A DNA stretch of 62,873 bases from contig JAKPQA010000254.1 in assembly GCA_029547025.1 (NCBI GenBank), positions 1 to 62,873 of the forward strand. Reading direction: 5' to 3'. Under the pieces are notes generated by a model. The model worked only from the letters and a program-made list of their open reading frames with translations. It did not search any database and had not been told where the DNA came from. The position numbers and the translations under genes were made by a program. Below are positions 1 to 62,873 of the stretch, one piece after another. This stretch comes from Armatimonadota bacterium (GTDB taxonomy: Bacteria > Armatimonadota > Zipacnadia > UBA1398 > JAKPQA01). Numbering within the stretch: the stretch's first letter is position 1; the number at the start of each line of letters is the position of its first letter.

Positions 1-122
1 AAACCCTTCTTCGCCAATACCCGCGTGATCGCCGACGTCAGCGTCGTCTTCCCATGGTCCACGTGACCAATGGTCCCCACGTTCACGTGCGGCTTCGTCC
101 GCGAAAACTTCTCCTTCGCCAT
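1..122 (-). CDS. tuf: Elongation factor Tu, N-terminal fragment (runs off the window)
   Basis: Reading leftward from an ATG at 122, the first 40 codons give a classical EF-Tu N-terminus: [12 protein letters not shown], then [16 protein letters not shown] with the P-loop GHVDHGKT that binds GTP. The remainder lies outside the window. EF-Tu delivers aminoacyl-tRNA to the ribosome in the cytoplasm. It is the last visible gene of a str operon in the order rpsL-rpsG-fusA-tuf, 53 bp after fusA. A GGGAGGGGC stretch just upstream serves as ribosome binding site. The identification is secure; only the C-terminal part is missing. Confidence 0.96.
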
Positions 123-175
123 CTTGCCCCTCCCGGTGGCAGCGACGTCTGTCGCGTCGATCGGGCTGTGCCCTT

Positions 176-2287
176 CTATCCTGCGAAATCGTCGTCCGAT
201 GCTGGACGAGTCACCCCGACCCGGCCCACCATCTCGCGCTGGATCTTCTCGGGGACCTGACGGTAGGAGTGGGGTTCCATGGTGTAAGTGGCCCGTCCCT
301 GGGTCAGCGATCGCAGGGCCGTGGCATAGCCGAACATCTCGGACAAGGGGGCGAATCCGCGAATGGCCCTGCTGCCGCCCGCCGTCGTTTCCATCGACTC
401 GATCTGACCACGGCGGCCGTTGATGTCCGCCATGACGTCGCCGAGGTACTCGTCCGGCGTGATCACCTCGATGGACATGATGGGCTCCATGAGCACTGGT
501 CCGGCCTTCTCGATGGCTGCTCGGACCGCCCGGCTGGCCGCGATGCGGTAGGCGACCTCCGACGAGTCCACCTCGTGGGACTTCCCATCGATGGCGATCG
601 CCTTCAGGTCCACCACAGGGAATCCCGCCAGCACGCCGCTCTGCACGGCATCCCGAGCTCCCGCCTGGACTGCCGGTAGGAACTCCGGTGGGATGACCCC
701 TCCCACGATGCGGCTCTCGAACTCGAAACCACCGCCCGGCTCCATCGGCTCTACCCGAATGGTCACCACACCGAAGTGGCCCCGGCCGCCGCGCTGCATC
801 ACGTACCGGCCCTCGGCCTCGCCGGGCTGCGTGATGGCCTCCTTGTAGGCCACCTGGGGGTTACCCACATTCGCCTCGACATGGAACTCGCGGAACAACC
901 GGTCCTTGATGATGTCGAGATGGAGCTCGCCCATGCCCGAGATGATGACCTGGCCCGTCTCCGCGTCGGTATACCGGCGGAAGGTCGGATCCTCACCCGC
1001 CAGGCGCTCGAGCGCTGCGTCCATCTTCTCCTCGTCGGCTTTGGTCTTGGGTTCGATGGCGACCGAGATGACCGGTTCGGGGAAGGTGATGGACTCGAGG
1101 ATGACGGGCTCGCCCAACTGACACAGGGTGTCGCCGGTTGTGACCTCCTTGGCTCCCACCGCCGCGCAGATGTCGCCCGTGCCCGCATCCGGGAGTTCCT
1201 CGCTCCGGTCAGCGGCGTGCATGCGCACCAGCCGCGAGAGCCGCACCTTCTGCCCGCTCCGCGAGTTGAGGACGGTCTCGCCCGCCGCCACCCGGCCCGA
1301 GTAGACGCGCAGATAGACCAGTCGGCCGACGTAGGGGTCGGTGAACACCTTGAACGCCAGGGCCGCGAAGGGCTCGTCATCCGACGGTGCGCGCACCACT
1401 TCGTCACCCAGGGGGCTCTGGCCCACCACCGGGGGAACATCCTGCGGCGATGGCAGGTAGGCCGCGACCGCATCCAACAGTGCCTGCACGCCCTTGTTCT
1501 TGAACGCGGACCCGCACAGCACCGGGACGAGCTTGCAGGCCACTGTCGCCTTGCGGATGGCCACACGGAGCTCGTCGGGCTCGACCGGCTCGCCGTCGAG
1601 GTACTTCTCCATCACGACGTCGTCCTGGTCGGCCACGGCCTCGAGAAGGGCCTCGCGGAAGGCACGAGCCGTCTCCTTGAGGTCTGCGGGGATCTCCGCA
1701 TGTTCGATCTGGATCCCCAGGTCATCGCGGTAGTAGAGCGCCTTCATCTCCACGAGGTCGACAATGCCGACGAAGGCGTCCTCGGCGCCGATGGGGATCT
1801 GAAGGGCAATCCCGTTCGCCCCCAGTTTCTCTCGGACCTCATGGAGCACGTTGTGGAAGTCGGCGCCCACTCGGTCCATCTTGTTCACGAAGGCGACGCG
1901 CGGGATTTGGTAGCGATTGGCTTGGCGCCAGACGGTCTCGGACTGGGGCTGGACGCCGCCCACGGCACAGAAGACGGCCACCACTCCATCGAGCACCCGA
2001 AGCGACCGCTCGACCTCGACGGTGAAATCCACGTGCCCCGGCGTGTCGATGATATTGATGAAGTGGCCCTTCCACTTACAGGCCGTGGCCGCCGAAGTGA
2101 TGGTGATGCCGCGCTCGCGCTCCTGCTCCATCCAGTCCGTGGTGGCGGCACCCTCGTGCACCTCGCCCAACTTGCGGGTGCGCCCGGTGTAGAACAAGAT
2201 GCGTTCGGTCACCGTGGTCTTGCCCGCATCGATGTGCGCGGCGATGCCGATGTTCCGGACTTTCTCCAGCGGAATGGCGCGAGGCAT
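176..2287 (-). CDS. fusA: Elongation factor G
   Basis: A 703-residue translational GTPase that drives ribosomal translocation. The N-terminus [20 protein letters not shown] leads into the P-loop [17 protein letters not shown] (G3) and NKMDR (G4) follow, and domains II-V are complete, matching the usual EF-G length of about 700. The frame stays open upstream, but the ATG at 2287 is preceded by GGGAGG and gives the canonical N-terminus. It lies 40 bp after rpsG and 53 bp before tuf, in the standard str order, so it is probably co-transcribed with them. Confidence 0.97.
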
Positions 2288-2327
2288 AAGGGCTGCCTCC
2301 CACTTCGCGCTCTTATTCTTTTTCTTG

Positions 2328-2798
2328 TTACCAACGGTAGTGAGCAAAAGCCCTGTTAGCCTCCGCCATCTTGTGCATCTCGTCGCGCCGGCGCACCGCC
2401 CCACCGATACCGTTGGCGGCATCGATGAACTCGGCAGCGAGCTTCTCATGCATGGACCGGCCGCCCCGAGCGCGCGCGTTGGAAATCAGCCACCGGATAC
2501 CCAGCGCGATCCGGCGGTCCGGCCGAACCTCGATGGGGACCTGATAGGTCGCGCCGCCCACGCGGCGCCCGCGGACCTCGATCTGCGGCATGGCGTTACG
2601 CATTGCCTTCTCGAGGGTCTCCAGCGGATTCTCGTTCGTGCGGTTGGCAATGGTCTCCAGCGAGCGGTAGAACACTCGCTGGGCGACACTCTTCTTCCCG
2701 CCCCGCATCATGCAGTTGATGAACCGCGTGATCAGGCGGCTATCGTACAGCGGGTCCGGCTGCAACTCCCGCTTCTGGACCGCACCTTTTCTGGGCAT
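2328..2798 (-). CDS. rpsG: 30S ribosomal protein S7
   Basis: A 156-residue small-subunit protein that nucleates assembly of the 16S rRNA 3' domain and, in well-studied bacteria, represses its own operon. The start [11 protein letters not shown], the internal [13 protein letters not shown] and [12 protein letters not shown] segments, and the C-terminal AHYRW are all family hallmarks, and the length is standard. It sits 61 bp downstream of rpsL and 40 bp upstream of fusA. Nothing looks truncated. Confidence 0.97.
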
Positions 2799-2859
2799 CG
2801 TGTCATCTCCCCGAGGCGATGCTTGCCTGCTCTCGCGTCAGCGAGCCCGTCCGGCCCGG

Positions 2860-3276
2860 TTATTCCTTGGGCCGCTTCGTGCCATATCGCGAACGGCCCT
2901 GGCGGCGATTCTCGGTGCCGGCGGCATCCAGGATGCCGCGGACGACGTGGTACTTCACCGAGTTCAGATCCCGCACGCGGCCGCCGCGCACCAAGACCAC
3001 CGAGTGTTCCTGGAGGTTGTGACCGATGCCGGGGATGTATGCCGTCAGCTCCTGCCGGTTGCTGAGCCGGACACGAGCGACCTTCCGCAGGGCCGAGTTC
3101 GGCTTCTTGGGCTGGATCGCCCAGACCTTGAGGCACACGCCGCGCTTCTGGGGTGCGCCCGCGATGTCGCGCACCTCACGCTTCTGGGCGTTGAACAGCT
3201 TCTTCAGCGCGGGAGCCTTGGGCTTGCGGATCTTTGGTTTGCGCCCGTGACGCACAAGCTGGCTGATCGTCGGCAT
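2860..3276 (-). CDS. rpsL: 30S ribosomal protein S12 with unusual decoding-site residues
   Basis: A 138-residue S12, the decoding-centre protein. The core is clear ([16 protein letters not shown] and [17 protein letters not shown]). Three things differ from the usual sequence. There is an insertion of about 14 residues ([14 protein letters not shown]) before PQKRGVC. The near-invariant TTT before PKKPNS is AIQ. The loop normally written KDLPGVRYH reads RDLNSVKYH, so E. coli mature-numbering positions K87, P90 and G91 become R, N and S. Changes at these positions are classical streptomycin-resistance sites. K42 and D88 are kept. First gene of the str operon after a long leader. Confidence 0.96.
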
Positions 3277-3769
3277 GCGCCGGCCTCCTTACTCGGCTTG
3301 CGGATCAGACGGTTACCGCCGTCTCTGCAGGCCCGGGAGACACTCATCCCCCGCCCAGCAGCACGGTACGGCTGACACGAAAGGACGCTAACGGGACTCC
3401 CCTGCCGGAGATCCGAGTGTCCCGCGGTCGCTGACAGTCGTCCGGAGTCCGGTCGGCGCTCGACTCGACAGAGGCCCCCGTGCGGCGAACGTCCGCACTC
3501 ACTCGTTCGAGCCCAGCGATCTTCCCGGTTCAGGGCGTGCGTCAAGGAGCGCCCAAGTCAGGAACAAACAAGACAGGTACTCATCACACTGCGCGTTCGG
3601 GCCGCACCCTCAGGACCTCGCCGGCTCCGTGGACGGAGCCCCGGGCCCGCTCAGTTGCGACGGCCCGCAGCCGCAGCGCCACGGGACGGTAGCGGACCGG
3701 TTGGTGTCCGGTCATACCCGTTCCGGTGCACCCGGGCCGCCAATCACAGGGGCGGCCCCGTGCGCACGA
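3277..3769 (-). other. Long untranslated leader of the str operon
   Basis: About 490 nt separate the predicted transcription start (near 3769) from the rpsL ATG. I see no convincing gene here on either strand. A weaker internal promoter candidate (TTGACG at 3540-3545, minus strand) exists but has a poor -10. The length would allow an RNA-based control element, but I did not recognise a known ribosomal-protein leader motif. Confidence 0.45.
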
Positions 3770-3775
3770 AGGGAC

Positions 3776-3804
3776 AGTCTATCAGCGGGCCGCGTGCAAG
3801 TCAA
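3776..3804 (-). promoter_or_regulatory. Sigma-70-type promoter of the str operon
   Basis: On the minus strand TTGACT (3799-3804) is followed after exactly 17 bp by TAGACT (3776-3781). This matches the consensus -35 box at five of six and the -10 box at four of six positions with optimal spacing, and points toward rpsL. Transcription would start near 3769. Confidence 0.6.
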
Positions 3805-3853
3805 GCGGATTCGGCGCTGTTTTTGTGCCGGCCCGATCACGCGTGGACACCCG

Positions 3854-3862
3854 TGCTATAAT
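3854..3862 (+). promoter_or_regulatory. Extended -10 promoter for the leuB-like gene
   Basis: TGCTATAAT on the plus strand is a perfect TATAAT hexamer with the extended TGn motif, in otherwise GC-rich DNA. No good -35 box lies 16-18 bp upstream, which is typical for extended -10 promoters. The predicted start near 3869 leaves a leader of about 47 nt before the GTG at 3916. It is back to back with the str promoter. Confidence 0.6.
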
Positions 3863-3915
3863 GGCGGCCCACCTGCAAGGAACCACTGCCCCGCACCCGA
3901 GAGGAGCACCATTCC

Positions 3916-4971
3916 GTGCACAGGATTGCCGTGATCCCCGCTGATGGTATCGGCCCCGAGGTAACTCGCGAGGCCATGAAAGTTCTTGCCGTGGCTGCTC
4001 AGAAGACCGGCTTTAGGTACGAGGCTGTCGAGTTTGACTTCGGAGGCGAGCGCTACCTTCGGACTGGGGAGGTTCTTCCGGATTCCGCACTGGCCGAACT
4101 GGCGCAGTTCGACGCCATCTACCTGGGCGCCGTGGGACATCCCGATGTGGCGCCCGGAGTGCTCGAGCACGGCCTTCTGCTGAAGTTGCGGTTCGAGCTC
4201 GATCAGTACATCAACCTCCGCCCGGTCAAGCTCTACCCCGGTGTCTACACGCCGATCAAGGATAAGGGCCCGGAGGATATCGACTTTGTCGTCGTGCGCG
4301 AGAACACCGAGTGCCTCTATTGCGGGATCGGTGGGCAGCTGCACAAGGGCACGCCGCACGAGGTGGCGACCCAGGTGATGCTCTACACGCGGCACGGCGT
4401 CGAGCGCTGCATCCGCTATGCCTACGAGCTGGCTCGCACACGTCCGGAGAAGAAGCTGACCCTGGTGGATAAGGCGAATGTGCTCACCTATGGTCACGAG
4501 CTGTGGGGCCGCGTGTTCGCCGAGGTGGGCCAGGAGTACCCCGACGTGCAGCAGGACCACGCTTATGTGGATGCTTGTTGTATGTGGTTTGTCAAGAACC
4601 CGGAATGGTTCGATACTATCGTCACCTGTAACATGTTCGGCGACATCATCACGGATCTGGGTGCCATGATCCAGGGGGGCATGGGTATCGCGGCTTCGGG
4701 CAACATCAATCCGCAGGGTGTGTCGATGTTCGAGCCGATCCACGGCTCGGCCCCCAAGTACACCGGCCAGAACGTGATCAACCCGCTGGCGGCCATATGT
4801 GCGGCCCAGATGCTGCTCGAGTACCTGGGCGAGAAGGAGGCGGCTCGGATGGTCGACCAGGCCATCAGCGACACGCTGGCGGCCGGCAGGATCCCCGACT
4901 TGTCTGTCCGCAGTGGGCTCAAGACGGACCAGATCGGCGACATGATCGCCCAGGCGGTGGCCGACGGTTAG
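3916..4971 (+). CDS. Isopropylmalate/isocitrate-family decarboxylating dehydrogenase (LeuB-like)
   Basis: A 351-residue NAD(P)-dependent beta-hydroxyacid oxidative decarboxylase, cytoplasmic. The start [18 protein letters not shown], the substrate-arginine segment [28 protein letters not shown], the lysine segment KANVLTYG, and the metal-binding Asp region [13 protein letters not shown] with [13 protein letters not shown] are all visible. These define the LeuB/Icd/tartrate dehydrogenase fold. Substrate choice cannot be settled by eye: 3-isopropylmalate is most likely, but tartrate or homoisocitrate are possible. The start is GTG at 3916 with GAGGAG nine bases upstream. No leuA, leuC or leuD is adjacent. 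Confidence 0.85.
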
Positions 4972-5071
4972 GGCGGCACTCCGGGAACCGGCTCGCGCTG
5001 CCAAAGCGTCACCTTCTGAGAGACCAGCCGGTCGACTCCATTGCCGGCGCCATCGAGAGGGGCGCTCTACC

Positions 5072-6010
5072 GTGGGACGCATTGCGGGGGACATGACGGA
5101 GCTAGTGGGGCACACGCCTTCGGTGCGCCTCAACCGGGTGACCGAGGGGTGCGTCGGCACGGTGGTGGGCAAGTGCGAGTTCATGAATCCGCTCTCGAGC
5201 GTGAAGGACCGCATTGGCCTGTCGATGATCGATGCGGCCGAAGGCGAAGGCCGGATCGGCCCGGGGTCGGTGATCATCGAGCCGACCAGTGGCAACACGG
5301 GGATCGCGCTGGCCTGGGTCGCGGCGGTTCGCGGCTATCGCTGCATCCTGACCATGCCCGACAGCATGAGCCTCGAGCGTCGTGCGCTGCTCAGGGCGCT
5401 CGGCGCCGAGCTGGAACTCACGCCCGGAGCGGAGGGCATGCGTGGGGCGATCGCCCGGGCTCAGGAGCTGGCCGCACAGATTCCGGGCTCGTTCATCCCG
5501 ATGCAGTTCGAGAACTCGGCGAACCCGGGGGTGCATCGCGCCACCACGGCCGAGGAGATCTGGGAGGACACGGAGGGCCAGGCGGACATCCTGGTGGCCG
5601 GTGTGGGCACCGGGGGTACGCTCACCGGTTGCGCCGAGCTGATCAAGGCGCGCCGGCCGGGTTTCCGCGCCATCGCGGTCGAGCCGCTGGCCTCGCCGGT
5701 GCTTTCCGGCGGGAAGCCGGGACCCCACAAGATCCAGGGCATCGGCGCCGGTTTCGTTCCGGCCGTTCTGCGGACGGATCTCGTTGATGAGATTATCACC
5801 GTTGCCAGCGATGACGCCATGGCCATGGCCCGAAGGCTAGCCAAGGAAGAGGGCATCCTGGCGGGCATATCGGCGGGGGCCAATGTCTTCGCCGCGGTCG
5901 GCGTCGCCCGGAGGCCGGAGAACGCCGGCAAGCTCATCGTGACGATTCTCTGCGACACGGGAGAGCGATACCTGAGTCAGGCGCCCTTCGCCGAGACGCC
6001 GCCTGGCTAA
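5072..6010 (+). CDS. cysK: Cysteine synthase (O-acetylserine sulfhydrylase), PLP-dependent
   Basis: A 312-residue fold-type II PLP enzyme that makes cysteine from O-acetylserine and sulfide. The PLP lysine is K45 in [11 protein letters not shown]; the substrate loop [13 protein letters not shown], the phosphate-binding [10 protein letters not shown] and the C-terminal GISAGAN are all present. Length is normal for CysK/CysM. The start is GTG at 5072, preceded by GAGAGGGG. The next gene starts 8 bp after the stop, so both are probably in one transcript. It could also be a CysM-type isoenzyme; the pathway is not in doubt. Confidence 0.9.
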
Positions 6011-6018
6011 CGAGGGGG

Positions 6019-6960
6019 ATGCGGGGGGCGCCCGGTGGCGGCCATTGCCCCCCGATTGCGTTGATCGATATCACGACCTATCTCGAGGAGCGGGGAGCCC
6101 GGGTGGACTCCTACCTCGACACGGTCCTCCCGGCGGCGTCCCACGCCCACGGTCGGCTGTACGAGGCAGTACGGTACTCGATCTTCGCCGGCGGCAAGCG
6201 GTTTCGTCCGGCGCTGTGCATCGCGAGTTGCGAGGCGTTCGGCGGCTTGACAGAGGCGGCTCTGCCCGCCGCCGCCGCCCTCGAACTGATCCATGTCTCC
6301 TCGCTGATCCATGACGATCTGCCGTGCATGGACGACTCCGACCTGCGGCGGGGCCGTCCGTCGTGCCATCGAGCTTTCGCCGAGTCGCTGGCCGTTCTCG
6401 CCGGCGACTGGCTGCTCTGTTTCCCGTTCGCGCTCGTGGCCGAGGCGGGCGAGAGTGCCGGCGTCGAGAGCGCGCGGACGCTGCGCCTGGTGCGCGAGCT
6501 GGCTGAGGCGGTGTGCCGTGCGGGCATCGTTGAGGGCCAGGCTGAGGACCTGGATGCCGAAGCGCGCCACATCAGTTTCGAGGCGCTGCGGGCGCTCCAC
6601 GCGCGCAAGACGGGTTCGCTGATCCGTGCGGCCGCTCGGTGTGGACTCATCGCGGCCGGCGTGCCTCTCGACGATGTCGTTCGGTTCGCCGCCTACGCCG
6701 AGCCTTTGGGGCTGGCGTTCCAGATCGCCGACGACATCCTCGACGTGGTGTCGGATGAGAGTACCCTCGGTAAGCCCGTCGGCGCCGACGACGCAAACCA
6801 AAAGAGCACATATGTGTCATGCCTGGGGCTCGAGGGCGCTCAGGAGATGGCGGCTCGTGTGGCGGTCGATGCCCATCGCGAGCTCGACGCCCTGCCCGAC
6901 TGGGTGGACACCCGGGTGCTGCGCGCGCTGGTCGACTTCGTGGTCGACCGCCGGAGCTAG
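6019..6960 (+). CDS. ispA: Polyprenyl (farnesyl/geranylgeranyl) diphosphate synthase
   Basis: A 313-residue trans-isoprenyl diphosphate synthase that condenses isopentenyl diphosphate onto allylic diphosphates. It shows GGKRFRPAL (about residues 58-66), the first Asp-rich motif HDDLPCMDDSDLRRGRP (about 98-114) and the second, QIADDILDVVSDE, near residue 236. The bulky residues before the first motif suggest a short (C15-C20) product, though this is inference. The N-terminus is uncertain: the ATG at 6019 abuts a G-rich tract, and a TTG at 6061 would give a more typical start. It follows cysK by 8 bp and precedes ahbAB by 19 bp. Confidence 0.88.
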   Translation: MRGAPGGGHCPPIALIDITTYLEERGARVDSYLDTVLPAASHAHGRLYEAVRYSIFAGGKRFRPALCIASCEAFGGLTEAALPAAAALELIHVSSLIHDDLPCMDDSDLRRGRPSCHRAFAESLAVLAGDWLLCFPFALVAEAGESAGVESARTLRLVRELAEAVCRAGIVEGQAEDLDAEARHISFEALRALHARKTGSLIRAAARCGLIAAGVPLDDVVRFAAYAEPLGLAFQIADDILDVVSDESTLGKPVGADDANQKSTYVSCLGLEGAQEMAARVAVDAHRELDALPDWVDTRVLRALVDFVVDRRS

Positions 6961-6979
6961 GCCGGGGAGGCGATGGGGC

Positions 6980-7957
6980 ATGGATGATCTGGACCGGGTC
7001 CTGCTGGACCGCATCCAGACCGGCTTTCCCATCTCCCGGCGCCCCTACGACGTGCTCGCCGACGAGCTCGGGCACACCGCAAGCGGCTGGCTCTCGCGGG
7101 TGCGCCGGCTTTCCGAGGAGGGCATCGTCCGCGGCGTCTCAGCGGTCTTCGAGCCCACCCGCATCGGGTACGTGACCTCGCTGGCCACGCTGGCCGTGCC
7201 GCCTGACCGCCTCGAGGCCGTGGCCGCGATGGTGAGTGAGTATCCGGAGGTCACCCACAACTACTCTCGCGACCACACGTACTCCCTCTGGTTCGCGCTG
7301 GTCGCTCACGGCCAGACGCGCCTGGACTCGGCACTCCGGGACATCGAGGCACGGGCCGCCTGCGGCCCGGTCCATGCTCTCCCCACGCTGCGTCGGTTCA
7401 AGATCCGCGTTGACTTCGACTTCGGCACGGGTGCTCGCGAGGCTCCGCGCCTCGCCGGAACGGACCCTGCAGAGCCTATCGACGTCGATCCGGCCCTCGT
7501 GCACCGGTTGTGTCAGCCATTGCCTCTGGTAGCGGAGCCCTACGACGCGCTCGCGGCTAGCCTGGGCCGCGATCCCGATGCCGTCATCGCCGAGGTCGTC
7601 CGGTACACCCGGGCGGGCGCGATCCGGCGCCTCGGTGCCCTCGTACGGCACCATCAGGCGGGTTTTGGCGCCAATGCCATGGTTGTGTTTCGGGTGCCCG
7701 AGGAGGCCATGGTTGCCGCCGGGGAGCGTCTCGCCGAGTTCGCGGCGGTCAGCCACTGCTATGAGCGGCCACCTTTGCCCAGGCTGCCCCACAATCTCTA
7801 CGCCATGGTCCACGCGCATCACGACGACGAGTGTCGGGCATTGGCGGCCCAGATGGCCCGCGCCATCGGCGTCCGGGACTACCTCGCGCTGTTCACGGTG
7901 ACCGAGTACAAAAAGGCGAGCCCGGTGTACTTTGCGGAGGCAGCCGGCAACCGGTGA
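6980..7957 (+). CDS. Fused siroheme decarboxylase AhbA-AhbB (two Lrp/AsnC-like halves)
   Basis: A 325-residue protein made of two homologous halves, each a winged-helix plus RAM-like domain of the Lrp/AsnC type. The N-terminal half (1-150) carries VTHNYSRDHTYSLWFAL, as in AhbA. The C-terminal half (about 165-325) carries VSHCYERPPLPRLPHNLYAM, as in AhbB/NirDL proteins. In characterised systems AhbA and AhbB are separate subunits that decarboxylate siroheme to didecarboxysiroheme on the alternative heme pathway; NirDLGH is the heme d1 homologue. Here they are one polypeptide. No ahbC/ahbD or nir gene is adjacent. The start is the ATG at 6980. Heme made this way could supply the octaheme cytochrome at 26771. 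Confidence 0.85.
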   Translation: MDDLDRVLLDRIQTGFPISRRPYDVLADELGHTASGWLSRVRRLSEEGIVRGVSAVFEPTRIGYVTSLATLAVPPDRLEAVAAMVSEYPEVTHNYSRDHTYSLWFALVAHGQTRLDSALRDIEARAACGPVHALPTLRRFKIRVDFDFGTGAREAPRLAGTDPAEPIDVDPALVHRLCQPLPLVAEPYDALAASLGRDPDAVIAEVVRYTRAGAIRRLGALVRHHQAGFGANAMVVFRVPEEAMVAAGERLAEFAAVSHCYERPPLPRLPHNLYAMVHAHHDDECRALAAQMARAIGVRDYLALFTVTEYKKASPVYFAEAAGNR

Positions 7958-8025
7958 CGGTCACTGCTCGCGCGGTGGGGGAGACGGGTGACCCGGAGAG
8001 GGCGGCGACTGCCGGCGATTCGTCC

Positions 8026-9039
8026 CTACAGCCTCCGCCCCACGGCCGCCGCGATAGGCTTGAGCTCGGCCATGAGCGTCTCGAATGTCTCGCACTTGAG
8101 CGACTGGGCCCCGTCGCAGTAGGCTTCCTTCGGGCGCGGGTGGACCTCGATGACGAGCCCATCGGCACCGGCCGCCAGCGCTGCTTTCGCCATGGCGGGC
8201 ACGGCCCACCAGTGGCCTGTGGCATGGCTGGGATCCACCAGGATGGGCAGGTGCGAGTAGCGCCGAATCACCGCCACGGCGCTCAGGTCGAGTGTGTAGC
8301 GTGTCGACGGCTCGAAGGTGCGAACACCCCGCTCGCATAGCAGCAGCCGCTCGTTGCCCTCGGAGAGCACGTACTCGGCGGCCATCAGCAGGTCCTCGAT
8401 CGTCGAGGCCATGCCGCGTTTGAGTAGCACCGCTCGCCCGGACTTGCCGACCTCGGTGAGCAGGGGGAAGTTCTGCATGTTCCGGGTACCGATCTGCAGG
8501 ATGTCGCAGTGCTCGGCCACGGTCTCGACGTCGCGAGGGTCGACCACTTCGGTACACACGGGGATGTGGTGCCGTTCGCGTGCTTCGGCGAGCAGCTTCA
8601 GTCCTTCGGTCTTCATCCCCTGGAAGGCGTAGGGCGACGTGCGCGGCTTGTAGGCGCCCCCGCGGAGCACCCGGGCCCCCGCGCGGATGACGGACTCGAC
8701 TGTCTCGGCAACCTGCTCGGCGGACTCGACCGCGCACGGTCCGGCGATGACGGGGACCGCGTCGCCACCAAACTCCACGTCGCGCACTCGGACGATGTCT
8801 CGCGACTGGTCCGGGCGCGTGTAGGCGAGCTTGTAGGGCTTGTCGATCAGCGTGACGCTGTCGACGCCGGGGAGGGACTCGAAGGCCTCGAGGTGCTGGC
8901 GAGTCTGGTCGCCCACGACCGCGATGACCGTTTTGTTCACGCCGTAGATGGGATGCGGGACGAACCCGGCAGCTCGTACGGCGGCGATCACAGCCTCAAC
9001 CTGCGGTGCCGGGGCACCCGTCTGCATAATGATGACCAT
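8026..9039 (-). CDS. aroF: 3-deoxy-7-phosphoheptulonate (DAHP) synthase
   Basis: A 337-residue DAHP synthase of the type with an N-terminal ferredoxin-like/ACT-like domain (about 1-70) and a KDO8P-synthase-like barrel. It performs the first step of the shikimate pathway, joining phosphoenolpyruvate and erythrose 4-phosphate. Motifs visible are AGPCAVESAEQ, LRGGAYKPRTSPYAFQG, CDILQIGTRNMQN, LLKRGMASTIED and DPSHATGHWWAVP. The ATG at 9039 has a GGAG-type site upstream and gives the common MVIIMQTGA start. It is convergent with ahbAB and divergent from the methyltransferase at 9105. The N-terminal domain suggests allosteric control by aromatic amino acids. Confidence 0.94.
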   Translation of the reverse strand: MVIIMQTGAPAPQVEAVIAAVRAAGFVPHPIYGVNKTVIAVVGDQTRQHLEAFESLPGVDSVTLIDKPYKLAYTRPDQSRDIVRVRDVEFGGDAVPVIAGPCAVESAEQVAETVESVIRAGARVLRGGAYKPRTSPYAFQGMKTEGLKLLAEARERHHIPVCTEVVDPRDVETVAEHCDILQIGTRNMQNFPLLTEVGKSGRAVLLKRGMASTIEDLLMAAEYVLSEGNERLLLCERGVRTFEPSTRYTLDLSAVAVIRRYSHLPILVDPSHATGHWWAVPAMAKAALAAGADGLVIEVHPRPKEAYCDGAQSLKCETFETLMAELKPIAAAVGRRL

Positions 9040-9104
9040 CGATACACCGCTCCAGAGAGGAGACATGCCCAAGGGTGGCCGAAGTCTAGCAGAGGGTCCG
9101 ACGA

Positions 9105-9917
9105 GTGGGAAGAGACCACACACAGCGCGCCATGGTCGTGGTCGTGACCACGGCGCGGCGGCCCACACCGGAACTGCGGAGCGGCGCGGAGGAGTTGGCG
9201 ACTGAGCTCGGGCTCGAAGTGGTCGAGCGAGCGGGCCAGAGCATCAGCGCCCTGCGCCAGCGCCACGGAGCGGACGGGGTCCTGGTCGTGGCTCACGACG
9301 GGATCACATACCGAGTGGGAGACGTAACCTTCTTCTATCACCCCAGCATGGCGAAGGTCCGCGTCCGGGGCCTTCAGCTTGGGGCGCGGGACGTCACCGT
9401 CGATGCCATGGGGCTGCAGCCCGGATGGCGGGTGCTCGACTGCACCCTTGGCCGTGCATCCGACGCCGCCGTAGCCGCGCATGTTGTCGGGACCTCGGGC
9501 CGGGTGGTGGGACTCGAAATCGACCCCATCATCGCCGCTCTGACGCGGCGAGGACTGCTGACTTTCGATCCGGACAGCCGGGCGCTCTCGGAGGCCTTGC
9601 GGCGGATCGACGTCATCTGCGCCGACCATGCCGACTATCTGGCCCAGGCGTCGAGCCGCAGCTTCGATGTGGTCTACTTCGATCCGTTCTTCGAGGAGAC
9701 CGTCGAGGCGTCCGGTGCCATGCAGGACTTGAGGGCCGTTGGATCCCATGGTGCGGTCACTGCTGACAGTCTTGCCGAGGCCGCTCGAGTTGCGAGGCGC
9801 CGGGTCGTTTTCAAGACGCGCAGGGGCCTCTGCCCCCCGCTGGTGGCCGCCTGGCGCGCCGTGGCCGGAGGCAAGAGCCGCGTCGAGTACCGGGTGCTCG
9901 ACATCGAAGAGAGCTAG
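9105..9917 (+). CDS. Class I SAM-dependent methyltransferase, YpiP/RsmJ-like
   Basis: A protein of about 270 residues. VVVVTTARRPTPELRSGAEE opens the sequence, FFYHPSMAKVRVRGL follows, then the SAM-binding motif VLDCTLGRASDAAVAAHVVG with acidic motif II VVGLEIDP, and YFDPFFEETVE as the motif IV equivalent. The layout matches the uncharacterised Bacillus YpiP group, related to 16S rRNA methyltransferase RsmJ. An RNA substrate is likely but not shown. GTG at 9105 has a GAGGG site eight bases upstream; ATG at 9132 is the alternative. It is followed 2 bp later by the nuclease gene, so the two are probably co-transcribed. Confidence 0.72.
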   Translation: MGRDHTQRAMVVVVTTARRPTPELRSGAEELATELGLEVVERAGQSISALRQRHGADGVLVVAHDGITYRVGDVTFFYHPSMAKVRVRGLQLGARDVTVDAMGLQPGWRVLDCTLGRASDAAVAAHVVGTSGRVVGLEIDPIIAALTRRGLLTFDPDSRALSEALRRIDVICADHADYLAQASSRSFDVVYFDPFFEETVEASGAMQDLRAVGSHGAVTADSLAEAARVARRRVVFKTRRGLCPPLVAAWRAVAGGKSRVEYRVLDIEES

Positions 9918-9919
9918 CC

Positions 9920-10408
9920 ATGTACCGGCCCGGGGGCCGAACCGTCATCGTTCTTCTGGGTATTGCCGTGGTGGTGCTGGCCGGCCGGTGGGCGCCCCCT
10001 CCACCCCGCGGCGAGATCGCGGCGCCACGCCAGACCGTGTGGGTCGAACGCGCCGTCGATGGTGATACCCTCCAACTCCGCGGCCTCGGGCGAGTCCGCG
10101 TCATCGGCGTCGACACCCCCGAAGTCGGGCAACCGGGTTACGCGGAAGCCACCGAGTTCACGCGCAAGACCTGTGCCCGGCGACTCGTCGAGATCGAGGT
10201 CTGCCCGGTGAGACCGGTTGACCGGTACGACCGCGTGCGCGCGATGGTCTACTACCGCGATGATGCGGGGCGGGAGCACAGCCTGGCCGATGAGCTCATT
10301 CGCCGGCGTCTCGGCCATGCGCTCTCCATTCAGCCCTGCCACATCCCTGACTCCCACTGGTATGATCTGCAGTCGCAGAGGCCGCCTGGGGAGCCGGATG
10401 GGGAGTGA
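9920..10408 (+). CDS. Staphylococcal-nuclease (TNase) domain protein, membrane-anchored or secreted
   Basis: 162 residues. An N-terminal hydrophobic segment (about 8-22) serves as signal or anchor, followed by an SNase OB-fold. RAVDGDTLQL, RVRVIGVDTPE and DRYDRVRAMVY supply the three catalytic positions, R60, E68 and R105, as in staphylococcal nuclease. The protein should therefore be an active Ca-dependent nuclease outside the membrane, used for nucleic acid scavenging or remodelling. It starts 2 bp after the methyltransferase stop, and its own stop overlaps the start of the zinc-ribbon gene (GTGA). Confidence 0.85.
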   Translation: MYRPGGRTVIVLLGIAVVVLAGRWAPPPPRGEIAAPRQTVWVERAVDGDTLQLRGLGRVRVIGVDTPEVGQPGYAEATEFTRKTCARRLVEIEVCPVRPVDRYDRVRAMVYYRDDAGREHSLADELIRRRLGHALSIQPCHIPDSHWYDLQSQRPPGEPDGE

Positions 10409-10782
10409 GCACGATGCGGTGCCGCGAATGTGGGGCCAGCCTGCCTGAGGACGCCGTCGAGTGTGCCGAATGTGGCGGACGAGTCAGCGCACCGAGGGCT
10501 CAGCCGGATCGGCCGGTCCGTCGGAAGACTCCAGAACCCTCGGCGCCACGGACGGGCCAGTTCCGCTGGCTGACGCACGGCCTGGCTCTGGCCATTGGCC
10601 TGGCCATTGGCATCGCCATCGGCTATGGCATCCCCCGGAGCATGTCTGCCGCGCCCGCCGCGGGACGCGGGCCGAGCCAGACGACGGACGGCGAGATGCG
10701 GCTCCCACCAGGGCATCCCGACATCTCGACCATGATGAAGGGCGGCCGCGCCGCGCCCGCCATGCCCATGGGCGACGACTGA
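10405..10782 (+). CDS. Small zinc-ribbon membrane protein
   Basis: 125 residues. The N-terminus has a zinc ribbon, CRECGASLPEDAVECAECGG, with two CxxC pairs. A Pro/Arg-rich linker leads to one transmembrane helix (about 56-78, GLALAIGLAIGIAIGYGIP) and a low-complexity tail rich in Gly, Ala and Met. No catalytic domain is visible. GTG at 10405 overlaps the nuclease stop; ATG at 10414 is the alternative. Such zinc-ribbon anchors are common in these phyla and their role is unknown. Confidence 0.7.
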   Translation: MSTMRCRECGASLPEDAVECAECGGRVSAPRAQPDRPVRRKTPEPSAPRTGQFRWLTHGLALAIGLAIGIAIGYGIPRSMSAAPAAGRGPSQTTDGEMRLPPGHPDISTMMKGGRAAPAMPMGDD

Positions 10783-11123
10783 GCCGGGCCCCTCGCCCGA
10801 GCTGGCGAAGGTGAACTCGAAAGGGCACGGGCACCGGAACGGCCCCTGGGCCTCGGGCGGCCAGAAGCACACGCGAACCTTCCCCTCGCCGGTCAGCCAC
10901 GCGTTGCTGCCGAACACGAGTGTGGTCTCGTTCGCTGCGGCGATGCGGGCCTTCAGCGTCTGATGGTCTCGCGCGATGCCGCTCGAGAGCTCCAGCCGCT
11001 TGCCTCGCAGGCAGCAAGCGCAGCGCTCGCGGACGGCTCGCGCTCCCGTCCCATGCAGCGCGAACGCCCGGCCGAGCACAGGGCCCGGCCGGGCGTCCAT
11101 GTCCCAATCCGCTCGAGCACTGC
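10783..11123. other. Intergenic region with a possible coding remnant
   Basis: Convergent gap between the zinc-ribbon gene and the sugar-binding protein gene. No intact gene is supported. On the minus strand, roughly 10790-11100, one frame reads like protein (for example TLVFGSNAWLTGEGKVRVCF) but continues without a stop antisense through the zinc-ribbon gene. It may be an eroded gene end or chance in GC-rich DNA. The hairpin at 11064-11096 lies here. Confidence 0.3.
11064..11096 (-). terminator. Terminator-like hairpin after the sugar ABC operon
   Basis: ACGCCCGGCC (11064-11073) and GGCCGGGCGT (11087-11096) form a perfect 10-bp stem with a 13-nt loop, 28 bp beyond the stop of the binding-protein gene. 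There is no following U-tract, so it would be a non-canonical terminator or RNA-stabilising structure. Confidence 0.5.
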
Positions 11124-12194
11124 CTACTGCCCCGGGCCGGTCGACGTGCCCGCGGCCGTGGGCTCGTCGGGGGGCACGAGTGGGGCGATGGGCTCGCCGC
11201 CCCGGTCGACGTTCTCCGGCGTGATGAGCGCGGTACCCAGTGTGATCTTCTTCGGGACTTCCTCGCCACTCAGGATCTTGACGGCCGTTTCGATGGCTTC
11301 CTTGCCGCCGGTCGGGTAGTCGAAGGTTGCGGCCAGGAGGCCCTCCTTGACGTAGCGGAGCCCCTCGTCCACATTGCCATCGATGCCGATGAACTTGATG
11401 GTCTTCTCCCGGCCCTTGCCTTCCTGTTCTGCGGCGACATAGGCACCGTGGGCGCTCGGGTCGTTGTGCCCGTACACGGCGTCGATCTTGTCATAGCGTG
11501 ACAGGATGGTGGCCATCTCCTTCTGGGCCACGTCCTCGAACCACTGGCAGTCCTTGGATGCGATGATCTTGAGCCCCGAGCCCGCGATTCCCTGGACAAA
11601 GCCCCGATGGCGCTCGCCGGCGGGGGTGCTGGTCTCCAGTCCGCGGAGCTCCACCACGTTCCCTTGGCCGCCCAGCAGCTTCACCAGGTACTTCCCGGCC
11701 TCGCGGCCGATGGCCGTGTTGTCCGCGCCGATGAAGCATGTGTACTTGTCGCTCGCGATCTTCCGGTCCAGCACGATCACCGGTATCCCGGCGTCCATGG
11801 CCTTTTCGACCGGTGCCGTGAGCGGGATGGCCTCCTTGGGGCTGATGATCAGCAGGTCGACTTTGGCGTCGATGAACTCCTGAACCTGAGCCTGCTGCTG
11901 GTCTTCCTTGCCCTGGGCATCTTTGAACTGCACCGTAACCTGGGGGGTCGCCTCGTCGGCCTTCTTGATGTCGTCGTTCATGCGGATACGCCAGGGCTCA
12001 CCCAGGTTGCACTGGGACATGCCGATGACCCACGGGTTCGCTGCCGTGCCCTTCTTGCCCGTATCGGTGGGCATCTTCGTCTGGGTTGCCGAGGGGCCTG
12101 CCGGGGTCCCCTCCTGCTGGGGCTTCGAGCACCCGGCTGCTCCGATCGCGAGAGCCAGCGCGAGTGCCACGACCAGTACTGCCATTCGTCTCAT
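11124..12194 (-). CDS. Sugar ABC transporter substrate-binding lipoprotein (RbsB/XylF type)
   Basis: 356 residues. A type II lipoprotein signal peptide (MRRMAVLVVALALALAIGAA then C22) is followed by a Ser/Thr/Pro linker and a periplasmic-binding-protein type 1 fold starting at WVIGMSQCNLGEPWR. QAQVQEFIDAKVDLLIISPK, PVIVLDRKI, CFIGADNTAIGREAG and VYGHNDPSAHGAYVA are typical of ribose/xylose/galactose-type binding proteins. It is the last gene of the operon ATPase-permease-binding protein. The precise sugar cannot be read from sequence. The extracytoplasmic protein would be anchored by lipid on C22. Confidence 0.9.
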   Translation of the reverse strand: MRRMAVLVVALALALAIGAAGCSKPQQEGTPAGPSATQTKMPTDTGKKGTAANPWVIGMSQCNLGEPWRIRMNDDIKKADEATPQVTVQFKDAQGKEDQQQAQVQEFIDAKVDLLIISPKEAIPLTAPVEKAMDAGIPVIVLDRKIASDKYTCFIGADNTAIGREAGKYLVKLLGGQGNVVELRGLETSTPAGERHRGFVQGIAGSGLKIIASKDCQWFEDVAQKEMATILSRYDKIDAVYGHNDPSAHGAYVAAEQEGKGREKTIKFIGIDGNVDEGLRYVKEGLLAATFDYPTGGKEAIETAVKILSGEEVPKKITLGTALITPENVDRGGEPIAPLVPPDEPTAAGTSTGPGQ

Positions 12195-12276
12195 CGGGGT
12201 ACCTCCATGGTGCCCGTCCGTGGGGGGCGATCGGACCGTGAGAGGCCCGCAGCCGTTGTGTTCCTCACCCGACGAG

Positions 12277-13536
12277 CTAGGCCCTTCTGCGCCGGGCTTC
12301 CTGAACCAGCACGGCCAGGACGATGATCATGCCCTTGGCCAGCAGTTTCGCCCCATCCTGGAGGAACTGCCCGTGGATCTGGATGTTGCTCAGGATCTTG
12401 TTGGCGTAGCCCATGATGAGCGCGCCCACCAGCGTCAGCGCCACGCTGCCGCGCCCGCCCATCAGGCTGGTGCCGCCGATGACCACGGCCGCGATGGCAT
12501 CGAGCTCGTACGTCGCGCCCGCCTCGGGGTTCCCGAGCTGCAGCCGGCAGGTCGTCACGATGCCGGCGAGGCCGGAGAACAGCCCACACAAGACGTAGGC
12601 CAGGACCTTGGACCTCGCCACCGGCACGCCCGACAGTCGGGCGGCCTCCTCGTTGCCGCCGATGGCATACAGATGCCGCCCGAACCGCGTCACCTTCACC
12701 ACCAGGGCCATGAGGAGCAGCGAACTCACGAAGAGGAACGAGGCGGGCTGCAGATACGGGGCGAGCCCCCAGACCGTGAGGCCCAGGGCTATGGCCCACG
12801 CGCCGATCGACAGCGTCGCGCGAGCCGTGCGGCCGGCGGGAGACGAGCCGAACAGCCTGGCGTCGAGGGCACGGCCGGTCACGGTGTACCTAAAGAAGGC
12901 CGCGGCCACGATGATCAGCGCCGGGACCACCAAGACGGTGACCGCGATGCCATGCTTGGCCAGAGGGCTCATCATGCCCTTGTAGATGGGGGGCATCTCG
13001 GACAGCGACCGGACGTGGTACCACGGGTCGAGCGCCGGAGCGATCTTCCGGTGGCCCGTGACCTGCTTCGCCAGGCCCCGGGCTACGACCATCATGGCGA
13101 GCGTCGCCACGAAGGGCTGAAAGCGCAGCCGGGAGATCAGAATGCCGTTGATGAGCCCGCACACGGCTCCGACGCCGGCGGCGGCCAGGGCCGCCCACTG
13201 GCTCGACCAGCCACACCCGAGAGTGAGGATGGCGAATATCACCGAGCTGAGCCCCAGCACCGAGCCGACGGACAGGTCGATGCCGCCCGTCAGGATGACC
13301 AGCGTCATGCCGGCGGCCAAGATGCCGTACTCGGCGTACTCGAAGAACACGCTGACATGGGTCGAGCCGGTGAGGAAGACGGGGCGGCCGTCGGGAGTCC
13401 TGCCGCCGATCAGGATGCCGACGACCAACACCACGACCAGCGCCACTGGGCCCCGGTACTCGCCCGCCAGCGCCAGTGCGCGCCGGGCCAGACTGCTCGA
13501 ACCGGGGCCCTCGGTCCCCGGCCTCAGCTCATCCAT
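12277..13536 (-). CDS. Sugar ABC transporter permease (RbsC/XylH family) with an inserted hydrophobic segment
   Basis: 419 residues, against about 320 for RbsC and 393 for XylH. Core motifs are present: LAAGMTLVILTGGIDLSVGS, INGILISRLRFQPFVATLAM, RFGRHLYAIGGNEEAARLSG and IGGTSLMGGRGS. About 60 residues (222-282) that include two extra predicted membrane spans separate FFRYTVTGR from RFGRHLY. In most RbsC-type permeases these two positions are one short loop, so the inserted stretch looks like an added hairpin beside a degenerate copy of that loop. It lies 4 bp after the ATPase stop and is co-transcribed with it. Confidence 0.88.
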   Translation of the reverse strand: MDELRPGTEGPGSSSLARRALALAGEYRGPVALVVVLVVGILIGGRTPDGRPVFLTGSTHVSVFFEYAEYGILAAGMTLVILTGGIDLSVGSVLGLSSVIFAILTLGCGWSSQWAALAAAGVGAVCGLINGILISRLRFQPFVATLAMMVVARGLAKQVTGHRKIAPALDPWYHVRSLSEMPPIYKGMMSPLAKHGIAVTVLVVPALIIVAAAFFRYTVTGRALDARLFGSSPAGRTARATLSIGAWAIALGLTVWGLAPYLQPASFLFVSSLLLMALVVKVTRFGRHLYAIGGNEEAARLSGVPVARSKVLAYVLCGLFSGLAGIVTTCRLQLGNPEAGATYELDAIAAVVIGGTSLMGGRGSVALTLVGALIMGYANKILSNIQIHGQFLQDGAKLLAKGMIIVLAVLVQEARRRRA

Positions 13537-13540
13537 CGAC

Positions 13541-15055
13541 TCAGGCCTCCATCGCCGCCGCCATGATGCGCTCCTGGGTCGCCTCGTCCCGGTTCAGCTC
13601 GGCCGTCATCCGGCCGCGGTGCATCACCAGAATCCGGTCGCTCATCGCCAGCAGCTCCGGCAGCTCCGAGGTGATCAGCAGAATCCCCTTGCCCTGAGCG
13701 ACCAGCGTGTTCATCAGCTCGTAGATCTCGGCCTTGGCGCCCACATCGATCCCGCGCGTGGGCTCATCGAGCAGCAGCACGGAGGGCTCGGTCATCAGCC
13801 ACTTGGCGAGAGCCACTTTCTGCTGGTTGCCGCCACTGAGCGCACTCACCTCGGCATCGACCGAGGCCGTCCTCACCGAGAGCATGTCCATGAACGGTTG
13901 GGCTAGCGCCAACTCGCGGTCGCGCAGCACGCAACCCGGCGGCCCCGCACGGCTCAGCGATGCCAGTGTCGCATTGTGGAGCACCGACATCGACAGCACC
14001 AGGCCGGTGGTCTTGCGGTCGTTCGTGAGCAGGGCGATGCCGTTCGCGATGGCCTCCGCGGGCCGGGTGATCGACACCGGACGGCCCCGGATAGCGACCG
14101 AGCCGGCGGCCACCCGTCCGTACCGCCCGAACAGCGCCCCGAGCAGCTCAGAGCACCCCGAACCCCTTAGGCCCGCCAGGCCCACGATCTCGCCGGCCCT
14201 GAGTGTCAGACTGGCCCCATCCACGGCGCGGCGCCCGGAGCCATCCGCCGTGTCGACGCAGAGGCCGTCGACGCGCAGAAGCTCGGCGCCGGGCTCGGCG
14301 GCGTGCTTCGGGAAGAGCTGCTCAATCTTCCGGCCCACCATCCACTCGATCAGCCGCTCCTGCGGCAGTTCACCCACCGGCGCGGTGCCGATCCACTCGC
14401 CATCGCGCAGCACGGTGACGCGGTCCGAGATGGCGTAGATCTCCTCCATCTTGTGGGAGATGTACACCACGCTGACGCCGCGGCCGCGCAGCCGCCGGAT
14501 GACCTCGAACAGCCGCTCGGCTTCGGCCTCGGCCAAGGCGCTCGTGGGCTCGTCCATCACGATGAGGTCGGCCTCACGCCCCAGGGCCTTGGCCACCTCG
14601 ACCATCTGCTGGGTGGCGATCGAGTAGGCCTCGGCAGGCCGGGTGACGTCACAGGGAGTGCCGAGTTCAGCCAGCAGTGCCTCGGAGTGCTCGCGCATGG
14701 CAGCGTAGTCGACGAAACCGAGCCGGGTCCGCGGCTCGCGCCCGAGGAAGACGTTCTCGGCCACCGACATGGGGGGGACGAGGCTCAGTTCCTGGTGGAT
14801 CATGGCCACGCCGGCTGCTTCGGCGTCCTTGGGGGCACGGAAGACTTGGCCGCGGCCGCGGAGTGTGATGGTCCCCTCGTCGAGCGTTACGGCGCCGCCG
14901 AGGATGCGCATCAGGGTCGACTTGCCGGCACCGTTCTCGCCGACCAGAGAGTGGACTTCGCCGCGGCGCACGTCCAGCCTCACGCCACGCAGGGCGTGAA
15001 CGCCGTGGAATGACTTGCAGATGCCTTCCATGCGGAGCAGCGGTTCTTCTGCCAT
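13541..15055 (-). CDS. Sugar ABC transporter ATPase, two nucleotide-binding domains (RbsA/MglA/XylG)
   Basis: 504 residues with two fused ABC domains. The first has Walker A GENGAGKST, Walker B LIVMDEPTSAL and an atypical signature region (SIATQQMVEVAKAL). The second has a degenerate Walker A (GLAGLRGSGCSELL), signature LSGGNQQKVALAKWL and Walker B LLLDEPTRGIDVGAK. This asymmetry is normal for monosaccharide importers. The start is taken as the ATG at 15055; the GTG directly before it (15058) is also possible. It is the first gene of the operon, just downstream of a good promoter, so the leader is only about 12 nt. Confidence 0.93.
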   Translation of the reverse strand: MAEEPLLRMEGICKSFHGVHALRGVRLDVRRGEVHSLVGENGAGKSTLMRILGGAVTLDEGTITLRGRGQVFRAPKDAEAAGVAMIHQELSLVPPMSVAENVFLGREPRTRLGFVDYAAMREHSEALLAELGTPCDVTRPAEAYSIATQQMVEVAKALGREADLIVMDEPTSALAEAEAERLFEVIRRLRGRGVSVVYISHKMEEIYAISDRVTVLRDGEWIGTAPVGELPQERLIEWMVGRKIEQLFPKHAAEPGAELLRVDGLCVDTADGSGRRAVDGASLTLRAGEIVGLAGLRGSGCSELLGALFGRYGRVAAGSVAIRGRPVSITRPAEAIANGIALLTNDRKTTGLVLSMSVLHNATLASLSRAGPPGCVLRDRELALAQPFMDMLSVRTASVDAEVSALSGGNQQKVALAKWLMTEPSVLLLDEPTRGIDVGAKAEIYELMNTLVAQGKGILLITSELPELLAMSDRILVMHRGRMTAELNRDEATQERIMAAAMEA

Positions 15056-15073
15056 CACATGACCTGCCGCCGC

Positions 15074-15103
15074 ATCCTAGCACCCGCGTCACGCGAGCGT
15101 CAA
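15074..15103 (-). promoter_or_regulatory. Promoter of the rbs-like ABC operon
   Basis: On the minus strand TTGACG (15098-15103), 18-bp spacer, TAGGAT (15074-15079), the latter with an extended TGC before it. The predicted start near 15067 gives a very short leader before the ATPase ATG at 15055. Confidence 0.6.
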
Positions 15104-15548
15104 CGCAGGCCGATGCCGGCGCCTACGAACGGTGTCATCACGATACGCCAACGGGCCGTCTGCTTGGAAGGAGCGCCTGAATCAGTCCGGGGACTGAGCA
15201 CGTTGCCCGGACATCTCCTCGACCATCCTCGGCCTTGCTGGCAACGGGCTCTGTCCCCTCGGTGGGCCCGATGGCGGCCGGAGCGCGGAGCGCCTGCTCG
15301 GCAGCAGCAAGGCGCGGCAGGGTCGCGGGGCAGGAGGCCTGCGGGCACGAAGCGCATGGCCCTCGCGCCACCGCGTGTCGAAGGGGGTCTTCGGGAGCGC
15401 GGACTTCAGTCCGCCCGGCTCGCTCGACGGCCCTCGATGGGCCGGCGAGCGCCATGGCATGGCCGGCCCGCGGCGCCCCCGCTGACCCCGTTCACCGCCC
15501 AACCTCTCGCGCGCAAATGGCGTCTATTAGTGAAGGAGTACCCCCCCC
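15104..15548. other. Intergenic region with hairpin repeats, no gene seen
   Basis: Divergent intergenic stretch. It contains the dispersed double-hairpin repeat at 15390-15450 and a run of eight C at 15541-15548 preceded by GAAGGAG. I see no protein-coding signal other than the short leader frame beginning at 15549. Confidence 0.5.
15390..15450. repeat. REP-like double-hairpin repeat, copy 1
   Basis: A 61-nt unit with two adjacent inverted repeats: GCGGACT-TC-AGTCCGC, then CTCGACGGCCC-TCGAT-GGGCCGGCGAG (one mismatch). It is 53/61 identical to 36032-36092, with sequence differences concentrated in the first loop and the spacer. Intergenic. Confidence 0.75.
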
Positions 15549-15635
15549 GTGGCGAATGAAGTGTCATGGCGGGACCCTCCACCTGGCGGGGACTCCCGCA
15601 TGCCGTGCACCTGGTCCTGCGGAGGTGTTCGATGA
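15549..15635 (+). CDS. Possible 28-residue leader peptide
   Basis: GTG at 15549 has GAAGGAG nine bases upstream and opens a 28-codon frame whose TGA overlaps the ATG of the next gene (ATGA at 15632-15635). The arrangement would couple translation of the exported protein to the leader. Nothing is known about the peptide, and the run of eight C between the site and the GTG is unusual. Confidence 0.3.
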   Translation: MANEVSWRDPPPGGDSRMPCTWSCGGVR

Positions 15636-17368
15636 TCCGCATTGGCCGTCGGCTACCTCTTGTGTCCACCATCGCCTTGGCCGCTTCATGTCTGGGCACC
15701 GCACTCCCCGCCCACGCGGGGGCCTCCGCCGTCATCGGGCATGTCTACAACAACGTCTTCACACCTCTCTCGGGTGACGCTTCGGGTGCTCTGTCCGTCC
15801 TCGTCAGTTTCATCCCGCCTGAGGGCCGGCATGCCCTGACCATGGGCTGCTGGGAGATGCGCGTCATCGACAAGTGGGGCACGCATACCACTACGGGTTC
15901 CCCGATTCCGGGTGACACGGTCATCGTCCCGGGCGGGATGGGCCGGGTGTATCCGTGGCTGTCCCAGTCTGGCCCCAACGGTTCGGTGACCATCGAGCTC
16001 GACGGCTCGGCAACGACGGGCGGCAAAGGCGGATCCTCCGTCACCCCTTTCACCGTGTCGTGCTCCACGACCGCCAAGAACATCATTGTGAGTGATGTGA
16101 CCAATGACTCGTGCTTGTTCCCTTGGGGTCTGATGGCCTTCACCCCGGCCTCGCCGACTCAGACCCTCACGGTCGAGTTCCAGGACTCGCCGGACCCGCG
16201 GGTCCAGGTGACCGACAAGGGCGATGTGCATCTGCGTCTGCTCCATCTCGGCCCGAACGGTCTGGGCAGCCTCGCGTGGTCCGCTGACTACACCAACATC
16301 GACCTGGGCCAGACCCTGGAGCTCTCGCTTCCGGTGACGGATGGCACCACGGGACCGGTCGTCTACGCGCCGCAGGCATGTGCGCAACAGGTCGACCAGG
16401 ATGCTCACCAGTGGTATTCGACACGGGTCCATGTTCGGGGCTTGTCCACGGAGCGCGTGGAGGTCACCGGCACACGGACTATGAGCCTGAACGTGACCCA
16501 CACGAACGTGCTCTCAGACGCCGCTCCGCCGTCGGGCGTGTGGGTCTCGGTGTTCAGCAGTTCGCCCCTCGGTTCGATTGTCGACGGAGATCTGAGCACT
16601 GCTGCCGGGGAGCAGACTGACCTTCTGACGGATGTCGGCCCGCTCACCGCCTCAGGCACCTACTGGCTGGCGGTCGGAGGTTCGGACGGTCACGGCAGTG
16701 TGTCGAAGTACGCGGGAAACGTCGAACACAAGATCGCTCCGGCCATGGTGTCGTTCACGATCCCCTCGGCGACATGTATAGCGGGGGATGACTACGGTGG
16801 GGGTCCGTACGCCTTCGCCCAGGCGCGGGCGCAGTCGCAGTACGAGTCTCTTGGGTGTATCGCGCCGCCGAGCGGGTCTCCCAGTCTCGGCTGCCTCTAC
16901 TCCGCCCGGTACGAGTACGGACAAGGGTGGCGCGGGGGCTACCAGGACCGCCCCAGCAAGGCCCACACTCTGGAGGTCCTCTTCGACGACAGTGTTGTCA
17001 CGTTCAACGGCCACGGTGGCCCGATGACCATCCAGAACCGCGAGAACGACTACGTGAGCGTGGCAGACGTGGAGGCATACGCCACCGCGGAAGGCGACTC
17101 GGCCGCCAGGTTCGTTCTCCTCCAATGCTGTGGCGCCGGGCAGCTCCTTCTGCCGGCCCTTCGGGCCGCGGGCGTCGACTGCGTCGTGGGCCACAAGATG
17201 AGCACGTACCCGACAGATCCCGGCTGGCCCCGTCTCATGGCGAAGATGTGTATGGAAGCGAAGACCGCACAAGTCGCCTTCTGGGAGACATACTGGGCGA
17301 CGCCCGAGTGGCAGATGTCGGGGGCCACCATAGACGGGGACACCCAACTTTGGGGGGTGCCGCTGTGA
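15632..17368 (+). CDS. Large exported protein of unknown function
   Basis: 578 residues. The ATG at 15632 follows GGAGG at 15621 and opens a clear Sec signal peptide (MIRIGRRLPLVSTIALAASC up to ALPAHA). The mature part is rich in Thr, Ser, Gly and Asp and looks like a series of beta-sandwich modules, with pairs of scattered cysteines. The C-terminal 170 residues change character (YTKHTL-like regular strands, then FVLLQCCGAGQLLLPALRAA and GHKMSTYPTD), reminiscent of a Rossmann-like hydrolase or caspase-like fold but without a motif I can name. Its stop overlaps the next start (GTGA), so the two exported proteins are translated together. Confidence 0.75.
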   Translation: MIRIGRRLPLVSTIALAASCLGTALPAHAGASAVIGHVYNNVFTPLSGDASGALSVLVSFIPPEGRHALTMGCWEMRVIDKWGTHTTTGSPIPGDTVIVPGGMGRVYPWLSQSGPNGSVTIELDGSATTGGKGGSSVTPFTVSCSTTAKNIIVSDVTNDSCLFPWGLMAFTPASPTQTLTVEFQDSPDPRVQVTDKGDVHLRLLHLGPNGLGSLAWSADYTNIDLGQTLELSLPVTDGTTGPVVYAPQACAQQVDQDAHQWYSTRVHVRGLSTERVEVTGTRTMSLNVTHTNVLSDAAPPSGVWVSVFSSSPLGSIVDGDLSTAAGEQTDLLTDVGPLTASGTYWLAVGGSDGHGSVSKYAGNVEHKIAPAMVSFTIPSATCIAGDDYGGGPYAFAQARAQSQYESLGCIAPPSGSPSLGCLYSARYEYGQGWRGGYQDRPSKAHTLEVLFDDSVVTFNGHGGPMTIQNRENDYVSVADVEAYATAEGDSAARFVLLQCCGAGQLLLPALRAAGVDCVVGHKMSTYPTDPGWPRLMAKMCMEAKTAQVAFWETYWATPEWQMSGATIDGDTQLWGVPL

Positions 17369-18384
17369 ACGGATGGGTAGCTGTGGCGCTCGCGGCGTTC
17401 ATCGGCCTGGGGACGACCGCAGAACTCTGCGCGGCGCAGAGTGGCAAGGAGCAGGCGGCGAGAGCCGCCATCGAAGCAGTGAGGCGAGCAGGTGGCGCAG
17501 CAGTGCGCGTGACGGCGAGTGATCGGAGCGAGCGCGGCTACTGGGTCACCGTAGACGACCGGTGGCGCGTTGGCCTGGCTTCGCCCTCGGGTGCCGCCGT
17601 CCTGGTGGTAGACTGTGGCTTCTCGAAGTCGCCGCACGCCGCCCATAAGCTCGCCAGCCAGCCCACGCCCGACGAGATCGAACAGGCAGGCAGGGAAGTG
17701 GTAGCGCGCGTCTTTCCCGACTTCGACATGTCCGAGTTCCGGCGTTCCGTGGCTGAGATACGGCCACGGTCGGCACGCGTCGAGGTGTGCTGGCGCCAAG
17801 TCATCCGGGAGAACGGTTTCCTCGGTGGTGGCAGGTGTTCGACAGTGTTCTGCTGGCCCGACCGAGCGGTGGAGTCGATCGAGGCCACCGGCCCCGCCAT
17901 CCCCGATAGCTGGCGGCGGCCGACGACAGTCACGGCTGAGGAGGCGAAGAGCGTCGCGTTGCCCCAGCTACGCGTCCGGGAGGGCGAATGGGTAGAGACG
18001 GTCAAGGACTTCTGTGGATGGGAACAGGCGGCCCGCAAGAGCCCCTCGTGGAACGTGACGGTCAAGTCGGGGCCAGAGGACAGACCACTTGAGTGCATGT
18101 CCCTCCGCAGCGTGTTCGTCGACCCCTGGACGGGCGAGATCATCCACACGGCTCAGTGGGAGGGCGCGGGCCCTGCTGGGGCAGAGGCACTCCCTTCCGC
18201 CATCGGTGGGCAACTCAGACCAGGCAGACCAGGCAGCCCAGCCGCCCTCCCGACGGCGCAGCCGCTGACGGCTGGACAGGCCGAACGCTCGGCGCATGGC
18301 CGGTGGCTGCTTGCGGCCGGCGCCGGCATTCTTGTGCTCGCGCTCGCAGCAGCCATGGTGTGCGCGCGGCGAAGGCGGGCGTGA
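17365..18384 (+). CDS. Exported protein with C-terminal membrane anchor, unknown function
   Basis: 339 residues. GTG at 17365 overlaps the stop of the upstream gene and has GGGGGTG just before it. An N-terminal signal peptide ends around AELCAAQ. The middle contains regions resembling peptidase-propeptide (PepSY-like) repeats: RYWVTVDDRWRVG-type strands and VFVDPWTGEIIHTAQW. The C-terminus has a Pro/Ala linker, one membrane helix (LLAAGAGILVLALAAAMV) and CARRRRA, which is the layout of a surface protein held by a C-terminal anchor or processed by a sorting enzyme. Function is not recognised; it is probably a partner of the preceding exported protein. Confidence 0.7.
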   Translation: MNGWVAVALAAFIGLGTTAELCAAQSGKEQAARAAIEAVRRAGGAAVRVTASDRSERGYWVTVDDRWRVGLASPSGAAVLVVDCGFSKSPHAAHKLASQPTPDEIEQAGREVVARVFPDFDMSEFRRSVAEIRPRSARVEVCWRQVIRENGFLGGGRCSTVFCWPDRAVESIEATGPAIPDSWRRPTTVTAEEAKSVALPQLRVREGEWVETVKDFCGWEQAARKSPSWNVTVKSGPEDRPLECMSLRSVFVDPWTGEIIHTAQWEGAGPAGAEALPSAIGGQLRPGRPGSPAALPTAQPLTAGQAERSAHGRWLLAAGAGILVLALAAAMVCARRRRA

Positions 18385-18399
18385 GGACGAACAGGCGGA

Positions 18400-18419
18400 A
18401 CGGCACGTGGGAGTGCCGT
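18400..18419 (+). terminator. Terminator-like hairpin after the exported pair
   Basis: ACGGCAC (18400-18406), 6-nt loop, GTGCCGT (18413-18419) form a 7-bp stem 16 bp after the stop at 18384. It sits in the 74-bp gap between two convergent genes. No U-tract follows. Confidence 0.45.
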
Positions 18420-18458
18420 CCAGGCGGCGCGCCCGCAGCGACCGCTCGGAGGCGCGAT

Positions 18459-20564
18459 CTACTCACTGACGGGCACGTGGACGACCAGAAGCGTTCGGCC
18501 GATCGAGCGATAGCGTGCGCCGCCCAGGTCGATCCGTAGCGGCTGACCGTCTAGCCAGGCGAACACCAGGGCCTCGCTGTCAGCGAAGACCGGTCGGCCT
18601 CTCTCGAGGAGCCCGCCGAGGAGTCCTCGGCGGATCGCCGAGTCCGGGTCGTCGGCGGCGCTGGTCGGCCAAGGTCCCATGATGGGCATGAGCTGGTTGA
18701 AGGCATCTCGTCCCTCGGGGGTGCCGGACGGCGAGCCCATATATGGCATCACACCCATGGGGCCCGCCCCCGGATGCGTCGCCGGAGCCGGCATTGCCCC
18801 GGACGCCGGTGCCGACGCCCGTACGGGTGCCGAGGCGCTTGGCGCGATGTCGCCCAGGCCCTTCGTCATCGACCGGTACCGGATGGCGGTCTGGGCCATT
18901 GTCATCGAGGTTCCATTGTGAACCTCGCCAACGAGCTCGCCATCCGCCACACGGAGGTCAGCCGTGACCGCGCCCTCGAGCGCCGTGGCGGCTCGCGCTT
19001 CCAGTAGTTGCTGATCCCACATGTTGATGAGCATAGATCTGACCGAGTCCTCACCGCCATCGGAGGCCAGGGTCATCGCCGGGACCTCGACCTCCTCGAA
19101 CCCGCCGAAACCCGACGTGGCCCGGTTGGGCACGTCGATAGCCACATGGGGCTGGCTGAAGGCGATTCGGTAGCGGGTCTTCCGGGGAGAGAAGATACCG
19201 AAATAACCACTTGAAATCCCGAGTGGGCTGCCGGCTCGCACCTCGACCACGGAGGCGCTGTAGACCACCACGTCGCCGCCCCGCATGATGAGGCCCATCA
19301 CATATGCGATCAACGTGAACACGATGACGATGGCCGGAGTGGTGAGCCAGGCCAACTCCCTCTTCCCGAGCCGCTTCAGCACGAAGTAGTTGGCCGGAAC
19401 GAGGCAGATGAGGTACGCCAGGAGGAAGAGGCCGACGACCCGAAACGAGGGAACGGCCATCGATGGGTTCTCGCAGAGGCCGTCGCACACGGGAGGCTCA
19501 CTGATACCGGCGGCCAGCCGCGGCGACCGCGAGCGGATGTCCTGAATGACTTGGGATATCAGCGACTGGAGGCCCGACCAGTCCTTGATGGGCTGGCGGT
19601 CCACGGGGAACGCGAAGAAGTACACATGCCCGACACCGTGGGCCCCACGGACGATGAGCGGGCGGCCCTCGTGGCTGAGGAGCGTTTCCGCGCCTTTGCG
19701 GGCCTGACACAGCGTGATCACGGGCGTTCCCGGGGGCATCGAGCCGCCGTATGTGGCGGCCAACTCCGGCAGCCCGCCTGCCATCGGCAGCTCGCCGCGG
19801 ACGTCCACGGGCAGCATATCCGCGAACGGCCCCTGCTCGAGGCGCTGCCAGTCCTCACCACCGACCACCAGCAGATGCCCGCCCATCGCCACCCACTCCT
19901 TGAGGGCCTGGGCTTGGTCGGCGGTGAGGGCGGACGGTGAGTGCTCGTCGAGAATCACCAGGTCGGCGGAGTCATACCCCTTCCAGCTGTCCGGCATGTG
20001 CGTCGTGTCGGAGTACGCCACCGAGACCGCCGTCGTCGACGAGCCCCCGGGGCCGCCCACGCCCGGGGCGACCGCGCTGCCGGCCGGCGCGGCCCACTTG
20101 GAGGTGTCGATCGACCGGATGAAGTGGTACCCGCTGCCCTGGTCGTGGATCACGTAGGCCACGACGGAGGAGGCGTCCGAGTAGGCGAGTTGCGCACGCG
20201 CGATGACGGGTCGTCCGCGCTCGGGCGTAAACCGTACATGGACCTCGTTCTCGAAGCTACTGGGACGCACGTAGAGCGTGGTGCGTTTGTGGGCTCCGGG
20301 AGGTAGGTCCACATGCTGGGTGTAGCGCACCTTCGAGGCCGGTCCGGAGCCGAAACCCGCGGATAACTCGCCGCGCGTGCTCTTGCTGCCGTTGGTCAGG
20401 TCGATGGTGACCCCAAGGTAGGAGCCCTCTCGGTACTGACCCTCAAACCCGCCCCCCGCGACCAACTGAACCTGCGCGGCCGTGGGACTCTGCGCGGCGC
20501 AGGCGATGAGAAGCCACAGACCGGCGTGCCGGGCAATGACCCGAAGCTCAGCGGTGGTCATCAC
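18459..20564 (-). CDS. Exported membrane protein with glutamine-amidotransferase-like domain
   Basis: 701 residues. A signal peptide is followed by a beta-sandwich region (about 30-150), then a Rossmann-like domain with DLVILDEHSPSALTADQAQA and LKEWVAMGGHLLVVGG (about 205-240), the pattern of class I glutamine-amidotransferase-like domains in DUF4350-type membrane proteins. Three hydrophobic segments follow (about 375-440, including VGLLFLLAYLICLVPANYFV-like sequence), then an extracytoplasmic tail with a Pro/Ala/Gly low-complexity stretch. Such proteins often sit with MoxR/BatA-type systems; no such genes are adjacent here. It is 158 bp downstream of yebC on the same strand. Role unknown. 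Confidence 0.72.
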   Translation of the reverse strand: MMTTAELRVIARHAGLWLLIACAAQSPTAAQVQLVAGGGFEGQYREGSYLGVTIDLTNGSKSTRGELSAGFGSGPASKVRYTQHVDLPPGAHKRTTLYVRPSSFENEVHVRFTPERGRPVIARAQLAYSDASSVVAYVIHDQGSGYHFIRSIDTSKWAAPAGSAVAPGVGGPGGSSTTAVSVAYSDTTHMPDSWKGYDSADLVILDEHSPSALTADQAQALKEWVAMGGHLLVVGGEDWQRLEQGPFADMLPVDVRGELPMAGGLPELAATYGGSMPPGTPVITLCQARKGAETLLSHEGRPLIVRGAHGVGHVYFFAFPVDRQPIKDWSGLQSLISQVIQDIRSRSPRLAAGISEPPVCDGLCENPSMAVPSFRVVGLFLLAYLICLVPANYFVLKRLGKRELAWLTTPAIVIVFTLIAYVMGLIMRGGDVVVYSASVVEVRAGSPLGISSGYFGIFSPRKTRYRIAFSQPHVAIDVPNRATSGFGGFEEVEVPAMTLASDGGEDSVRSMLINMWDQQLLEARAATALEGAVTADLRVADGELVGEVHNGTSMTMAQTAIRYRSMTKGLGDIAPSASAPVRASAPASGAMPAPATHPGAGPMGVMPYMGSPSGTPEGRDAFNQLMPIMGPWPTSAADDPDSAIRRGLLGGLLERGRPVFADSEALVFAWLDGQPLRIDLGGARYRSIGRTLLVVHVPVSE

Positions 20565-20722
20565 TACCCCCGTCTATCCTGTCAGCGGGCGCGACTGCGG
20601 ATGGGAATCAGGACCGCCGCGCACCTCAGGCACAGATGGCCATCCGGACGTCCGGGCTGGGTGAAAGTAGTGGTGGGGGTTCGCCGGACCGTTCGCGGCC
20701 CCTGCCGACAGCGGTCTGAGGG

Positions 20723-21475
20723 CTAACCCGAGATGGCCTCGAGTACCTCGTCGGGGATATCGAAGTTCGCGTAGACCTTCTGCACGTCGTCGATGTCCTC
20801 GAGGTCGTCGAGGAGCCGCAAAATGCTCGGCGCCTCCTTCTCTCCGAGCTTCACCGAGGTGGAGGGCAGCATGGTGACCTCGGACGAGGCGACGGGGATA
20901 CCCGCGGTCTCCAGTGCCTTCAGCACGTCCTCATAGGCTTCCGGAGGGCACGTGACCCGCCACGTGTCGGCCTCATCGATGACGTCGTCCGCGCCCGCGT
21001 CGAGGGCGGCCTCGAACAAGTCCTCCTCGGTCGCCTTGGTCTTCTCGACGTTGATGACGCCCTTGCGCTCGAACATCCACGACACACAGCCGCCCTCACC
21101 CAGGTTCCCGCCTCGTTTCCCGAGTATGCTCCGGATCTCGGGCACGGTGCGCTGGCGGTTGTCAGTGAGGGTCGCAATGAGAAGGGCCACGCCGTGCGGG
21201 CCGTACCCCTCGAACATGGCCTCCTCATAGGTCTCGCCCGGGCCGAGTTCACCACAGCCCTTCTTGATGGCCCGCTCGATGTTATCGTTGGGCATGTTGA
21301 TGGATCGGGCCTCGCGGATGGCCATGCGGAGGCGGGGATTTGCGTCCGGGTCGCCTCCCCCGGACTTGGCGGCCACGATGATCTCACGGGCCACCTTGGT
21401 GAACTGCTTGCCCCGTTTGGCGTCCTGGGCGCCCTTGCGGAGGCGGATGTTATGCCATTTCGAGTGACCAGCCAT
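20723..21475 (-). CDS. yebC: YebC/PmpR family protein (translation factor or transcriptional regulator)
   Basis: 250 residues with the canonical start MAGHSKWHNIRLRKGAQDAK and the conserved GGGDPDANPRLRMAIREARS, MPNDNIERAIKKG, EGYGPHGVALLIATLTDN and LGEGGCVSWMFERKG. The family was described first as transcriptional regulators (PmpR) and more recently, in some bacteria, as ribosome-stalling relief factors. The frame is open upstream, but the ATG at 21475 gives the family start. Cytoplasmic and complete. It is divergent from the sugar ABC operon at 21719. Confidence 0.94.
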   Translation of the reverse strand: MAGHSKWHNIRLRKGAQDAKRGKQFTKVAREIIVAAKSGGGDPDANPRLRMAIREARSINMPNDNIERAIKKGCGELGPGETYEEAMFEGYGPHGVALLIATLTDNRQRTVPEIRSILGKRGGNLGEGGCVSWMFERKGVINVEKTKATEEDLFEAALDAGADDVIDEADTWRVTCPPEAYEDVLKALETAGIPVASSEVTMLPSTSVKLGEKEAPSILRLLDDLEDIDDVQKVYANFDIPDEVLEAISG

Positions 21476-21666
21476 CGGCGGTTGCCTTGGAGCCCCTTTC
21501 CCCAAGCACCCCCAAACGTGCATTCGGGGCGTCTCTTGCGATTATGCGGAGCCATGGAGGGCGTGTCAAGGAGCCCGCGCCCGGCGGCTACAGACCAGGT
21601 GACGCGCCGGGGCGGATTCCGGTGGCCGCGCACGCGTCTCTGCTCTGCTGGCCCGCCTCTCGGCCG

Positions 21667-21695
21667 TTGACAGCCCCCGGCGGAGCGTGTACCGT
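21667..21695 (+). promoter_or_regulatory. Candidate promoter of the second sugar ABC operon
   Basis: A perfect TTGACA (21667-21672), 17-bp spacer, then TACCGT (21690-21695), which is a weak -10. The start would lie near 21702, about 17 nt before the first ATG. Confidence 0.4.
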
Positions 21696-21718
21696 CCGAG
21701 TTCGAACGCCTTCTGAGG

Positions 21719-23143
21719 ATGGCGACCGCTACCCCGATGAGACGCGTGCCAAGAGCCGTCTATGGGTTTTTGATGCCCAACTTTCTGGGCTTCCTCGCAT
21801 TCACCGTCTTCCCCGTGGTTCTCTCCCTATGGATGGCGTTCACGAACTGGACCCTCAAGCCCGCACTGGGCTTCGAGGTTCTTGGCCTTCGCAACTTCAC
21901 CGACCTGCTGGGCGTACGGCCACTCGACAGGCCCGTGCAGGGCCTCTGGTTCGCCTACATGGTTGGTGCCACGGCATTCTGCCTGGGCATTGTGGGTACG
22001 CTGTGGTCGAGTGTGGCTGGCGGGCGGGGGACCCGGCTGGGTGGCGTCGTGCTGACGGCGCTGGGTATCGGCAGCGTCACCGTGTCACTGGGATTCCACG
22101 GCGGGCAGGGCAAGCTCATCTCTGGCCTCATCTGCCTGGTTTTCGGCCTCGTAGCCATGCGGCGCGACGATATGGACTGGGGGATCGGCTGCGGCGCCCT
22201 GTCGGCCATGCTGCTGGCGGCGGGCGCCGTCGCTATGATGGCCCTGAGAGGTCCCATGTGGACCGTGTTTGAGCTCAAGGATCCCCGCTTCTGGCAGTAT
22301 TTCTACAACACGGTATACCTGATGCTCGGCATCCCGTTCTCCATCGCCGGGTCGCTGGCACTGGCGCTGCTCCTCAACGATGAGCTGAGGCTCGGCGAGT
22401 CCGTGGGCCGGGTCATCGGCGCCGGGCTGTGCCTGGTGGGCGGCGCGGTGACCCTCGCGGTCATCTGGGAGACCTCGCCCGATCTCGGCCTGCTCGGGGC
22501 CGTGCTCTGGGGGGTGGCGGCTCTCGGGTTCGCGGCGAACGTCGTCTCCTTCCGCACCCTGTTCTACCTCCCATCCTTCACTGCCGGCGTAGCGCTGATG
22601 ATCCTCTGGAAAGCCCTCTACAACCCCGATACCGGACCCATCAACGTCGGACTGAAAGCCGTCTTCGACACCTTCGGTGTCGCGGCCGAGCCACCCAAGT
22701 GGCTGGCCAGCGTCGAGTGGGCCAAGCCGGCACTCATCATGATGGGCGTCTGGACGGGCATCGGCGGCACCAACATGCTGCTCTACCTGGCGGGGCTCTC
22801 GAATGTGCCCCGCGACCTACTCGACGCCGCTGAGGTCGACGGCGCTGGGACATGGGCGCGCTTCCGCCATGTCACCTGGCCCCAGCTCGCGCCGACAACC
22901 TTCTTCATCTCCATCATGTCCATCATCGGCGGCCTGCAAGGCGGCTTCGACCAGGCTCGAGTCATGACCGGTGGCGGGCCCGCCGGGTCAACGACCACGC
23001 TGAGCTACTACGTGTACAACAAAGCATTCCAGGACCTGGACCTCGGGTACGCCGCAGCCATCTCGTGGGTGCTGTTTGCGATGATCTTCGTCGCCACGGC
23101 CATCAACTGGCGTTTCGGACGCGAGCTCGAGGTGGGCCCATGA
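21719..23143 (+). CDS. Sugar ABC transporter permease (MalF/UgpA family) with two inserted membrane modules
   Basis: 474 residues, far longer than the usual 290-320. The family frame is clear: an N-terminal helix LMPNFLGFLAFTVFPVVLSL, then FYNTVYLMLGIPFSIAGSLA, and the EAA-loop LDAAEVDGAGTWARFRHVTW that contacts the ATPase. Two hydrophobic insertions interrupt it: about residues 72-185 (roughly four extra spans) and 224-276 (two spans) in the loop before FRTLFYLPSFTAGVA. The first ATG is preceded directly by GAGG, so the exact start may be the ATG at 21737. Its stop overlaps the start of the second permease (ATGA). Confidence 0.88.
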   Translation: MATATPMRRVPRAVYGFLMPNFLGFLAFTVFPVVLSLWMAFTNWTLKPALGFEVLGLRNFTDLLGVRPLDRPVQGLWFAYMVGATAFCLGIVGTLWSSVAGGRGTRLGGVVLTALGIGSVTVSLGFHGGQGKLISGLICLVFGLVAMRRDDMDWGIGCGALSAMLLAAGAVAMMALRGPMWTVFELKDPRFWQYFYNTVYLMLGIPFSIAGSLALALLLNDELRLGESVGRVIGAGLCLVGGAVTLAVIWETSPDLGLLGAVLWGVAALGFAANVVSFRTLFYLPSFTAGVALMILWKALYNPDTGPINVGLKAVFDTFGVAAEPPKWLASVEWAKPALIMMGVWTGIGGTNMLLYLAGLSNVPRDLLDAAEVDGAGTWARFRHVTWPQLAPTTFFISIMSIIGGLQGGFDQARVMTGGGPAGSTTTLSYYVYNKAFQDLDLGYAAAISWVLFAMIFVATAINWRFGRELEVGP

Positions 23144-23991
23144 CTCGCCGGAAGCTCTCCAACGCCGCCCGCTTCGTCATTCTGTGCATCATTGGGTTCA
23201 GCATCTGCATCCCGTTCGTGTGGATGGTCAGCGCGTCGTTCAAGCCGCGAGCCGAGGTCGAGGAAGTGAACATCGTCCCGCACCAGCCTACGACGCGAAA
23301 CTACCCGATCGTGATGGACCTCGAGCCCGATCCGGTGACGGGCAAGAAGCTCAACATGCGGTTTGGCCGATGGTATTTCAACAGCGTTTTCATCGCCGTG
23401 GGTGTGACCTTCCTGCAGGTGTTGACCAGCGCCATGGCCGCCTATGCGTTCTCGCGCATCCGCTGGGCCGGCCGGGATACCGTGTTCCTCCTCTATCTTG
23501 CGACGATGATGATCCCCGGCGTGGTCACCATGATCCCCAACTTCCAGATCATGGTCTCGCTAGGTTTCCTGAACACCTACCGGGGATTGATCCTCCCCGC
23601 GGCTTTCAGTGCCTTCGGCACATTCCTGCTAAGGCAGTTCATGCTCTCGATCCCGCGGTCGCTCGACGAGGCGGCCGAGATTGACGGTGCTCGGCACTGG
23701 CAGATCTTCTGGGATGTGATCATGCCCCTGGCACGTCCGGGGTTGATCGCGCTGGCGATCATTACATTCCTGGGGGCCTATCAGTCTTTCTTCTGGCCAT
23801 TGATCATGCTCAATGATGCCCAGTTCTACCCGATGCCCGTGGGCATGTTGGCGCTCGACAGCAGCTATGGACGTCAAACGGAGCTGATTATGGCGGCCAC
23901 GGTCATGAACGTGGTGCCGCTGATCATCATCTTCGTGCTCTTTCAGAAGTTCCTGGTCAAGGGGCTGCAGCTCGGCGGAGTGAAGGGGTAG
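23140..23991 (+). CDS. Sugar ABC transporter permease (MalG/UgpE family)
   Basis: 283 residues, normal for the family. Six membrane spans are expected, starting with FVILCIIGFSICIPFVWMVS, where SASFKP is the usual first periplasmic boundary. NSVFIAVGVTFLQVLTSAMA and the EAA loop LDEAAEIDGARHWQIFWDVI are present. It overlaps the upstream permease by 4 bp and precedes the binding-protein gene by 4 bp. It forms the heterodimeric channel with the larger permease. Confidence 0.93.
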   Translation: MTRRKLSNAARFVILCIIGFSICIPFVWMVSASFKPRAEVEEVNIVPHQPTTRNYPIVMDLEPDPVTGKKLNMRFGRWYFNSVFIAVGVTFLQVLTSAMAAYAFSRIRWAGRDTVFLLYLATMMIPGVVTMIPNFQIMVSLGFLNTYRGLILPAAFSAFGTFLLRQFMLSIPRSLDEAAEIDGARHWQIFWDVIMPLARPGLIALAIITFLGAYQSFFWPLIMLNDAQFYPMPVGMLALDSSYGRQTELIMAATVMNVVPLIIIFVLFQKFLVKGLQLGGVKG

Positions 23992-23995
23992 CGCG

Positions 23996-25402
23996 ATGAA
24001 GTGGGTCTTCGCCGGCGTTCTGCTGCTGTTCGCGGGAATGGGGCTCGTGGCCTGGGCGACTTTGGTGCCGGCGGAGACGCCGGGCGTCGTGCGGATTCGC
24101 TGGGCGACGGATGCTAACCCGGCGAGAGACGTGCAGACGCGTCTTTTCAGTGAGATGTACCCGGGTGTCGAGGTGGTGGTGGATCCCGGCCTCGGCGGCG
24201 ACCAGACTAAGCTCATTGTCCAGTGCGCCACTGGTACCGGCCCCGATGTCGTCGATGTCTACAGCAAGGAGCAGATGATGGCGCTGGTGGACGCCGGCAT
24301 CCTGCTGGATCTGACGCCCTATGCTGAGACGATGGGCTTCGGTGTGGACAAGACCTACCCCGCCATGGAGGGTGGGCTCGTTGTTGACGGCCGGCAGTAC
24401 CGGTTTCCCTGCAATGTTTGGGCCAACTGCGTGGTCTACAACAAGCGGATCTTCGACGACCACGGAGTCCCCTACCCGCGGGACGGCTGGACGTGGGATG
24501 AGTTCATCCGTGTTGGTAAGCAACTCAAGGAGACCCCTTCGAAGAGCGGAGAGGAGCACATCCCCTTCGCCAACTGGAACAACACCTGGCTCTTTGGCGA
24601 CCTGTTCTGGGGCGCCGGGGGCCGCTTTTACACCGAGGATGGCTTGACGTGCCTGTTGGACTCGAAGGAGGCCATCTGGACCATGCGGTTCTACCACGAC
24701 CTGATGCACGTGCACAACGTGGTGCCGACCGCGGCGCAGTTGGCCTCCATCTCGTCCCAGGGCGGCTGGGGTAGTGGCGGGCTGACGCTGTTCTCGGGCG
24801 GCAAAGCCGCCATGATCAGCATCGGCCGGTGGTACATCATCCAGGTGCCGAACTACCCGCAGATTGCGGGCGCCCTGGGAGCGGTGCGGCTACCGCGGGT
24901 GGGCAACCGGGAGTCATCGGGGATGACGGACGCCCGGGCGGCGGGCATCAACATCAAGAGCCACCACATCCAGGAAGCGCTCAAGTTCCTTCAGTACCTG
25001 GCCAGTCCCGAGTACAGCGCGCTGATCGTGAAGGACGGGGACTCGCTGCCACCCAACCCGCTCCTGGCCCAGTCGGGCAAGGCGCTGGTGAATCCCGCCG
25101 TGCCTGACCCGGCCTTCCATCAGCCCTTCGTGGACGCGGAGAAGAGCGCCCGGCCGGTGGATACGAGCCCGTTCGTCGATGCGCTCCAGGTGCAGCGATG
25201 GCTCGTTGAGCACATCGACAAGGTCGAGAACAAGCTCATGACGCCCGAAGAGGCCATGAAGGAACTGACCCACGCCATCAACCAGCAGATACGGATCAAC
25301 CTCGAACGGCAGCCCCACTTGCAGCGCAAGTACGAGCGGGTCACGGGCCGTCCCTACGAACCGGGTTGGTGGCGACAGTACCAGGGCACTCGCGTGGACT
25401 AG
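23996..25402 (+). CDS. Extracellular sugar-binding protein (family 1) with N-terminal membrane anchor
   Basis: 468 residues of the MalE/UgpB type: VRIRWATDANPARDVQTRLF, CATGTGPDVVDVYSKEQM, GLVVDGRQYRFPCNVWANCV, WTWDEFIRVGKQL and SLPPNPLLA are typical. The N-terminus is an uncleaved-looking helix (WVFAGVLLLFAGMGLVAWAT) without a lipobox cysteine, so the protein is probably anchored by that helix. It is the third gene of the permease-permease-binding protein operon. No ATPase is encoded nearby, so a shared MsmK-like ATPase elsewhere is likely. The substrate is probably an oligosaccharide. Confidence 0.9.
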   Translation: MKWVFAGVLLLFAGMGLVAWATLVPAETPGVVRIRWATDANPARDVQTRLFSEMYPGVEVVVDPGLGGDQTKLIVQCATGTGPDVVDVYSKEQMMALVDAGILLDLTPYAETMGFGVDKTYPAMEGGLVVDGRQYRFPCNVWANCVVYNKRIFDDHGVPYPRDGWTWDEFIRVGKQLKETPSKSGEEHIPFANWNNTWLFGDLFWGAGGRFYTEDGLTCLLDSKEAIWTMRFYHDLMHVHNVVPTAAQLASISSQGGWGSGGLTLFSGGKAAMISIGRWYIIQVPNYPQIAGALGAVRLPRVGNRESSGMTDARAAGINIKSHHIQEALKFLQYLASPEYSALIVKDGDSLPPNPLLAQSGKALVNPAVPDPAFHQPFVDAEKSARPVDTSPFVDALQVQRWLVEHIDKVENKLMTPEEAMKELTHAINQQIRINLERQPHLQRKYERVTGRPYEPGWWRQYQGTRVD

Positions 25403-25589
25403 CACCACCCCGTCCATCGCCCATCACCCCGGCTTCACGCGATCGCTCTGTGGATCGGCCACGGACTTGGGTCTGGCCCAGGGCGCGGCTGAACCCGGGG
25501 CCAGCAGATTCGTGCCGATCCGGGAACTCTTCGTCTGGCGAGTGCATTCAGGTATTACGGTACTGCAATTCGGCATTGGAGTATGCGGC

Positions 25590-26015
25590 ATGTCCAGCGC
25601 ATTGAGGATCTCGGAAGCGGCGTCCATCGGGCTGCATACCGTCCTACTGCTGGCCCAGGAGGGCCAGCAGTTCCTCTCGGCCAGGGACATGGCCCGGACG
25701 ATGGGCGTCTCCGAGGCGCACCTGTCGAAGGTGCTCCAGCGGCTCGTGCGAGCGGGCATCGCCGAGTCGGCACGCGGCCCCCACGGCGGTTTCCGCCTGG
25801 CCGCCGGTGCCGAGGCCCTGTCGCTACTGGCCGTCTATGAGGCCATCGATGGGCCGCTCCGGCCTCTGCCGTGCCTACTCGGGCGGCCCATGTGCGACGG
25901 CAAGAGCTGCATCCTCGGTGGCTTGCTGGCCAGCGTCAACGAGCAGATCCGCGACCAGTTGGCGTCAGTCCGACTGTCGCAGTTCCTAGCCCGGGCTTCG
26001 GGGGAGGCGCAATGA
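25590..26015 (+). CDS. Rrf2-family Fe-S transcriptional regulator
   Basis: 141 residues. The ATG at 25590 follows GGAG with eight bases spacing. The N-terminal winged helix reads MARTMGVSEAHLSKVLQRLV, then GIAESARGPHGGFRLA, typical of Rrf2/IscR/NsrR. Three cysteines lie in the pattern C-x6-C-x4-C (PCLLGRPMCDGKSC), suitable for an Fe-S cluster. Because it heads an operon for hydroxylamine/nitrogen-oxide enzymes, an NsrR-like NO or redox sensor is the best guess, though this is inferred from context. Its stop overlaps the next ATG (ATGA), so it is probably autoregulated with the operon. Confidence 0.88.
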   Translation: MSSALRISEAASIGLHTVLLLAQEGQQFLSARDMARTMGVSEAHLSKVLQRLVRAGIAESARGPHGGFRLAAGAEALSLLAVYEAIDGPLRPLPCLLGRPMCDGKSCILGGLLASVNEQIRDQLASVRLSQFLARASGEAQ

Positions 26016-26737
26016 AGAGCGTTCGCCAGATCGTCCACATCGACGAAGACAAGTGCAATGGCTGTGGCCTGTGCGTGCCGGCGTGCCACGAAGGCGCCAT
26101 CCACATCGTGGATGGTAAGGCGCGGCTCGCGAGCGACATCCTGTGTGACGGCCTCGGCGACTGCCTGGGTGAGTGCCCCCAGGGCGCGATCACCATTGAG
26201 GAGCGCGAGGCCGAAGCCTATGACGCGGATGCGGTGAAGGCCCGTCTGGCCGCCCACTCATCTCGCGCCACCGATGTGGCTCAGGGAGGTTGCCCTTCGG
26301 CGCGGGCATGGTCTCGCGAATCGGCTGCGTCGGCCGTGGCCGGCAGTTCGGAGGCTTCGGCCTCACAGTTGTTGAACTGGCCTGTTCAGCTCCACCTTGT
26401 TCCCCCCGCGGCACCGTACCTGCGGGGTGCCAGGCTCCTGATCTGTGCCGACTGTGTTCCTTTCGCCTGCGCCGACTTCCACCGGGATCTTCTCGCCGGT
26501 CATGTTGTGGTCACCGGATGCCCCAAGCTGGACGACGGGCAGCTCTACATCGACAAACTCGCCGTGCTCATCGCGCAGAACGATCTGGAGTCCATCGATA
26601 TCGCGTTCATGGAGGTGCCCTGCTGCCATGGGCTGGTTCACATCGTTCGCCACGCCGCCCTGCAGTCGGGCAAGGAAGTGCCTATTCAGTTGACGCGAGT
26701 CGGCATCCAGGGCGGACTCGATCACCCGGAGATCTAG
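26012..26737 (+). CDS. Ferredoxin-like 4Fe-4S protein with C-terminal Cys-rich domain
   Basis: 241 residues. The N-terminal ferredoxin domain has CNGCGLCVPAC and CDGLGDCLGEC cysteine clusters. After an Ala/Ser-rich linker comes a second domain with CADCVPFACADFHRDLL, VVTGCPKLDD and MEVPCCHGL, which could hold another Fe-S cluster or metal. Proteins of this architecture commonly sit beside hcp and are thought to deliver electrons to it; that function is inferred. It starts inside the rrf2 stop codon with GGGGAGG upstream, and the cytochrome gene follows after 33 bp. Confidence 0.82.
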   Translation: MKSVRQIVHIDEDKCNGCGLCVPACHEGAIHIVDGKARLASDILCDGLGDCLGECPQGAITIEEREAEAYDADAVKARLAAHSSRATDVAQGGCPSARAWSRESAASAVAGSSEASASQLLNWPVQLHLVPPAAPYLRGARLLICADCVPFACADFHRDLLAGHVVVTGCPKLDDGQLYIDKLAVLIAQNDLESIDIAFMEVPCCHGLVHIVRHAALQSGKEVPIQLTRVGIQGGLDHPEI

Positions 26738-26770
26738 GGTCGGGCTCCGGGACTGCGAACGGAGGCTCTG

Positions 26771-28366
26771 ATGCACCACGCTAGGTTCGCCACATGTCGC
26801 ATGGGATCAACGATCGTGCTCGCGCTGGCCGTTTCGACCACGGGCCCGTGGGCCCAGGAGGCCGTCGAACCGATCGTCAGCGACGCGACGGCCGTCTGCC
26901 TTGTGTGCCACGGACCGGGCGGCACTGGGCTGGCCGCGGGGGCGCCGGCCATCGCGCAGCAGTGGACGGGGAGCGCCCACGCCACCGTGGGAGTGGGTTG
27001 CGCCGAGTGCCACGTCGTGCCGAAGCCTGGCACCGGCAGGGACATCGGGAACCCACGCTACGTGGTCGATACCCAGTGGGACCGTGCCACGGGCCTGAAA
27101 TCGGTGGCACTGGTGGCGGACGACGGCAAGCCCCGGGAGCGACCGGACTTGTGGGCGCATCAGGGCGCCGAGGTTGTGGTCAACGTATCGCCGCGGACGT
27201 GCGCCACGTGTCATGAGGCCGAAGCGCGCGAGTTCCACGGCTCCCGGCATGCTTCGGCCGCGCAGTTCGTCGGCAGTATTGATAACTTTCTCGGCCGCTA
27301 TGCCGAGGGCCCGGCCGCGGCGATCAGCGGGTGCCAGCAGTGCCACGGCAGCGAGGTGCGTGTCTCCCGCGCCGCCGATGGTGAGTCCCCGCCGGAGTAT
27401 GCTGCCGACACGTGGCCCAACACGGGCATGGGGCGCGTGAACGCCGATGGTTCGTGGGGGTCGTGCACCGCCTGCCACTCACGCCATGCGTTCTCACCGG
27501 GTGTGGCGCGGAGGCCTGATAACTGCGGCCGGTGTCATCTGGGACCGGACCACCCTCAGGCCGAAGTCTATCGTGAGTCCAAGCACGGCATCGCCTTCCG
27601 CGCGACCGAGGCATCGATCGGAATCGACCGGCCCGGGCTGCAGTGGGTGTTGGGCAAGGACTACTCCCAAGCCCCTACGTGCTCCTCGTGCCACATGGGG
27701 CCTGTGGCGGCGCGGGGCCAGTCGCCCGGGCTCCCCATGACCCACAACGCCGGGGCGCGCATCGCGTGGACCCTCCGCCCTGAGGTGTCGGTGAAGCCCG
27801 GTGCCATCACTGAACCCGATGGCCGCGTTGTGCTGAGTGGGCCCGAACAGCGACGTGCCGACATGACGACCGCGTGCCAGGCGTGCCATGCACCGAGCTG
27901 GGCCAGCAACTTCTTCATCCAGCTCGACAACGCCGTAGACCTGTACAACGGGAAGTACGGCCGGCCGGCGAAGGCCATCTACGCCCACCTCAAGGCCCGA
28001 GGGGCCATTGACGCCGTGCCCATGAACGAGGCCGCGGACTACATCTACTTCGAGCTATGGCACCACGAGGGCCGCCGTGCGCGGCACGGGGCCGCCATGA
28101 TGGGCCCCGACTATGTGCAGTGGCACGGGTTCTATGAGCTGTCGAAGCGGTTCTATGCCGAGTTTCTGCCCCTGGCCCGCGAGCTCGGAGTGAATGCCGG
28201 GGCCGGCGAGGACATGGTGGGTTTCATCGACGCGACGCTGCGGGGCACCGAGGGCCAGGACTGGGAGCGCTACCACGCCTGGACTGAGGGCCTCTCACCC
28301 GAGCAGAGTCAGCGGCTTCTCGAACTCGAGCGGGAAGCCTACGGCAGCAGCGCGGGCACCCCATAG
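26771..28366 (+). CDS. Octaheme cytochrome c of the hydroxylamine oxidoreductase (HAO) family
   Basis: 531 residues with an N-terminal signal peptide and eight CxxCH heme sites, at about 43, 77, 144, 188, 232, 252, 304 and 369. The heme-free C-terminal region reads YAHLKARGAIDAVPMNEAAD then GPDYVQWHGFYELSKRF, the helical segment that in HAO contains the heme 4 pocket. Spacing and length match octaheme HAO-type enzymes. In bacteria that do not oxidise ammonia these are usually reductive (nitrite or hydroxylamine to ammonium), but direction cannot be decided by eye. It is periplasmic or extracytoplasmic. It sits between the ferredoxin gene and hcp. Confidence 0.9.
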   Translation: MHHARFATCRMGSTIVLALAVSTTGPWAQEAVEPIVSDATAVCLVCHGPGGTGLAAGAPAIAQQWTGSAHATVGVGCAECHVVPKPGTGRDIGNPRYVVDTQWDRATGLKSVALVADDGKPRERPDLWAHQGAEVVVNVSPRTCATCHEAEAREFHGSRHASAAQFVGSIDNFLGRYAEGPAAAISGCQQCHGSEVRVSRAADGESPPEYAADTWPNTGMGRVNADGSWGSCTACHSRHAFSPGVARRPDNCGRCHLGPDHPQAEVYRESKHGIAFRATEASIGIDRPGLQWVLGKDYSQAPTCSSCHMGPVAARGQSPGLPMTHNAGARIAWTLRPEVSVKPGAITEPDGRVVLSGPEQRRADMTTACQACHAPSWASNFFIQLDNAVDLYNGKYGRPAKAIYAHLKARGAIDAVPMNEAADYIYFELWHHEGRRARHGAAMMGPDYVQWHGFYELSKRFYAEFLPLARELGVNAGAGEDMVGFIDATLRGTEGQDWERYHAWTEGLSPEQSQRLLELEREAYGSSAGTP

Positions 28367-28450
28367 CGGCAGACACGGTGGCGTTGCGCCGGCAGCAGGG
28401 TACGGGCCCGGATCCGGGCTCGGCGACCAATGAACCAGGAGGCATCTGAC

Positions 28451-30100
28451 GTGAGCATGTTCTGCTACCAGTGCGAACAGACGGCCAAAGGCGCGGGCTG
28501 CACCGTTACGGGGGTCTGCGGCAAGGACCCCGTGACCGCGGCCATGCAAGACCTGCTGATCCACGTGACCAAGGGCATCGGGGCCTACGCTCATCGCGCC
28601 CGGGAGCTGGGCGCTGCTGACAATGCCATCGACACGTTCGTCACCGAGGCGCTCTTCACCACCGTCACCAATGTGAACTTTGATGCGGCGCGGATCCGGG
28701 GCCTGATTGCGACGGCCGTCTCGGTCCGCAACCAGGCCAGACGGCTGTATGAGGAGGCCTGTGCCAAGGCGGGCCAGCCCCCGGAGGCCCTGAGCGGACC
28801 CGCGACCTTCGTGCCCGCGGCTGACGAAGCCGGTCTCCTGGCGCAGGCTGTGGATGTTGGCATCGGGGCTCGCATCGAGGCCCAGGGCCCCGACCTGACC
28901 GGTCTCCAGGAGCTATTGACCTACGGGCTCAAGGGCACGGCGGCCTATACCGATCACGCGCAGATCCTGGGTAGGACCGACGAGAGTGTCTTCGCCTTCC
29001 TCCATGAGGCGCTGAGCTACCTGGCCGGTGCCGATCAGTCCGTCGACGGCTTGCTGGGCCTCTGCTTGAAATGCGGCGAGGTGAACCTCACGGCCATGGG
29101 GATCCTCAATGCGGCGCACATCGAGCGCTTCGGGAAGCCTCAGCCCACCCCCGTCCGAGTCGAACCAGTCCGCGGCAAGTGCATCCTCATCACGGGGCAT
29201 GATCTGCTGGACCTCGAGGCGCTCCTGAAGCAGACCGAGGGCAAGGGCATCAACGTCTACACGCACTCCGAGATGCTGCCGGCCCATGGTTACCCGGGGC
29301 TGAAGAAGTACCCACACCTTGTCGGCAACTACGGCAGCGCTTGGCAGAACCAGCAGAAGGAGTTCGCGGCCTTTCCCGGCGCCATCGTGTTCACGACGAA
29401 CTGCCTCCAGCGGCCCCTCGATAGCTACAAGGACCGTGTGTTCACGTGCGGGCTGGTCGGTTGGCCGGACGTGCCCCACATCGAGAACCGTGACTTCACA
29501 CCGGTCATCGAGGCCGCCCTGGCGGCGCCCGGCTTCACGGAGGATGGCGGCGATCAGACCATCCTGGTGGGCTTCGGGCACGACGCCGTGCTGGGCGTGG
29601 CTGACAGGGTCATTGACGCCGTCAAAGCCGGGGCCATCCGCCACTTCTTCCTGATCGGAGGATGTGACGGTGCCAAGCCGGGCCGCAACTACTACACCGA
29701 GCTGGCCCAGGCTGTTCCGGACGACTGCGTCATTCTGACGCTGGCCTGCGGCAAGTACCGTTTCAATAAGCTAGACTTCGGTGACATTGGCGGCATCCCG
29801 CGCCTGCTCGACATCGGTCAGTGCAATGACGCCTACTCGGCCATCCAGATCGCCGTGGCTCTGGCCGGGGCTTTCGACACCGACGTCAACAGCCTCCCGC
29901 TATCGCTGATCCTCTCGTGGTATGAGCAGAAGGCCGTCTGCATCCTGCTCACGCTGCTGCACCTTGGGATCAGGAACATCCGCATCGGCCCCAGCCTGCC
30001 GGCTTTCATCACCCCGGCAGCGCTGCAGATCCTGGTTGACAAGTTCAACCTGACGCCCATCAGCACGCCCGAGGAGGACCTGGCCGCGATCCTGGGCTGA
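28451..30100 (+). CDS. hcp: Hydroxylamine reductase / hybrid cluster protein, strict-anaerobe type
   Basis: 549 residues from the GTG at 28451, which has AGGAGG eight bases upstream (an ATG at 28430 lies before that site and is less likely). The N-terminal cysteines C5, C8, C17 and C23 follow C-x2-C-x8-C-x5-C, the pattern of Hcp with a 4Fe-4S proximal cluster seen in anaerobes. The hybrid-cluster ligands are visible in NLTAMGILNAAHIERFG, VFTTNCLQRP, FFLIGGCDGAKPGRNYY, TLACGKYRFNKLDFG and LSWYEQKAV. Hcp reduces hydroxylamine or NO in the cytoplasm. As the last gene of the Rrf2-controlled operon it completes a nitrogen-oxide stress or respiration set. Confidence 0.95.
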   Translation: MSMFCYQCEQTAKGAGCTVTGVCGKDPVTAAMQDLLIHVTKGIGAYAHRARELGAADNAIDTFVTEALFTTVTNVNFDAARIRGLIATAVSVRNQARRLYEEACAKAGQPPEALSGPATFVPAADEAGLLAQAVDVGIGARIEAQGPDLTGLQELLTYGLKGTAAYTDHAQILGRTDESVFAFLHEALSYLAGADQSVDGLLGLCLKCGEVNLTAMGILNAAHIERFGKPQPTPVRVEPVRGKCILITGHDLLDLEALLKQTEGKGINVYTHSEMLPAHGYPGLKKYPHLVGNYGSAWQNQQKEFAAFPGAIVFTTNCLQRPLDSYKDRVFTCGLVGWPDVPHIENRDFTPVIEAALAAPGFTEDGGDQTILVGFGHDAVLGVADRVIDAVKAGAIRHFFLIGGCDGAKPGRNYYTELAQAVPDDCVILTLACGKYRFNKLDFGDIGGIPRLLDIGQCNDAYSAIQIAVALAGAFDTDVNSLPLSLILSWYEQKAVCILLTLLHLGIRNIRIGPSLPAFITPAALQILVDKFNLTPISTPEEDLAAILG

Positions 30101-30127
30101 ACGGTGGGCGCTGAGCGAACGGAACGT

Positions 30128-30189
30128 CCCTCGCCCGGCCTCGAGTCCCGGGGCCGGCTTCTCCCACCGGGAGGCGGGCCGGGTGAGGG
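30128..30189 (+). terminator. Terminator hairpin after hcp
   Basis: CCCTCGCCCGGCC (30128-30140) and GGCCGGGTGAGGG (30177-30189) pair over 13 positions with one G-U wobble in the plus-strand transcript. A smaller stem (CTCCC/GGGAG) sits in the loop. It starts 28 bp after the hcp stop, between convergent genes. Confidence 0.55.
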
Positions 30190-30267
30190 GTGCTCTGGGA
30201 CCGGCCCAGATTGCGGACGCCACCCGCCGCGCCCCCTGCTCGTTACCGGAAGGGCGTCCTGCCCGAG

Positions 30268-31197
30268 TCATGCCAGGGCGAGGCGCCACATGCGGATCTC
30301 GTTGGTGTTGTTCGGCCGGGCCACCTCGGCGTACACGAGCAATGCGCCGCCGGCCCACATCCAGTGCGAGTAGCGCCAGGTCAGGTAGTGGCCCGGGGTG
30401 GTGCTGACGAGAAGCGGTTCATCGGGAGTCAGATCGATGAAGTGGCGCAGATCGGCGCTCCAGGCCAGGCCCGTGGCGATGTTATAGACCGGGTCGTACC
30501 ATGTGGGATGCGAGCCCTCGTACACCAGCAGATAGCCCGCTCCCAGCGGGAGCACGCATGCCGGTCGCGTGTAGAACGTGTGCCATCCGCCCAGATCGAG
30601 AGCCGGGCCGCCTCCCACCTGTTCCCAGGAAGACCCGTCCAGTGAGCGGAAGTGGTATGTCCGCTCCGCCCGGTCATAGCCGATGGCGAAGCAGTGAAGG
30701 CCGTCGGGCCCCCGCAGGATGAATGGATCCTTGTAGCCAACCACCACATTGAACCGCGAGTTGGCAGTCGGCGCTTCGGGGGCGATGACGGGCTGCGCCG
30801 TTGAGGCCACGAACTCCGTGGGTGAGGCCGCGTCGTCAAACCGGAGAACGCACCACGGCCCATCGTCATAGGGGCCGCAGGCGTAGAGGCTGAAGCGCCC
30901 CGTGACTGGGTCGAACAGCAGCGCCGGACGCTCGAAGCCCGGGATGGGCACGTCTTCCCGGCGGATGCCGTGCACCGGCTCGAAACGCTCACCGTCGTCG
31001 CTGCGCAGGAGGCGGATCTCGTAGCCACGCCGGCCACGCGGCGAGTCGCCCTCCCTCATGCGGCACGCCATCCAGAATGTGCCTGCGTCATCCCGACAGA
31101 CCGACGGGGCTCCGGCCCACCACTCGGCCGTGTCCCGATCGGGCTCAACCACCGTGCGGTACTCGACGAACCTCTCACGCAAGCGACTCAGGTCCAT
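30268..31197 (-). CDS. Five-bladed beta-propeller glycosidase-like protein (GH43/GH130/GH32-like)
   Basis: 309 residues, no signal peptide, so probably cytoplasmic. Repeated strands of the type GAPSVCRDDAGTFWMACR, GFERPALLFDPVTGRFSLYA, YKDPFILRGPDGLHCFAIGY and YRSLDGSSW-like blades, ending YSHWMWAGGALLVYAEVA, fit the GH43/GH32/GH62/GH130 propeller fold. YKDPFI resembles the family segment that carries a catalytic Asp. I cannot assign a substrate. It is divergent from the GH99-like gene, with 138 bp between. Confidence 0.7.
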   Translation of the reverse strand: MDLSRLRERFVEYRTVVEPDRDTAEWWAGAPSVCRDDAGTFWMACRMREGDSPRGRRGYEIRLLRSDDGERFEPVHGIRREDVPIPGFERPALLFDPVTGRFSLYACGPYDDGPWCVLRFDDAASPTEFVASTAQPVIAPEAPTANSRFNVVVGYKDPFILRGPDGLHCFAIGYDRAERTYHFRSLDGSSWEQVGGGPALDLGGWHTFYTRPACVLPLGAGYLLVYEGSHPTWYDPVYNIATGLAWSADLRHFIDLTPDEPLLVSTTPGHYLTWRYSHWMWAGGALLVYAEVARPNNTNEIRMWRLALA

Positions 31198-31335
31198 GTG
31201 ATCGCGCTCCCCCGCTATCCAGGCATCCTCCGCTGCCGTTTCCGTGGGGCTCTCCGGTGGGCCTCCGAACGCGGCATCAACCGATGGTCCCCACCGTGCC
31301 CTTCGGGTATGCTGGCACCTGAGGAGGACGCTCCC

Positions 31336-32415
31336 ATGGCCCCCATCACGTGGCGCGGTTCGGTAATGGCTGCGGCCCTGGCCCTCGCCGCGGCGGTGGG
31401 CGCGCCCGATGCTCGGGACCCGACCCGCGTCGGCGTCTACTGGTGGGATGCCTGGTGGGAGGGCTCCCCTTACATCCGTGAGCCACTGACCACCGCGTTC
31501 GCCGAGCGCGAGCCGCTCTACGGCTGGCGGAGCGACTCACCCGAGGCCATGGACCAGGCCCTCGGCCTCATGGCATCTCATGGCATCGACTTTATCGTCT
31601 TCCTCTGGTATGAGCGGGGCGCCTGGCGGTTCGACGATAGCCATCCGTCGGACTTGATGGACACGGGGCTCGACCTCTACCTGAGGACCCCCAATCGGCA
31701 CGCCGTGGGCTTCTGCCTCATGTGGACGCAACCGGTGCCCGCTGACCGCCTGGACGCGGCGGTCGCCGAATGGCTTGGCTGCGCGGCCGATCCCGACTAC
31801 ACCCGCATCGATGGCCGGCCCGCGCTGTTCGTCTATGCCGACGTGCTGGACAGCACACCGGGCGGCGATGAGGCCCTTCGCGACCAGATCACGCGGGTAC
31901 GCGCGGCCGCCGCGAAGGCGGACCTCCCGGGCCTCTACATCGTCGCGAACCACTTCTCCATCGGCCAGGCCGATCGTTTCCGGGCCCTCGGGTTCGATGC
32001 CGTATCGAGCTATGTCAACTTCGGCGGGCAACCGGGGGCGAATCCATACTCGGCCCTCGTCGACAGCGTCCGAGCCACCTGGGATAGCGCGCCGGCTGGG
32101 CTTCCCTATATCCCCAATGTCACCACAGGCTGGGATCCGCGTCCGCGCATGGGCTTCATGGACACCTATGACCGCTGGTTCGAGGGCCGCACGCCCGACG
32201 CCCTCCGCGAGTACGTTGCTGCAGCGCTCGACTGGGTCGCCACGCACCCGGATCGCGTCCCGTCAAGCCCACTAGTCACCCTCTACGCCTGGAACGAGCT
32301 CGATGAAGGCGGCTGGCTCGTTCCCACGCGCGGTGAGGGTCCCGCCATGCTCGAGGCCGTGCGTGACGCCGTGCAGGCATGTAGATGGGGCACGTCTGCC
32401 GAGCGTCGTCGCTGA
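31336..32415 (+). CDS. Exported GH99-like (WbsX-like) TIM-barrel protein
   Basis: 359 residues. The ATG at 31336 follows GAGGAGG at 31321 and opens a signal peptide ending near AVGAPDA. VGVYWWDAWWEG, MASHGIDFIVFLWYERGAWR, RPALFVYADVL, GFDAVSSYVNFG, ITPNVTTGWDPRPR-like and TLYAWNELDEGGWLVPT match the glycoside hydrolase family 99-like (WbsX) pattern, in which the final NELDEGG-like segment carries acidic residues. The substrate is unknown; mannan endo-acting enzymes belong to GH99. First gene of a plus-strand run of polysaccharide genes. Confidence 0.78.
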   Translation: MAPITWRGSVMAAALALAAAVGAPDARDPTRVGVYWWDAWWEGSPYIREPLTTAFAEREPLYGWRSDSPEAMDQALGLMASHGIDFIVFLWYERGAWRFDDSHPSDLMDTGLDLYLRTPNRHAVGFCLMWTQPVPADRLDAAVAEWLGCAADPDYTRIDGRPALFVYADVLDSTPGGDEALRDQITRVRAAAAKADLPGLYIVANHFSIGQADRFRALGFDAVSSYVNFGGQPGANPYSALVDSVRATWDSAPAGLPYIPNVTTGWDPRPRMGFMDTYDRWFEGRTPDALREYVAAALDWVATHPDRVPSSPLVTLYAWNELDEGGWLVPTRGEGPAMLEAVRDAVQACRWGTSAERRR

Positions 32416-32502
32416 CGCCTGGTCTTCCAGTCCCGCGAGGGGCCTTCCGCTCCTTGGGCGAACTCCTCGCGCCAGCACCGGCGTTTGTGGGAAGGACCTG
32501 CC

Positions 32503-34269
32503 ATGTCCGTACTGCTTGCGGTGGCTCTGTTGCACGTGGGCCAACCCAACACACTCGAGTTCCACGTGTCACCCAAGGGGAGCGACACCCACGCCGGCAC
32601 CGCCCGGGCGCCCTTCGCTTCGATCGAACGGGCCAAGGAAGCGGTTCGCGAGGCCGTGGCCCGCAGGCTCACAACGAACGTGGACGTTGTGATCCATGAG
32701 GGCACCTACGAGCTCAGCCGGCCGTTGCTCTTCACTCCCGCCGACGGCGGCACCGAGCGCTTTCGCGTGCGCTATGTGGCGGCCCGGGGCGACCGGGTCA
32801 CCTTCAGCGGCGGGAGTCGCATCAGTGGCTGGCGTCGCGGCGACGGCGGCGTGTGGACGGCGCACGCGCCCTGGGCCTTCAGCCAGCTCGTGGTCAACGG
32901 CCGCCGCGCCGTCAGGGCCCGCACACCCGACTTGGGCGCGACACCCGAGTACATGGAGCTGGCACGCGCCGACCTGGCCGAGGACCGGTCCCTCTACACG
33001 CTCGCGACCCAGCCGGGCCAGCTCGCCGACTGGGAGCATCCGCAGGACATTGAGGTCGTGGTCCTCGGGAACTGGGAGATCACCCGGAAGCGCGTTCAGG
33101 CCATCGACCCGATGACCAACACGATCGTGCTGGCACCGCCGCACGCCGGTGGACATGACGCCATCCGGCCCGGCCCGGGCCGCTTCTACTTCCTCGAGAA
33201 CGCCCGCGAGTTTCTCGGCGAGCCGGGCGAGTGGTACCTGAACGAGGGTACGGGAGAGGTCTCCTATCTGCCCCGGCCGGGCGAGGACATGGCGACGGCC
33301 GGGGTGATCGCCCCGCGGCTGACGCGGTTGATCGAAGTGCGCGGGACCGAGGGCCATCCCGTGCGGAACCTGCACTTTCAGGGCATTCGCTTCGCCCACG
33401 CCGACTGGGTCATGCCCGACTTTGGCTTCAATGGTATCCAGGCGTCGTTCCACTGCATCCCGACGGAGGGGGCCAGGGGCTGGGCATGGGACACGTGGGA
33501 GTGCATCGAGCCGGCCATCCGGTTCGAGTTCGCCGACTCGTGCACGCTGACAGACGGGGCGCTCGAGTTCCTGCGTGGTGTCGGGATCCGGGTGCTGAAG
33601 GGCTGCACCCATTGCCGCATCATCGGCAACGCGGTCCACTCGATCGGTGCGAGCGGCATCATGGTGGGCGAGAATGGGAACCTGGCCGATCCTGTGGTGC
33701 CACGGGGCAACCGCGTCGAGAACAACGTTGTACACGACTGCGGACTCGACGACTACGGAGCCGTCGGCATCTGGGTCGCGTTCACCAACGGCACCCGCGT
33801 GGCGCACAACCTGGTCTACAACCTGCCCTACACGGGCATCTCGGTCGGCTTCCAGTGGGACGAGTCGCCCACCTGTTGCGCGAACAACCGGATCGAGTAC
33901 AACCACGTCCACCACGTGCTGCAGCGCCTCTGCGATGGGGGCTGCATCTACACGCTCGGCTTGCAGCCGGGCACGGTGCTCCGGGGGAACTGGCTGCACG
34001 ATGCGCTCCGCGCCGGGTCGGCCCAGGGGGCGCCGAACAACGGCATCTTCTTCGATCAGGGCTCCAAGGGGTTCACCATCGTCGACAACCTGATCCACGC
34101 CACGTCGGCCGAGCCGATCCGCTTCAACCAGTGCGCGGCCGACTGGCACACGTTCGAGGCGAACTGGTTCGGCGACGAGGCCGCCGGCGACCCGGCCGCC
34201 GACCGGATCCGAGACAGGGCAGGGCTCGAGAGCCCGCACAGAGAGCGGTTATCTCCACCGGCCCCGTAA
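32503..34269 (+). CDS. Right-handed beta-helix glycosidase-like protein (GH141-like)
   Basis: 588 residues. LEFHVSPKGSDTHAGTARAP near the start, then VIHEGTYELSRPLLFTPADG, VTFSGGSRISGWRR and FSQLVVNGRRAVRARTPD form the opening found in GH120/GH141-type beta-helix enzymes. Parallel beta-helix rungs follow (GNAVHSIGASGIMVGENGN, VENNVVHDCGLDDYGAVGIW, NRIEYNHVHHVLQ). GH141 members include alpha-L-fucosidase and xylanase activities on complex pectins, and a GH29 fucosidase follows 39 bp downstream, so fucose release is a reasonable guess. The ATG at 32503 has GGGAAGGAC upstream; the export signal is short and not fully convincing. Confidence 0.75.
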   Translation: MSVLLAVALLHVGQPNTLEFHVSPKGSDTHAGTARAPFASIERAKEAVREAVARRLTTNVDVVIHEGTYELSRPLLFTPADGGTERFRVRYVAARGDRVTFSGGSRISGWRRGDGGVWTAHAPWAFSQLVVNGRRAVRARTPDLGATPEYMELARADLAEDRSLYTLATQPGQLADWEHPQDIEVVVLGNWEITRKRVQAIDPMTNTIVLAPPHAGGHDAIRPGPGRFYFLENAREFLGEPGEWYLNEGTGEVSYLPRPGEDMATAGVIAPRLTRLIEVRGTEGHPVRNLHFQGIRFAHADWVMPDFGFNGIQASFHCIPTEGARGWAWDTWECIEPAIRFEFADSCTLTDGALEFLRGVGIRVLKGCTHCRIIGNAVHSIGASGIMVGENGNLADPVVPRGNRVENNVVHDCGLDDYGAVGIWVAFTNGTRVAHNLVYNLPYTGISVGFQWDESPTCCANNRIEYNHVHHVLQRLCDGGCIYTLGLQPGTVLRGNWLHDALRAGSAQGAPNNGIFFDQGSKGFTIVDNLIHATSAEPIRFNQCAADWHTFEANWFGDEAAGDPAADRIRDRAGLESPHRERLSPPAP

Positions 34270-34308
34270 CGGCGACGGGAAGATCGCCCGAGAGACCGGA
34301 GGTCACCG

Positions 34309-35979
34309 ATGAACCGCCTGACGCTTAGCCTGCTGTGCCTCACGTTCGCCACTCCTCTGCTCGCCCAGGGGGGTGGCCCGCCGGGCGAGACCCCCGAGCA
34401 GCGCGACGCACGGACCAAATGGTTCCGCGAGGCCAAGTTCGGCGTGTTCATCTGCTGGGGGCCGTGCAGCATCGCCGAGGGCGAGATCGGTTGGTCGCGC
34501 GGGGGCCCCCGGCCGGGTGTTGGTGGCACCGGCGAGGTGCCCCTGGAGGTGTATGACAACCTCTACAAGCGGTTCAACCCCACGAAGTTCAACGCGCGCG
34601 AGTGGGCGAAGCTCGTCAAAGACGCCGGCGCGCGCTACGTCATCTTCCTCACAAAGCACCACGATGGCTTCTGCATGTTCGACAGCAAGCTGACCGACTA
34701 TAAGGTCACGCGCACGCCCTTCGGTCGCGATGTCACCGCCGAACTGGCCCAGGCCTTCCACGAGGCTGGGATCCGTATCTTCTGGTACTACTCCCAGCCG
34801 GATTGGCACCATCCGGACTACCTGACTGAGAACCATGCGCGCTACATCGATTACTTCCACGGCCACGTCCGGGAGCTGCTCACCCGCTACGGGAGGATCG
34901 ACGGCATGTGGTTCGACTGCCTCCAGGGCACCGCGGAGACGTGGGATACGCCGAGGCTCTTCGCGATGATCCGCACGCTGCAGCCGGGCATCCTCATCAA
35001 CAACCGCGGCGGCTGGCCGGGGGACTTCGACACACCCGAGCAGACCATCGGCACCTTCCAGATCGATCGCCCTTGGGAGAGCTGCATGACCATGAGCACC
35101 GGCTGGTCGTGGCTGGGTGAGAAGGCCCCCGTGAAGTCGCTCACGGAGTGCCTGCACCTGCTGATCCGCTGTGCCGGCGGCGGCGGGAACCTGGCGCTCG
35201 ATACGGGTCCCATGCCCGACGGCCGCATCGATCCGCGCCAGGCCGCCAACTACCGCGGCATGGGCCAGTGGCTGCGTCGTTACGGCGAGAGCATCTATGC
35301 CACCACCGGCGGCCCCTACACCCCGAGCCGCAGTATGGTCTCGACCCGTGCCGGCAACCGCGTCTACCTGCACGTGCTCAACTGGGACGAAGACGACCTG
35401 GTGCTGCCGCCGATTCCGGCGAAGGTGATCGCCTGTTCGGCGCTGACGGGCGGCACGCCGATGTGCACCCAGTCGGCAGATGCCCTTCGCATCCGCCTGC
35501 GCCCCGAGCGCCGCGACCCAACCGACACGATCATCCGGCTCGAGCTCGACAGCTCGGCAGAGGCGATCCGGCCCATCTCCATCCGCGCCCAGCAGTCGCT
35601 GGCCGTCGGGAAGCGGGCTTCGGCCTCGGGGATCTGGAACGATGACTACAGCGCTCAGAAGGCGTTCGACGGCGACGAGGCCACCCGCTGGGGCTGCACG
35701 CCGGACAGCCGTAGCGGCTGGCTCGAGGTGGACCTGGGCGAGCCGAAGACCGTCGACCACATGCTCGTGCTCGAAGCCCCCTGGAACCGCGTGCAGAAGT
35801 ACCAGCTTCAGGTGCTGGAGGGCGACACGTGGCGGACCGTCCACGAGGGCACGACGCTGGGCGATGCGACCCTCCGGTTCGCACCTGTCACCGCTCAGCG
35901 GTTCCGGCTGAACATCCTCGAGGCCAATGAGGTGCCGACCATCTGGGAGGTGTACCTCTACCCGCCATCGGCAAGGTAG
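34309..35979 (+). CDS. Alpha-L-fucosidase (GH29) with C-terminal CBM32/F5-8C domain
   Basis: 556 residues with a Sec signal peptide (cleavage after LLAQ). The GH29 barrel shows KFGVFICWGP, REWAKLVKDAGARYVIFLTK, HHDGFCMFDSK (117-127) and RYGRIDGMWFDC with the expected nucleophile Asp203. GGGGNLALDTGPMPDG closes the barrel. Residues 425-553 form a galactose-binding-like module (ASASGIWNDDYSAQKAFDGD, ATRWGC, GWLEVDLGEPKTVDHM). The enzyme removes alpha-L-fucose outside the cytoplasm. It follows the beta-helix gene by 39 bp. Its TAG stop lies inside a REP-like repeat at 35974-35998. Confidence 0.93.
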   Translation: MNRLTLSLLCLTFATPLLAQGGGPPGETPEQRDARTKWFREAKFGVFICWGPCSIAEGEIGWSRGGPRPGVGGTGEVPLEVYDNLYKRFNPTKFNAREWAKLVKDAGARYVIFLTKHHDGFCMFDSKLTDYKVTRTPFGRDVTAELAQAFHEAGIRIFWYYSQPDWHHPDYLTENHARYIDYFHGHVRELLTRYGRIDGMWFDCLQGTAETWDTPRLFAMIRTLQPGILINNRGGWPGDFDTPEQTIGTFQIDRPWESCMTMSTGWSWLGEKAPVKSLTECLHLLIRCAGGGGNLALDTGPMPDGRIDPRQAANYRGMGQWLRRYGESIYATTGGPYTPSRSMVSTRAGNRVYLHVLNWDEDDLVLPPIPAKVIACSALTGGTPMCTQSADALRIRLRPERRDPTDTIIRLELDSSAEAIRPISIRAQQSLAVGKRASASGIWNDDYSAQKAFDGDEATRWGCTPDSRSGWLEVDLGEPKTVDHMLVLEAPWNRVQKYQLQVLEGDTWRTVHEGTTLGDATLRFAPVTAQRFRLNILEANEVPTIWEVYLYPPSAR

Positions 35980-35998
35980 GGGCGGCCGGCAGGTCGCC
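35974..35998. repeat. GTAGGGGCG-type hairpin repeat, copy 1
   Basis: AGGTAGGGGCGGCCGGCAGG plus TCGCC; the same 25-mer recurs at 36355-36379 with one change (G to A) that improves the stem GGCGACC/GGTCGCC. It overlaps the stop codon of the fucosidase gene. Confidence 0.65.
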
Positions 35999-36031
35999 AT
36001 GCATCCAGCCCTGCCCCCGGCCGAATCGGCA

Positions 36032-36092
36032 CTTCGGGAGCGCGGACTTTGGTCCGCCCGAACTCCTCGCCGGCCCTCGATGGGCCGGCGAG
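36032..36092. repeat. REP-like double-hairpin repeat, copy 2
   Basis: Partner of 15390-15450 with eight differences in 61 nt. The first stem is GCGGAC-TTTG-GTCCGC; the second is a perfect 11-bp stem CTCGCCGGCCC-TCGAT-GGGCCGGCGAG. Both hairpins are retained although the loop and spacer bases differ. Confidence 0.75.
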
Positions 36093-36129
36093 GGCACTCT
36101 CGCCGACCACACCAGCCCGCCTTCGTGCC

Positions 36130-36149
36130 GGCGGCCCTCCCGGGCCGCC
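36130..36149. repeat. Hairpin GGCGGCCC-TCCC-GGGCCGCC
   Basis: Perfect 8-bp stem with a TCCC loop inside the intergenic hairpin cluster. A second stem nearby uses the same TCCC loop. Confidence 0.5.
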
Positions 36150-36354
36150 ATGGGCAGGTGCAGCGCCATCTCCCGCGCGGCCCAGGATGGTCTCTCCCCA
36201 AGACGCTCCACGCACCCGCCCAGTATCGCCGACCGGCAGCTCGCCCGCTCGCCACCCGCCGCTCCCGCGGCGGGCTACTGGTTGCCGCCCCCGCTGGGGG
36301 CTCGGCCCCGCCCGATGGAGCCCCGGGCTACGTGAGGCCGACGCCGCACCGGGC

Positions 36355-36379
36355 AGGTAGGGGCGACCGGCAGGTCGCC
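36355..36379. repeat. GTAGGGGCG-type hairpin repeat, copy 2
   Basis: AGGTAGGGGCGACCGGCAGG plus TCGCC, same orientation as the copy at 35974-35998, 24/25 identical. It forms GGGCGACC-GGCA-GGTCGCCC. Confidence 0.65.
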
Positions 36380-36442
36380 CGAGGCGCCGGCCCTACGCCT
36401 CGTGGCCCGCAGCCCCGCGTGCGGGCGAGCTGCCGCTCGCTT

Positions 36443-37525
36443 CTACTCGCCCGCCCTGAAGGCCTCCGCCTCGCCCGTCAGCCACGCGACCAGCACCCGC
36501 GCGCAGTTGACCAGGCCGTCCGCGTGCGTCACCTCGTACCCGTGGGTGTTCTCCACAGCCGGGCACAGTGCCGCCACGCGCCCCGCCAGGCCGCTCTTCG
36601 CCGCGTAGCTGGAATCGCTGCCGTAGTTCCGCACGGCCATGCGCTGGGGCGCCAGCCCGAGCTGCTCCGCCGTGGCGCACAACTCGTCCGATAGCGCTTT
36701 GCTGTAGACGAACGAGCCGTCCTTGTAGAGGACCACCGGGTTCGGTCCGGGCTCGACGGGGTACTCCGGTGCCACCGGGGCGATGTCGACTGCGATGACC
36801 GTGTCGCCGGGCAGTGTGCGCGCCGCGTAGGCCCCGCCCGCGCAGCCGATCTCCTCGGTCGACGTGATGCACAGGTACGTGTCACTCCGCGGCTTCAGGC
36901 GGGCATCGCGCATCGACTCGGCCGCCAGCAACACCGCCGCCACCGACGCCTTGTCGTCCATGGCATAGCCCCCGACGTAGTCGCCCATCCACACGGGTGT
37001 CTTCCGCGATCGGCTCACGCACGCCCGCGTGCCGACGGTGATGCCCTTCGCCGCCAGGGTCTTCGCGTCGAGCTTACAGTCGAGCCGGCACACGTCCCAC
37101 GAGAGCGGCTTGGTCGACCGGGCCGCGGCCACGTCGGCCGAGAGGTCGCTCACGTGCTTGCTGCCCACGCCGAGTACGCCCGTCACGATCTCGGTGCCCA
37201 GGACATCCATGGGCCCCTCGCCATAGACCCATGCGTGCGCGCCGCCGAGTGGCTCGAGGCGCATCTTGCCGTTGTCGTCGATGCGGGCCACCAGGCAGCC
37301 GAGCTCGTCCTTGTGCGCCATGAGGCGCACCGGCGGGCCCTCACCGCGCCCCTCGATCAGGCCGATGATGTTCCGCGCTTCGTCCTGCCACACCCGCGAG
37401 CACAGAGGCTCCAGTTCGGCGAGGCACAGGGCTTCCATCTCTCCCTCCTCGCCCGAAGGCGAGTGGGTCACAAGCAGGCGTTCGAGCAGGTCGCGCAGCC
37501 GGTCTCTCATGGTGTGAGCGAACAC
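36443..37525 (-). CDS. M42-family metallo-aminopeptidase
   Basis: 360 residues. THSPSGEEGEMEALCLAEL opens the peptidase; RLMAHKDELGCLV has the first metal His and Asp, GGYAMDDKASVAAVLLAAE the bridging Asp, ITSTEEIGCAGG the catalytic Glu pair, AVDIAP a further ligand, and YGSDSSYAAKSG with ENTHGYEVTH the last His. M42 enzymes are cytoplasmic dinuclear-metal aminopeptidases (older name: endoglucanase M) that form large dodecamers. The start is GTG at 37525; an ATG at 37510 would give a start closer to family norm. It lies divergently from the TIM-barrel gene at 37678. Confidence 0.9.
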   Translation of the reverse strand: MFAHTMRDRLRDLLERLLVTHSPSGEEGEMEALCLAELEPLCSRVWQDEARNIIGLIEGRGEGPPVRLMAHKDELGCLVARIDDNGKMRLEPLGGAHAWVYGEGPMDVLGTEIVTGVLGVGSKHVSDLSADVAAARSTKPLSWDVCRLDCKLDAKTLAAKGITVGTRACVSRSRKTPVWMGDYVGGYAMDDKASVAAVLLAAESMRDARLKPRSDTYLCITSTEEIGCAGGAYAARTLPGDTVIAVDIAPVAPEYPVEPGPNPVVLYKDGSFVYSKALSDELCATAEQLGLAPQRMAVRNYGSDSSYAAKSGLAGRVAALCPAVENTHGYEVTHADGLVNCARVLVAWLTGEAEAFRAGE

Positions 37526-37677
37526 CTCACCATTCTTGTCGTGCCGCTTCTTCCTGCGGACTCGCTTCGCGGCTTAAACGTCCCAGGCCTGCAGGTGGGC
37601 CGTTGACAGGGCCGAAGTCCATCAGGGCCCGTGTGGATCCAGGCGACGTGTTGGCATTCGGCAGGAGCGTGGCAGCG

Positions 37678-39675
37678 ATGGCATTGGGGGAGCGGTCACA
37701 CGACAGATGGCTGTGGATCGAGCTGATCGGCTTCGACAATGAGAGCCCCGATCTGGGCGTCGGCGATCTGCTGGCGCGGACGGGCTTCGCCCCCCAGGCC
37801 GTCTCGCTGCTGTTCTTCACGCCCGACTTCGTCCACACCCACGCAGGCATGGCTGATGAGCACGTGCTGCCGCCGGACCAGTGCGCCTACTGCGCACGGC
37901 CGCTGGGCCGCGAGCGGAAGCGGCAAGCGTGGACCAACTGGCAGCTCAAGAGGCTGGTCGAGGCCCTGCACGCCCGCGGCGTGGCCGTCTACTGCTCCTT
38001 CTTCAACCTGTTCTCGAGCACCGTCGATGGGCAGTTCCACCAGAGCCCCTGGTGCGCGGCGCACCCCGAGATGTGGGAGACGCGCCGCAACGGCGATCGG
38101 GCCGCCATGCTCTGCCCGCTCAAGCGCATGGCCGATGGCATCGAATACGAGGCATTCTTCGTCCCCCAGCTCGTGCAGGTGATGGATGACTACGGCTTCG
38201 ACGGCTACCACGGCGCCGATGGCTACAGCAGCACCCGGCTGCCGCTCAACGAGATCGACTATAGCGATGACATGGTCGACCAGTGGCGCCGCGCGTCGGG
38301 CGTGGAGCTGCCGGATAGCCTGCGCGGGCCCTGCGAGAAGGATCCTGCCCGGTGTGAGGAGCGCGCCGCGTGGATCTGGGCGAACCAGCGCGAATCATGG
38401 CTCGAGTTCTGGGCCGAGCGCTTCGCCGGCTTCTGGAGCCTCGTCACGTCGGCCCTGCACGCCAAGGGAAAGCGCGTGGTGCTTAACAGCGGGTGGACCC
38501 GCGACCCCTTCCAGGCGGCGTACCGTTACGGCGCCGATTACCAGCGTCTCGCCCGCGCCGGGGTCGACGGCTTCGTGGTCGAGACCGTGAGCGCGGGCGT
38601 GTCCATCGGGGCCGAGGGCATACTCACGGACCCCCGCTACGACTACCAGGCCATGCTGCTGCTCATGAAGGGCTACACGCCCGACGTGCCTCTCATGTGC
38701 CTCAACGGCACGCAGGACACCTGCGAGCAGTGGGATGTGCTCCGCCACGCACCCACGGCTTCGGAGCGCGAGATCCTTTCGCTCAGCAGCCTGTTCCTCC
38801 GCCGGGCCGACGGCTCGCTGACGCGCTGCTCGTCAGGGCCCGTCGTCTGCCTCTCCGACGGCATTGCGGCGCATGAGTGGCAGTGGCTGAGCGATCGTTG
38901 GGAGCTCGGGTTTGCTTACCGGCCGACCCGGACCATCGGGCCCACACTCGTCTGGTCCGATGCCGCACACCAGGCTCAGCTTGCCGACTACATCGCAACC
39001 CGGCGCTGGACGGTCCACAAGACCGTTTACGAGCTCATGGCGGCGAACGCGCCGATCCGGACCATCGCCCGCGCCGAGGACCTATCGGGCGTGACCGGCC
39101 CGCTGCTGGTCGTCAACCCGCACCTCTGGCCAGCCGACGAGCTGGTGCGCGTCCGCAACTACACGGGCGGCCCGGTCATGGCTATCGGAGGGCGCACCGG
39201 CGCCCTGCCGGCCGAGGCTATCGTCGCCGAGGACGGGCCGGACTCCATGGCGCTGGTCTGCTGGGTCCTCGGCGGAGCTGCTTCACCCCCAGCTGCAGTG
39301 GGTGACGGGCCCGGGAATGTGGGTTGGCCCACGGCACCCGATCCAGTGACCTTCCTCGAGGAGCTACCCTATCGCGCGGTGTCGGCCCAGTTCGTCCAGG
39401 CCTGTGCCCGGCTGATCGTACAACTCAGCGAGGCGGTCGAAGTCGTGGGGCGCGCCGACGTCACCCGCGCATGGGCCGTCGATCTGGGCGAGATCCAGCG
39501 GCTCTTCATCACCAACGATAGCCACTACTACGCCGCGGCCGAGGTCGATCTGCACCGCCCGATCGAGTCAGTGGCCGTCGCCACCTGTTTCCCCGGCATG
39601 CCCGTGATGCCGAACGGGTCGCGCATCACGGTACGTGTCCCGCCCCGCGGCATCGTGGCGCTGGACGTGAGGTAG
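37678..39675 (+). CDS. Large TIM-barrel protein, glycoside-hydrolase-like, unknown family
   Basis: 665 residues from the ATG at 37678, which has AGGAG ten bases upstream; a TTG at 37603 would add 25 residues. No signal peptide, so cytoplasmic. DDYGFDGYHGADGYSSTRL and GKRVVLNSGWTRDPFQAAYR followed by GVDGFVVETVSAGV look like barrel strands with acidic ends. The last 200 residues change to a beta-rich region (VRVRNYTGGPVMAIG, GSRITVRVPPRGIVALDV) like the C-terminal sandwich of many glycosidases. An early segment, DQCAYCARPLGRERKR, has a CxxC pair. I do not recognise the family; catalysis on carbohydrate is inferred from fold and context only. Confidence 0.65.
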   Translation: MALGERSHDRWLWIELIGFDNESPDLGVGDLLARTGFAPQAVSLLFFTPDFVHTHAGMADEHVLPPDQCAYCARPLGRERKRQAWTNWQLKRLVEALHARGVAVYCSFFNLFSSTVDGQFHQSPWCAAHPEMWETRRNGDRAAMLCPLKRMADGIEYEAFFVPQLVQVMDDYGFDGYHGADGYSSTRLPLNEIDYSDDMVDQWRRASGVELPDSLRGPCEKDPARCEERAAWIWANQRESWLEFWAERFAGFWSLVTSALHAKGKRVVLNSGWTRDPFQAAYRYGADYQRLARAGVDGFVVETVSAGVSIGAEGILTDPRYDYQAMLLLMKGYTPDVPLMCLNGTQDTCEQWDVLRHAPTASEREILSLSSLFLRRADGSLTRCSSGPVVCLSDGIAAHEWQWLSDRWELGFAYRPTRTIGPTLVWSDAAHQAQLADYIATRRWTVHKTVYELMAANAPIRTIARAEDLSGVTGPLLVVNPHLWPADELVRVRNYTGGPVMAIGGRTGALPAEAIVAEDGPDSMALVCWVLGGAASPPAAVGDGPGNVGWPTAPDPVTFLEELPYRAVSAQFVQACARLIVQLSEAVEVVGRADVTRAWAVDLGEIQRLFITNDSHYYAAAEVDLHRPIESVAVATCFPGMPVMPNGSRITVRVPPRGIVALDVR

Positions 39676-39700
39676 CGTCGTACAGTGGCCCACAGCGGGC

Positions 39701-39795
39701 CGGGCAGGGCCCCGCCAGCCTTGGGCTGGCCGGCCGCCTGCTCGATCCCTCCGAACACATGGGTGACGCGAGGAGCGGCCGAATGGAACAGACCC
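39701..39795. repeat. Dispersed intergenic element family, copy 1
   Basis: Starts with a hairpin GCCAGCC-TTG-GGCTGGC (39714-39730) and shares CCCTCCGAACA plus a following AGGAGCG..ATGGAA.AG.CCC stretch with 42911-43011. It sits upstream of a Gfo/Idh gene, as the other copy sits upstream of the sulfatase-like gene. Confidence 0.45.
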
Positions 39796-39864
39796 ACGCA
39801 CCGCGAAGGACCCCATCCGGCCCGCCCGCGTGCCGAGGGGATCGGCCGCCGAGCGCGCGCGACC

Positions 39865-39893
39865 TTGAATCTCCTTGCAGTTGGGGCTATGCT
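39865..39893 (+). promoter_or_regulatory. Promoter of the Gfo/Idh-isomerase operon
   Basis: TTGAAT (39865-39870), 17-bp spacer, TATGCT (39888-39893). Each box matches consensus at four of six positions. The start near 39900 leaves a leader of about 60 nt before the ATG at 39960. Confidence 0.5.
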
Positions 39894-39959
39894 CCCGTCG
39901 AATGCGCCCTCTGAACCGGCGTACCATTACCCCCCGCGCGGTCCCCCAAGGAGCGTCAC

Positions 39960-40955
39960 ATGCTCAAGATCGCCATCGTCGGCATGGGCAACATCGGCAA
40001 TGTGCACGCACGCTGCTACCAGGCGAACCCGAACACCGAGATCGTTGCCGTGTGTGACATCATCAGGGAGAAGGCCGACCGCGCCGCTCAGGAGTACGGT
40101 GCCCGGGCCTTCTACAGCGTCCAGGAGATGCTCGCCAGCGGCACGACCATCGACGCCGCCAGCATGTGCACCCGCGGCGAGGAGAACGGCAGCGAACACT
40201 TCACCCCCACCATGGAGCTGCTCGAGGCGGGCATCCCTACCCTGGGTGAGAAGCCGATATCGAACGATGTCAGCGAAGCCCGCCGGATGGTCGCTCTCGC
40301 CAAGAAGAAGGGCATACCCTACGGCATCAACCTCAACCATCGTTTCACGCCGGCCGCCCGCCGCGCCAAGGAATGGCTCGACGAGGGACGGCTCGGGACG
40401 CTCAACATCGTCAACATGACCATGTGGATCAACAACCCCATCGAGACGAGCCCGTGGTTCCACATCCGCGCCCTGCACCCTCACTCGCTCGATGTCATGC
40501 GCTACTTCGCGGGCGACTATGCGAAGGCCCAGTGCTTCTTCCGCAAGGGCGAGGGCCGGAAGATCTGGTCGAACCTCCAGGCGAACCTGCTGTTCCGCAA
40601 TGGTGTGCTGGGCCACCTGACCGGCAGCTACGATGCCGGGGGGAGCTATGGTCTCGAGACCCTGGAGCTCGTCGGGTCCAAGGGCCGAGTCGTCATCAAC
40701 GAGGCTTGCGAGAAACTGTGGTTCTACCCGCGCTTCTCGGCGGAGGTCGAGTGTTACGAGCACCTCGGGGGCATGGGCTCCTTCCCCGACACCTTCGGGT
40801 CACGCATCGGTGCATGGGTCGACGATCTGATGAAGGGCACTCCACCCGATCAGGTCGACGCCAAGGGCGAGGATGCCCTGAAGGTCCAGCTCTGCATTGA
40901 GGCATGTATCGAGTCGTGGAAGACGAATCAGGTCGTCACCGTAAAGCAGAAGTAG
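39960..40955 (+). CDS. Gfo/Idh/MocA-family NAD(P)-dependent oxidoreductase
   Basis: 331 residues. Rossmann start MLKIAIVGMGNIGNVHARCY, then the GEKPIS signature (near 97) and the C-terminal substrate domain beginning LNHRFTPAARRAKEWLDEGR. The family oxidises or isomerises sugars and inositols via bound NAD(P). It is a close paralogue of 44916-45911: same length and the shared NHRFTPAAR, MWI-NP-E, SPWF and DVMRYFAGD segments. A sugar isomerase follows after 52 bp, suggesting a short catabolic pathway. Cytoplasmic; substrate unknown. Confidence 0.9.
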   Translation: MLKIAIVGMGNIGNVHARCYQANPNTEIVAVCDIIREKADRAAQEYGARAFYSVQEMLASGTTIDAASMCTRGEENGSEHFTPTMELLEAGIPTLGEKPISNDVSEARRMVALAKKKGIPYGINLNHRFTPAARRAKEWLDEGRLGTLNIVNMTMWINNPIETSPWFHIRALHPHSLDVMRYFAGDYAKAQCFFRKGEGRKIWSNLQANLLFRNGVLGHLTGSYDAGGSYGLETLELVGSKGRVVINEACEKLWFYPRFSAEVECYEHLGGMGSFPDTFGSRIGAWVDDLMKGTPPDQVDAKGEDALKVQLCIEACIESWKTNQVVTVKQK

Positions 40956-41007
40956 CTGGCCGCGCCCTGGGCGCGGACGTCAGGCTCCTGAGAGAAGGGT
41001 CCGCATA

Positions 41008-41811
41008 ATGATCCAGTTGGGCGTCAATACGGTGCTCTTTGGCGATCGGGACTTGCGCACCGCCATGGAGCACATCAAGTGGGCGGGCTACGACGCGGCC
41101 GAGATCTCCGCCCTGCCCGGCATGGGCGAGCATCTCCCCCTGGGCAACTGGAAGGCCGTGGCCGGCGATATCAAGGCGATCTCCGAGGATCTCGAGCTCC
41201 CCATCTCCGCCACGGAGGTCGGCTCGAACACCGAGGACAGGCTGATGCCCGCCTACGAGGCCTGCGCCGAGATCGGCATACCCGTCATCAATGTGGGACC
41301 GGGGGGCTATGAGAAGGACAACCCCGATCACATGGCCCGGCTCATCGAACAGCTCAACCGAATGGCGGAGAAGGCCGAGCCCTTCGGCGTTACCCTGTGC
41401 ATCAAGGCCCACGTGAACACGGCGATCTACAACACCCCCTCGACCCTCGCGATCATGGAAGGGGTCAAGTCCCCCGCCTTCGGCATCGACATGGATCCGA
41501 GTCACATCCACCGCGCGGGTGAGGTGCCCAAGGACGCGCTCCGGAGCGTGGTTTCGCGGGTGAAGCATGTCCACATCCGCGACTGCGTGGGCCCCGGCCC
41601 CTCTCCTGGCAGCCCCGACCAGCAGGCGTGTGGCCGCGGCGAGATCGACCTACTCGGCTACTGCCAAGTACTCGTCGAAGCCGGCTATGACGGTCCCGTG
41701 AACCTGGAGATCATCGGCGCCAAGGACTGGGACCTCTCGCGCCAGGCCATCATCGCGGCCGAGAGCTACGGCTACCTGAACGCCTGCCTGAAGATGTGCG
41801 GCGGCCGCTAG
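41008..41811 (+). CDS. Sugar phosphate isomerase/epimerase-like TIM barrel (AP endonuclease 2 fold)
   Basis: 267 residues. VNTVLFGDRDLRTAMEHIKW, AGYDAAEISALPGMGEHLPL, INVGPGGYEKDN, FGVTLCIKAHVNTAIYNTPS, FGIDMDPSHIHRAGE, VKHVHIRDCVG and YDGPVNLEIIGAKDWD are the successive barrel strands of xylose-isomerase-like proteins, with His, Asp and Glu metal ligands at strand ends. Members isomerise or epimerise sugars or inosose derivatives. It lies between two Gfo/Idh genes, a frequent pairing in these phyla. Complete; specific substrate unknown. Confidence 0.88.
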   Translation: MIQLGVNTVLFGDRDLRTAMEHIKWAGYDAAEISALPGMGEHLPLGNWKAVAGDIKAISEDLELPISATEVGSNTEDRLMPAYEACAEIGIPVINVGPGGYEKDNPDHMARLIEQLNRMAEKAEPFGVTLCIKAHVNTAIYNTPSTLAIMEGVKSPAFGIDMDPSHIHRAGEVPKDALRSVVSRVKHVHIRDCVGPGPSPGSPDQQACGRGEIDLLGYCQVLVEAGYDGPVNLEIIGAKDWDLSRQAIIAAESYGYLNACLKMCGGR

Positions 41812-41841
41812 GGCCATGCGGGCCCATTCGAGGTGATTGGA

Positions 41842-42903
41842 ATGCCCCTGGGTGTAGGAATCCTCGGTTTCGCTCACGGTCACGTGAACGCCTACTGCTC
41901 GCAGTGGGCTCAGAACGACGACATGGACATCCGGGTCCGTGCTGCGTGGGATCACGATGCGGCTCGACTCGAGTCGAACTGCCGTGCCTTCGGGCTCGAG
42001 GCGTGCGCGGATCCCGAAAGCCTGTTGGCTCGGTCGGACATCCAGGCCGTGGTCATCGCGGCAGAGACGTCCATGCACGCCGACCTGACGGAGCGGGCTG
42101 CCGCCGCTGGCAAGTCGATAGTCGTGCAGAAGCCCATGGCCCTGACGCTGCCCGAGGCCGACCGCATGGTTGCGGCCGTGCAGAGGGCGGGCGTGCCCTT
42201 CTCCATGGCCTGGCAGATGCGCGTCGATCCCCAGAACATCCAGATGCGTGACCTCATCCAGAGCGGCGAGCTCGGCCGTGTCTTCATGGTCCGGCGCCGC
42301 CATGGCCTGAGCATGTGTCTCGACAAGTCCTTCACCACCTCGTGGCACGTCGCGCCCAAGTACAACCGTGATATCTTCGCCGACGATGCCTCCCACCCGA
42401 TCGACCTGATCCACTGGATGCTTGGCGTGCCCGAGACGATCACCGCCGAGATCGAGACGCTGTGTCACTCGGAGATGCCCTGTGATAACGGCATCGCTGT
42501 GTTCCGGTACTCAGGGGGGCCGCTGGCCGAGGTGGTGTGCTCCTTCTCGAATCCTGCTGGGGAGAACACGACAGAGATCGTGGCCGAGAAGGGATCCGTC
42601 ATCCAGAACTACGGTGACGGCGTGAGCTGCAACGTGCCCCGAGCGGGGGGCCCGTGCGGGCTCAAGTGGTTCCTGCGTCAGAAGGGCGAGTGGGTTTTCA
42701 GCGACATCGAGAGCCCGACCGACCACGGTGCGCGGATCCACGGCCTCGCCCGGCCGCTGTCCGAGTTTCTGCACGGCAGGCGCCCGCCCATCGCTACGGC
42801 GGAGGAGGGGCGCACGTCGCTCCGAATGCTCCTGGCATGCTATGTTTCATCGCGCGAAGGGCGCCGCGTCCGGTTCGACGACGACGCCATAGCTCGGGTC
42901 TAG
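41842..42903 (+). CDS. Gfo/Idh/MocA-family oxidoreductase (second, divergent type)
   Basis: 353 residues from the ATG at 41842, with CGAGG eight bases upstream (a GTG at 41833 is also in frame). GVGILGFAHGHVNAYCSQWA, VVIAAETSMHADLTERAAAA, VQKPMALTLPEADRMVAAVQ and MAWQMRVDPQNIQM mark the fold; VQKPM replaces the common EKP. It is not close to the 331-residue paralogues. It probably acts on a product of the preceding isomerase, given the 30-bp gap. Confidence 0.88.
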   Translation: MPLGVGILGFAHGHVNAYCSQWAQNDDMDIRVRAAWDHDAARLESNCRAFGLEACADPESLLARSDIQAVVIAAETSMHADLTERAAAAGKSIVVQKPMALTLPEADRMVAAVQRAGVPFSMAWQMRVDPQNIQMRDLIQSGELGRVFMVRRRHGLSMCLDKSFTTSWHVAPKYNRDIFADDASHPIDLIHWMLGVPETITAEIETLCHSEMPCDNGIAVFRYSGGPLAEVVCSFSNPAGENTTEIVAEKGSVIQNYGDGVSCNVPRAGGPCGLKWFLRQKGEWVFSDIESPTDHGARIHGLARPLSEFLHGRRPPIATAEEGRTSLRMLLACYVSSREGRRVRFDDDAIARV

Positions 42904-42910
42904 GCAACCC

Positions 42911-43011
42911 GGGCCGGATGGGGCCCCACCGGACTTCGGCTGGTCCGGTCTCCATGTGGCCCCTCCGAACAGCGCCGCAGGGCACAAGGAGCGTCGGCAT
43001 GGAAGAGGCCC
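42911..43011. repeat. Dispersed intergenic element family, copy 2
   Basis: Hairpin ACCGGAC-TTCGGCTG-GTCCGGT followed by CCCTCCGAACA and a tail resembling 39701-39795. It lies in the 308-bp gap before the sulfatase-like gene. Confidence 0.45.
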
Positions 43012-43062
43012 GCAGAGCGGCAGGGACTCCACCCGAGCCGCTCCACGGAACGGAGGGACGCC

Positions 43063-43081
43063 GCCCTGAGCCCGTCGAGGG
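43063..43081. repeat. GCCCTGAGCCCGTCGAGGG palindromic repeat
   Basis: An imperfect palindrome of a type seen widely as an intergenic repeat in many bacterial phyla. One copy in this window. Nothing else of note lies in 43012-43211. Confidence 0.45.
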
Positions 43082-43211
43082 GCTGCGCACTGATGGATCG
43101 AGCGGGGCGGGCCCCGGCCCGACACGAGACAACGGCAAACGAGCAATCACCACACGCCGCCGGGCGGCGTGGTCTCAGCCCGGACTACTGTGAGCGGAAG
43201 GAACGAAGCCC

Positions 43212-44621
43212 ATGCCCAAGAGCCCTGCCTCAATCAAGGACAAGCCGAATGTCGTCCTGTTCGGCATCGACTCGCTGGTCTCGACCCATATGAGCTGCTA
43301 CGGCTACCACCACTACACCACGCCCCACATCGACGAGTTCGCCGAGGAGGGTGTGCTTTTCGAGAACAACTTCTGCCCCCACGTCCCCACCACGTCGGGC
43401 TATGCCTCCATGCTGACCGGGCGCGACTGTTTCGGCACCAACGTCGTCGCTCTGCGCCACCATGGCCCGATGTCCGAGAAGACCAAGACTCTGGCCGAGA
43501 TACTGGGCAAGGTCGGGTACGAGACGACCTGTGTGGGTTTCACCGGAAACCCGGCCTCGCGCGGGTTTCATAATTACCTCGACTACGTGGGCTGGGGCTC
43601 ACTCGAGGACGGTTCGCTGCCGAAAGCCGGGAACCTCAACGACGTAGCCATTCCCGAGCTCGAGCGGCTCGCGGCCGGCGACAAACCCTTCTTCCTGATG
43701 CTTCGGCACATGGATCCTCACTCCCCCTACATGCCGCCCAAACCCTTCGACCGGATGTTCTACCATGGGAACGAGTTCGACAAGCGGAACAAGTCCATGA
43801 AGCCCGTCTTCGACTTCGTTCCTTTCCGCGACTACTTCCTGACCTGGATGCCCCCAGGCGTCACCGATAAGGACTATATCATCGCCCAGTACGACGGGGC
43901 TGTGGCCTATATGGATGCGTGCATCAAGTCCTTCTTCATGGCCATGGAGGACCTGGGCATATTGGATGACACCCTGGTCATCATCAATGCTGACCACGGC
44001 GAGACGCTCTATGACCACGAGTGCTGGTTTGACCACCACGGCACTTACGATGTTACGCTCCGCGTGCCGCTCATCATGCGCTATCCGCGCCGGCTGCCCG
44101 CCGGCCTGCGTGTACCCGGGTTCACTCAACACAAGGACCTAGTCCCCACCGTGATGGACCTGCTGGACCTCAAGCCCAGGGCTACCTTCGATGGCCGGTC
44201 ACTCATGCCCATGGTTCGGGGCGAGGTCAGTATGTTCGAGTCCGAGTTCTACATCACCGAATGCACGTGGATGCGCAAACACGGGTGGAGGACTCCCGAG
44301 TGGAAGCTCATCGTTGCACTCGAACCCGACTTTCACTTCAAGCCGCCCGTCGAGCTCTACAACCTGGCCCAAGACCCCGACGAGCTCAACAACGTGGCCG
44401 AGCAAGAGCCCGGTGTTGTCGAGATGCTCCGCAAGCGCATGGATGACTTCATCGCCAAGCGCGAGAAGGAGGAGGGCATCCGGAATCCGATGTTCACCCA
44501 GGAGTGCTGGCACGGCTACCCCGAGGTCGGCCCGGCGTTCAAGTCCAGTGAACAGGCCTACAACACGTTGCATATCGGGGATCCCGTCAAGGCTCGGGAA
44601 CTCCAGGCCAAGGCACACTAG
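43212..44621 (+). CDS. Sulfatase-fold (alkaline phosphatase superfamily) hydrolase with Thr at the formylglycine position
   Basis: 469 residues, no signal peptide. VVLFGIDSLVSTHMSCYGY has the first metal Asp (D20), INADHGETLYDHECWFDHHG the second metal site, and YNLAQDPDELNNVAEQEPG the typical C-terminus of arylsulfatases. The catalytic motif, normally C/S-x-P-x-R before ASLLTG, reads T60-T-S-G-Y before ASMLTG. The Cys/Ser converted to formylglycine is therefore replaced by Thr, and the Arg by Tyr. A Thr nucleophile is used by phosphodiesterases and phosphoglycerol transferases of the same superfamily, so a phospho- rather than sulfo-ester substrate is possible. Set among sugar oxidoreductases. 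Confidence 0.85.
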   Translation: MPKSPASIKDKPNVVLFGIDSLVSTHMSCYGYHHYTTPHIDEFAEEGVLFENNFCPHVPTTSGYASMLTGRDCFGTNVVALRHHGPMSEKTKTLAEILGKVGYETTCVGFTGNPASRGFHNYLDYVGWGSLEDGSLPKAGNLNDVAIPELERLAAGDKPFFLMLRHMDPHSPYMPPKPFDRMFYHGNEFDKRNKSMKPVFDFVPFRDYFLTWMPPGVTDKDYIIAQYDGAVAYMDACIKSFFMAMEDLGILDDTLVIINADHGETLYDHECWFDHHGTYDVTLRVPLIMRYPRRLPAGLRVPGFTQHKDLVPTVMDLLDLKPRATFDGRSLMPMVRGEVSMFESEFYITECTWMRKHGWRTPEWKLIVALEPDFHFKPPVELYNLAQDPDELNNVAEQEPGVVEMLRKRMDDFIAKREKEEGIRNPMFTQECWHGYPEVGPAFKSSEQAYNTLHIGDPVKARELQAKAH

Positions 44622-44690
44622 CGAGCCAAGGCGTCGACCCGCCCTATCTTGCGGAGGGAACGCACTGGGGGGACCACGCGCCGGCAGGCG

Positions 44691-44861
44691 GGTGGTGGGG
44701 CCCTGACCGGCCCGGTCGGCTAGAGGCTGACCTCATCAGGGCAGAGATGGGCGCGCTGGGGGCCCACCACGCACCGAGCCCGCGCGGATCCCCCCATGGC
44801 ACCCCGCCGCAACCCGGGTTGCTCAAGGCCAGGGGCGTCGTTGCCGCCAGTACCTGGCGGC
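44691..44861. repeat. Dispersed ~150-170 nt structured element, copy A
   Basis: Shares a long stretch with 62719-62868: GGGGCCC..TGACCGGCCCG, then GGGCGCG-TGGGGGCCCACCAC, GCCCGCG.GG.TCCCCCCATG and CCGCAACC, ending with a GTT.CCGCCA..CC segment. Inverted arms GTGGTGGG (44692-44699) and CCCACCAC (44763-44770) can pair, and GCCGCCAG-TAC-CTGGCGGC forms a perfect 8-bp hairpin at 44843-44861. It fills most of the 294-bp gap before the next Gfo/Idh gene. Confidence 0.6.
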
Positions 44862-44915
44862 GGCCTCTCACGGGGCAGTGAGCCCTGCGAGTCCAGCTAG
44901 GGAGTTGCACCAACC

Positions 44916-45911
44916 ATGTTGCGAGTGGCAGTCATCGGGTGCGGTCCTATCGGGAACCGTCACGCCGATATTTATAAGCTCGATACCCTTAGCGAACTCG
45001 TGGGAGTGTGTGACATCATCAAGGACCGCGCCGATGCGGCTGCTGCTCGGCTGGGTGTACCCGCCTTCTACGATGCACAGACAATGATTGATGCGCTCCG
45101 CCCTGACATCTGCAGCGTTGCCACAGGCGGCATCGAGTATGGCAGTGATCACTATGAGCCTACCATGCAAGCCCTATCGGCCGGCTGCCACGTCCTGTGC
45201 GAGAAGCCCATATGCAATGAGATCGACAAAGCCGAGGAAATGGTCGCATTGGCCCGAGACAAGGGTCTCTGCTTCGGCATTGACCTGAACCACCGATTCA
45301 CGCCGGCGGCGCGGCTCGCCAAGACCTGGGTCGATCAGGGGCTCATCGGCCATCAGCTCTTCATCAACATGTCGATGTGGATCAAGAACCCCAACGAGTC
45401 GTCGCCCTGGTTCATGGTCAAAGCCCTCAACCCGCACACGGTCGATGTGATGCGGTATTTCGCGGGCGACATTGAAGCCGTCCATGCCTTCGCGACCAAG
45501 GCGCCAGGACGCCAGATCTGGTCCACCATGCAGATGAACGCCCGCTTCGTCAGTGGCGCTGTGGGGAACCTGACGGCGAGCTACGACATCGAGCGCGGGC
45601 ACCCCATGGAACGCTGCGAGGTGGCTGGGACCCTCGGGCGATTCGTGCTGGACGATATGTGGCGTGAGGCTACCTACTACCCCGCCGGGAACCCGGAGAA
45701 GCGAGTCTACACCAACCCCGTTTTTGGTGGCTATCGCGACTTCGTCGATACCTTCATCGACCGCCTGACGACTTTCACCCGCCAGGTGTCCGAAGGCACC
45801 CCGCCCGATCAGATCGACGGCTCCGGCGCCGATGGTCTCGCTGCCCAGAAGGTCCTCGCGGCCGCTATCGAGTCAGTGAAGACGGAATCCGTCGTCCGCG
45901 TCAGCCGTTAG
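44916..45911 (+). CDS. Gfo/Idh/MocA-family oxidoreductase (paralogue of 39960-40955)
   Basis: 331 residues. MLRVAVIGCGPIGNRHADIY, VLCEKPICNEIDKAEEMVAL and DLNHRFTPAARLAKTWVDQG match the paralogue at 39960 closely, including SPWF and DVMRYFAGD in the substrate domain. The two are probably an old duplication with different substrates or partners. The 5' end is relatively AT-rich for this region. It is convergent with the glycosidase-like gene at 45934 (22 bp apart). Cytoplasmic NAD(P) enzyme; substrate unknown. Confidence 0.9.
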   Translation: MLRVAVIGCGPIGNRHADIYKLDTLSELVGVCDIIKDRADAAAARLGVPAFYDAQTMIDALRPDICSVATGGIEYGSDHYEPTMQALSAGCHVLCEKPICNEIDKAEEMVALARDKGLCFGIDLNHRFTPAARLAKTWVDQGLIGHQLFINMSMWIKNPNESSPWFMVKALNPHTVDVMRYFAGDIEAVHAFATKAPGRQIWSTMQMNARFVSGAVGNLTASYDIERGHPMERCEVAGTLGRFVLDDMWREATYYPAGNPEKRVYTNPVFGGYRDFVDTFIDRLTTFTRQVSEGTPPDQIDGSGADGLAAQKVLAAAIESVKTESVVRVSR

Positions 45912-45933
45912 TAGACGGTCGCCCGGCCCCGCC

Positions 45934-47637
45934 CTACCGCCCCCCCGGGTAGTACGGCTCCGCGATCTCCGCATACGGGCCTCCGGCCAGCGCCGCCTGG
46001 ATCTCCGGGCTCAGGAACTCCAGCGAGAAGTAGCACGTCCCCCGGGCCCCCGACGACCGGCACAGTTCCTGCTGTGCCAGAACCGATGCCGCATCGCGCG
46101 ACACCGTCTGGTCACCCTCCTGCCTGTAGATGGACAACCCGGGGATGATCCGCTCCAGCGTCGGGTCGAAGGCCTTCCACTCATCGATCGCCTTCTCCAG
46201 TGGGGGCAGGCCATCGACGTAGGCCATCGGCAATACGTAGTCGATGATCCCCTCCCGCAGCCAGCCGTACCAGTCCTGGCACACCGAGTCGGCCGACCGC
46301 CGATCGTAGAACACCGCCGCGCTGACCTGCGCCTCGGGCTTCAGCGCCTTGGCGCCCGCGTAGACCTGCCGCACCAGGTCGGTCACCGAATCGCGCCGGA
46401 ACTGCTCCCACGCCGCCGCCCGGCGCTTCTCGACATCCAGATCGACCGGCGGGCCCGGCTTGATGAGTTCCTGCCCCTCGGCCGGGATGACCGCGCGGAA
46501 CTCGTTGAAGTACTCCCCTGTGCCCGCGAGTCCGATCACTCGCTGCAGCGCCGGCTCCTTGATGGCGAACACGGGGCCGTCGACGAAGAGCGCATGGCCG
46601 CCGGCCGTCACGAACTCCTCGAGCCACGCCGCCGCCGCCGGCGAGATCAGATACTGGTTGTGCAGCACCACCGTGGCACCCGGCGGAACGTCGGCCAGAT
46701 GTGCCTCGTCGATCGCCGCGGGCTCGCACCCGAGGCCCTCGAGCCAACGCACACCCGAATCCTGCGAACCGGGTCCATACCGAACGGTCGTCTCGGTGTT
46801 GCGCAACTGGTAGACCTTTGCGCCGGCCGCACCGAACCGCTCCAGCATCTGCCTGGCAAACGCGCTCACGGCGGCGTGCGGCGTGTCGCTCGCATGCCAG
46901 TTCAGCAGCACCGCCTCGCCCGTGCCCAGCGCGTTCAGCGTCAGTGCCGGCACTCGGTTGTCGAACGTCGCCAGCACTTGCGCCGTGGTTGGCTTGTCCA
47001 GGGGGTTGCCCGACATCTCACACGCCAGCGGGAATGTGCTGCCATCGGAAGTCGCCCGTGGGATGCCTGAGCGCCGCTCGACCTCCTGCTCGCACGTCTC
47101 GCAATGGCACACCCCGCGGCCATCGTAGCGGATGTAGTCGAAGTGGATGCCGTCGACGTCGTAGTTCGCCAGGCAGTCGAGCATGACGTCGCGCTCGAAC
47201 TCGCGCACCGCCGGCTGCCCGAGGTCATACCACCGCTCCGGGCCTGACGAGCCGTCGTCGAGCTGCCACTCGGGGTGAACCGTGAACACGTGCCCCGGCT
47301 GCTTCCACCCGTAGCTCCCGTTGGCGAACCAGGCGTGCACATGGATCCCCCGCGCATGCGCGGCGGCGATCAGCGCTCCGAGAGGATCGTGTCCCTCCGG
47401 CGCCCCCGCCATCATCGGCGACAGCGCACTCCTGTAGGCCGCCAGCCCGCCGTCGTACCACACGAGGATGTAGATGGCGTTCAGGCGCGCCGCTGACATG
47501 GCGTCGACCGTCCGCTGCACCGCCTCGGGGCTCTTGATATCGGGGAAGTGCGCCCAGATGGCCCGCTGCTCGGGCGCGGCGCACAGAGAGGCCGCCGCGG
47601 CGGCGAGGATGACTACCAGCAGATGCATGTGGCGCAT
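45934..47637 (-). CDS. Exported glycosyl-hydrolase-like protein (GHL10/DUF187) with inserted amidotransferase-like domain
   Basis: 567 residues. The ATG at 47637 follows GGGAGG and opens a signal peptide ending SLCAAPE. QRAIWAHFPDIKSPEAVQRT, ARGIHVHAWFANGSYG, FERDVMLDCLANYDVDGIHF with DYIRYDG are the first half of a GHL10 barrel. The second half resumes at WEQFRRDSVTDLVRQVYAGA with VLPMAYVDGLPPLEKAI. Between them (about 205-430) lies a separate domain with VVLHNQYLISPAAAAWLEEF and VTAGGHALFVDG, which resembles class I glutamine-amidotransferase/beta-galactosidase trimerisation folds. CHCETC, a CxCxxC set, precedes the insert. It probably acts on cell-surface or environmental polysaccharide. 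Confidence 0.8.
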   Translation of the reverse strand: MRHMHLLVVILAAAAASLCAAPEQRAIWAHFPDIKSPEAVQRTVDAMSAARLNAIYILVWYDGGLAAYRSALSPMMAGAPEGHDPLGALIAAAHARGIHVHAWFANGSYGWKQPGHVFTVHPEWQLDDGSSGPERWYDLGQPAVREFERDVMLDCLANYDVDGIHFDYIRYDGRGVCHCETCEQEVERRSGIPRATSDGSTFPLACEMSGNPLDKPTTAQVLATFDNRVPALTLNALGTGEAVLLNWHASDTPHAAVSAFARQMLERFGAAGAKVYQLRNTETTVRYGPGSQDSGVRWLEGLGCEPAAIDEAHLADVPPGATVVLHNQYLISPAAAAWLEEFVTAGGHALFVDGPVFAIKEPALQRVIGLAGTGEYFNEFRAVIPAEGQELIKPGPPVDLDVEKRRAAAWEQFRRDSVTDLVRQVYAGAKALKPEAQVSAAVFYDRRSADSVCQDWYGWLREGIIDYVLPMAYVDGLPPLEKAIDEWKAFDPTLERIIPGLSIYRQEGDQTVSRDAASVLAQQELCRSSGARGTCYFSLEFLSPEIQAALAGGPYAEIAEPYYPGGR

Positions 47638-47893
47638 CGGTAGGCCTCCCTTCGCATGACTGGGCCGATGGTTCCCGCACACGGATGCGCGGGCCTGCGG
47701 CGGGGCATACCCACATCGTGCCCCAGTGCCGGCCGGCGACCTCGCCCACCACGACCGCAGCAGGGCCGGGTCGCGACGGTCCCCCCTCTCTTCGCCGCCC
47801 GCACCACGCCCAGTCCCGCTCCTGTCGCATTCGCTCGGCCCATGTGTGCGTGGCACCGCCTCTCGGGGTTCCGCGCGGAGCGCCGGATGGGGT
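47638..47893. other. Intergenic region, no gene seen
   Basis: About 256 bp between two minus-strand glycosidase-like genes. It holds the ribosome binding site of the GHL10 gene (at 47645-47650) and no recognisable gene. I see no clear promoter. Confidence 0.4.
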
Positions 47894-47936
47894 CCGGGGC
47901 CTGGGCCCCGGCCGCCGGAGGCGAAGGGTCTTCGCC
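47894..47936 (-). terminator. Tandem hairpins after the clan GH-A gene
   Basis: Directly after the stop at 47937 the minus strand can form GGCGAAG-ACC-CTTCGCC (47920-47936), then CCGGGGCC-CA-GGCCCCGG (47894-47911). Two adjacent GC-rich stems immediately after a stop codon suggest termination or mRNA end protection. Confidence 0.5.
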
Positions 47937-50267
47937 CTACTCCTCCCGCAGCCCGTACACGATCCGCGGCGCGCCATCGAGCGTGAGGGTGACCTGGCCA
48001 TCCTGTGAGGGGACGATGGTCTCCCGGCCGATGCAGTCCAGCACGCGCACACTCCCGCCTGGGGCGGGGAGGGTGACCGCCACCTTGGTCGGCCATGGGT
48101 CGATCCATGGCTCGGGGCTCGCGTACTCGTCGGACTTCTCCGAGAGCCTATAGCCGTCTGTCCGGTCCCACAGGATCGCCACGGTGCCGTCGGGGCGGCG
48201 GAACCACAGCCCGTGGGTCGTCGGGCTGTCGAAGGTCATTCTGCGGACGAACCGCGCCTCGTCCAGCGCCTCAGCGATCGTGCAGTAGGCCAGCAGGCTC
48301 GGTTTCACGCTGCCGTCGCGGTAGAGCAGGCCATAGTGGTACTCGGGGTCCTTGTGGTTCACGCCGCCGATGTCGTACCAGGTCGCGTCGACGAGCTGGT
48401 ACCAGTCGACGCAGCAGAGGCCCTCTTCCATCGCCAGTGCGTAGGTCAGCACGATGTTCTCGGCCGCGTGCCGGAGCGTATCGTGCCACCAGCTGTTCGG
48501 GAAGGTGCACGCATAGGCTTCGGTAACCCAGATGGGCTTCTCCCCGAGCTGCGCCACGGCCGCCCTGGCCTGCTGGACGGCGCCGAGGAAGGTCCAGTAC
48601 TCGCCCGGCGCCTCGCGCTCGGTGCAGTCAGCCGTGTAGTTGCCGCGGCCGGGATGCATAGCCAGGCCGTCGAGCGCGTCCCAGCCGCCGAGCTCCTTCA
48701 CACGCGCCAGGAATGCCGGGTCGGGGCCCGAGAGGCCCAGACTGAGCAACTTCACCTTCGAGCCGGTCTCGCGGCGGATCCGGTCCAGCGGGAGCAGCCA
48801 GTCACGGACGTACACTTCCGCCTGTTCGGCCTTGCCGATGCCGCCGATCATGTTCCACTCGTTGGCGAACTCGAGGTAGGGGTTGCCGCGTTCGTCGCAC
48901 TCGCGGATCAGTTTCCGGAGGTACTCCTCGCGTTCAGCCGGCCTGTCCTCCATCGCGTCAGGCGACGACCCCGCGTGCCAGTTGGCGTTGATGCCGAGCG
49001 CCTCCGTGCGCCGCGGATCCCCTCCGCGCAGCCAACGCACGCCCATGCGCTGCATAAGCCGGTCCACATCCGTCTGCGAGGGCACCGGGAACGTCGCCGC
49101 GAGGCCGAAGATGCTCTCCTCGCCCGGGCCGAACTCGTGGGGTGGCAGCACCGCAAGCGTCGTCCGCGTGAAGGCCTCCTGCCCGTTCGCCTCGGCGCGG
49201 ACCTCCACGAACACGATCCCGCGCTCTGGCGCCGGCACGGTCAGCGTCTCGCGCCAGCGCTCCTCGTCGGCGAGCCGACGCGTCTCATCGCCCTCGGCCA
49301 CGATGGTGCCATCGAGATCGCGCGCCCACCACGAGCGCCTCACGTCGAGCGGGCTTTCGTTGACGTTCGCCGTTTCGACCGTCAGCGGCAACGGCTCGTC
49401 GGCCGACTCCCACAAGTGGAATGGCTGATCGGTCCAGGCATCGATGGCGAGCGACCGGCCGCCGAGCAGAGCGGCCGCCTCGGTGCCCCGCACTTCGGGC
49501 GCCGCGGGCACCAGGTCAAGCTGGGCCTCGAAACGCCCGGGCTCGAGTCGTTTCGGCGGGCAGTGGCGGGCCCAATCGCTGCCCCACGCGGCATTCCCCG
49601 GCACCGCGGAGAACAGCGCCACATCCGGCCAGGCGGAGCGGAACAGCAGCCCATCCGGCGCCTCATACGACACCCCGCCGCGCTCGTGCCGCAGCCAGCG
49701 CCCCATCTTCAGCGTCTGCTCGGGCCATCCGCCCTCAGCGATCGTCCGGAGGATCATCGCTCCAGCCAGGTTGGTGTCGTCGGGCGCTTCGATCCGGTAG
49801 GTGATGTGTACCGATCGCGGTAGCGCCTCGAACAGGGACTCGATGCGCACATCGCCCGCCGGCGTCTCAGCGACGCGGTAGTGGACTCGGATGCCCTCGC
49901 GGCCGTCCGGCAGGTCGGCGAGTTCACACTCGCCGCCATCGGTGCGGCCCGGCGACCACTCGAAGCGGTACCCCTGGAACGCCGCCAGCGTCCGCCCGTT
50001 CGGCGTGCGTAGCTCCACCACTCCGTCGGGCAGTCCTACCAGCGCGTAGCGCTGGCGCTGGATGGCCACACCATCCGCTCCCATCGCGGCGAACTGCACA
50101 ACAAGGAAGCAGGGGAGTACGCGCCGTAGCGTGGCTCGCGCTGCCACCGGCACGGAGGCCGGCGCCACTGGGGCCGATGCCACTGCGCCTCTCCGCGTTG
50201 CGGTGGTGGTCCTTGGGACGCGACCCTCGTGCGCCATCGGCTGTGGCCCCATCCGAAGCCGAGACAC
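47937..50267 (-). CDS. Exported clan GH-A glycosidase-like protein (GH39/GH79-like)
   Basis: 776 residues from GTG at 50267. The signal-peptide-like segment LRRVLPCFLVVQFAAMGADG is only at about 48-66, so the true start may be further in (for example ATG at 50237 or a GTG near 50144). A long beta-sandwich N-terminal half (70-370) precedes a TIM barrel. LEFANEWNMIGG carries the acid/base Glu470 after Asn, and KPIWVTEAYA the nucleophile Glu583, the clan GH-A arrangement. A C-terminal beta domain ends LDGAPRIVYGLREE. Substrate unknown. It belongs with the exported GHL10 protein 300 bp downstream. Confidence 0.78.
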   Translation of the reverse strand: MSRLRMGPQPMAHEGRVPRTTTATRRGAVASAPVAPASVPVAARATLRRVLPCFLVVQFAAMGADGVAIQRQRYALVGLPDGVVELRTPNGRTLAAFQGYRFEWSPGRTDGGECELADLPDGREGIRVHYRVAETPAGDVRIESLFEALPRSVHITYRIEAPDDTNLAGAMILRTIAEGGWPEQTLKMGRWLRHERGGVSYEAPDGLLFRSAWPDVALFSAVPGNAAWGSDWARHCPPKRLEPGRFEAQLDLVPAAPEVRGTEAAALLGGRSLAIDAWTDQPFHLWESADEPLPLTVETANVNESPLDVRRSWWARDLDGTIVAEGDETRRLADEERWRETLTVPAPERGIVFVEVRAEANGQEAFTRTTLAVLPPHEFGPGEESIFGLAATFPVPSQTDVDRLMQRMGVRWLRGGDPRRTEALGINANWHAGSSPDAMEDRPAEREEYLRKLIRECDERGNPYLEFANEWNMIGGIGKAEQAEVYVRDWLLPLDRIRRETGSKVKLLSLGLSGPDPAFLARVKELGGWDALDGLAMHPGRGNYTADCTEREAPGEYWTFLGAVQQARAAVAQLGEKPIWVTEAYACTFPNSWWHDTLRHAAENIVLTYALAMEEGLCCVDWYQLVDATWYDIGGVNHKDPEYHYGLLYRDGSVKPSLLAYCTIAEALDEARFVRRMTFDSPTTHGLWFRRPDGTVAILWDRTDGYRLSEKSDEYASPEPWIDPWPTKVAVTLPAPGGSVRVLDCIGRETIVPSQDGQVTLTLDGAPRIVYGLREE

Positions 50268-50512
50268 CAGCAGTGCTCGGCGACGAGGTGTCGGGCGGGA
50301 CGCTCGACCTCAGAACACCGTCAGTATCGGCGGCGTGTGTCTCGTGCCTGGGTCACTCAGATTCCCGGGTGGTCCGCCGGGGTCCTGCTGGCGCCGGTGT
50401 GAGGGGCGCTTCCGGGGCCCGGGGCGGCGCCTCGCCACGAGGGCATGACCCGCTTCATGTCGAACCGGTTCCGCGGCTTCCCCCTGTCAGGGCGCCCGAG
50501 AAGGTGACTACC

Positions 50513-50995
50513 ATGCGCATCGGCATCGTGTCCGATACCCACGACTGTCTGCCCATGATCGCCAAGGCCATTGATGGGCTGCTCGCTGCGCGTGTGGAGC
50601 ATGTTCTGCACGCCGGCGACTTCGTTGCGCCCTTCGCTGTGAAGCCCCTGGCGCGACTGCACGTCCCTGTGTCTGCGGTCTATGGCAATAACGATGGTGA
50701 GCGTCAGGGCCTGGCGGCCGCCTTCGAACCATTCGGAAGTGTCCGGTCTCGTGCGGCCGTGTGCGAACTGGGGGGCTCTCGTGTGGTCGTCGTGCACGAG
50801 CCCCTGCTGCTTCGCCAGCTGGCTCACTCCGGCGACTTCGACCTGTGTGTCTACGGCCACACGCACGAGGTGGACGTCCGCCGCGACGGTGCCCTGATCA
50901 TCAATCCCGGCGAGGTCTGCGGGTACGTTAGCGGCCGCGCGACCATGGTGGTACTCGACCTCGACACCATGCAACCTGAGGTCATCGACCTCTAG
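50513..50995 (+). CDS. YfcE/MJ0936-type metallophosphoesterase
   Basis: 160 residues. SDTHD (D8, H10), HAGDF (D36), YGNNDGE (N59/N60), VHEP (H95) and YGHTHEV (H116, H118) provide the full dinuclear metal site of a small phosphodiesterase. The ATG at 50513 has GAGAAGGTGA upstream. The frame is open to 50177, but the upstream part has no family similarity. The natural substrate of such cytoplasmic enzymes is usually unknown. Confidence 0.92.
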   Translation: MRIGIVSDTHDCLPMIAKAIDGLLAARVEHVLHAGDFVAPFAVKPLARLHVPVSAVYGNNDGERQGLAAAFEPFGSVRSRAAVCELGGSRVVVVHEPLLLRQLAHSGDFDLCVYGHTHEVDVRRDGALIINPGEVCGYVSGRATMVVLDLDTMQPEVIDL

Positions 50996-51181
50996 CCTAA
51001 CGGTGTCCCACCAGGTTCGGCGGTCACCGCACCGAATCCCTGATCGGATAGCTTGGGCTTCGTGCACGTCTTCCGAGACCTGGGCGCACTGCTCGGGTTC
51101 AACCGTACACCCGCGGGCCGCCGGGGTGTGTGGCGGCGTTGGTGATGCGAGGTATGAGGACGGGCGGCACCGAGGGGAAGC

Positions 51182-51778
51182 ATGGCGCGTCTGGTCATCG
51201 ATGACTCCGAGCTGATGCTCCGCGTTCGTTCGGGCGACCATGCGGCGTTCGGTGTGCTGGTGGATCGCCACAAACAGCGGGTACTGAATGTCGTCTACCG
51301 CTACCTGGGGCCGGGGGCTGATGCCGAGGACATCGCCCAGGAAGTCTTCATCCGGGTCTACGGGGCTCGGAGATCATATGTGGCAAGTGCCAAGTTCACG
51401 ACTTGGCTCTACACCATCTGCCGGAATACGTGCCTCAAGGAGCAGGCCCGGCGCAAGACGCGGAGGGCGCTGGAGGGCATCCCGATGGGCGGTACGGACC
51501 ACTCCGCCGAAGTCGCGGCGGATGCGCAGACCCTCTCGCCACTCGAGGCGGTGTTGCTGGACGAGCATGCAATCGTCGCGAAGCGGGCGATCGACTCGCT
51601 GCCCGAGGCGCAGCGGATGGCCCTGATCCTGCGCAAGTACGAGGGCTCGACCTATGAGGAGATCGCCGAGGCCATGCACTGCTCGGTTCGAGCGGTCAAG
51701 TCGCTGCTCTACCGGGCGCGCGTAACACTGCGAAGAGAGCTCGCCGAATACCTTGAGCTGGGAGAACCGAGCGAGTAG
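51182..51778 (+). CDS. ECF (sigma-70 group 4) RNA polymerase sigma factor
   Basis: 198 residues. Region 2 shows HAAFGVLVDRHKQRVLNVVY and DAEDIAQEVFIRVYGAR with TTWLYTICRN; region 4 shows YEEIAEAMHCSVRAVKSLLY and RARVTLRREL, the HTH that reads the -35 box. No region 3, as expected for ECF factors. An anti-sigma gene and an LTxxQ-type extracytoplasmic protein follow, so release is probably controlled by a signal at the membrane. Target promoters are unknown. Confidence 0.94.
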   Translation: MARLVIDDSELMLRVRSGDHAAFGVLVDRHKQRVLNVVYRYLGPGADAEDIAQEVFIRVYGARRSYVASAKFTTWLYTICRNTCLKEQARRKTRRALEGIPMGGTDHSAEVAADAQTLSPLEAVLLDEHAIVAKRAIDSLPEAQRMALILRKYEGSTYEEIAEAMHCSVRAVKSLLYRARVTLRRELAEYLELGEPSE

Positions 51779-51830
51779 ATGGAGCGTGCCGTTCGACGCC
51801 GGTCATGCCCGCGCACTGGAGGGACACCTG

Positions 51831-52361
51831 TTGAACTGCCGGAGGGCACTGAAGGCATTGCCGGAGATCCTCGATGACGGGGGCTCAGACGCCCTGCGTG
51901 CCGCCGTTGAAGAGCACCTGCACGGCTGCCCCGCGTGCCGGCGCGAGCGCGAGGCCCTCAGCCGCTCATGGGAGCTGCTGGATGCGGTTCGGGCCCCGGC
52001 CGCCGGTCCGCAGTTCACTGCCGCTGTCATGACGCGCGTTCGTGCCAGCGACACGCGCGGCGCGCTACCGCGGCGCGCGACGGCGGGCCCTGGCATCCGT
52101 AGTTGGTGGCTCGCCCCGGCGGGGGCGATGGCCCTCGTCGCCCTCCTCGTCGTCAGTGCGCTGGTGACCTGGACGCACCGCCCGCCTGGTCGGCCGCCGA
52201 CGCCCGCCGTGGTGGCGGCCCTGCCCTCGGAACCCGGGCGGATGCCGACTGATGAGGACATCATCCGCGATCTCGATGTCTACGAGCAGCTCGATGTGCT
52301 CGACAACCTATGGCTGCTGGCCGACCTCGAGGTGCTCGAGGACAGCGAAGTGGAGCTGTAG
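51831..52361 (+). CDS. Transmembrane anti-sigma factor with zinc-binding HC2 domain
   Basis: 176 residues if translation begins at TTG 51831, chosen because GGAGGGA lies six bases upstream and the product then opens with NCRRALKALPEIL, the usual zf-HC2 start. HLHGCPACRRERE supplies the H-x3-C-x2-C zinc ligands. A single membrane helix follows (LAPAGAMALVALLVVSALVT), then an acidic extracytoplasmic tail (DLDVYEQLDVLDNLWLLADL). A longer frame starting at 51753 would overlap the sigma gene. It should hold the ECF factor at the membrane. Confidence 0.82.
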   Translation: MNCRRALKALPEILDDGGSDALRAAVEEHLHGCPACRREREALSRSWELLDAVRAPAAGPQFTAAVMTRVRASDTRGALPRRATAGPGIRSWWLAPAGAMALVALLVVSALVTWTHRPPGRPPTPAVVAALPSEPGRMPTDEDIIRDLDVYEQLDVLDNLWLLADLEVLEDSEVEL

Positions 52362-52373
52362 GGGGTGACCACC

Positions 52374-53129
52374 ATGCCGCTGGTGCGCCGAGTCCAATAC
52401 CTGGCCTTCGGAGCCCTGCTTCTGGCGCTCTTGTGCCCGGCACTGGCCGCTGACCCGCCCCAGGCCACCGATGGCGACTCGGCGCGCTACCGGGCCAATC
52501 TCGAACGGTGGAGGAAGCTGACGCCGGCGCAACGCCAACGCTTCCGCGAGATCGCCCGGCGTATGACTCCCGAGCGTCTGCAGGCGCTCCGCCAGCGGCT
52601 CAGATATCTCGAGCGCATGGACAAACCCACGCGCGCGGCCGTCGCCGCGAACCACGAGCGCCTGGCCAAAGCGACGCCCGAGCGGCGCGCCGAGCTGCTG
52701 CGGCGCTACCGGGCGTTCCGCGCCAAACCCCAGGCCGAGAGGGAGAGGATTCGACGCCTCGTGTGGCGGCGGTTGGTAAGGCGCCTGGGGCAGCCGGTCC
52801 CTCTGCTGGCGCCGGGCCGAGCCCAGGGCCTACGGCAGGGCGAGACAGGCTCTGGTGACAGCAAGTCCCCTCCCGTCGACCGCTCCGGCTGGCGCAAGGC
52901 GCCAGCAGACGCGAAGGCCAAGCCCGGCGCGCCCACCACCAGGGCCGAAAGGCCGGAGCGGTTGAGGAAGGCCAAGGAACGCCTCGCCAGCCGCGCGGCC
53001 CGGAAGCGGCGGCGACCCAACACCCTCGAGGAGGCTCCGGCAACAAAGGGCACCGTCGATCGGAGCAAGTGGCGGAAGACGGGCGCCCCATCGGCGCCGG
53101 ATCCCCGGCGCGGCGACGCACGAAGGTAA
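52374..53129 (+). CDS. Extracytoplasmic DUF3106/CpxP-like charged protein
   Basis: 251 residues with a signal peptide (VQYLAFGALLLALLCPALA then ADPP). The mature part is very rich in Arg and predicted helical: LERWRKLTPAQRQRFREIAR, RMTPERLQALRQRLRYLER. It includes LTPAQ and repeated TPE/R motifs like the LTxxQ sensors CpxP and CnrX. The C-terminus has two copies of an (V)DRS-WRK motif (VDRSGWRKAP and VDRSKWRKTG). It lies 12 bp after the anti-sigma gene and is probably the stress sensor or a chaperone of the same regulon. Confidence 0.75.
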   Translation: MPLVRRVQYLAFGALLLALLCPALAADPPQATDGDSARYRANLERWRKLTPAQRQRFREIARRMTPERLQALRQRLRYLERMDKPTRAAVAANHERLAKATPERRAELLRRYRAFRAKPQAERERIRRLVWRRLVRRLGQPVPLLAPGRAQGLRQGETGSGDSKSPPVDRSGWRKAPADAKAKPGAPTTRAERPERLRKAKERLASRAARKRRRPNTLEEAPATKGTVDRSKWRKTGAPSAPDPRRGDARR

Positions 53130-53510
53130 AGACTAGGCTGGGCGCCCGCATGTGGTGCAGCTGCGCCTGCGGCCGGCGCGGTGCACCACCGAGGTGCGAG
53201 GGGATTGGAGCTCCCGGCCCACCACAGCGCCCCAGCTCGAGGTTCCAGATCCCGTGCAGCTCGCCCCAGGGACTCGAAGGGGATGCTTCACCACACCCCA
53301 CGACGCTGCGCATTCGGATCGGTGCGCCCACCAGGGCGCAGGCGCAGCCGTTGCCGTACCCATCGGCTGACGCGTGCGGGCTTCAGCGGTCATCCCCTCT
53401 GGCCGATTCCGTAGTCTTGTTGTCACCGGCAATCCGTGGCACCGAGAAGAGGGATGCCTTCCTCGACGGAGAAACCAAAGCTTGAAACTGCAGTTCGGCA
53501 GTCGTGTGTT
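53130..53510. other. Intergenic region before the pilin gene, possible structured leader
   Basis: About 380 bp without a supported gene. It can form GCGCCC-ACCA-GGGCGC (about 53326-53341) and a longer pairing between GGCAATCC (about 53430) and GGGATGCC (about 53453). I looked for a c-di-GMP riboswitch because a pilin follows, but the conserved core is not visible. Confidence 0.35.
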
Positions 53511-53527
53511 GGGAGGAGAGATGCGGA

Positions 53528-54232
53528 GTGCGCAAGCGTCGAGGGTTCACCCTCATCGAACTGCTCGTCGTCATTGCCATCATCGCCATCCTAGCGGCGA
53601 TCCTGTTCCCCGTCTTCGCCCGTGCCCGGGAGAAGGCCCGCATGAGCTCGTGCCTCTCGAACATGAAGCAGTTGGGGCTCGGGATCATGATGTACGTGCA
53701 GGACTACGACGAGACCTTGTGCCTGAACAGCCATCCGTGCTGCATCTCCGACTTCACCCGCTACGCGAATGGGGACGCGTCTGCGGCCAACTGGATCGTC
53801 GAGATCGTCCCTTATGTGAAGAACGCCGCCATTTTCGAGTGCCCCAGCGCCCGCAATGCTTGGGGAGGAACCGTGTCGGCTGGTGGTCTCTCCATGCCCG
53901 CGGCCACCAACTACGTCTTCAACGGGCATTGCCGGAACCGCTCCATGGCCCAGTTTGCCGCGCCCGCTCAGTTTCCCGTCCTGGTCGAGTGGGCGGCGTG
54001 TGAGAGCAACTGCTACATGCGACCTATCGACTGCTGCGGGGCCGAGAACTGGGGACTGCCGTACAACGATCCCTCGTCTCACTGGGGGGTGCAGCACGCC
54101 GCGCTGACTGGCCCAACGACGGCCGACGGGCTGTACAACGTGACGTTTCTCGATGGCCACGCCAAGGTCCAGAACCCGCGCCGACTCTGGACCCAGGACT
54201 ACCCCACGGTCCATCCCTCGGGCTCGGGCTAG
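53528..54232 (+). CDS. Type IV pilin-like / PulG-type protein with C-terminal H-x9-DG domain
   Basis: 234 residues from GTG 53528, with GGAGGAGAG eight bases upstream. The prepilin site is [14 protein letters not shown] with Glu at +5, then [20 protein letters not shown] and [20 protein letters not shown]. The C-terminus [12 protein letters not shown] is the DG(H) motif of the Armatimonadota/Planctomycetota pilin group (DUF1559-like). About ten cysteines, including CC pairs at PCC and DCC, are many for a pilin of this size and suggest disulfide stabilisation. The protein would be exported and processed by a prepilin peptidase. The small lipoprotein gene follows 33 bp later. Confidence 0.92.
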
Positions 54233-54265
54233 GCGCCATGCGCGCCAGTGGAAGGAGGCGTCTCC

Positions 54266-54508
54266 ATGAGATCGCGCGCGGTGCGCGTCATCGCGGTGGT
54301 GGCGGCAGTTGTGGTGGCTCTGGTGTTGATGGAGGGCTGCAAGCCCAAGGGTGATCTGGAATCTCCCGACAGACCCGGCAAGAGCGCGGCCAGCCAGGGC
54401 CAAGCTCCTGGAGCACCGCCTGGCGCGCCGGCATTCAAAGGCGACCCGTCGGCCGTCCCCGCCTCGGGCATGAAAGCCGACGCCATGAGGAAGATGGGGA
54501 CGAAGTAG
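54266..54508 (+). CDS. Small secreted/lipoprotein-like protein downstream of the pilin
   Basis: 80 residues. The ATG at 54266 has GGAAGGAGG eight bases upstream. An N-terminal helix (VRVIAVVAAVVVALVLMEG) ends at a Cys in LMEGC, a poor match to a lipobox because of Met/Glu at -3/-2. The rest is Pro/Gly/Ala/Lys-rich and ends KADAMRKMGTK. Similar tiny proteins often follow pilin genes in these phyla; function unknown. Confidence 0.6.
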   Translation: MRSRAVRVIAVVAAVVVALVLMEGCKPKGDLESPDRPGKSAASQGQAPGAPPGAPAFKGDPSAVPASGMKADAMRKMGTK

Positions 54509-54513
54509 GCGAG

Positions 54514-54572
54514 CAGGGGGTCTGGGGCCACTCTCCCCATGAGGTCTCAGCGGGAGAGGCTCCAGACCCCTG
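54514..54572 (+). terminator. Long structured terminator after the pilin operon
   Basis: CAGGGGGTCTGG (54514-54525) pairs with CCAGACCCCTG (54562-54572) with one bulged G. Inside, CTCTCCC (54531-54537) pairs with GGGAGAG (54552-54558) and TGAG-GT-CTCA fills the tip. It begins 6 bp after the lipoprotein stop. No U-tract. Confidence 0.6.
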
Positions 54573-54606
54573 CGCAGGCGCGACCGGCCTCCTGCAAGGC
54601 TGCGAG

Positions 54607-54643
54607 ACCTTCAGGGCCGGCCGGGGGGGCCTCCCCTGAAGGT
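54607..54643. repeat. 10-bp inverted repeat at the antitoxin 3' end
   Basis: ACCTTCAGGG (54607-54616) and CCCTGAAGGT (54634-54643) are perfect inverted repeats around a G/C-rich 17-nt centre. The antitoxin remnant stops inside it, so it may terminate transcription from either side. Confidence 0.5.
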
Positions 54644-54754
54644 GCTGTGGGGCCACAACCGTCCCGTCCCGGCCCACTCGACGTTACGCTCGCGGTCCCG
54701 GAACTCGGCCTCTGCTTCTTCGGAGGCGAAGCGGGGAAGCTTCTTCTGGCTCAT
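54611..54754 (-). pseudogene. Truncated CopG-type antitoxin remnant
   Basis: 47 codons from ATG 54754, which overlaps the toxin stop (ATGA). The opening MSQKKLPRFASEEAEAEFRD is the typical N-terminus of CopG/BrnA-like antitoxins (KLPxFxSEEEEAxF). After residue 22 the expected helix and ribbon regions are absent and the frame runs through the inverted repeat to a stop. No functional antitoxin is left. Confidence 0.6.
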
Positions 54755-54855
54755 CGCATGCGTGTGCGGTAGTGTCGTTTCTCCTTGCGATCCATCTCCC
54801 GGGCGGTGATAGCATGTGCCCAGTGCTCAGGATCGAGCCGGAAGACGACGAAGAG

Positions 54856-54862
54856 ATACCGC
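54856..54862. repeat. Target site duplication, left copy (ATACCGC)
   Basis: ATACCGC directly before the left terminal inverted repeat; identical to 55093-55099. Local sequence allows a duplication of 7-10 bp. Confidence 0.65.
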
Positions 54863-55092
54863 CCCATTGGCGCTAAGCTAGGCCCGAGATGACGCCGGAG
54901 GAGCACCGAGACGGCACGTCCGGGTCTGGCGGAGGCGCCGCATGGGGAGGACCGTCCGGCGAAGCCCGATCGTGAGCCCCCAATGGGTCCGGGTCGGCCG
55001 CCAGGCCGACCGACCAAGACCGGCAGTGCACTCGGTGCGACCTTCGCGAGACCCAGTCGCCCGACCAAGAGCCCTACGTGAGCGCCTATGGG
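54863..55092. mobile_element. 230-bp MITE-like element
   Basis: Begins CCCATTGGCGCT (54863-54874) and ends AGCGCCTATGGG (55081-55092), whose reverse complement is CCCATAGGCGCT: 11 of 12 identical, with weaker similarity continuing inward. It is flanked by ATACCGC on both sides. Excision restores the toxin frame exactly. The interior codes for nothing recognisable and has an internal hairpin GGTCGGCC-GCCA-GGCCGACC near 54991-55010. Too short for a transposase, so it would be mobilised in trans. The transposase family is not identified. Confidence 0.72.
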
Positions 55093-55099
55093 ATACCGC
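55093..55099. repeat. Target site duplication, right copy (ATACCGC)
   Basis: ATACCGC directly after the right terminal inverted repeat, matching 54856-54862. Confidence 0.65.
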
Positions 55100-55306
55100 C
55101 CCTCCTCCGTCCTGCTGTAGCACAGATAGCGCTGGTCGCCGTGGTGATCCACCGGCCCCCCATGCACCGTTCGATGAGGATGTGATGGAGCCTGCTCGAC
55201 TTCATCCCGGTCCACTGCCTGCTTCCGGGCGAGCTTGAGCGCCATCGCGTCGTCGAGGGGCCAGAGGCCACGGATCCAGCAGCCTGGCAGTACACCTTCT
55301 CCTCTC

Positions 55307-55320
55307 ACTGTATATACAGT
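55307..55320. promoter_or_regulatory. Perfect 14-bp palindrome, likely operator of the toxin-antitoxin remnant
   Basis: ACTGTATATACAGT is its own reverse complement and is an AT-rich island in GC-rich DNA. It lies at the presumed toxin start, where antitoxins usually bind to autoregulate. TATATA inside could serve as a -10. The remaining 55321-55565 shows no gene. Confidence 0.45.
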
Positions 55321-55565
55321 CCGGCTCCGGTCTACCGGCGTTTGTTGCGCCGGGCCTCGGATCGGCCCCCGCGGTTTGGTGCCGACGCGATGGTCGCTCG
55401 GGAGTTGCGGGCCGCGCTCTGGAAGTGTCGAGCTCGTAGGGCCTCGGCGATCTCCTGTGCCCCCATGGGCCGCCATCCGCCCGCGGCGACGCCGCACCCG
55501 TAGCAGGCCTCTGTTGGTCTTCGGCGAACCGCTCCGTAGCCACATGGCGAGGAGGGTGCGCCGCC

Positions 55566-56627
55566 GTGACCGACCGCGAGAACTACCTCCGCAACGCCCG
55601 TTTCGAGGGCCCTGAGTGGATGCCATGCCTCATCGTCATCTCCGGGGCCTCGTGGGACCAGTGGCGGGGCGAGATGGAGGACGTCTGCGCTCGGCACCCC
55701 ACGCTGTTCCCCGGCTTCGAGGAGGGGCAGCGACGCTACGATGAAGTGGACTTCGGCCCAGCCCATCGTGCCCACGAGCGGTTCACCGACAACTGGGGAT
55801 GTGTGTGGGAGTCATCGATCGACGGTCTCGAGGGGATCGTCACCGGCCACCCCCTCGCGGACTGGGCAGCGCTCGACACCTGGTCGCCACCCGACGCTAT
55901 GCGTCAGCTTGATCGTTCCGACGTCGACTGGGTGGCCGTCCGCGAGGCGAACATGCGGGCGGAGCAAGCTGGCCAACTCACTATGGGCAGCACCGCGCAC
56001 GGTTTCCTGCTGTTGCGGCTCACGTACTTGCGCGGGTTCGAGAACCTGATGCTGGACCTCGCGACGAACGAACCACGGCTGCACGAACTGATCGCCCGGG
56101 TGATGCATCACAATGAGGTCATCGTCGATCAGTACCTCTCGATGGGTGTCGATGTGATGGGGTTTGCCGAGGACCTGGGCACACAGACGGCCTCGCTGGT
56201 GAGCCCAGCCACGTTCCGAGAGTGGTTCACGCCGCAGTACCGGCGCTTGATGGCCCCGTGTAAGCCCGTGGGTACGCTGGTGCACCTGCACACCGATGGG
56301 TATGTGATGGAGCTGTCAGGCGAGTTCATCACTGCCGGGGTCGACATCCTGAACGTCCAGGACCTCTGCAATGGCACGGACAACCTGGCGCGCGAGCTCA
56401 AGGGCCGCGTCTGCATCGATCTCGACGTCGACCGGCAGAGCATCGTCCCCTTCGGCACGCGGAGCGAGATTCGGGCGCTCATCGAAGAAGAGGTGCGAAC
56501 GCTGGGGTCGCCCCGAGGCGGACTCTCGATGGTCTGCGGCATCTACCCTCCGACGCCGCCGGAGAACGTCGATGCCGTCTGTTGCGCCATGGAGGAGTTC
56601 CGTAGCTACTGGGCGGACCGGCGATGA
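55566..56627 (+). CDS. Uroporphyrinogen-decarboxylase-like (URO-D superfamily) protein
   Basis: 353 residues from GTG 55566, with GAGGAGGG upstream. The barrel segments GVDVMGFAEDLGTQTASLVS, ATFREWFTPQYRRLMAPCKP, LVHLHTDGYVMELSGEFITA, GVDILNVQDLCNG and GRVCIDLDVDRQSIVPFGT match the URO-D/MtaA/CmuA superfamily as found in gene clusters of sugar or methyl metabolism. It lacks the typical HemE N-terminus (such as RRPVWFMRQAGR), so it is unlikely to be HemE; such proteins are often cobamide-linked methyltransferases or unknown hydrolases. Its stop overlaps the start of the broken Gfo/Idh gene. Confidence 0.78.
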   Translation: MTDRENYLRNARFEGPEWMPCLIVISGASWDQWRGEMEDVCARHPTLFPGFEEGQRRYDEVDFGPAHRAHERFTDNWGCVWESSIDGLEGIVTGHPLADWAALDTWSPPDAMRQLDRSDVDWVAVREANMRAEQAGQLTMGSTAHGFLLLRLTYLRGFENLMLDLATNEPRLHELIARVMHHNEVIVDQYLSMGVDVMGFAEDLGTQTASLVSPATFREWFTPQYRRLMAPCKPVGTLVHLHTDGYVMELSGEFITAGVDILNVQDLCNGTDNLARELKGRVCIDLDVDRQSIVPFGTRSEIRALIEEEVRTLGSPRGGLSMVCGIYPPTPPENVDAVCCAMEEFRSYWADRR

Positions 56628-57597
56628 ACCCGGGCCTGCAGCCGTGCACGCGGCGAGCGTTTCTGAGCTCGGCCGCGGCCAGCGTCCTCGGAGGCCGGGT
56701 TCTGGCCGTGGAAGGAGACGGGTGGCCCTTGGATGAGCCGAACCGCACGTATGGCGTGGGCATCCTCGGCGACTGCTGCACCCACGGTGCCGGCCTGGCC
56801 GGCAGCCTCGCTGCCCACCCGCGAGTCCGAGTCGTGGCGGGCTTTGAGAAGGACCCTCGGCGCGGCGCATCGTGCAGGCCGTGCGCGACTCGGGCGTCCG
56901 GTGCGTGCATGACATTCCGATGGTGAAGTCTCTACCACCGTTCGCCCGAGTCCGCGCCGCGTTTGGGACGGCCGAGTTCGGGCATGTGGTCGCCTACCAT
57001 CACGTTTTCGGCATGACCTTCCCCATGGGCTTCCCCGTCCGCGACCTCTGGCCCGAACGGTTCGATCCGCCTGCCATCTCCGGTGGGGGCGAGATGACCA
57101 ACATGGGCTGCTACGCCATCGACTACATGGTGACGCTGCTGGGCAGCCCCAGGGCCGTCCAGGCCAAGCGGCAGAGCTTCTGGCAGGAGTACGCCGAGTC
57201 GCCCGTCGGGGACTTCGGCCAGATCGTGTGCGACTATGGCCGCTTCTATGCGGTGCTCACCGTTGGCAAACAGAAACTGACTGCCCCGCTGGCACCGACC
57301 ATGAACACCGTCAGCATCGTGTTCCAGAATGCCAATCTGCTGGTCGATCCCGTGAGTGACACGATCACGGTCAACGGCATCCGCAGATCCACGGCCGAGT
57401 TCGTGGGCGCGACAGCGGTCGAGGGTTCCCTCGACCAGCTCATCCGGTGCATCGAGACGGGGGTTGAGCCGCTCGATACGGTGGAGCAGGGGCGGCGGGG
57501 TATGGAGGTGCTCATGGCGGCCTACCGCTCGGCAATCAGCGGTGGCGAACGGGTTCTGCTGCCGCTGGGCGATGGGCTGAACCCGCTGGTGGGATAG
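56624..57597 (+). pseudogene. Gfo/Idh/MocA oxidoreductase, internally deleted and frameshifted
   Basis: The first frame from ATG 56624 gives a Tat-type signal (RRAFLSSAAASVLGG) and a Rossmann start, YGVGILGDCCTHGAGLAGSL, then AAHPRVRVVAGFEKDPRR. At about 56862-56872 the similarity jumps frame to RIVQAVRDSGVRCVHDIPMV and the substrate domain (EMTNMGCYAIDYMVTLLGSP to the end at 57597). About 80 residues that should hold the rest of the NAD-binding domain and the EKP motif are missing. The gene is probably dead, although the second part has its own GTG (56872). A normal copy would be a Tat-exported dehydrogenase. Confidence 0.7.
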
Positions 57598-58501
57598 GAG
57601 CCTGGAGCTTCCCCTTCGCCTCGGCGAACCATTGCTCGAAGTTGCGCTTCGGCGACCAGCCCAGCAGCCTCCGCGCTTTCGATAGGTCGTAGGCGGCCGG
57701 CACCCACGTGCCCTCATATCCCCGCGCGATGAGCCATTCGTAGGCCTCCGGCCAGTGGCGACGCACCAGGGGCTTCGCTGAGCCCTCGGTGGCCATGAGG
57801 GCAGCGTCGTCCGGGCCATATGGAAGCTGGTTCGTCACGAACACGGCCTCGAACGGCGCCATCTCCGCGCCGGCCGGCTTGCGGCCGGACAGGACGCGCA
57901 CGGCCTCCAGGTGGGCCCCGGCGACGTCCTCAACCACTGCATAGGGGCCGGTCAAGCTGAAGCCGGTCTCGAGTTCAGCTCTTGGCATGAATGCTGGCGG
58001 GCGCAGGGCCAGCGTGCGCACCTTCCCGGCGTCGGCGAAAACCCGCGCAATGTCCTCCTGCGCGTGCTTCGTGTAGCCGTAGAGGTCACCCAGGGGCGAC
58101 TCGACGTCCTCGGTGACTGGCCAGGCCGCCCCGACACCGTAGCCGACCGCCGCGATGCTGCTGGTGAGCACGATCCGGTTGATGCCAAGGGATGCGGCCG
58201 CTGTGTAGAGCACCCACGTGCCCTTCACGTTGCAGTCCAGGTACTGCGAGTCTGAGTAGGGCTTCCACGGATGGACCGACGCGCAGTGCACGACCAGGTC
58301 GGCTCCGGCCAGCGTGTTGCGGACGGCGTCCTCGTCACACAGGTCCGTCAGAGTGAAGCGCGACCGATCGGGCAGCGGCTGGCGCGGGCTAGCAACGTCT
58401 AGCCCCACCACCTCGAAGCCGTCCTCGGCCAGAAGGGGGGCCAAGTGCGAGCCCAGGTGGCCCGAGATGCCGGTCACTGCAACGCGAATGGAATAGGACA
58501 T
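57536..58501 (-). CDS. NAD-dependent epimerase/dehydratase (extended SDR)
   Basis: 321 residues. The ATG at 58501 follows GGAGGG and gives VAVTGISGHLGSHLAPLLAE with the SDR glycine motif G-x-x-G-x-x-G, then VVHCASVHPWKPY, VLTSSIAAVG and the catalytic YGYTKHAQED (YxxxK). ARRLLGWSPKRNFEQW is the usual C-terminal epimerase segment. Family members epimerise or dehydrate nucleotide sugars or reduce simpler aldoses. The last 62 bp overlap the 3' end of the broken Gfo/Idh gene on the opposite strand, which suggests rearrangement here. Confidence 0.9.
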   Translation of the reverse strand: MSYSIRVAVTGISGHLGSHLAPLLAEDGFEVVGLDVASPRQPLPDRSRFTLTDLCDEDAVRNTLAGADLVVHCASVHPWKPYSDSQYLDCNVKGTWVLYTAAASLGINRIVLTSSIAAVGYGVGAAWPVTEDVESPLGDLYGYTKHAQEDIARVFADAGKVRTLALRPPAFMPRAELETGFSLTGPYAVVEDVAGAHLEAVRVLSGRKPAGAEMAPFEAVFVTNQLPYGPDDAALMATEGSAKPLVRRHWPEAYEWLIARGYEGTWVPAAYDLSKARRLLGWSPKRNFEQWFAEAKGKLQAPIPPAGSAHRPAAAEPVRHR

Positions 58502-58692
58502 GCGCGGCCCTCCGGTCCATGGGGCGCTGCAAGGCCCCTCGAGGTACCCTTCTTCGCTCACGCCGGCGCGCCTGCTCGTCTCTCGGGTGAGCCGGGGTGC
58601 GACCACGGCGCTTCCCGTCGTGCAGGGGTCCTTGGACCACCGGCGAAACCTGGGGACGTTTCGCAGCGCGGCTCAGGGAGGGCGTTGCTCGC

Positions 58693-60369
58693 GTGACATT
58701 CCTGGATGCGATTGTGGTACTGGCCTATCTGTTGGGCATCGCTGTCATTGGCGTCTACCAGAGCGTCAGAGTGAGGTCCTCGGGCGACTACTTCGCGGGC
58801 GGGCGCAAGTTCAGCCGCTGGCTGATGGTCATGCACGCGCTCGGCACGGGCACCCATGCCGATGACCCCGTTGGAGTGGCCGGTGCCGCCAAACAGCATG
58901 GCATCGCGGGCATTTGGTACACCTACGTTTATCTCTTCGCCACCCCCTTCTACTGGATCATGGCCCCCTTCTTCCGCCGGTCGCGCTACATCACGACGGC
59001 CGACTTCTTCCGCGACCGCTTCAGCCCTGGTCTGGCCGTGCTCTATACGATCATGGGGATGCTGACATTCGCTGTGAACACCGGTACGCTGTTGAGGGGG
59101 ACGGGCACCATCGTCACGTCGGTCACACAAGACCGTGTGCCCGAGTGGCTTGGCATCGGCGCCATGACCGTGGTCTTCGTCGCCTACGGCCTCGCCGGCG
59201 GCCTCGTGGCCACCGTGGTCACCGAGTCGATCCAGGGCGTGCTCATCGTCGTGATGTCGCTCCTGTTGATCCCCTTTGGACTGGCGAGAGTGGGAGGCTT
59301 CGGGGCGCTTCACCAGCTGTTGGATCCCTCGCGCTTTTCCCTGGCGGCGACCGAGGAGGTCACATGGCAGTGGGCCGCTGGGTGTACAGTGGCGATGATC
59401 ATCGGCATTGTGGCTCAACCCCACATCATGGAGGTCTGCTCGACCGGCAAGACGGAGTTCGAGGGCCGCGTGGGCTTCACGTACGGGAACTTCGTGAAGC
59501 GCTTCTGTGCCATGGGTTGGGCATTCACGGGCCTGATCGTCACGGCCATGGTGGCCGCGGGGATGTTGCCCGAGCTGGGTCAGCGCGAAGACGCGTTCGG
59601 AGTCGCCATCCGCGAACTACTGCCCTCGGGCGTCACTGGCCTCATGTTCGCCGCCATCCTGGCGGCTCAGATGTCGACGCTCAGTGCGTTCATGGTGGCG
59701 GGCTCGGCCCTGTTCTCGCGCAACATCTACCGCGAGTACTTCCGCAGGGACGCCACGGATGCCCAGGTACTGGCCATCGGGCGCTGGGCCGGGCTCATCG
59801 TCGTGTTGCTGGGCGTCATGATGGCCGCGGTCGTCCGGAGCGTGGCCGACGCCCTCACCATCTTCTGGGGTCTGGCGACACTGACCGGCCTGTTCATGTG
59901 GGCCGGCGTGCTCTGGCGGCGGACCAATGCTGCGGGGGCATGGGCTTCGTTCATCGTCATGGCGCTCATCTGGCTGGCGCTGGGTAAAGGCGGCCAACTG
60001 GCGGCCACAGCCCTCGGGGACGCCGCGCCCACGTGGCTGGGCCTGTACGCCGACCGGGGCCATATGCACCGGCTCCTGATTGCCTATCTTTTGCCCGGGA
60101 CGGTGGTGCTGGTTGCCGTCAGTCTGTTGACGCGCCCAAAGCCGCAAGCGGAACTCGATCGGTTCCATACACTCATCCGCACACCCGTCGGGCGCGAGGA
60201 AGAGCTCGAGAAGGCCGGGATCGAGGCAGTCTATGCCGGAGCGTCTGAGGGGCATCCGTGGGAGCTGAACCATCCGAAGCTCGTGAACTGGGCCGGCTTC
60301 GGCCTGGCTCTGGCCTTCTGCTTCGTGATCCTGGCCATTCTGTGGGGCCTCACGCGAATTGGGGCCTAG
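58693..60369 (+). CDS. Sodium:solute symporter (SSS family)
   Basis: 558 residues, about thirteen membrane spans. GTG at 58693 has GGGAGGG ten bases upstream. FLDAIVVLAYLLGIAVIGVY, SGDYFAGGRKFSRWLMVMHA, LGTGTHADDPVGVAGAA, GIAGIWYTYVYLFATPFYWI and AAILAAQMSTLSAFMVAGSA are the usual landmarks, the last matching the helix that lines the sodium site. It imports a sugar, organic acid or similar solute with sodium. Neighbouring UroD-like, epimerase and (broken) Gfo/Idh genes suggest a sugar derivative. Confidence 0.92.
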   Translation: MTFLDAIVVLAYLLGIAVIGVYQSVRVRSSGDYFAGGRKFSRWLMVMHALGTGTHADDPVGVAGAAKQHGIAGIWYTYVYLFATPFYWIMAPFFRRSRYITTADFFRDRFSPGLAVLYTIMGMLTFAVNTGTLLRGTGTIVTSVTQDRVPEWLGIGAMTVVFVAYGLAGGLVATVVTESIQGVLIVVMSLLLIPFGLARVGGFGALHQLLDPSRFSLAATEEVTWQWAAGCTVAMIIGIVAQPHIMEVCSTGKTEFEGRVGFTYGNFVKRFCAMGWAFTGLIVTAMVAAGMLPELGQREDAFGVAIRELLPSGVTGLMFAAILAAQMSTLSAFMVAGSALFSRNIYREYFRRDATDAQVLAIGRWAGLIVVLLGVMMAAVVRSVADALTIFWGLATLTGLFMWAGVLWRRTNAAGAWASFIVMALIWLALGKGGQLAATALGDAAPTWLGLYADRGHMHRLLIAYLLPGTVVLVAVSLLTRPKPQAELDRFHTLIRTPVGREEELEKAGIEAVYAGASEGHPWELNHPKLVNWAGFGLALAFCFVILAILWGLTRIGA

Positions 60370-60450
60370 TTCGGGCGCCGCGGGGGCACGCGACATACGC
60401 AGACCGGCACTCGGAGCGTGGGGTGCGAGCCCATCTAGACCATTGCCCCG

Positions 60451-61674
60451 CTATTTCCTCCGCAGGAACGCGGGGATGTCCAGGTCGTCATCCTGAACCG
60501 GCTGGGCGACCGAAGGGAACGCCGGTCCACGCCGCGTGTCATCCTGGAGTTGCCCTGCTGGCTTCGCGCGACTGTCATCGGGCAGCTGAACCGATACCGT
60601 AGGGGGCTGCCCGCTGTAGGCCTGGCGCAGGAGCGATGCGCGCTGAGGTACGGACAGCTCCGCCGAGGGGAGGCGGCCCTCCTGAGTCCCGTGCCGCGGC
60701 GTCGAGGCGGTGGGCACGGAGGGCTTGCGGTCAAAGCCGGTGGCAACTACGGTGATCCGCACCTCGTTCTGCATCCGTTCGTCGATCACGGCTCCCATCA
60801 GCACGTTGGGGTTCTGCTGCTTCGTGGAGCTGGTGATGATCTCGGCGGCTTCCTGGAGCTCGTTGAGTCCCAGATCGGCCGGGCCCGTGATGTTGAAGAG
60901 AATCGCTTCCGCGCCATCGATGGTCTGTTCGAGCAGCGGGCTCGAGACGGCGATCTTGGCGGCATCCGGAGCGCGGTGTTCGCCCTGGCCCACGCCGATG
61001 CCCATCAGCGCCGTGCCGGCGTTCGCCAGAACGGCCCGGACGTCGGCGAAGTCGAGGTTGATGAGACCGGGGATCACGATGACCTCGGAGATGCCCTGGA
61101 CCCCTTGCCGGAGAATGTCATCGGCCGACTGAAAGGCCTCGGCCAGTGTGGTGCGCTTCTCGACCACGGAAATCAGCCGGTCGTTGGGGATCACGACGAT
61201 GGCATCCACGTTCTCTTTGAGGTGGTTGAAGCCGTCGTCGGCGTTCGCCTTGCGGCGCGGGCCCTCGATCTGGAACGGTCGAGTGCAGATGGCCACAGTC
61301 AGCGCGCCCAGGCTCCGCGCGATCTCGGCGACAACGGGCGAAGCGCCCGTGCCGGTTCCGCCGCCCAGGCCGCAGGTGAGGAAGACCATGTCCGACCCGT
61401 CCAGGGCCATCATGATCTCCTGCTTGCTCTCCTCCGCCGCCGCGCGGCCGATCTGGGGATCGCCTCCCGCGCCCAGGCCTTTGGTCAGGCTGACGCCGAT
61501 CTGGAGCTTGTTGTCCGCTTGGATCCGGTCGAGTGCTTGGGCGTCGGTGTTGATCGCCAGGAACTCGACGCCGGTTACGCCCGATTCGATCATCCGCGTG
61601 ATGGCGTTGCCACCGCCGCCGCCGACACCCACCACGCGGATCTTGGCGTAGTTGTGCGTTTCGGGAGCAAGCAT
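60451..61674 (-). CDS. ftsZ: Cell division protein FtsZ
   Basis: 407 residues. VVGVGGGGGNAITRMIESG, FLAINTDAQAL, the tubulin signature GGGTGTGASPVVAEIA, and NLDFADVRAVLANAGTALMG are all present. A variable linker leads to the conserved C-terminal peptide DDDLDIPAFLRRK, which binds FtsA or other membrane tethers. ATG at 61674 follows GGAGG. It polymerises with GTP to form the division ring. No ftsA or mur genes are adjacent, so ftsZ is separated from a classical dcw cluster here. A strong promoter lies upstream. Confidence 0.97.
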   Translation of the reverse strand: MLAPETHNYAKIRVVGVGGGGGNAITRMIESGVTGVEFLAINTDAQALDRIQADNKLQIGVSLTKGLGAGGDPQIGRAAAEESKQEIMMALDGSDMVFLTCGLGGGTGTGASPVVAEIARSLGALTVAICTRPFQIEGPRRKANADDGFNHLKENVDAIVVIPNDRLISVVEKRTTLAEAFQSADDILRQGVQGISEVIVIPGLINLDFADVRAVLANAGTALMGIGVGQGEHRAPDAAKIAVSSPLLEQTIDGAEAILFNITGPADLGLNELQEAAEIITSSTKQQNPNVLMGAVIDERMQNEVRITVVATGFDRKPSVPTASTPRHGTQEGRLPSAELSVPQRASLLRQAYSGQPPTVSVQLPDDSRAKPAGQLQDDTRRGPAFPSVAQPVQDDDLDIPAFLRRK

Positions 61675-61835
61675 CGTTGAAGGCCTCCAACCCGCTGTCT
61701 GCGGCCGGTACACACCACAGGGGCCTACGCTGAACGAAGGCCCAGCCCAACCGCGCCCACCTGCGCGGTCTACCCCCGCAACCCAAACCGTCCGTCCCGT
61801 GCAGCGGTTCGCGGGGCCGGCGAACTCATGGAAAC

Positions 61836-61865
61836 ATTATAGGAGCCCCCGGAGAGGCAAGGCAA
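61836..61865 (-). promoter_or_regulatory. ftsZ promoter
   Basis: On the minus strand TTGCCT (61860-61865), 18-bp spacer, perfect TATAAT (61836-61841). Transcription would start near 61829, giving an ftsZ leader of about 155 nt. Confidence 0.6.
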
Positions 61866-61892
61866 ACCGTCGGCGGCATGGGGCTCCCGGAG

Positions 61893-62504
61893 CTACGCGT
61901 CCCTCAACTCGCCGAGACCCGCATAGTCAATAAACGGCTGGAGGTACTTGGTCCACCGGTCGGCCCGATAGGCCTCGAGGAACTTCGGCAGGCTGATGTA
62001 AGGTGTGTAGCGCGGGCGCAGCGGTCGCGCGAGAAGCCTCATGCCGGCCTCTTGTGGCGTCCGATTGCCCTTCTTGTTGTTGCACTTGAGGCAGCAGGTA
62101 ACCAGATTGGTCCAGTCGTAGGCACCACCGCGAGCCCGAGGGATCACATGGTCGATGGTGAGACCGCCGCCATGACGGCCGCAGTAGAGGCAGGTGTGCC
62201 CATCGCGGGCAAACACACTGGCGCGCGTGAGGCGAAGCTCTGGAACCGGACGGCGAACGTAGTGGCGCAGGCGTACCACCGACGGCGCAACGAGAGCCTC
62301 GTGCTCCGAGTGAAGCACCCGACCGTTGGTCTCCAGCGGCTCCGCCTTCTCGAGGACGATCAGAGCAATGGCGCGCCGCAGGTTGGTGACATTCAGCGGT
62401 TCGAAGTTCTGGTTGAGAACCAAAACCTCACTCGATCCGGGGCCAGCGGCCCTGGCCCCACTCAAGGCAGCGGCTGGAACCATCCCCTCCCCGAACGACG
62501 CCAT
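61893..62504 (-). CDS. HNH endonuclease
   Basis: 203 residues from the ATG at 62504; the ATG at 62483 is an alternative, and neither has an ideal ribosome binding site. VLVLNQNFEPLNVTNLRRAI is the usual N-terminal domain of stand-alone HNH proteins. The nuclease reads DGHTCLYCGRHGGGLTIDHV, then IPRARGGAYDWTNLVTCCLK with CNNKKGNRTP: two CxxC zinc pairs and the H-N-H residues. Such proteins are widespread chromosomal nucleases of unclear role; this one is complete. Confidence 0.9.
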   Translation of the reverse strand: MASFGEGMVPAAALSGARAAGPGSSEVLVLNQNFEPLNVTNLRRAIALIVLEKAEPLETNGRVLHSEHEALVAPSVVRLRHYVRRPVPELRLTRASVFARDGHTCLYCGRHGGGLTIDHVIPRARGGAYDWTNLVTCCLKCNNKKGNRTPQEAGMRLLARPLRPRYTPYISLPKFLEAYRADRWTKYLQPFIDYAGLGELRDA

Positions 62505-62873
62505 TCTAGCCACGACCCACCGTGCCGTCAAACGGACCCGCCGGCGCGAGCAGCCCCAGTGGCGCGAGCCGGCCCCGGGGCACTTCGTCGCGTGCCACGT
62601 GGCGGGGTAGGGCAAGCGCGGCGACCCTCAGGCCGGATAGGGTCTCAGCAGCTTTCGCCGGGTTCCGGCAGGCCGCCGAGCAACCGGGGAGGGGCCGCAC
62701 AGGGGTGCGCCCAGAGGGCGCGGGGCCCCTGACCGGCCCGAGGTTGAGGCGTGCGGATCGGGCGCGTTGGGGGCCCACCACGCTGAAGCCCGCGTGGTTC
62801 CCCCCATGGCGCCCCTCCGCAACCAGGCTGATGGGCCACTGGAGCCCTCAGTTACCGCCAATGCCGAGCGGTG
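62505..62873. other. End of window: intergenic with a structured repeat, no gene seen
   Basis: No coding frame with family similarity is present to the end of the window. The region contains the repeat at 62719-62868. The next gene lies outside. Confidence 0.4.
62719..62868. repeat. Dispersed structured element, copy B
   Basis: Homologous to 44691-44861, in the same orientation, with GGGGCCCCTGACCGGCCCG, GGGCGCGTTGGGGGCCCACC, CCCCCCATGGC and CCGCAACC in common and a shared 3' GTTACCGCCAATGCC-like end. It is about 20 nt shorter in the middle. It ends at or beyond the window edge. Confidence 0.6.

Follow-up and report, generated by a model that had tools for sequence, protein, structure and literature searches.

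Known siroheme decarboxylases

Siroheme decarboxylases act on an oxygen-independent route to heme and are characterised by a conserved motif, HxYxR. In the enzyme from D. desulfuricans, roles have been assigned to several residues of the AhbA and AhbB subunits. In AhbA, His115 is an iron ligand and Arg119 lies near the bound product, as does Lys152 of AhbB; Arg102 of AhbB is the proposed catalytic residue, the Arg102Ala enzyme being inactive (PMC4145669). The unfused AhbA and AhbB proteins form a heterodimer (PMC3942049, PMC4145669). The AhbAB protein of M. barkeri has been assayed in E. coli producing siroheme from a CysG plasmid, with HPLC and mass spectrometry used to look for 12,18-didecarboxysiroheme (PMC3942049).

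The two subunits are also described as halves of a single polypeptide. According to the literature, ahbA and ahbB are fused in the majority of Euryarchaeota (PMC11237513) and represent one gene in all heme-making archaea with the exception of M. barkeri and other methanogens (PMC3942049), whilst two-domain proteins are described in haloarchaea (PMC3403918). The enzyme of Hydrogenobacter thermophilus is a single-chain barrel (PMC4835899), and Dehalobacter has a relative of the AhbA-AhbB fusion with relatives of AhbD and AhbC encoded at the next locus tags (PMC4751268). On these accounts the fused architecture is established, bacteria included.

The ahbAB gene and its surroundings

The locus described here lies in a stretch of 62,873 nucleotides, referred to as the window, which corresponds to contig C103 in the draft genome of an Armatimonadota bacterium (6.3 Mb, 369 contigs, 96.0% complete, 4.8% contaminated). 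A gene on its forward strand, termed ahbAB (Table 1), has a stop-free translation of 325 residues and very probably encodes a single-chain siroheme decarboxylase, AhbAB, belonging to the heme b route. Its activity, substrate, mechanism and use in heme synthesis are read from the families of the two halves, the retained active-site residues, the predicted fold, the likely pathway partners and the lack of a match to the searched genes of rival routes.

The open frame extends upstream as far as a GTG at 6626. Family matches to the protein start from residue 5, as counted from the ATG at 6980, and a GGGGAGG sequence nine bases ahead of this ATG is, from its position and its letters, likely to be the ribosome-binding site. 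The protein contains exactly two HxYxR sequences, HNYSR within the motif VTHNYSRDH and HCYER within the motif VSHCYERPP, so that both characteristic halves are seen once each in a single frame, just as the original prediction had claimed. No RNA element scored above the gathering score within the window.

Table 1. Features of the ahbAB locus, with positions counted along the window
Feature	Position	Strand	Evidence
Cysteine synthase gene cysK, upstream of ahbAB	5072..6010	+	TIGR01139, 438.7 bits (cut-off 350.95)
Farnesyl diphosphate synthase-like gene, ending 19 bases before ahbAB	6019..6960	+	NF045485, 301.9 bits (cut-off 275)
GGGGAGG, likely ribosome-binding site	6964..6970	+	Letters seen in the sequence; role inferred
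ahbAB, putative fused siroheme decarboxylase, 325 aa	6980..7957	+	AhbA and AhbB models, NirDL match, tree of halves, predicted structure
N half, AhbA-type domain, residues 5-148, HNYSR at 93-97	6992..7423	+	NF040708 above cut-off; alignment to D. desulfuricans AhbA 115/117/119
Linker, residues 149-172, with very low prediction confidence at 154-162	7424..7495	+	Gap between the two model matches; pLDDT below 50 at 154-162
C half, AhbB-type domain, residues 173-314, HCYER at 259-263	7496..7921	+	NF040707 above cut-off; AhbB His98/Tyr100/Arg102/Lys152 aligned

The genes for cysteine synthase, the farnesyl diphosphate synthase-like protein and AhbAB are tightly ordered along the forward strand (5072-7957). 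The farnesyl diphosphate synthase-like gene perhaps shares a transcript with ahbAB, and has no known role in the decarboxylase step. At the other loci of the ORF set no homologue of cysK or of the farnesyl diphosphate synthase gene was found near the decarboxylase when flanks of roughly 1.5-6 kb were compared at E 1e-10; loci L002-L012 and L037-L039, which came from other searches of the same genome, lie outside this set.

Further along the same strand (25871-30100) come three consecutive genes, for a ferredoxin-like protein, then an octaheme cytochrome of the c type, then the hybrid cluster protein Hcp. The cytochrome (26771-28366) has 8 CxxCH motifs, in keeping with the octaheme protein mentioned in the original prediction, and it matches the hydrazine dehydrogenase model weakly, at 53 bits and far below the cut-off. 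These genes possibly form a cluster dealing with nitrite, hydroxylamine or NO.

Identity of the two halves and the predicted active site

The N half scores 192.5 bits with the AhbA model NF040708 (cut-off 140) and the C half 216.9 bits with the AhbB model NF040707 (cut-off 125). The Pfam family AsnC_trans_reg2 matches the protein in two stretches with an E value of 2.7e-47, and together these scores show that the two-half AhbA/AhbB pattern is not due to chance. When the halves of 58 proteins, 116 in all, are placed in a quick maximum-likelihood tree, a branch with an SH-aLRT value of 100 separates the N halves and stand-alone AhbA from the C halves and stand-alone AhbB, and the A/B labels need one change on this tree. 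The N half of the window protein sits with AhbA and the C half with AhbB, on opposite sides of that branch, so that the two do not both group with a single subunit. The claim that AhbA and AhbB are fused in one polypeptide stands, with each half above its own cut-off. When compared with solved structures by phmmer, the best match is the fused NirDL of H. thermophilus (4ch7; residues 4-320, E 7e-49), followed by D. desulfuricans AhbA on the N half and AhbB on the C half.

An AlphaFold2 model of the protein, built from 13 aligned fused proteins, has a mean pLDDT of 90.1, the value dropping below 50 in part of the linker. It aligns with the NirDL structure 4ch7 at a Z score of 28.8 over 293 residues, with an rmsd of 3.5 and 31% identity. 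Among the Foldseek top 1000, the best structure other than NirDL is 4czd_B, an AhbB chain (Z 12.9), and Lrp-type proteins come next at about 11. The product of ahbAB is thereby predicted to have the siroheme decarboxylase fold.

The likeness to winged-helix and Lrp proteins, seen also in an E value of 3.5e-5 for the Pfam HTH_AsnC-type family, might be taken to mean that the protein is a duplicated Lrp/AsnC-type transcription regulator. The chance of this is negligible, as the siroheme decarboxylase models are far ahead and the HxYxR residues are retained in both halves, whilst the regulator models remain below their cut-offs (HTH_AsnC-type 23.9 against 27, AsnC_trans_reg 11.6 against 25 and LrpA 37 against 250).

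With a siroheme decarboxylase as the preferred reading, the residues of its active site can be compared directly with those of the D. desulfuricans enzyme. In the N half, H93, Y95 and R97 fall opposite AhbA-chain residues 115, 117 and 119; in the C half, H259, Y261, R263 and K312 correspond to His98, Tyr100, Arg102 and Lys152 of AhbB, on the assumption that the crystal chain is offset by 20 residues, a shift that fits all four. All 58 proteins compared carry HxYxR in each half. On this alignment active-site residues of D. desulfuricans AhbA/B, including the catalytic arginine of AhbB, are retained in the window protein. The two Lrp/AsnC-like halves would pack together to form a barrel that binds siroheme, and the enzyme would then strip the carboxyls from the acetate side chains at C12 and C18 to generate 12,18-didecarboxysiroheme.

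Heme pathway genes in the genome

If heme is made through siroheme, as the original prediction proposed with ahbC and ahbD to be sought elsewhere in the genome, the didecarboxylated intermediate would be passed to AhbC and AhbD, to give Fe-coproporphyrin III and then heme b. The heme b would in turn supply cytochromes of the c type, among them the octaheme protein of the window. The genome encodes an AhbC-like radical-SAM protein (TIGR04546, 612 bits, cut-off 650; next NirJ1, 568) and an AhbD-like radical-SAM protein (TIGR04545, 440 bits, cut-off 500; next TIGR04053 at 361.5 and NirJ2 at 298). AhbC and AhbD are thus the top-ranking models for these putative partners, with both scores somewhat below the curated cut-offs. 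The AhbD-like gene is on contig C120 and the AhbC-like gene on contig C16, and ahbAB shares a contig with neither.

Contig C16 carries resB, a ccsA-type gene, a siroheme-synthase-type gene and hemA, and divergently from these hemC, cobA-hemD and the AhbC-like gene. The siroheme-synthase-type gene is of the N-terminal type (TIGR01470, 175 bits, cut-off 62). This divergent cluster (L037, 7815-15022 on C16 of genome G000) brings together genes for c-type cytochrome assembly and tetrapyrrole genes.

Several genes searched for in the draft genome gave no match, including ferrochelatase (same search positive in 9 of 14 control genomes), the ChdC/chlorite dismutase family to which HemQ belongs (7 of 14) and heme-copper oxidase subunit 1 (8 of 14). 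The single HemN_C match is HemW by model, at 279 bits with a cut-off of 205, as compared with 127 bits for HemN with a cut-off of 325. The expected absence of hemN, hemH and hemQ was thereby borne out in this draft; such absences are not final, since the assembly is 96% complete and 4.8% contaminated.

The chemistry of the enzyme would be identical if it were a NirDL-type siroheme decarboxylase serving heme d1 synthesis for a cytochrome cd1 nitrite reductase. The closest solved relative is indeed the H. thermophilus NirDL, and the AhbC-like protein has the NirJ1 score given above. The Cytochrom_D1 domain is carried by NirS, NirF and NirN, and a search of the draft genome for this family (PF02239) gave no match at E 0.001, whereas the same search was positive in 2 of the 14 control genomes. 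A service to heme d1 was rejected on this basis. The radical-SAM partners moreover rank the AhbC and AhbD models first, and of 24 named relative loci taken from a scan of genome contigs, 19 have an AhbD-like gene within the stretch that was fetched, making the heme d1 alternative highly improbable. Two of the other five loci (L017 and L029) start less than 400 bases from a contig end; the remaining three (L024, L033 and L034) have no AhbD-like gene in the fetched stretch despite more than 5 kb upstream. Siroheme-dependent synthesis of heme b remains the best reading for this genome, and is supported by the AhbC-like and AhbD-like partners together with the lack of a match to the rival-route genes searched.

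Distribution and origin of the fusion

Within a phylum sample of 201 genomes, a decarboxylase match was found in 60. The match is in a single frame over nearly the full length in 39 of these, the window included (one internal stop was noted in four of them), and shortened but spanning the linker in a further two (G058 and G178). Two separate matches occur in 18 genomes, of which G043 has its pair at two contig ends, and one genome (G182) has a match to the AhbB half alone.

In the class to which the window belongs, 11 of the 46 genomes searched have a decarboxylase match. The window, the sole representative of its family (f1) in this class search, has the fused form, whereas the 10 other matching genomes have two separate matches, adjacent or overlapping where compared. 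At least two AhbD-model matches at E 1e-50 are found in all 11, the stronger being taken as AhbD-like and, on the pattern of the window's own genome, the weaker as AhbC-like; the AhbD-model cut-off itself is passed by none of the 46. The presumed AhbD-like match ends 17-53 bases ahead of the ahbA match in 8 of the 11; for G190, G199 and the window's genome the two are found on separate contigs. Among the 35 class genomes with no decarboxylase match, three (G187, G209 and G210) have one AhbD-model match and 32 have none. Ferrochelatase is matched in none of the 46, and many genomes of the class may be without heme synthesis or may use another route.

The prevalence of two genes in the class, the fragmented draft assembly and a linker that, at 14 residues by the measure applied, is the shortest in a set of 42 fused proteins (14-47) could all point to an assembly or sequencing artefact in which two adjacent genes have been joined. 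It is very unlikely that this explains the gene. The frame is open throughout the 24-residue linker, which contains no in-frame ATG, the one in-frame GTG being at residue 174 at the start of the AhbB match. Furthermore, full-length fusions are common elsewhere in the phylum, and the draft genome holds nothing better than an E 0.6 match to a second decarboxylase copy of the kind present in haloarchaea.

For a genuine fusion, the history was considered with a careful tree of 58 joined proteins. Six loci for which the AhbA half alone was recovered (L026-L028 and L030-L032), the second loci of genomes already included (L079-L088) and phylum matches without a returned locus were left out of the trees. 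The window protein, which has a long branch, falls within a set of 14 rows (support 93/90, not starred) made up of itself, the 10 split forms from its class and three fused rows that represent one family of another class. Fused and split forms require three changes on the best joined tree. In the AU test a common origin for every fused form is not rejected (p = 0.155); with the other-class family left out of the constrained group, p is 0.0557. The window grouped with its own class (11 rows) has a support of only 41/0.

A separate origin of the fusion in the window's gene is thus suggested, with a likelihood close to even. The fuller proposal, that fusion took place independently in the window's family within an otherwise split class, alongside the break-up of an ahbD-ahbA-ahbB block, falls slightly short of an even chance. 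If this were true, the single chain would take over from operon co-expression in keeping the halves at 1:1.

Comparison with known systems

The fusion had been put forward as implying an obligate 1:1 enzyme. It is real, but common rather than special, both in the phylum and in Euryarchaeota and Dehalobacter, and because fused versions of siroheme decarboxylase are already well known the find is an ordinary one. An obligate 1:1 arrangement is of little consequence, because the separate AhbA and AhbB proteins pair as a heterodimer in any case (PMC3942049, PMC4145669). The locus contributes a well-supported instance of heme synthesis through siroheme, in a lineage that has an octaheme cytochrome and whose class gave no ferrochelatase match. 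The gain is one of annotation and of some evolutionary detail on how ahbA and ahbB have fused and split; the remaining interest is small, and ideas on how siroheme decarboxylase works are unchanged by this gene.

The NirDL protein of H. thermophilus (4ch7, 4czc) is, like the window protein, a native fusion of an AhbA-like half followed by an AhbB-like half, with the fold in common over the 293 aligned residues and HxYxR in each half. The two differ in sequence, at 31% identity, and in setting, as the NirDL host pathway leads to heme d1 whereas cytochrome d1 was not found in the window's draft genome. The AhbA/AhbB enzyme of D. desulfuricans (4czd, 4un1) shares its families and its aligned active-site residues with the window protein and belongs to a heme b pathway (PMC4145669), but is a heterodimer encoded by two genes rather than one chain. 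The archaeal and Dehalobacter AhbAB proteins resemble that of the window in the fusion of ahbA and ahbB (PMC11237513, PMC3942049, PMC4751268). In Dehalobacter the relatives of AhbD and AhbC are found in neighbouring locus tags (PMC4751268), whereas in the window's genome their counterparts are located on other contigs.
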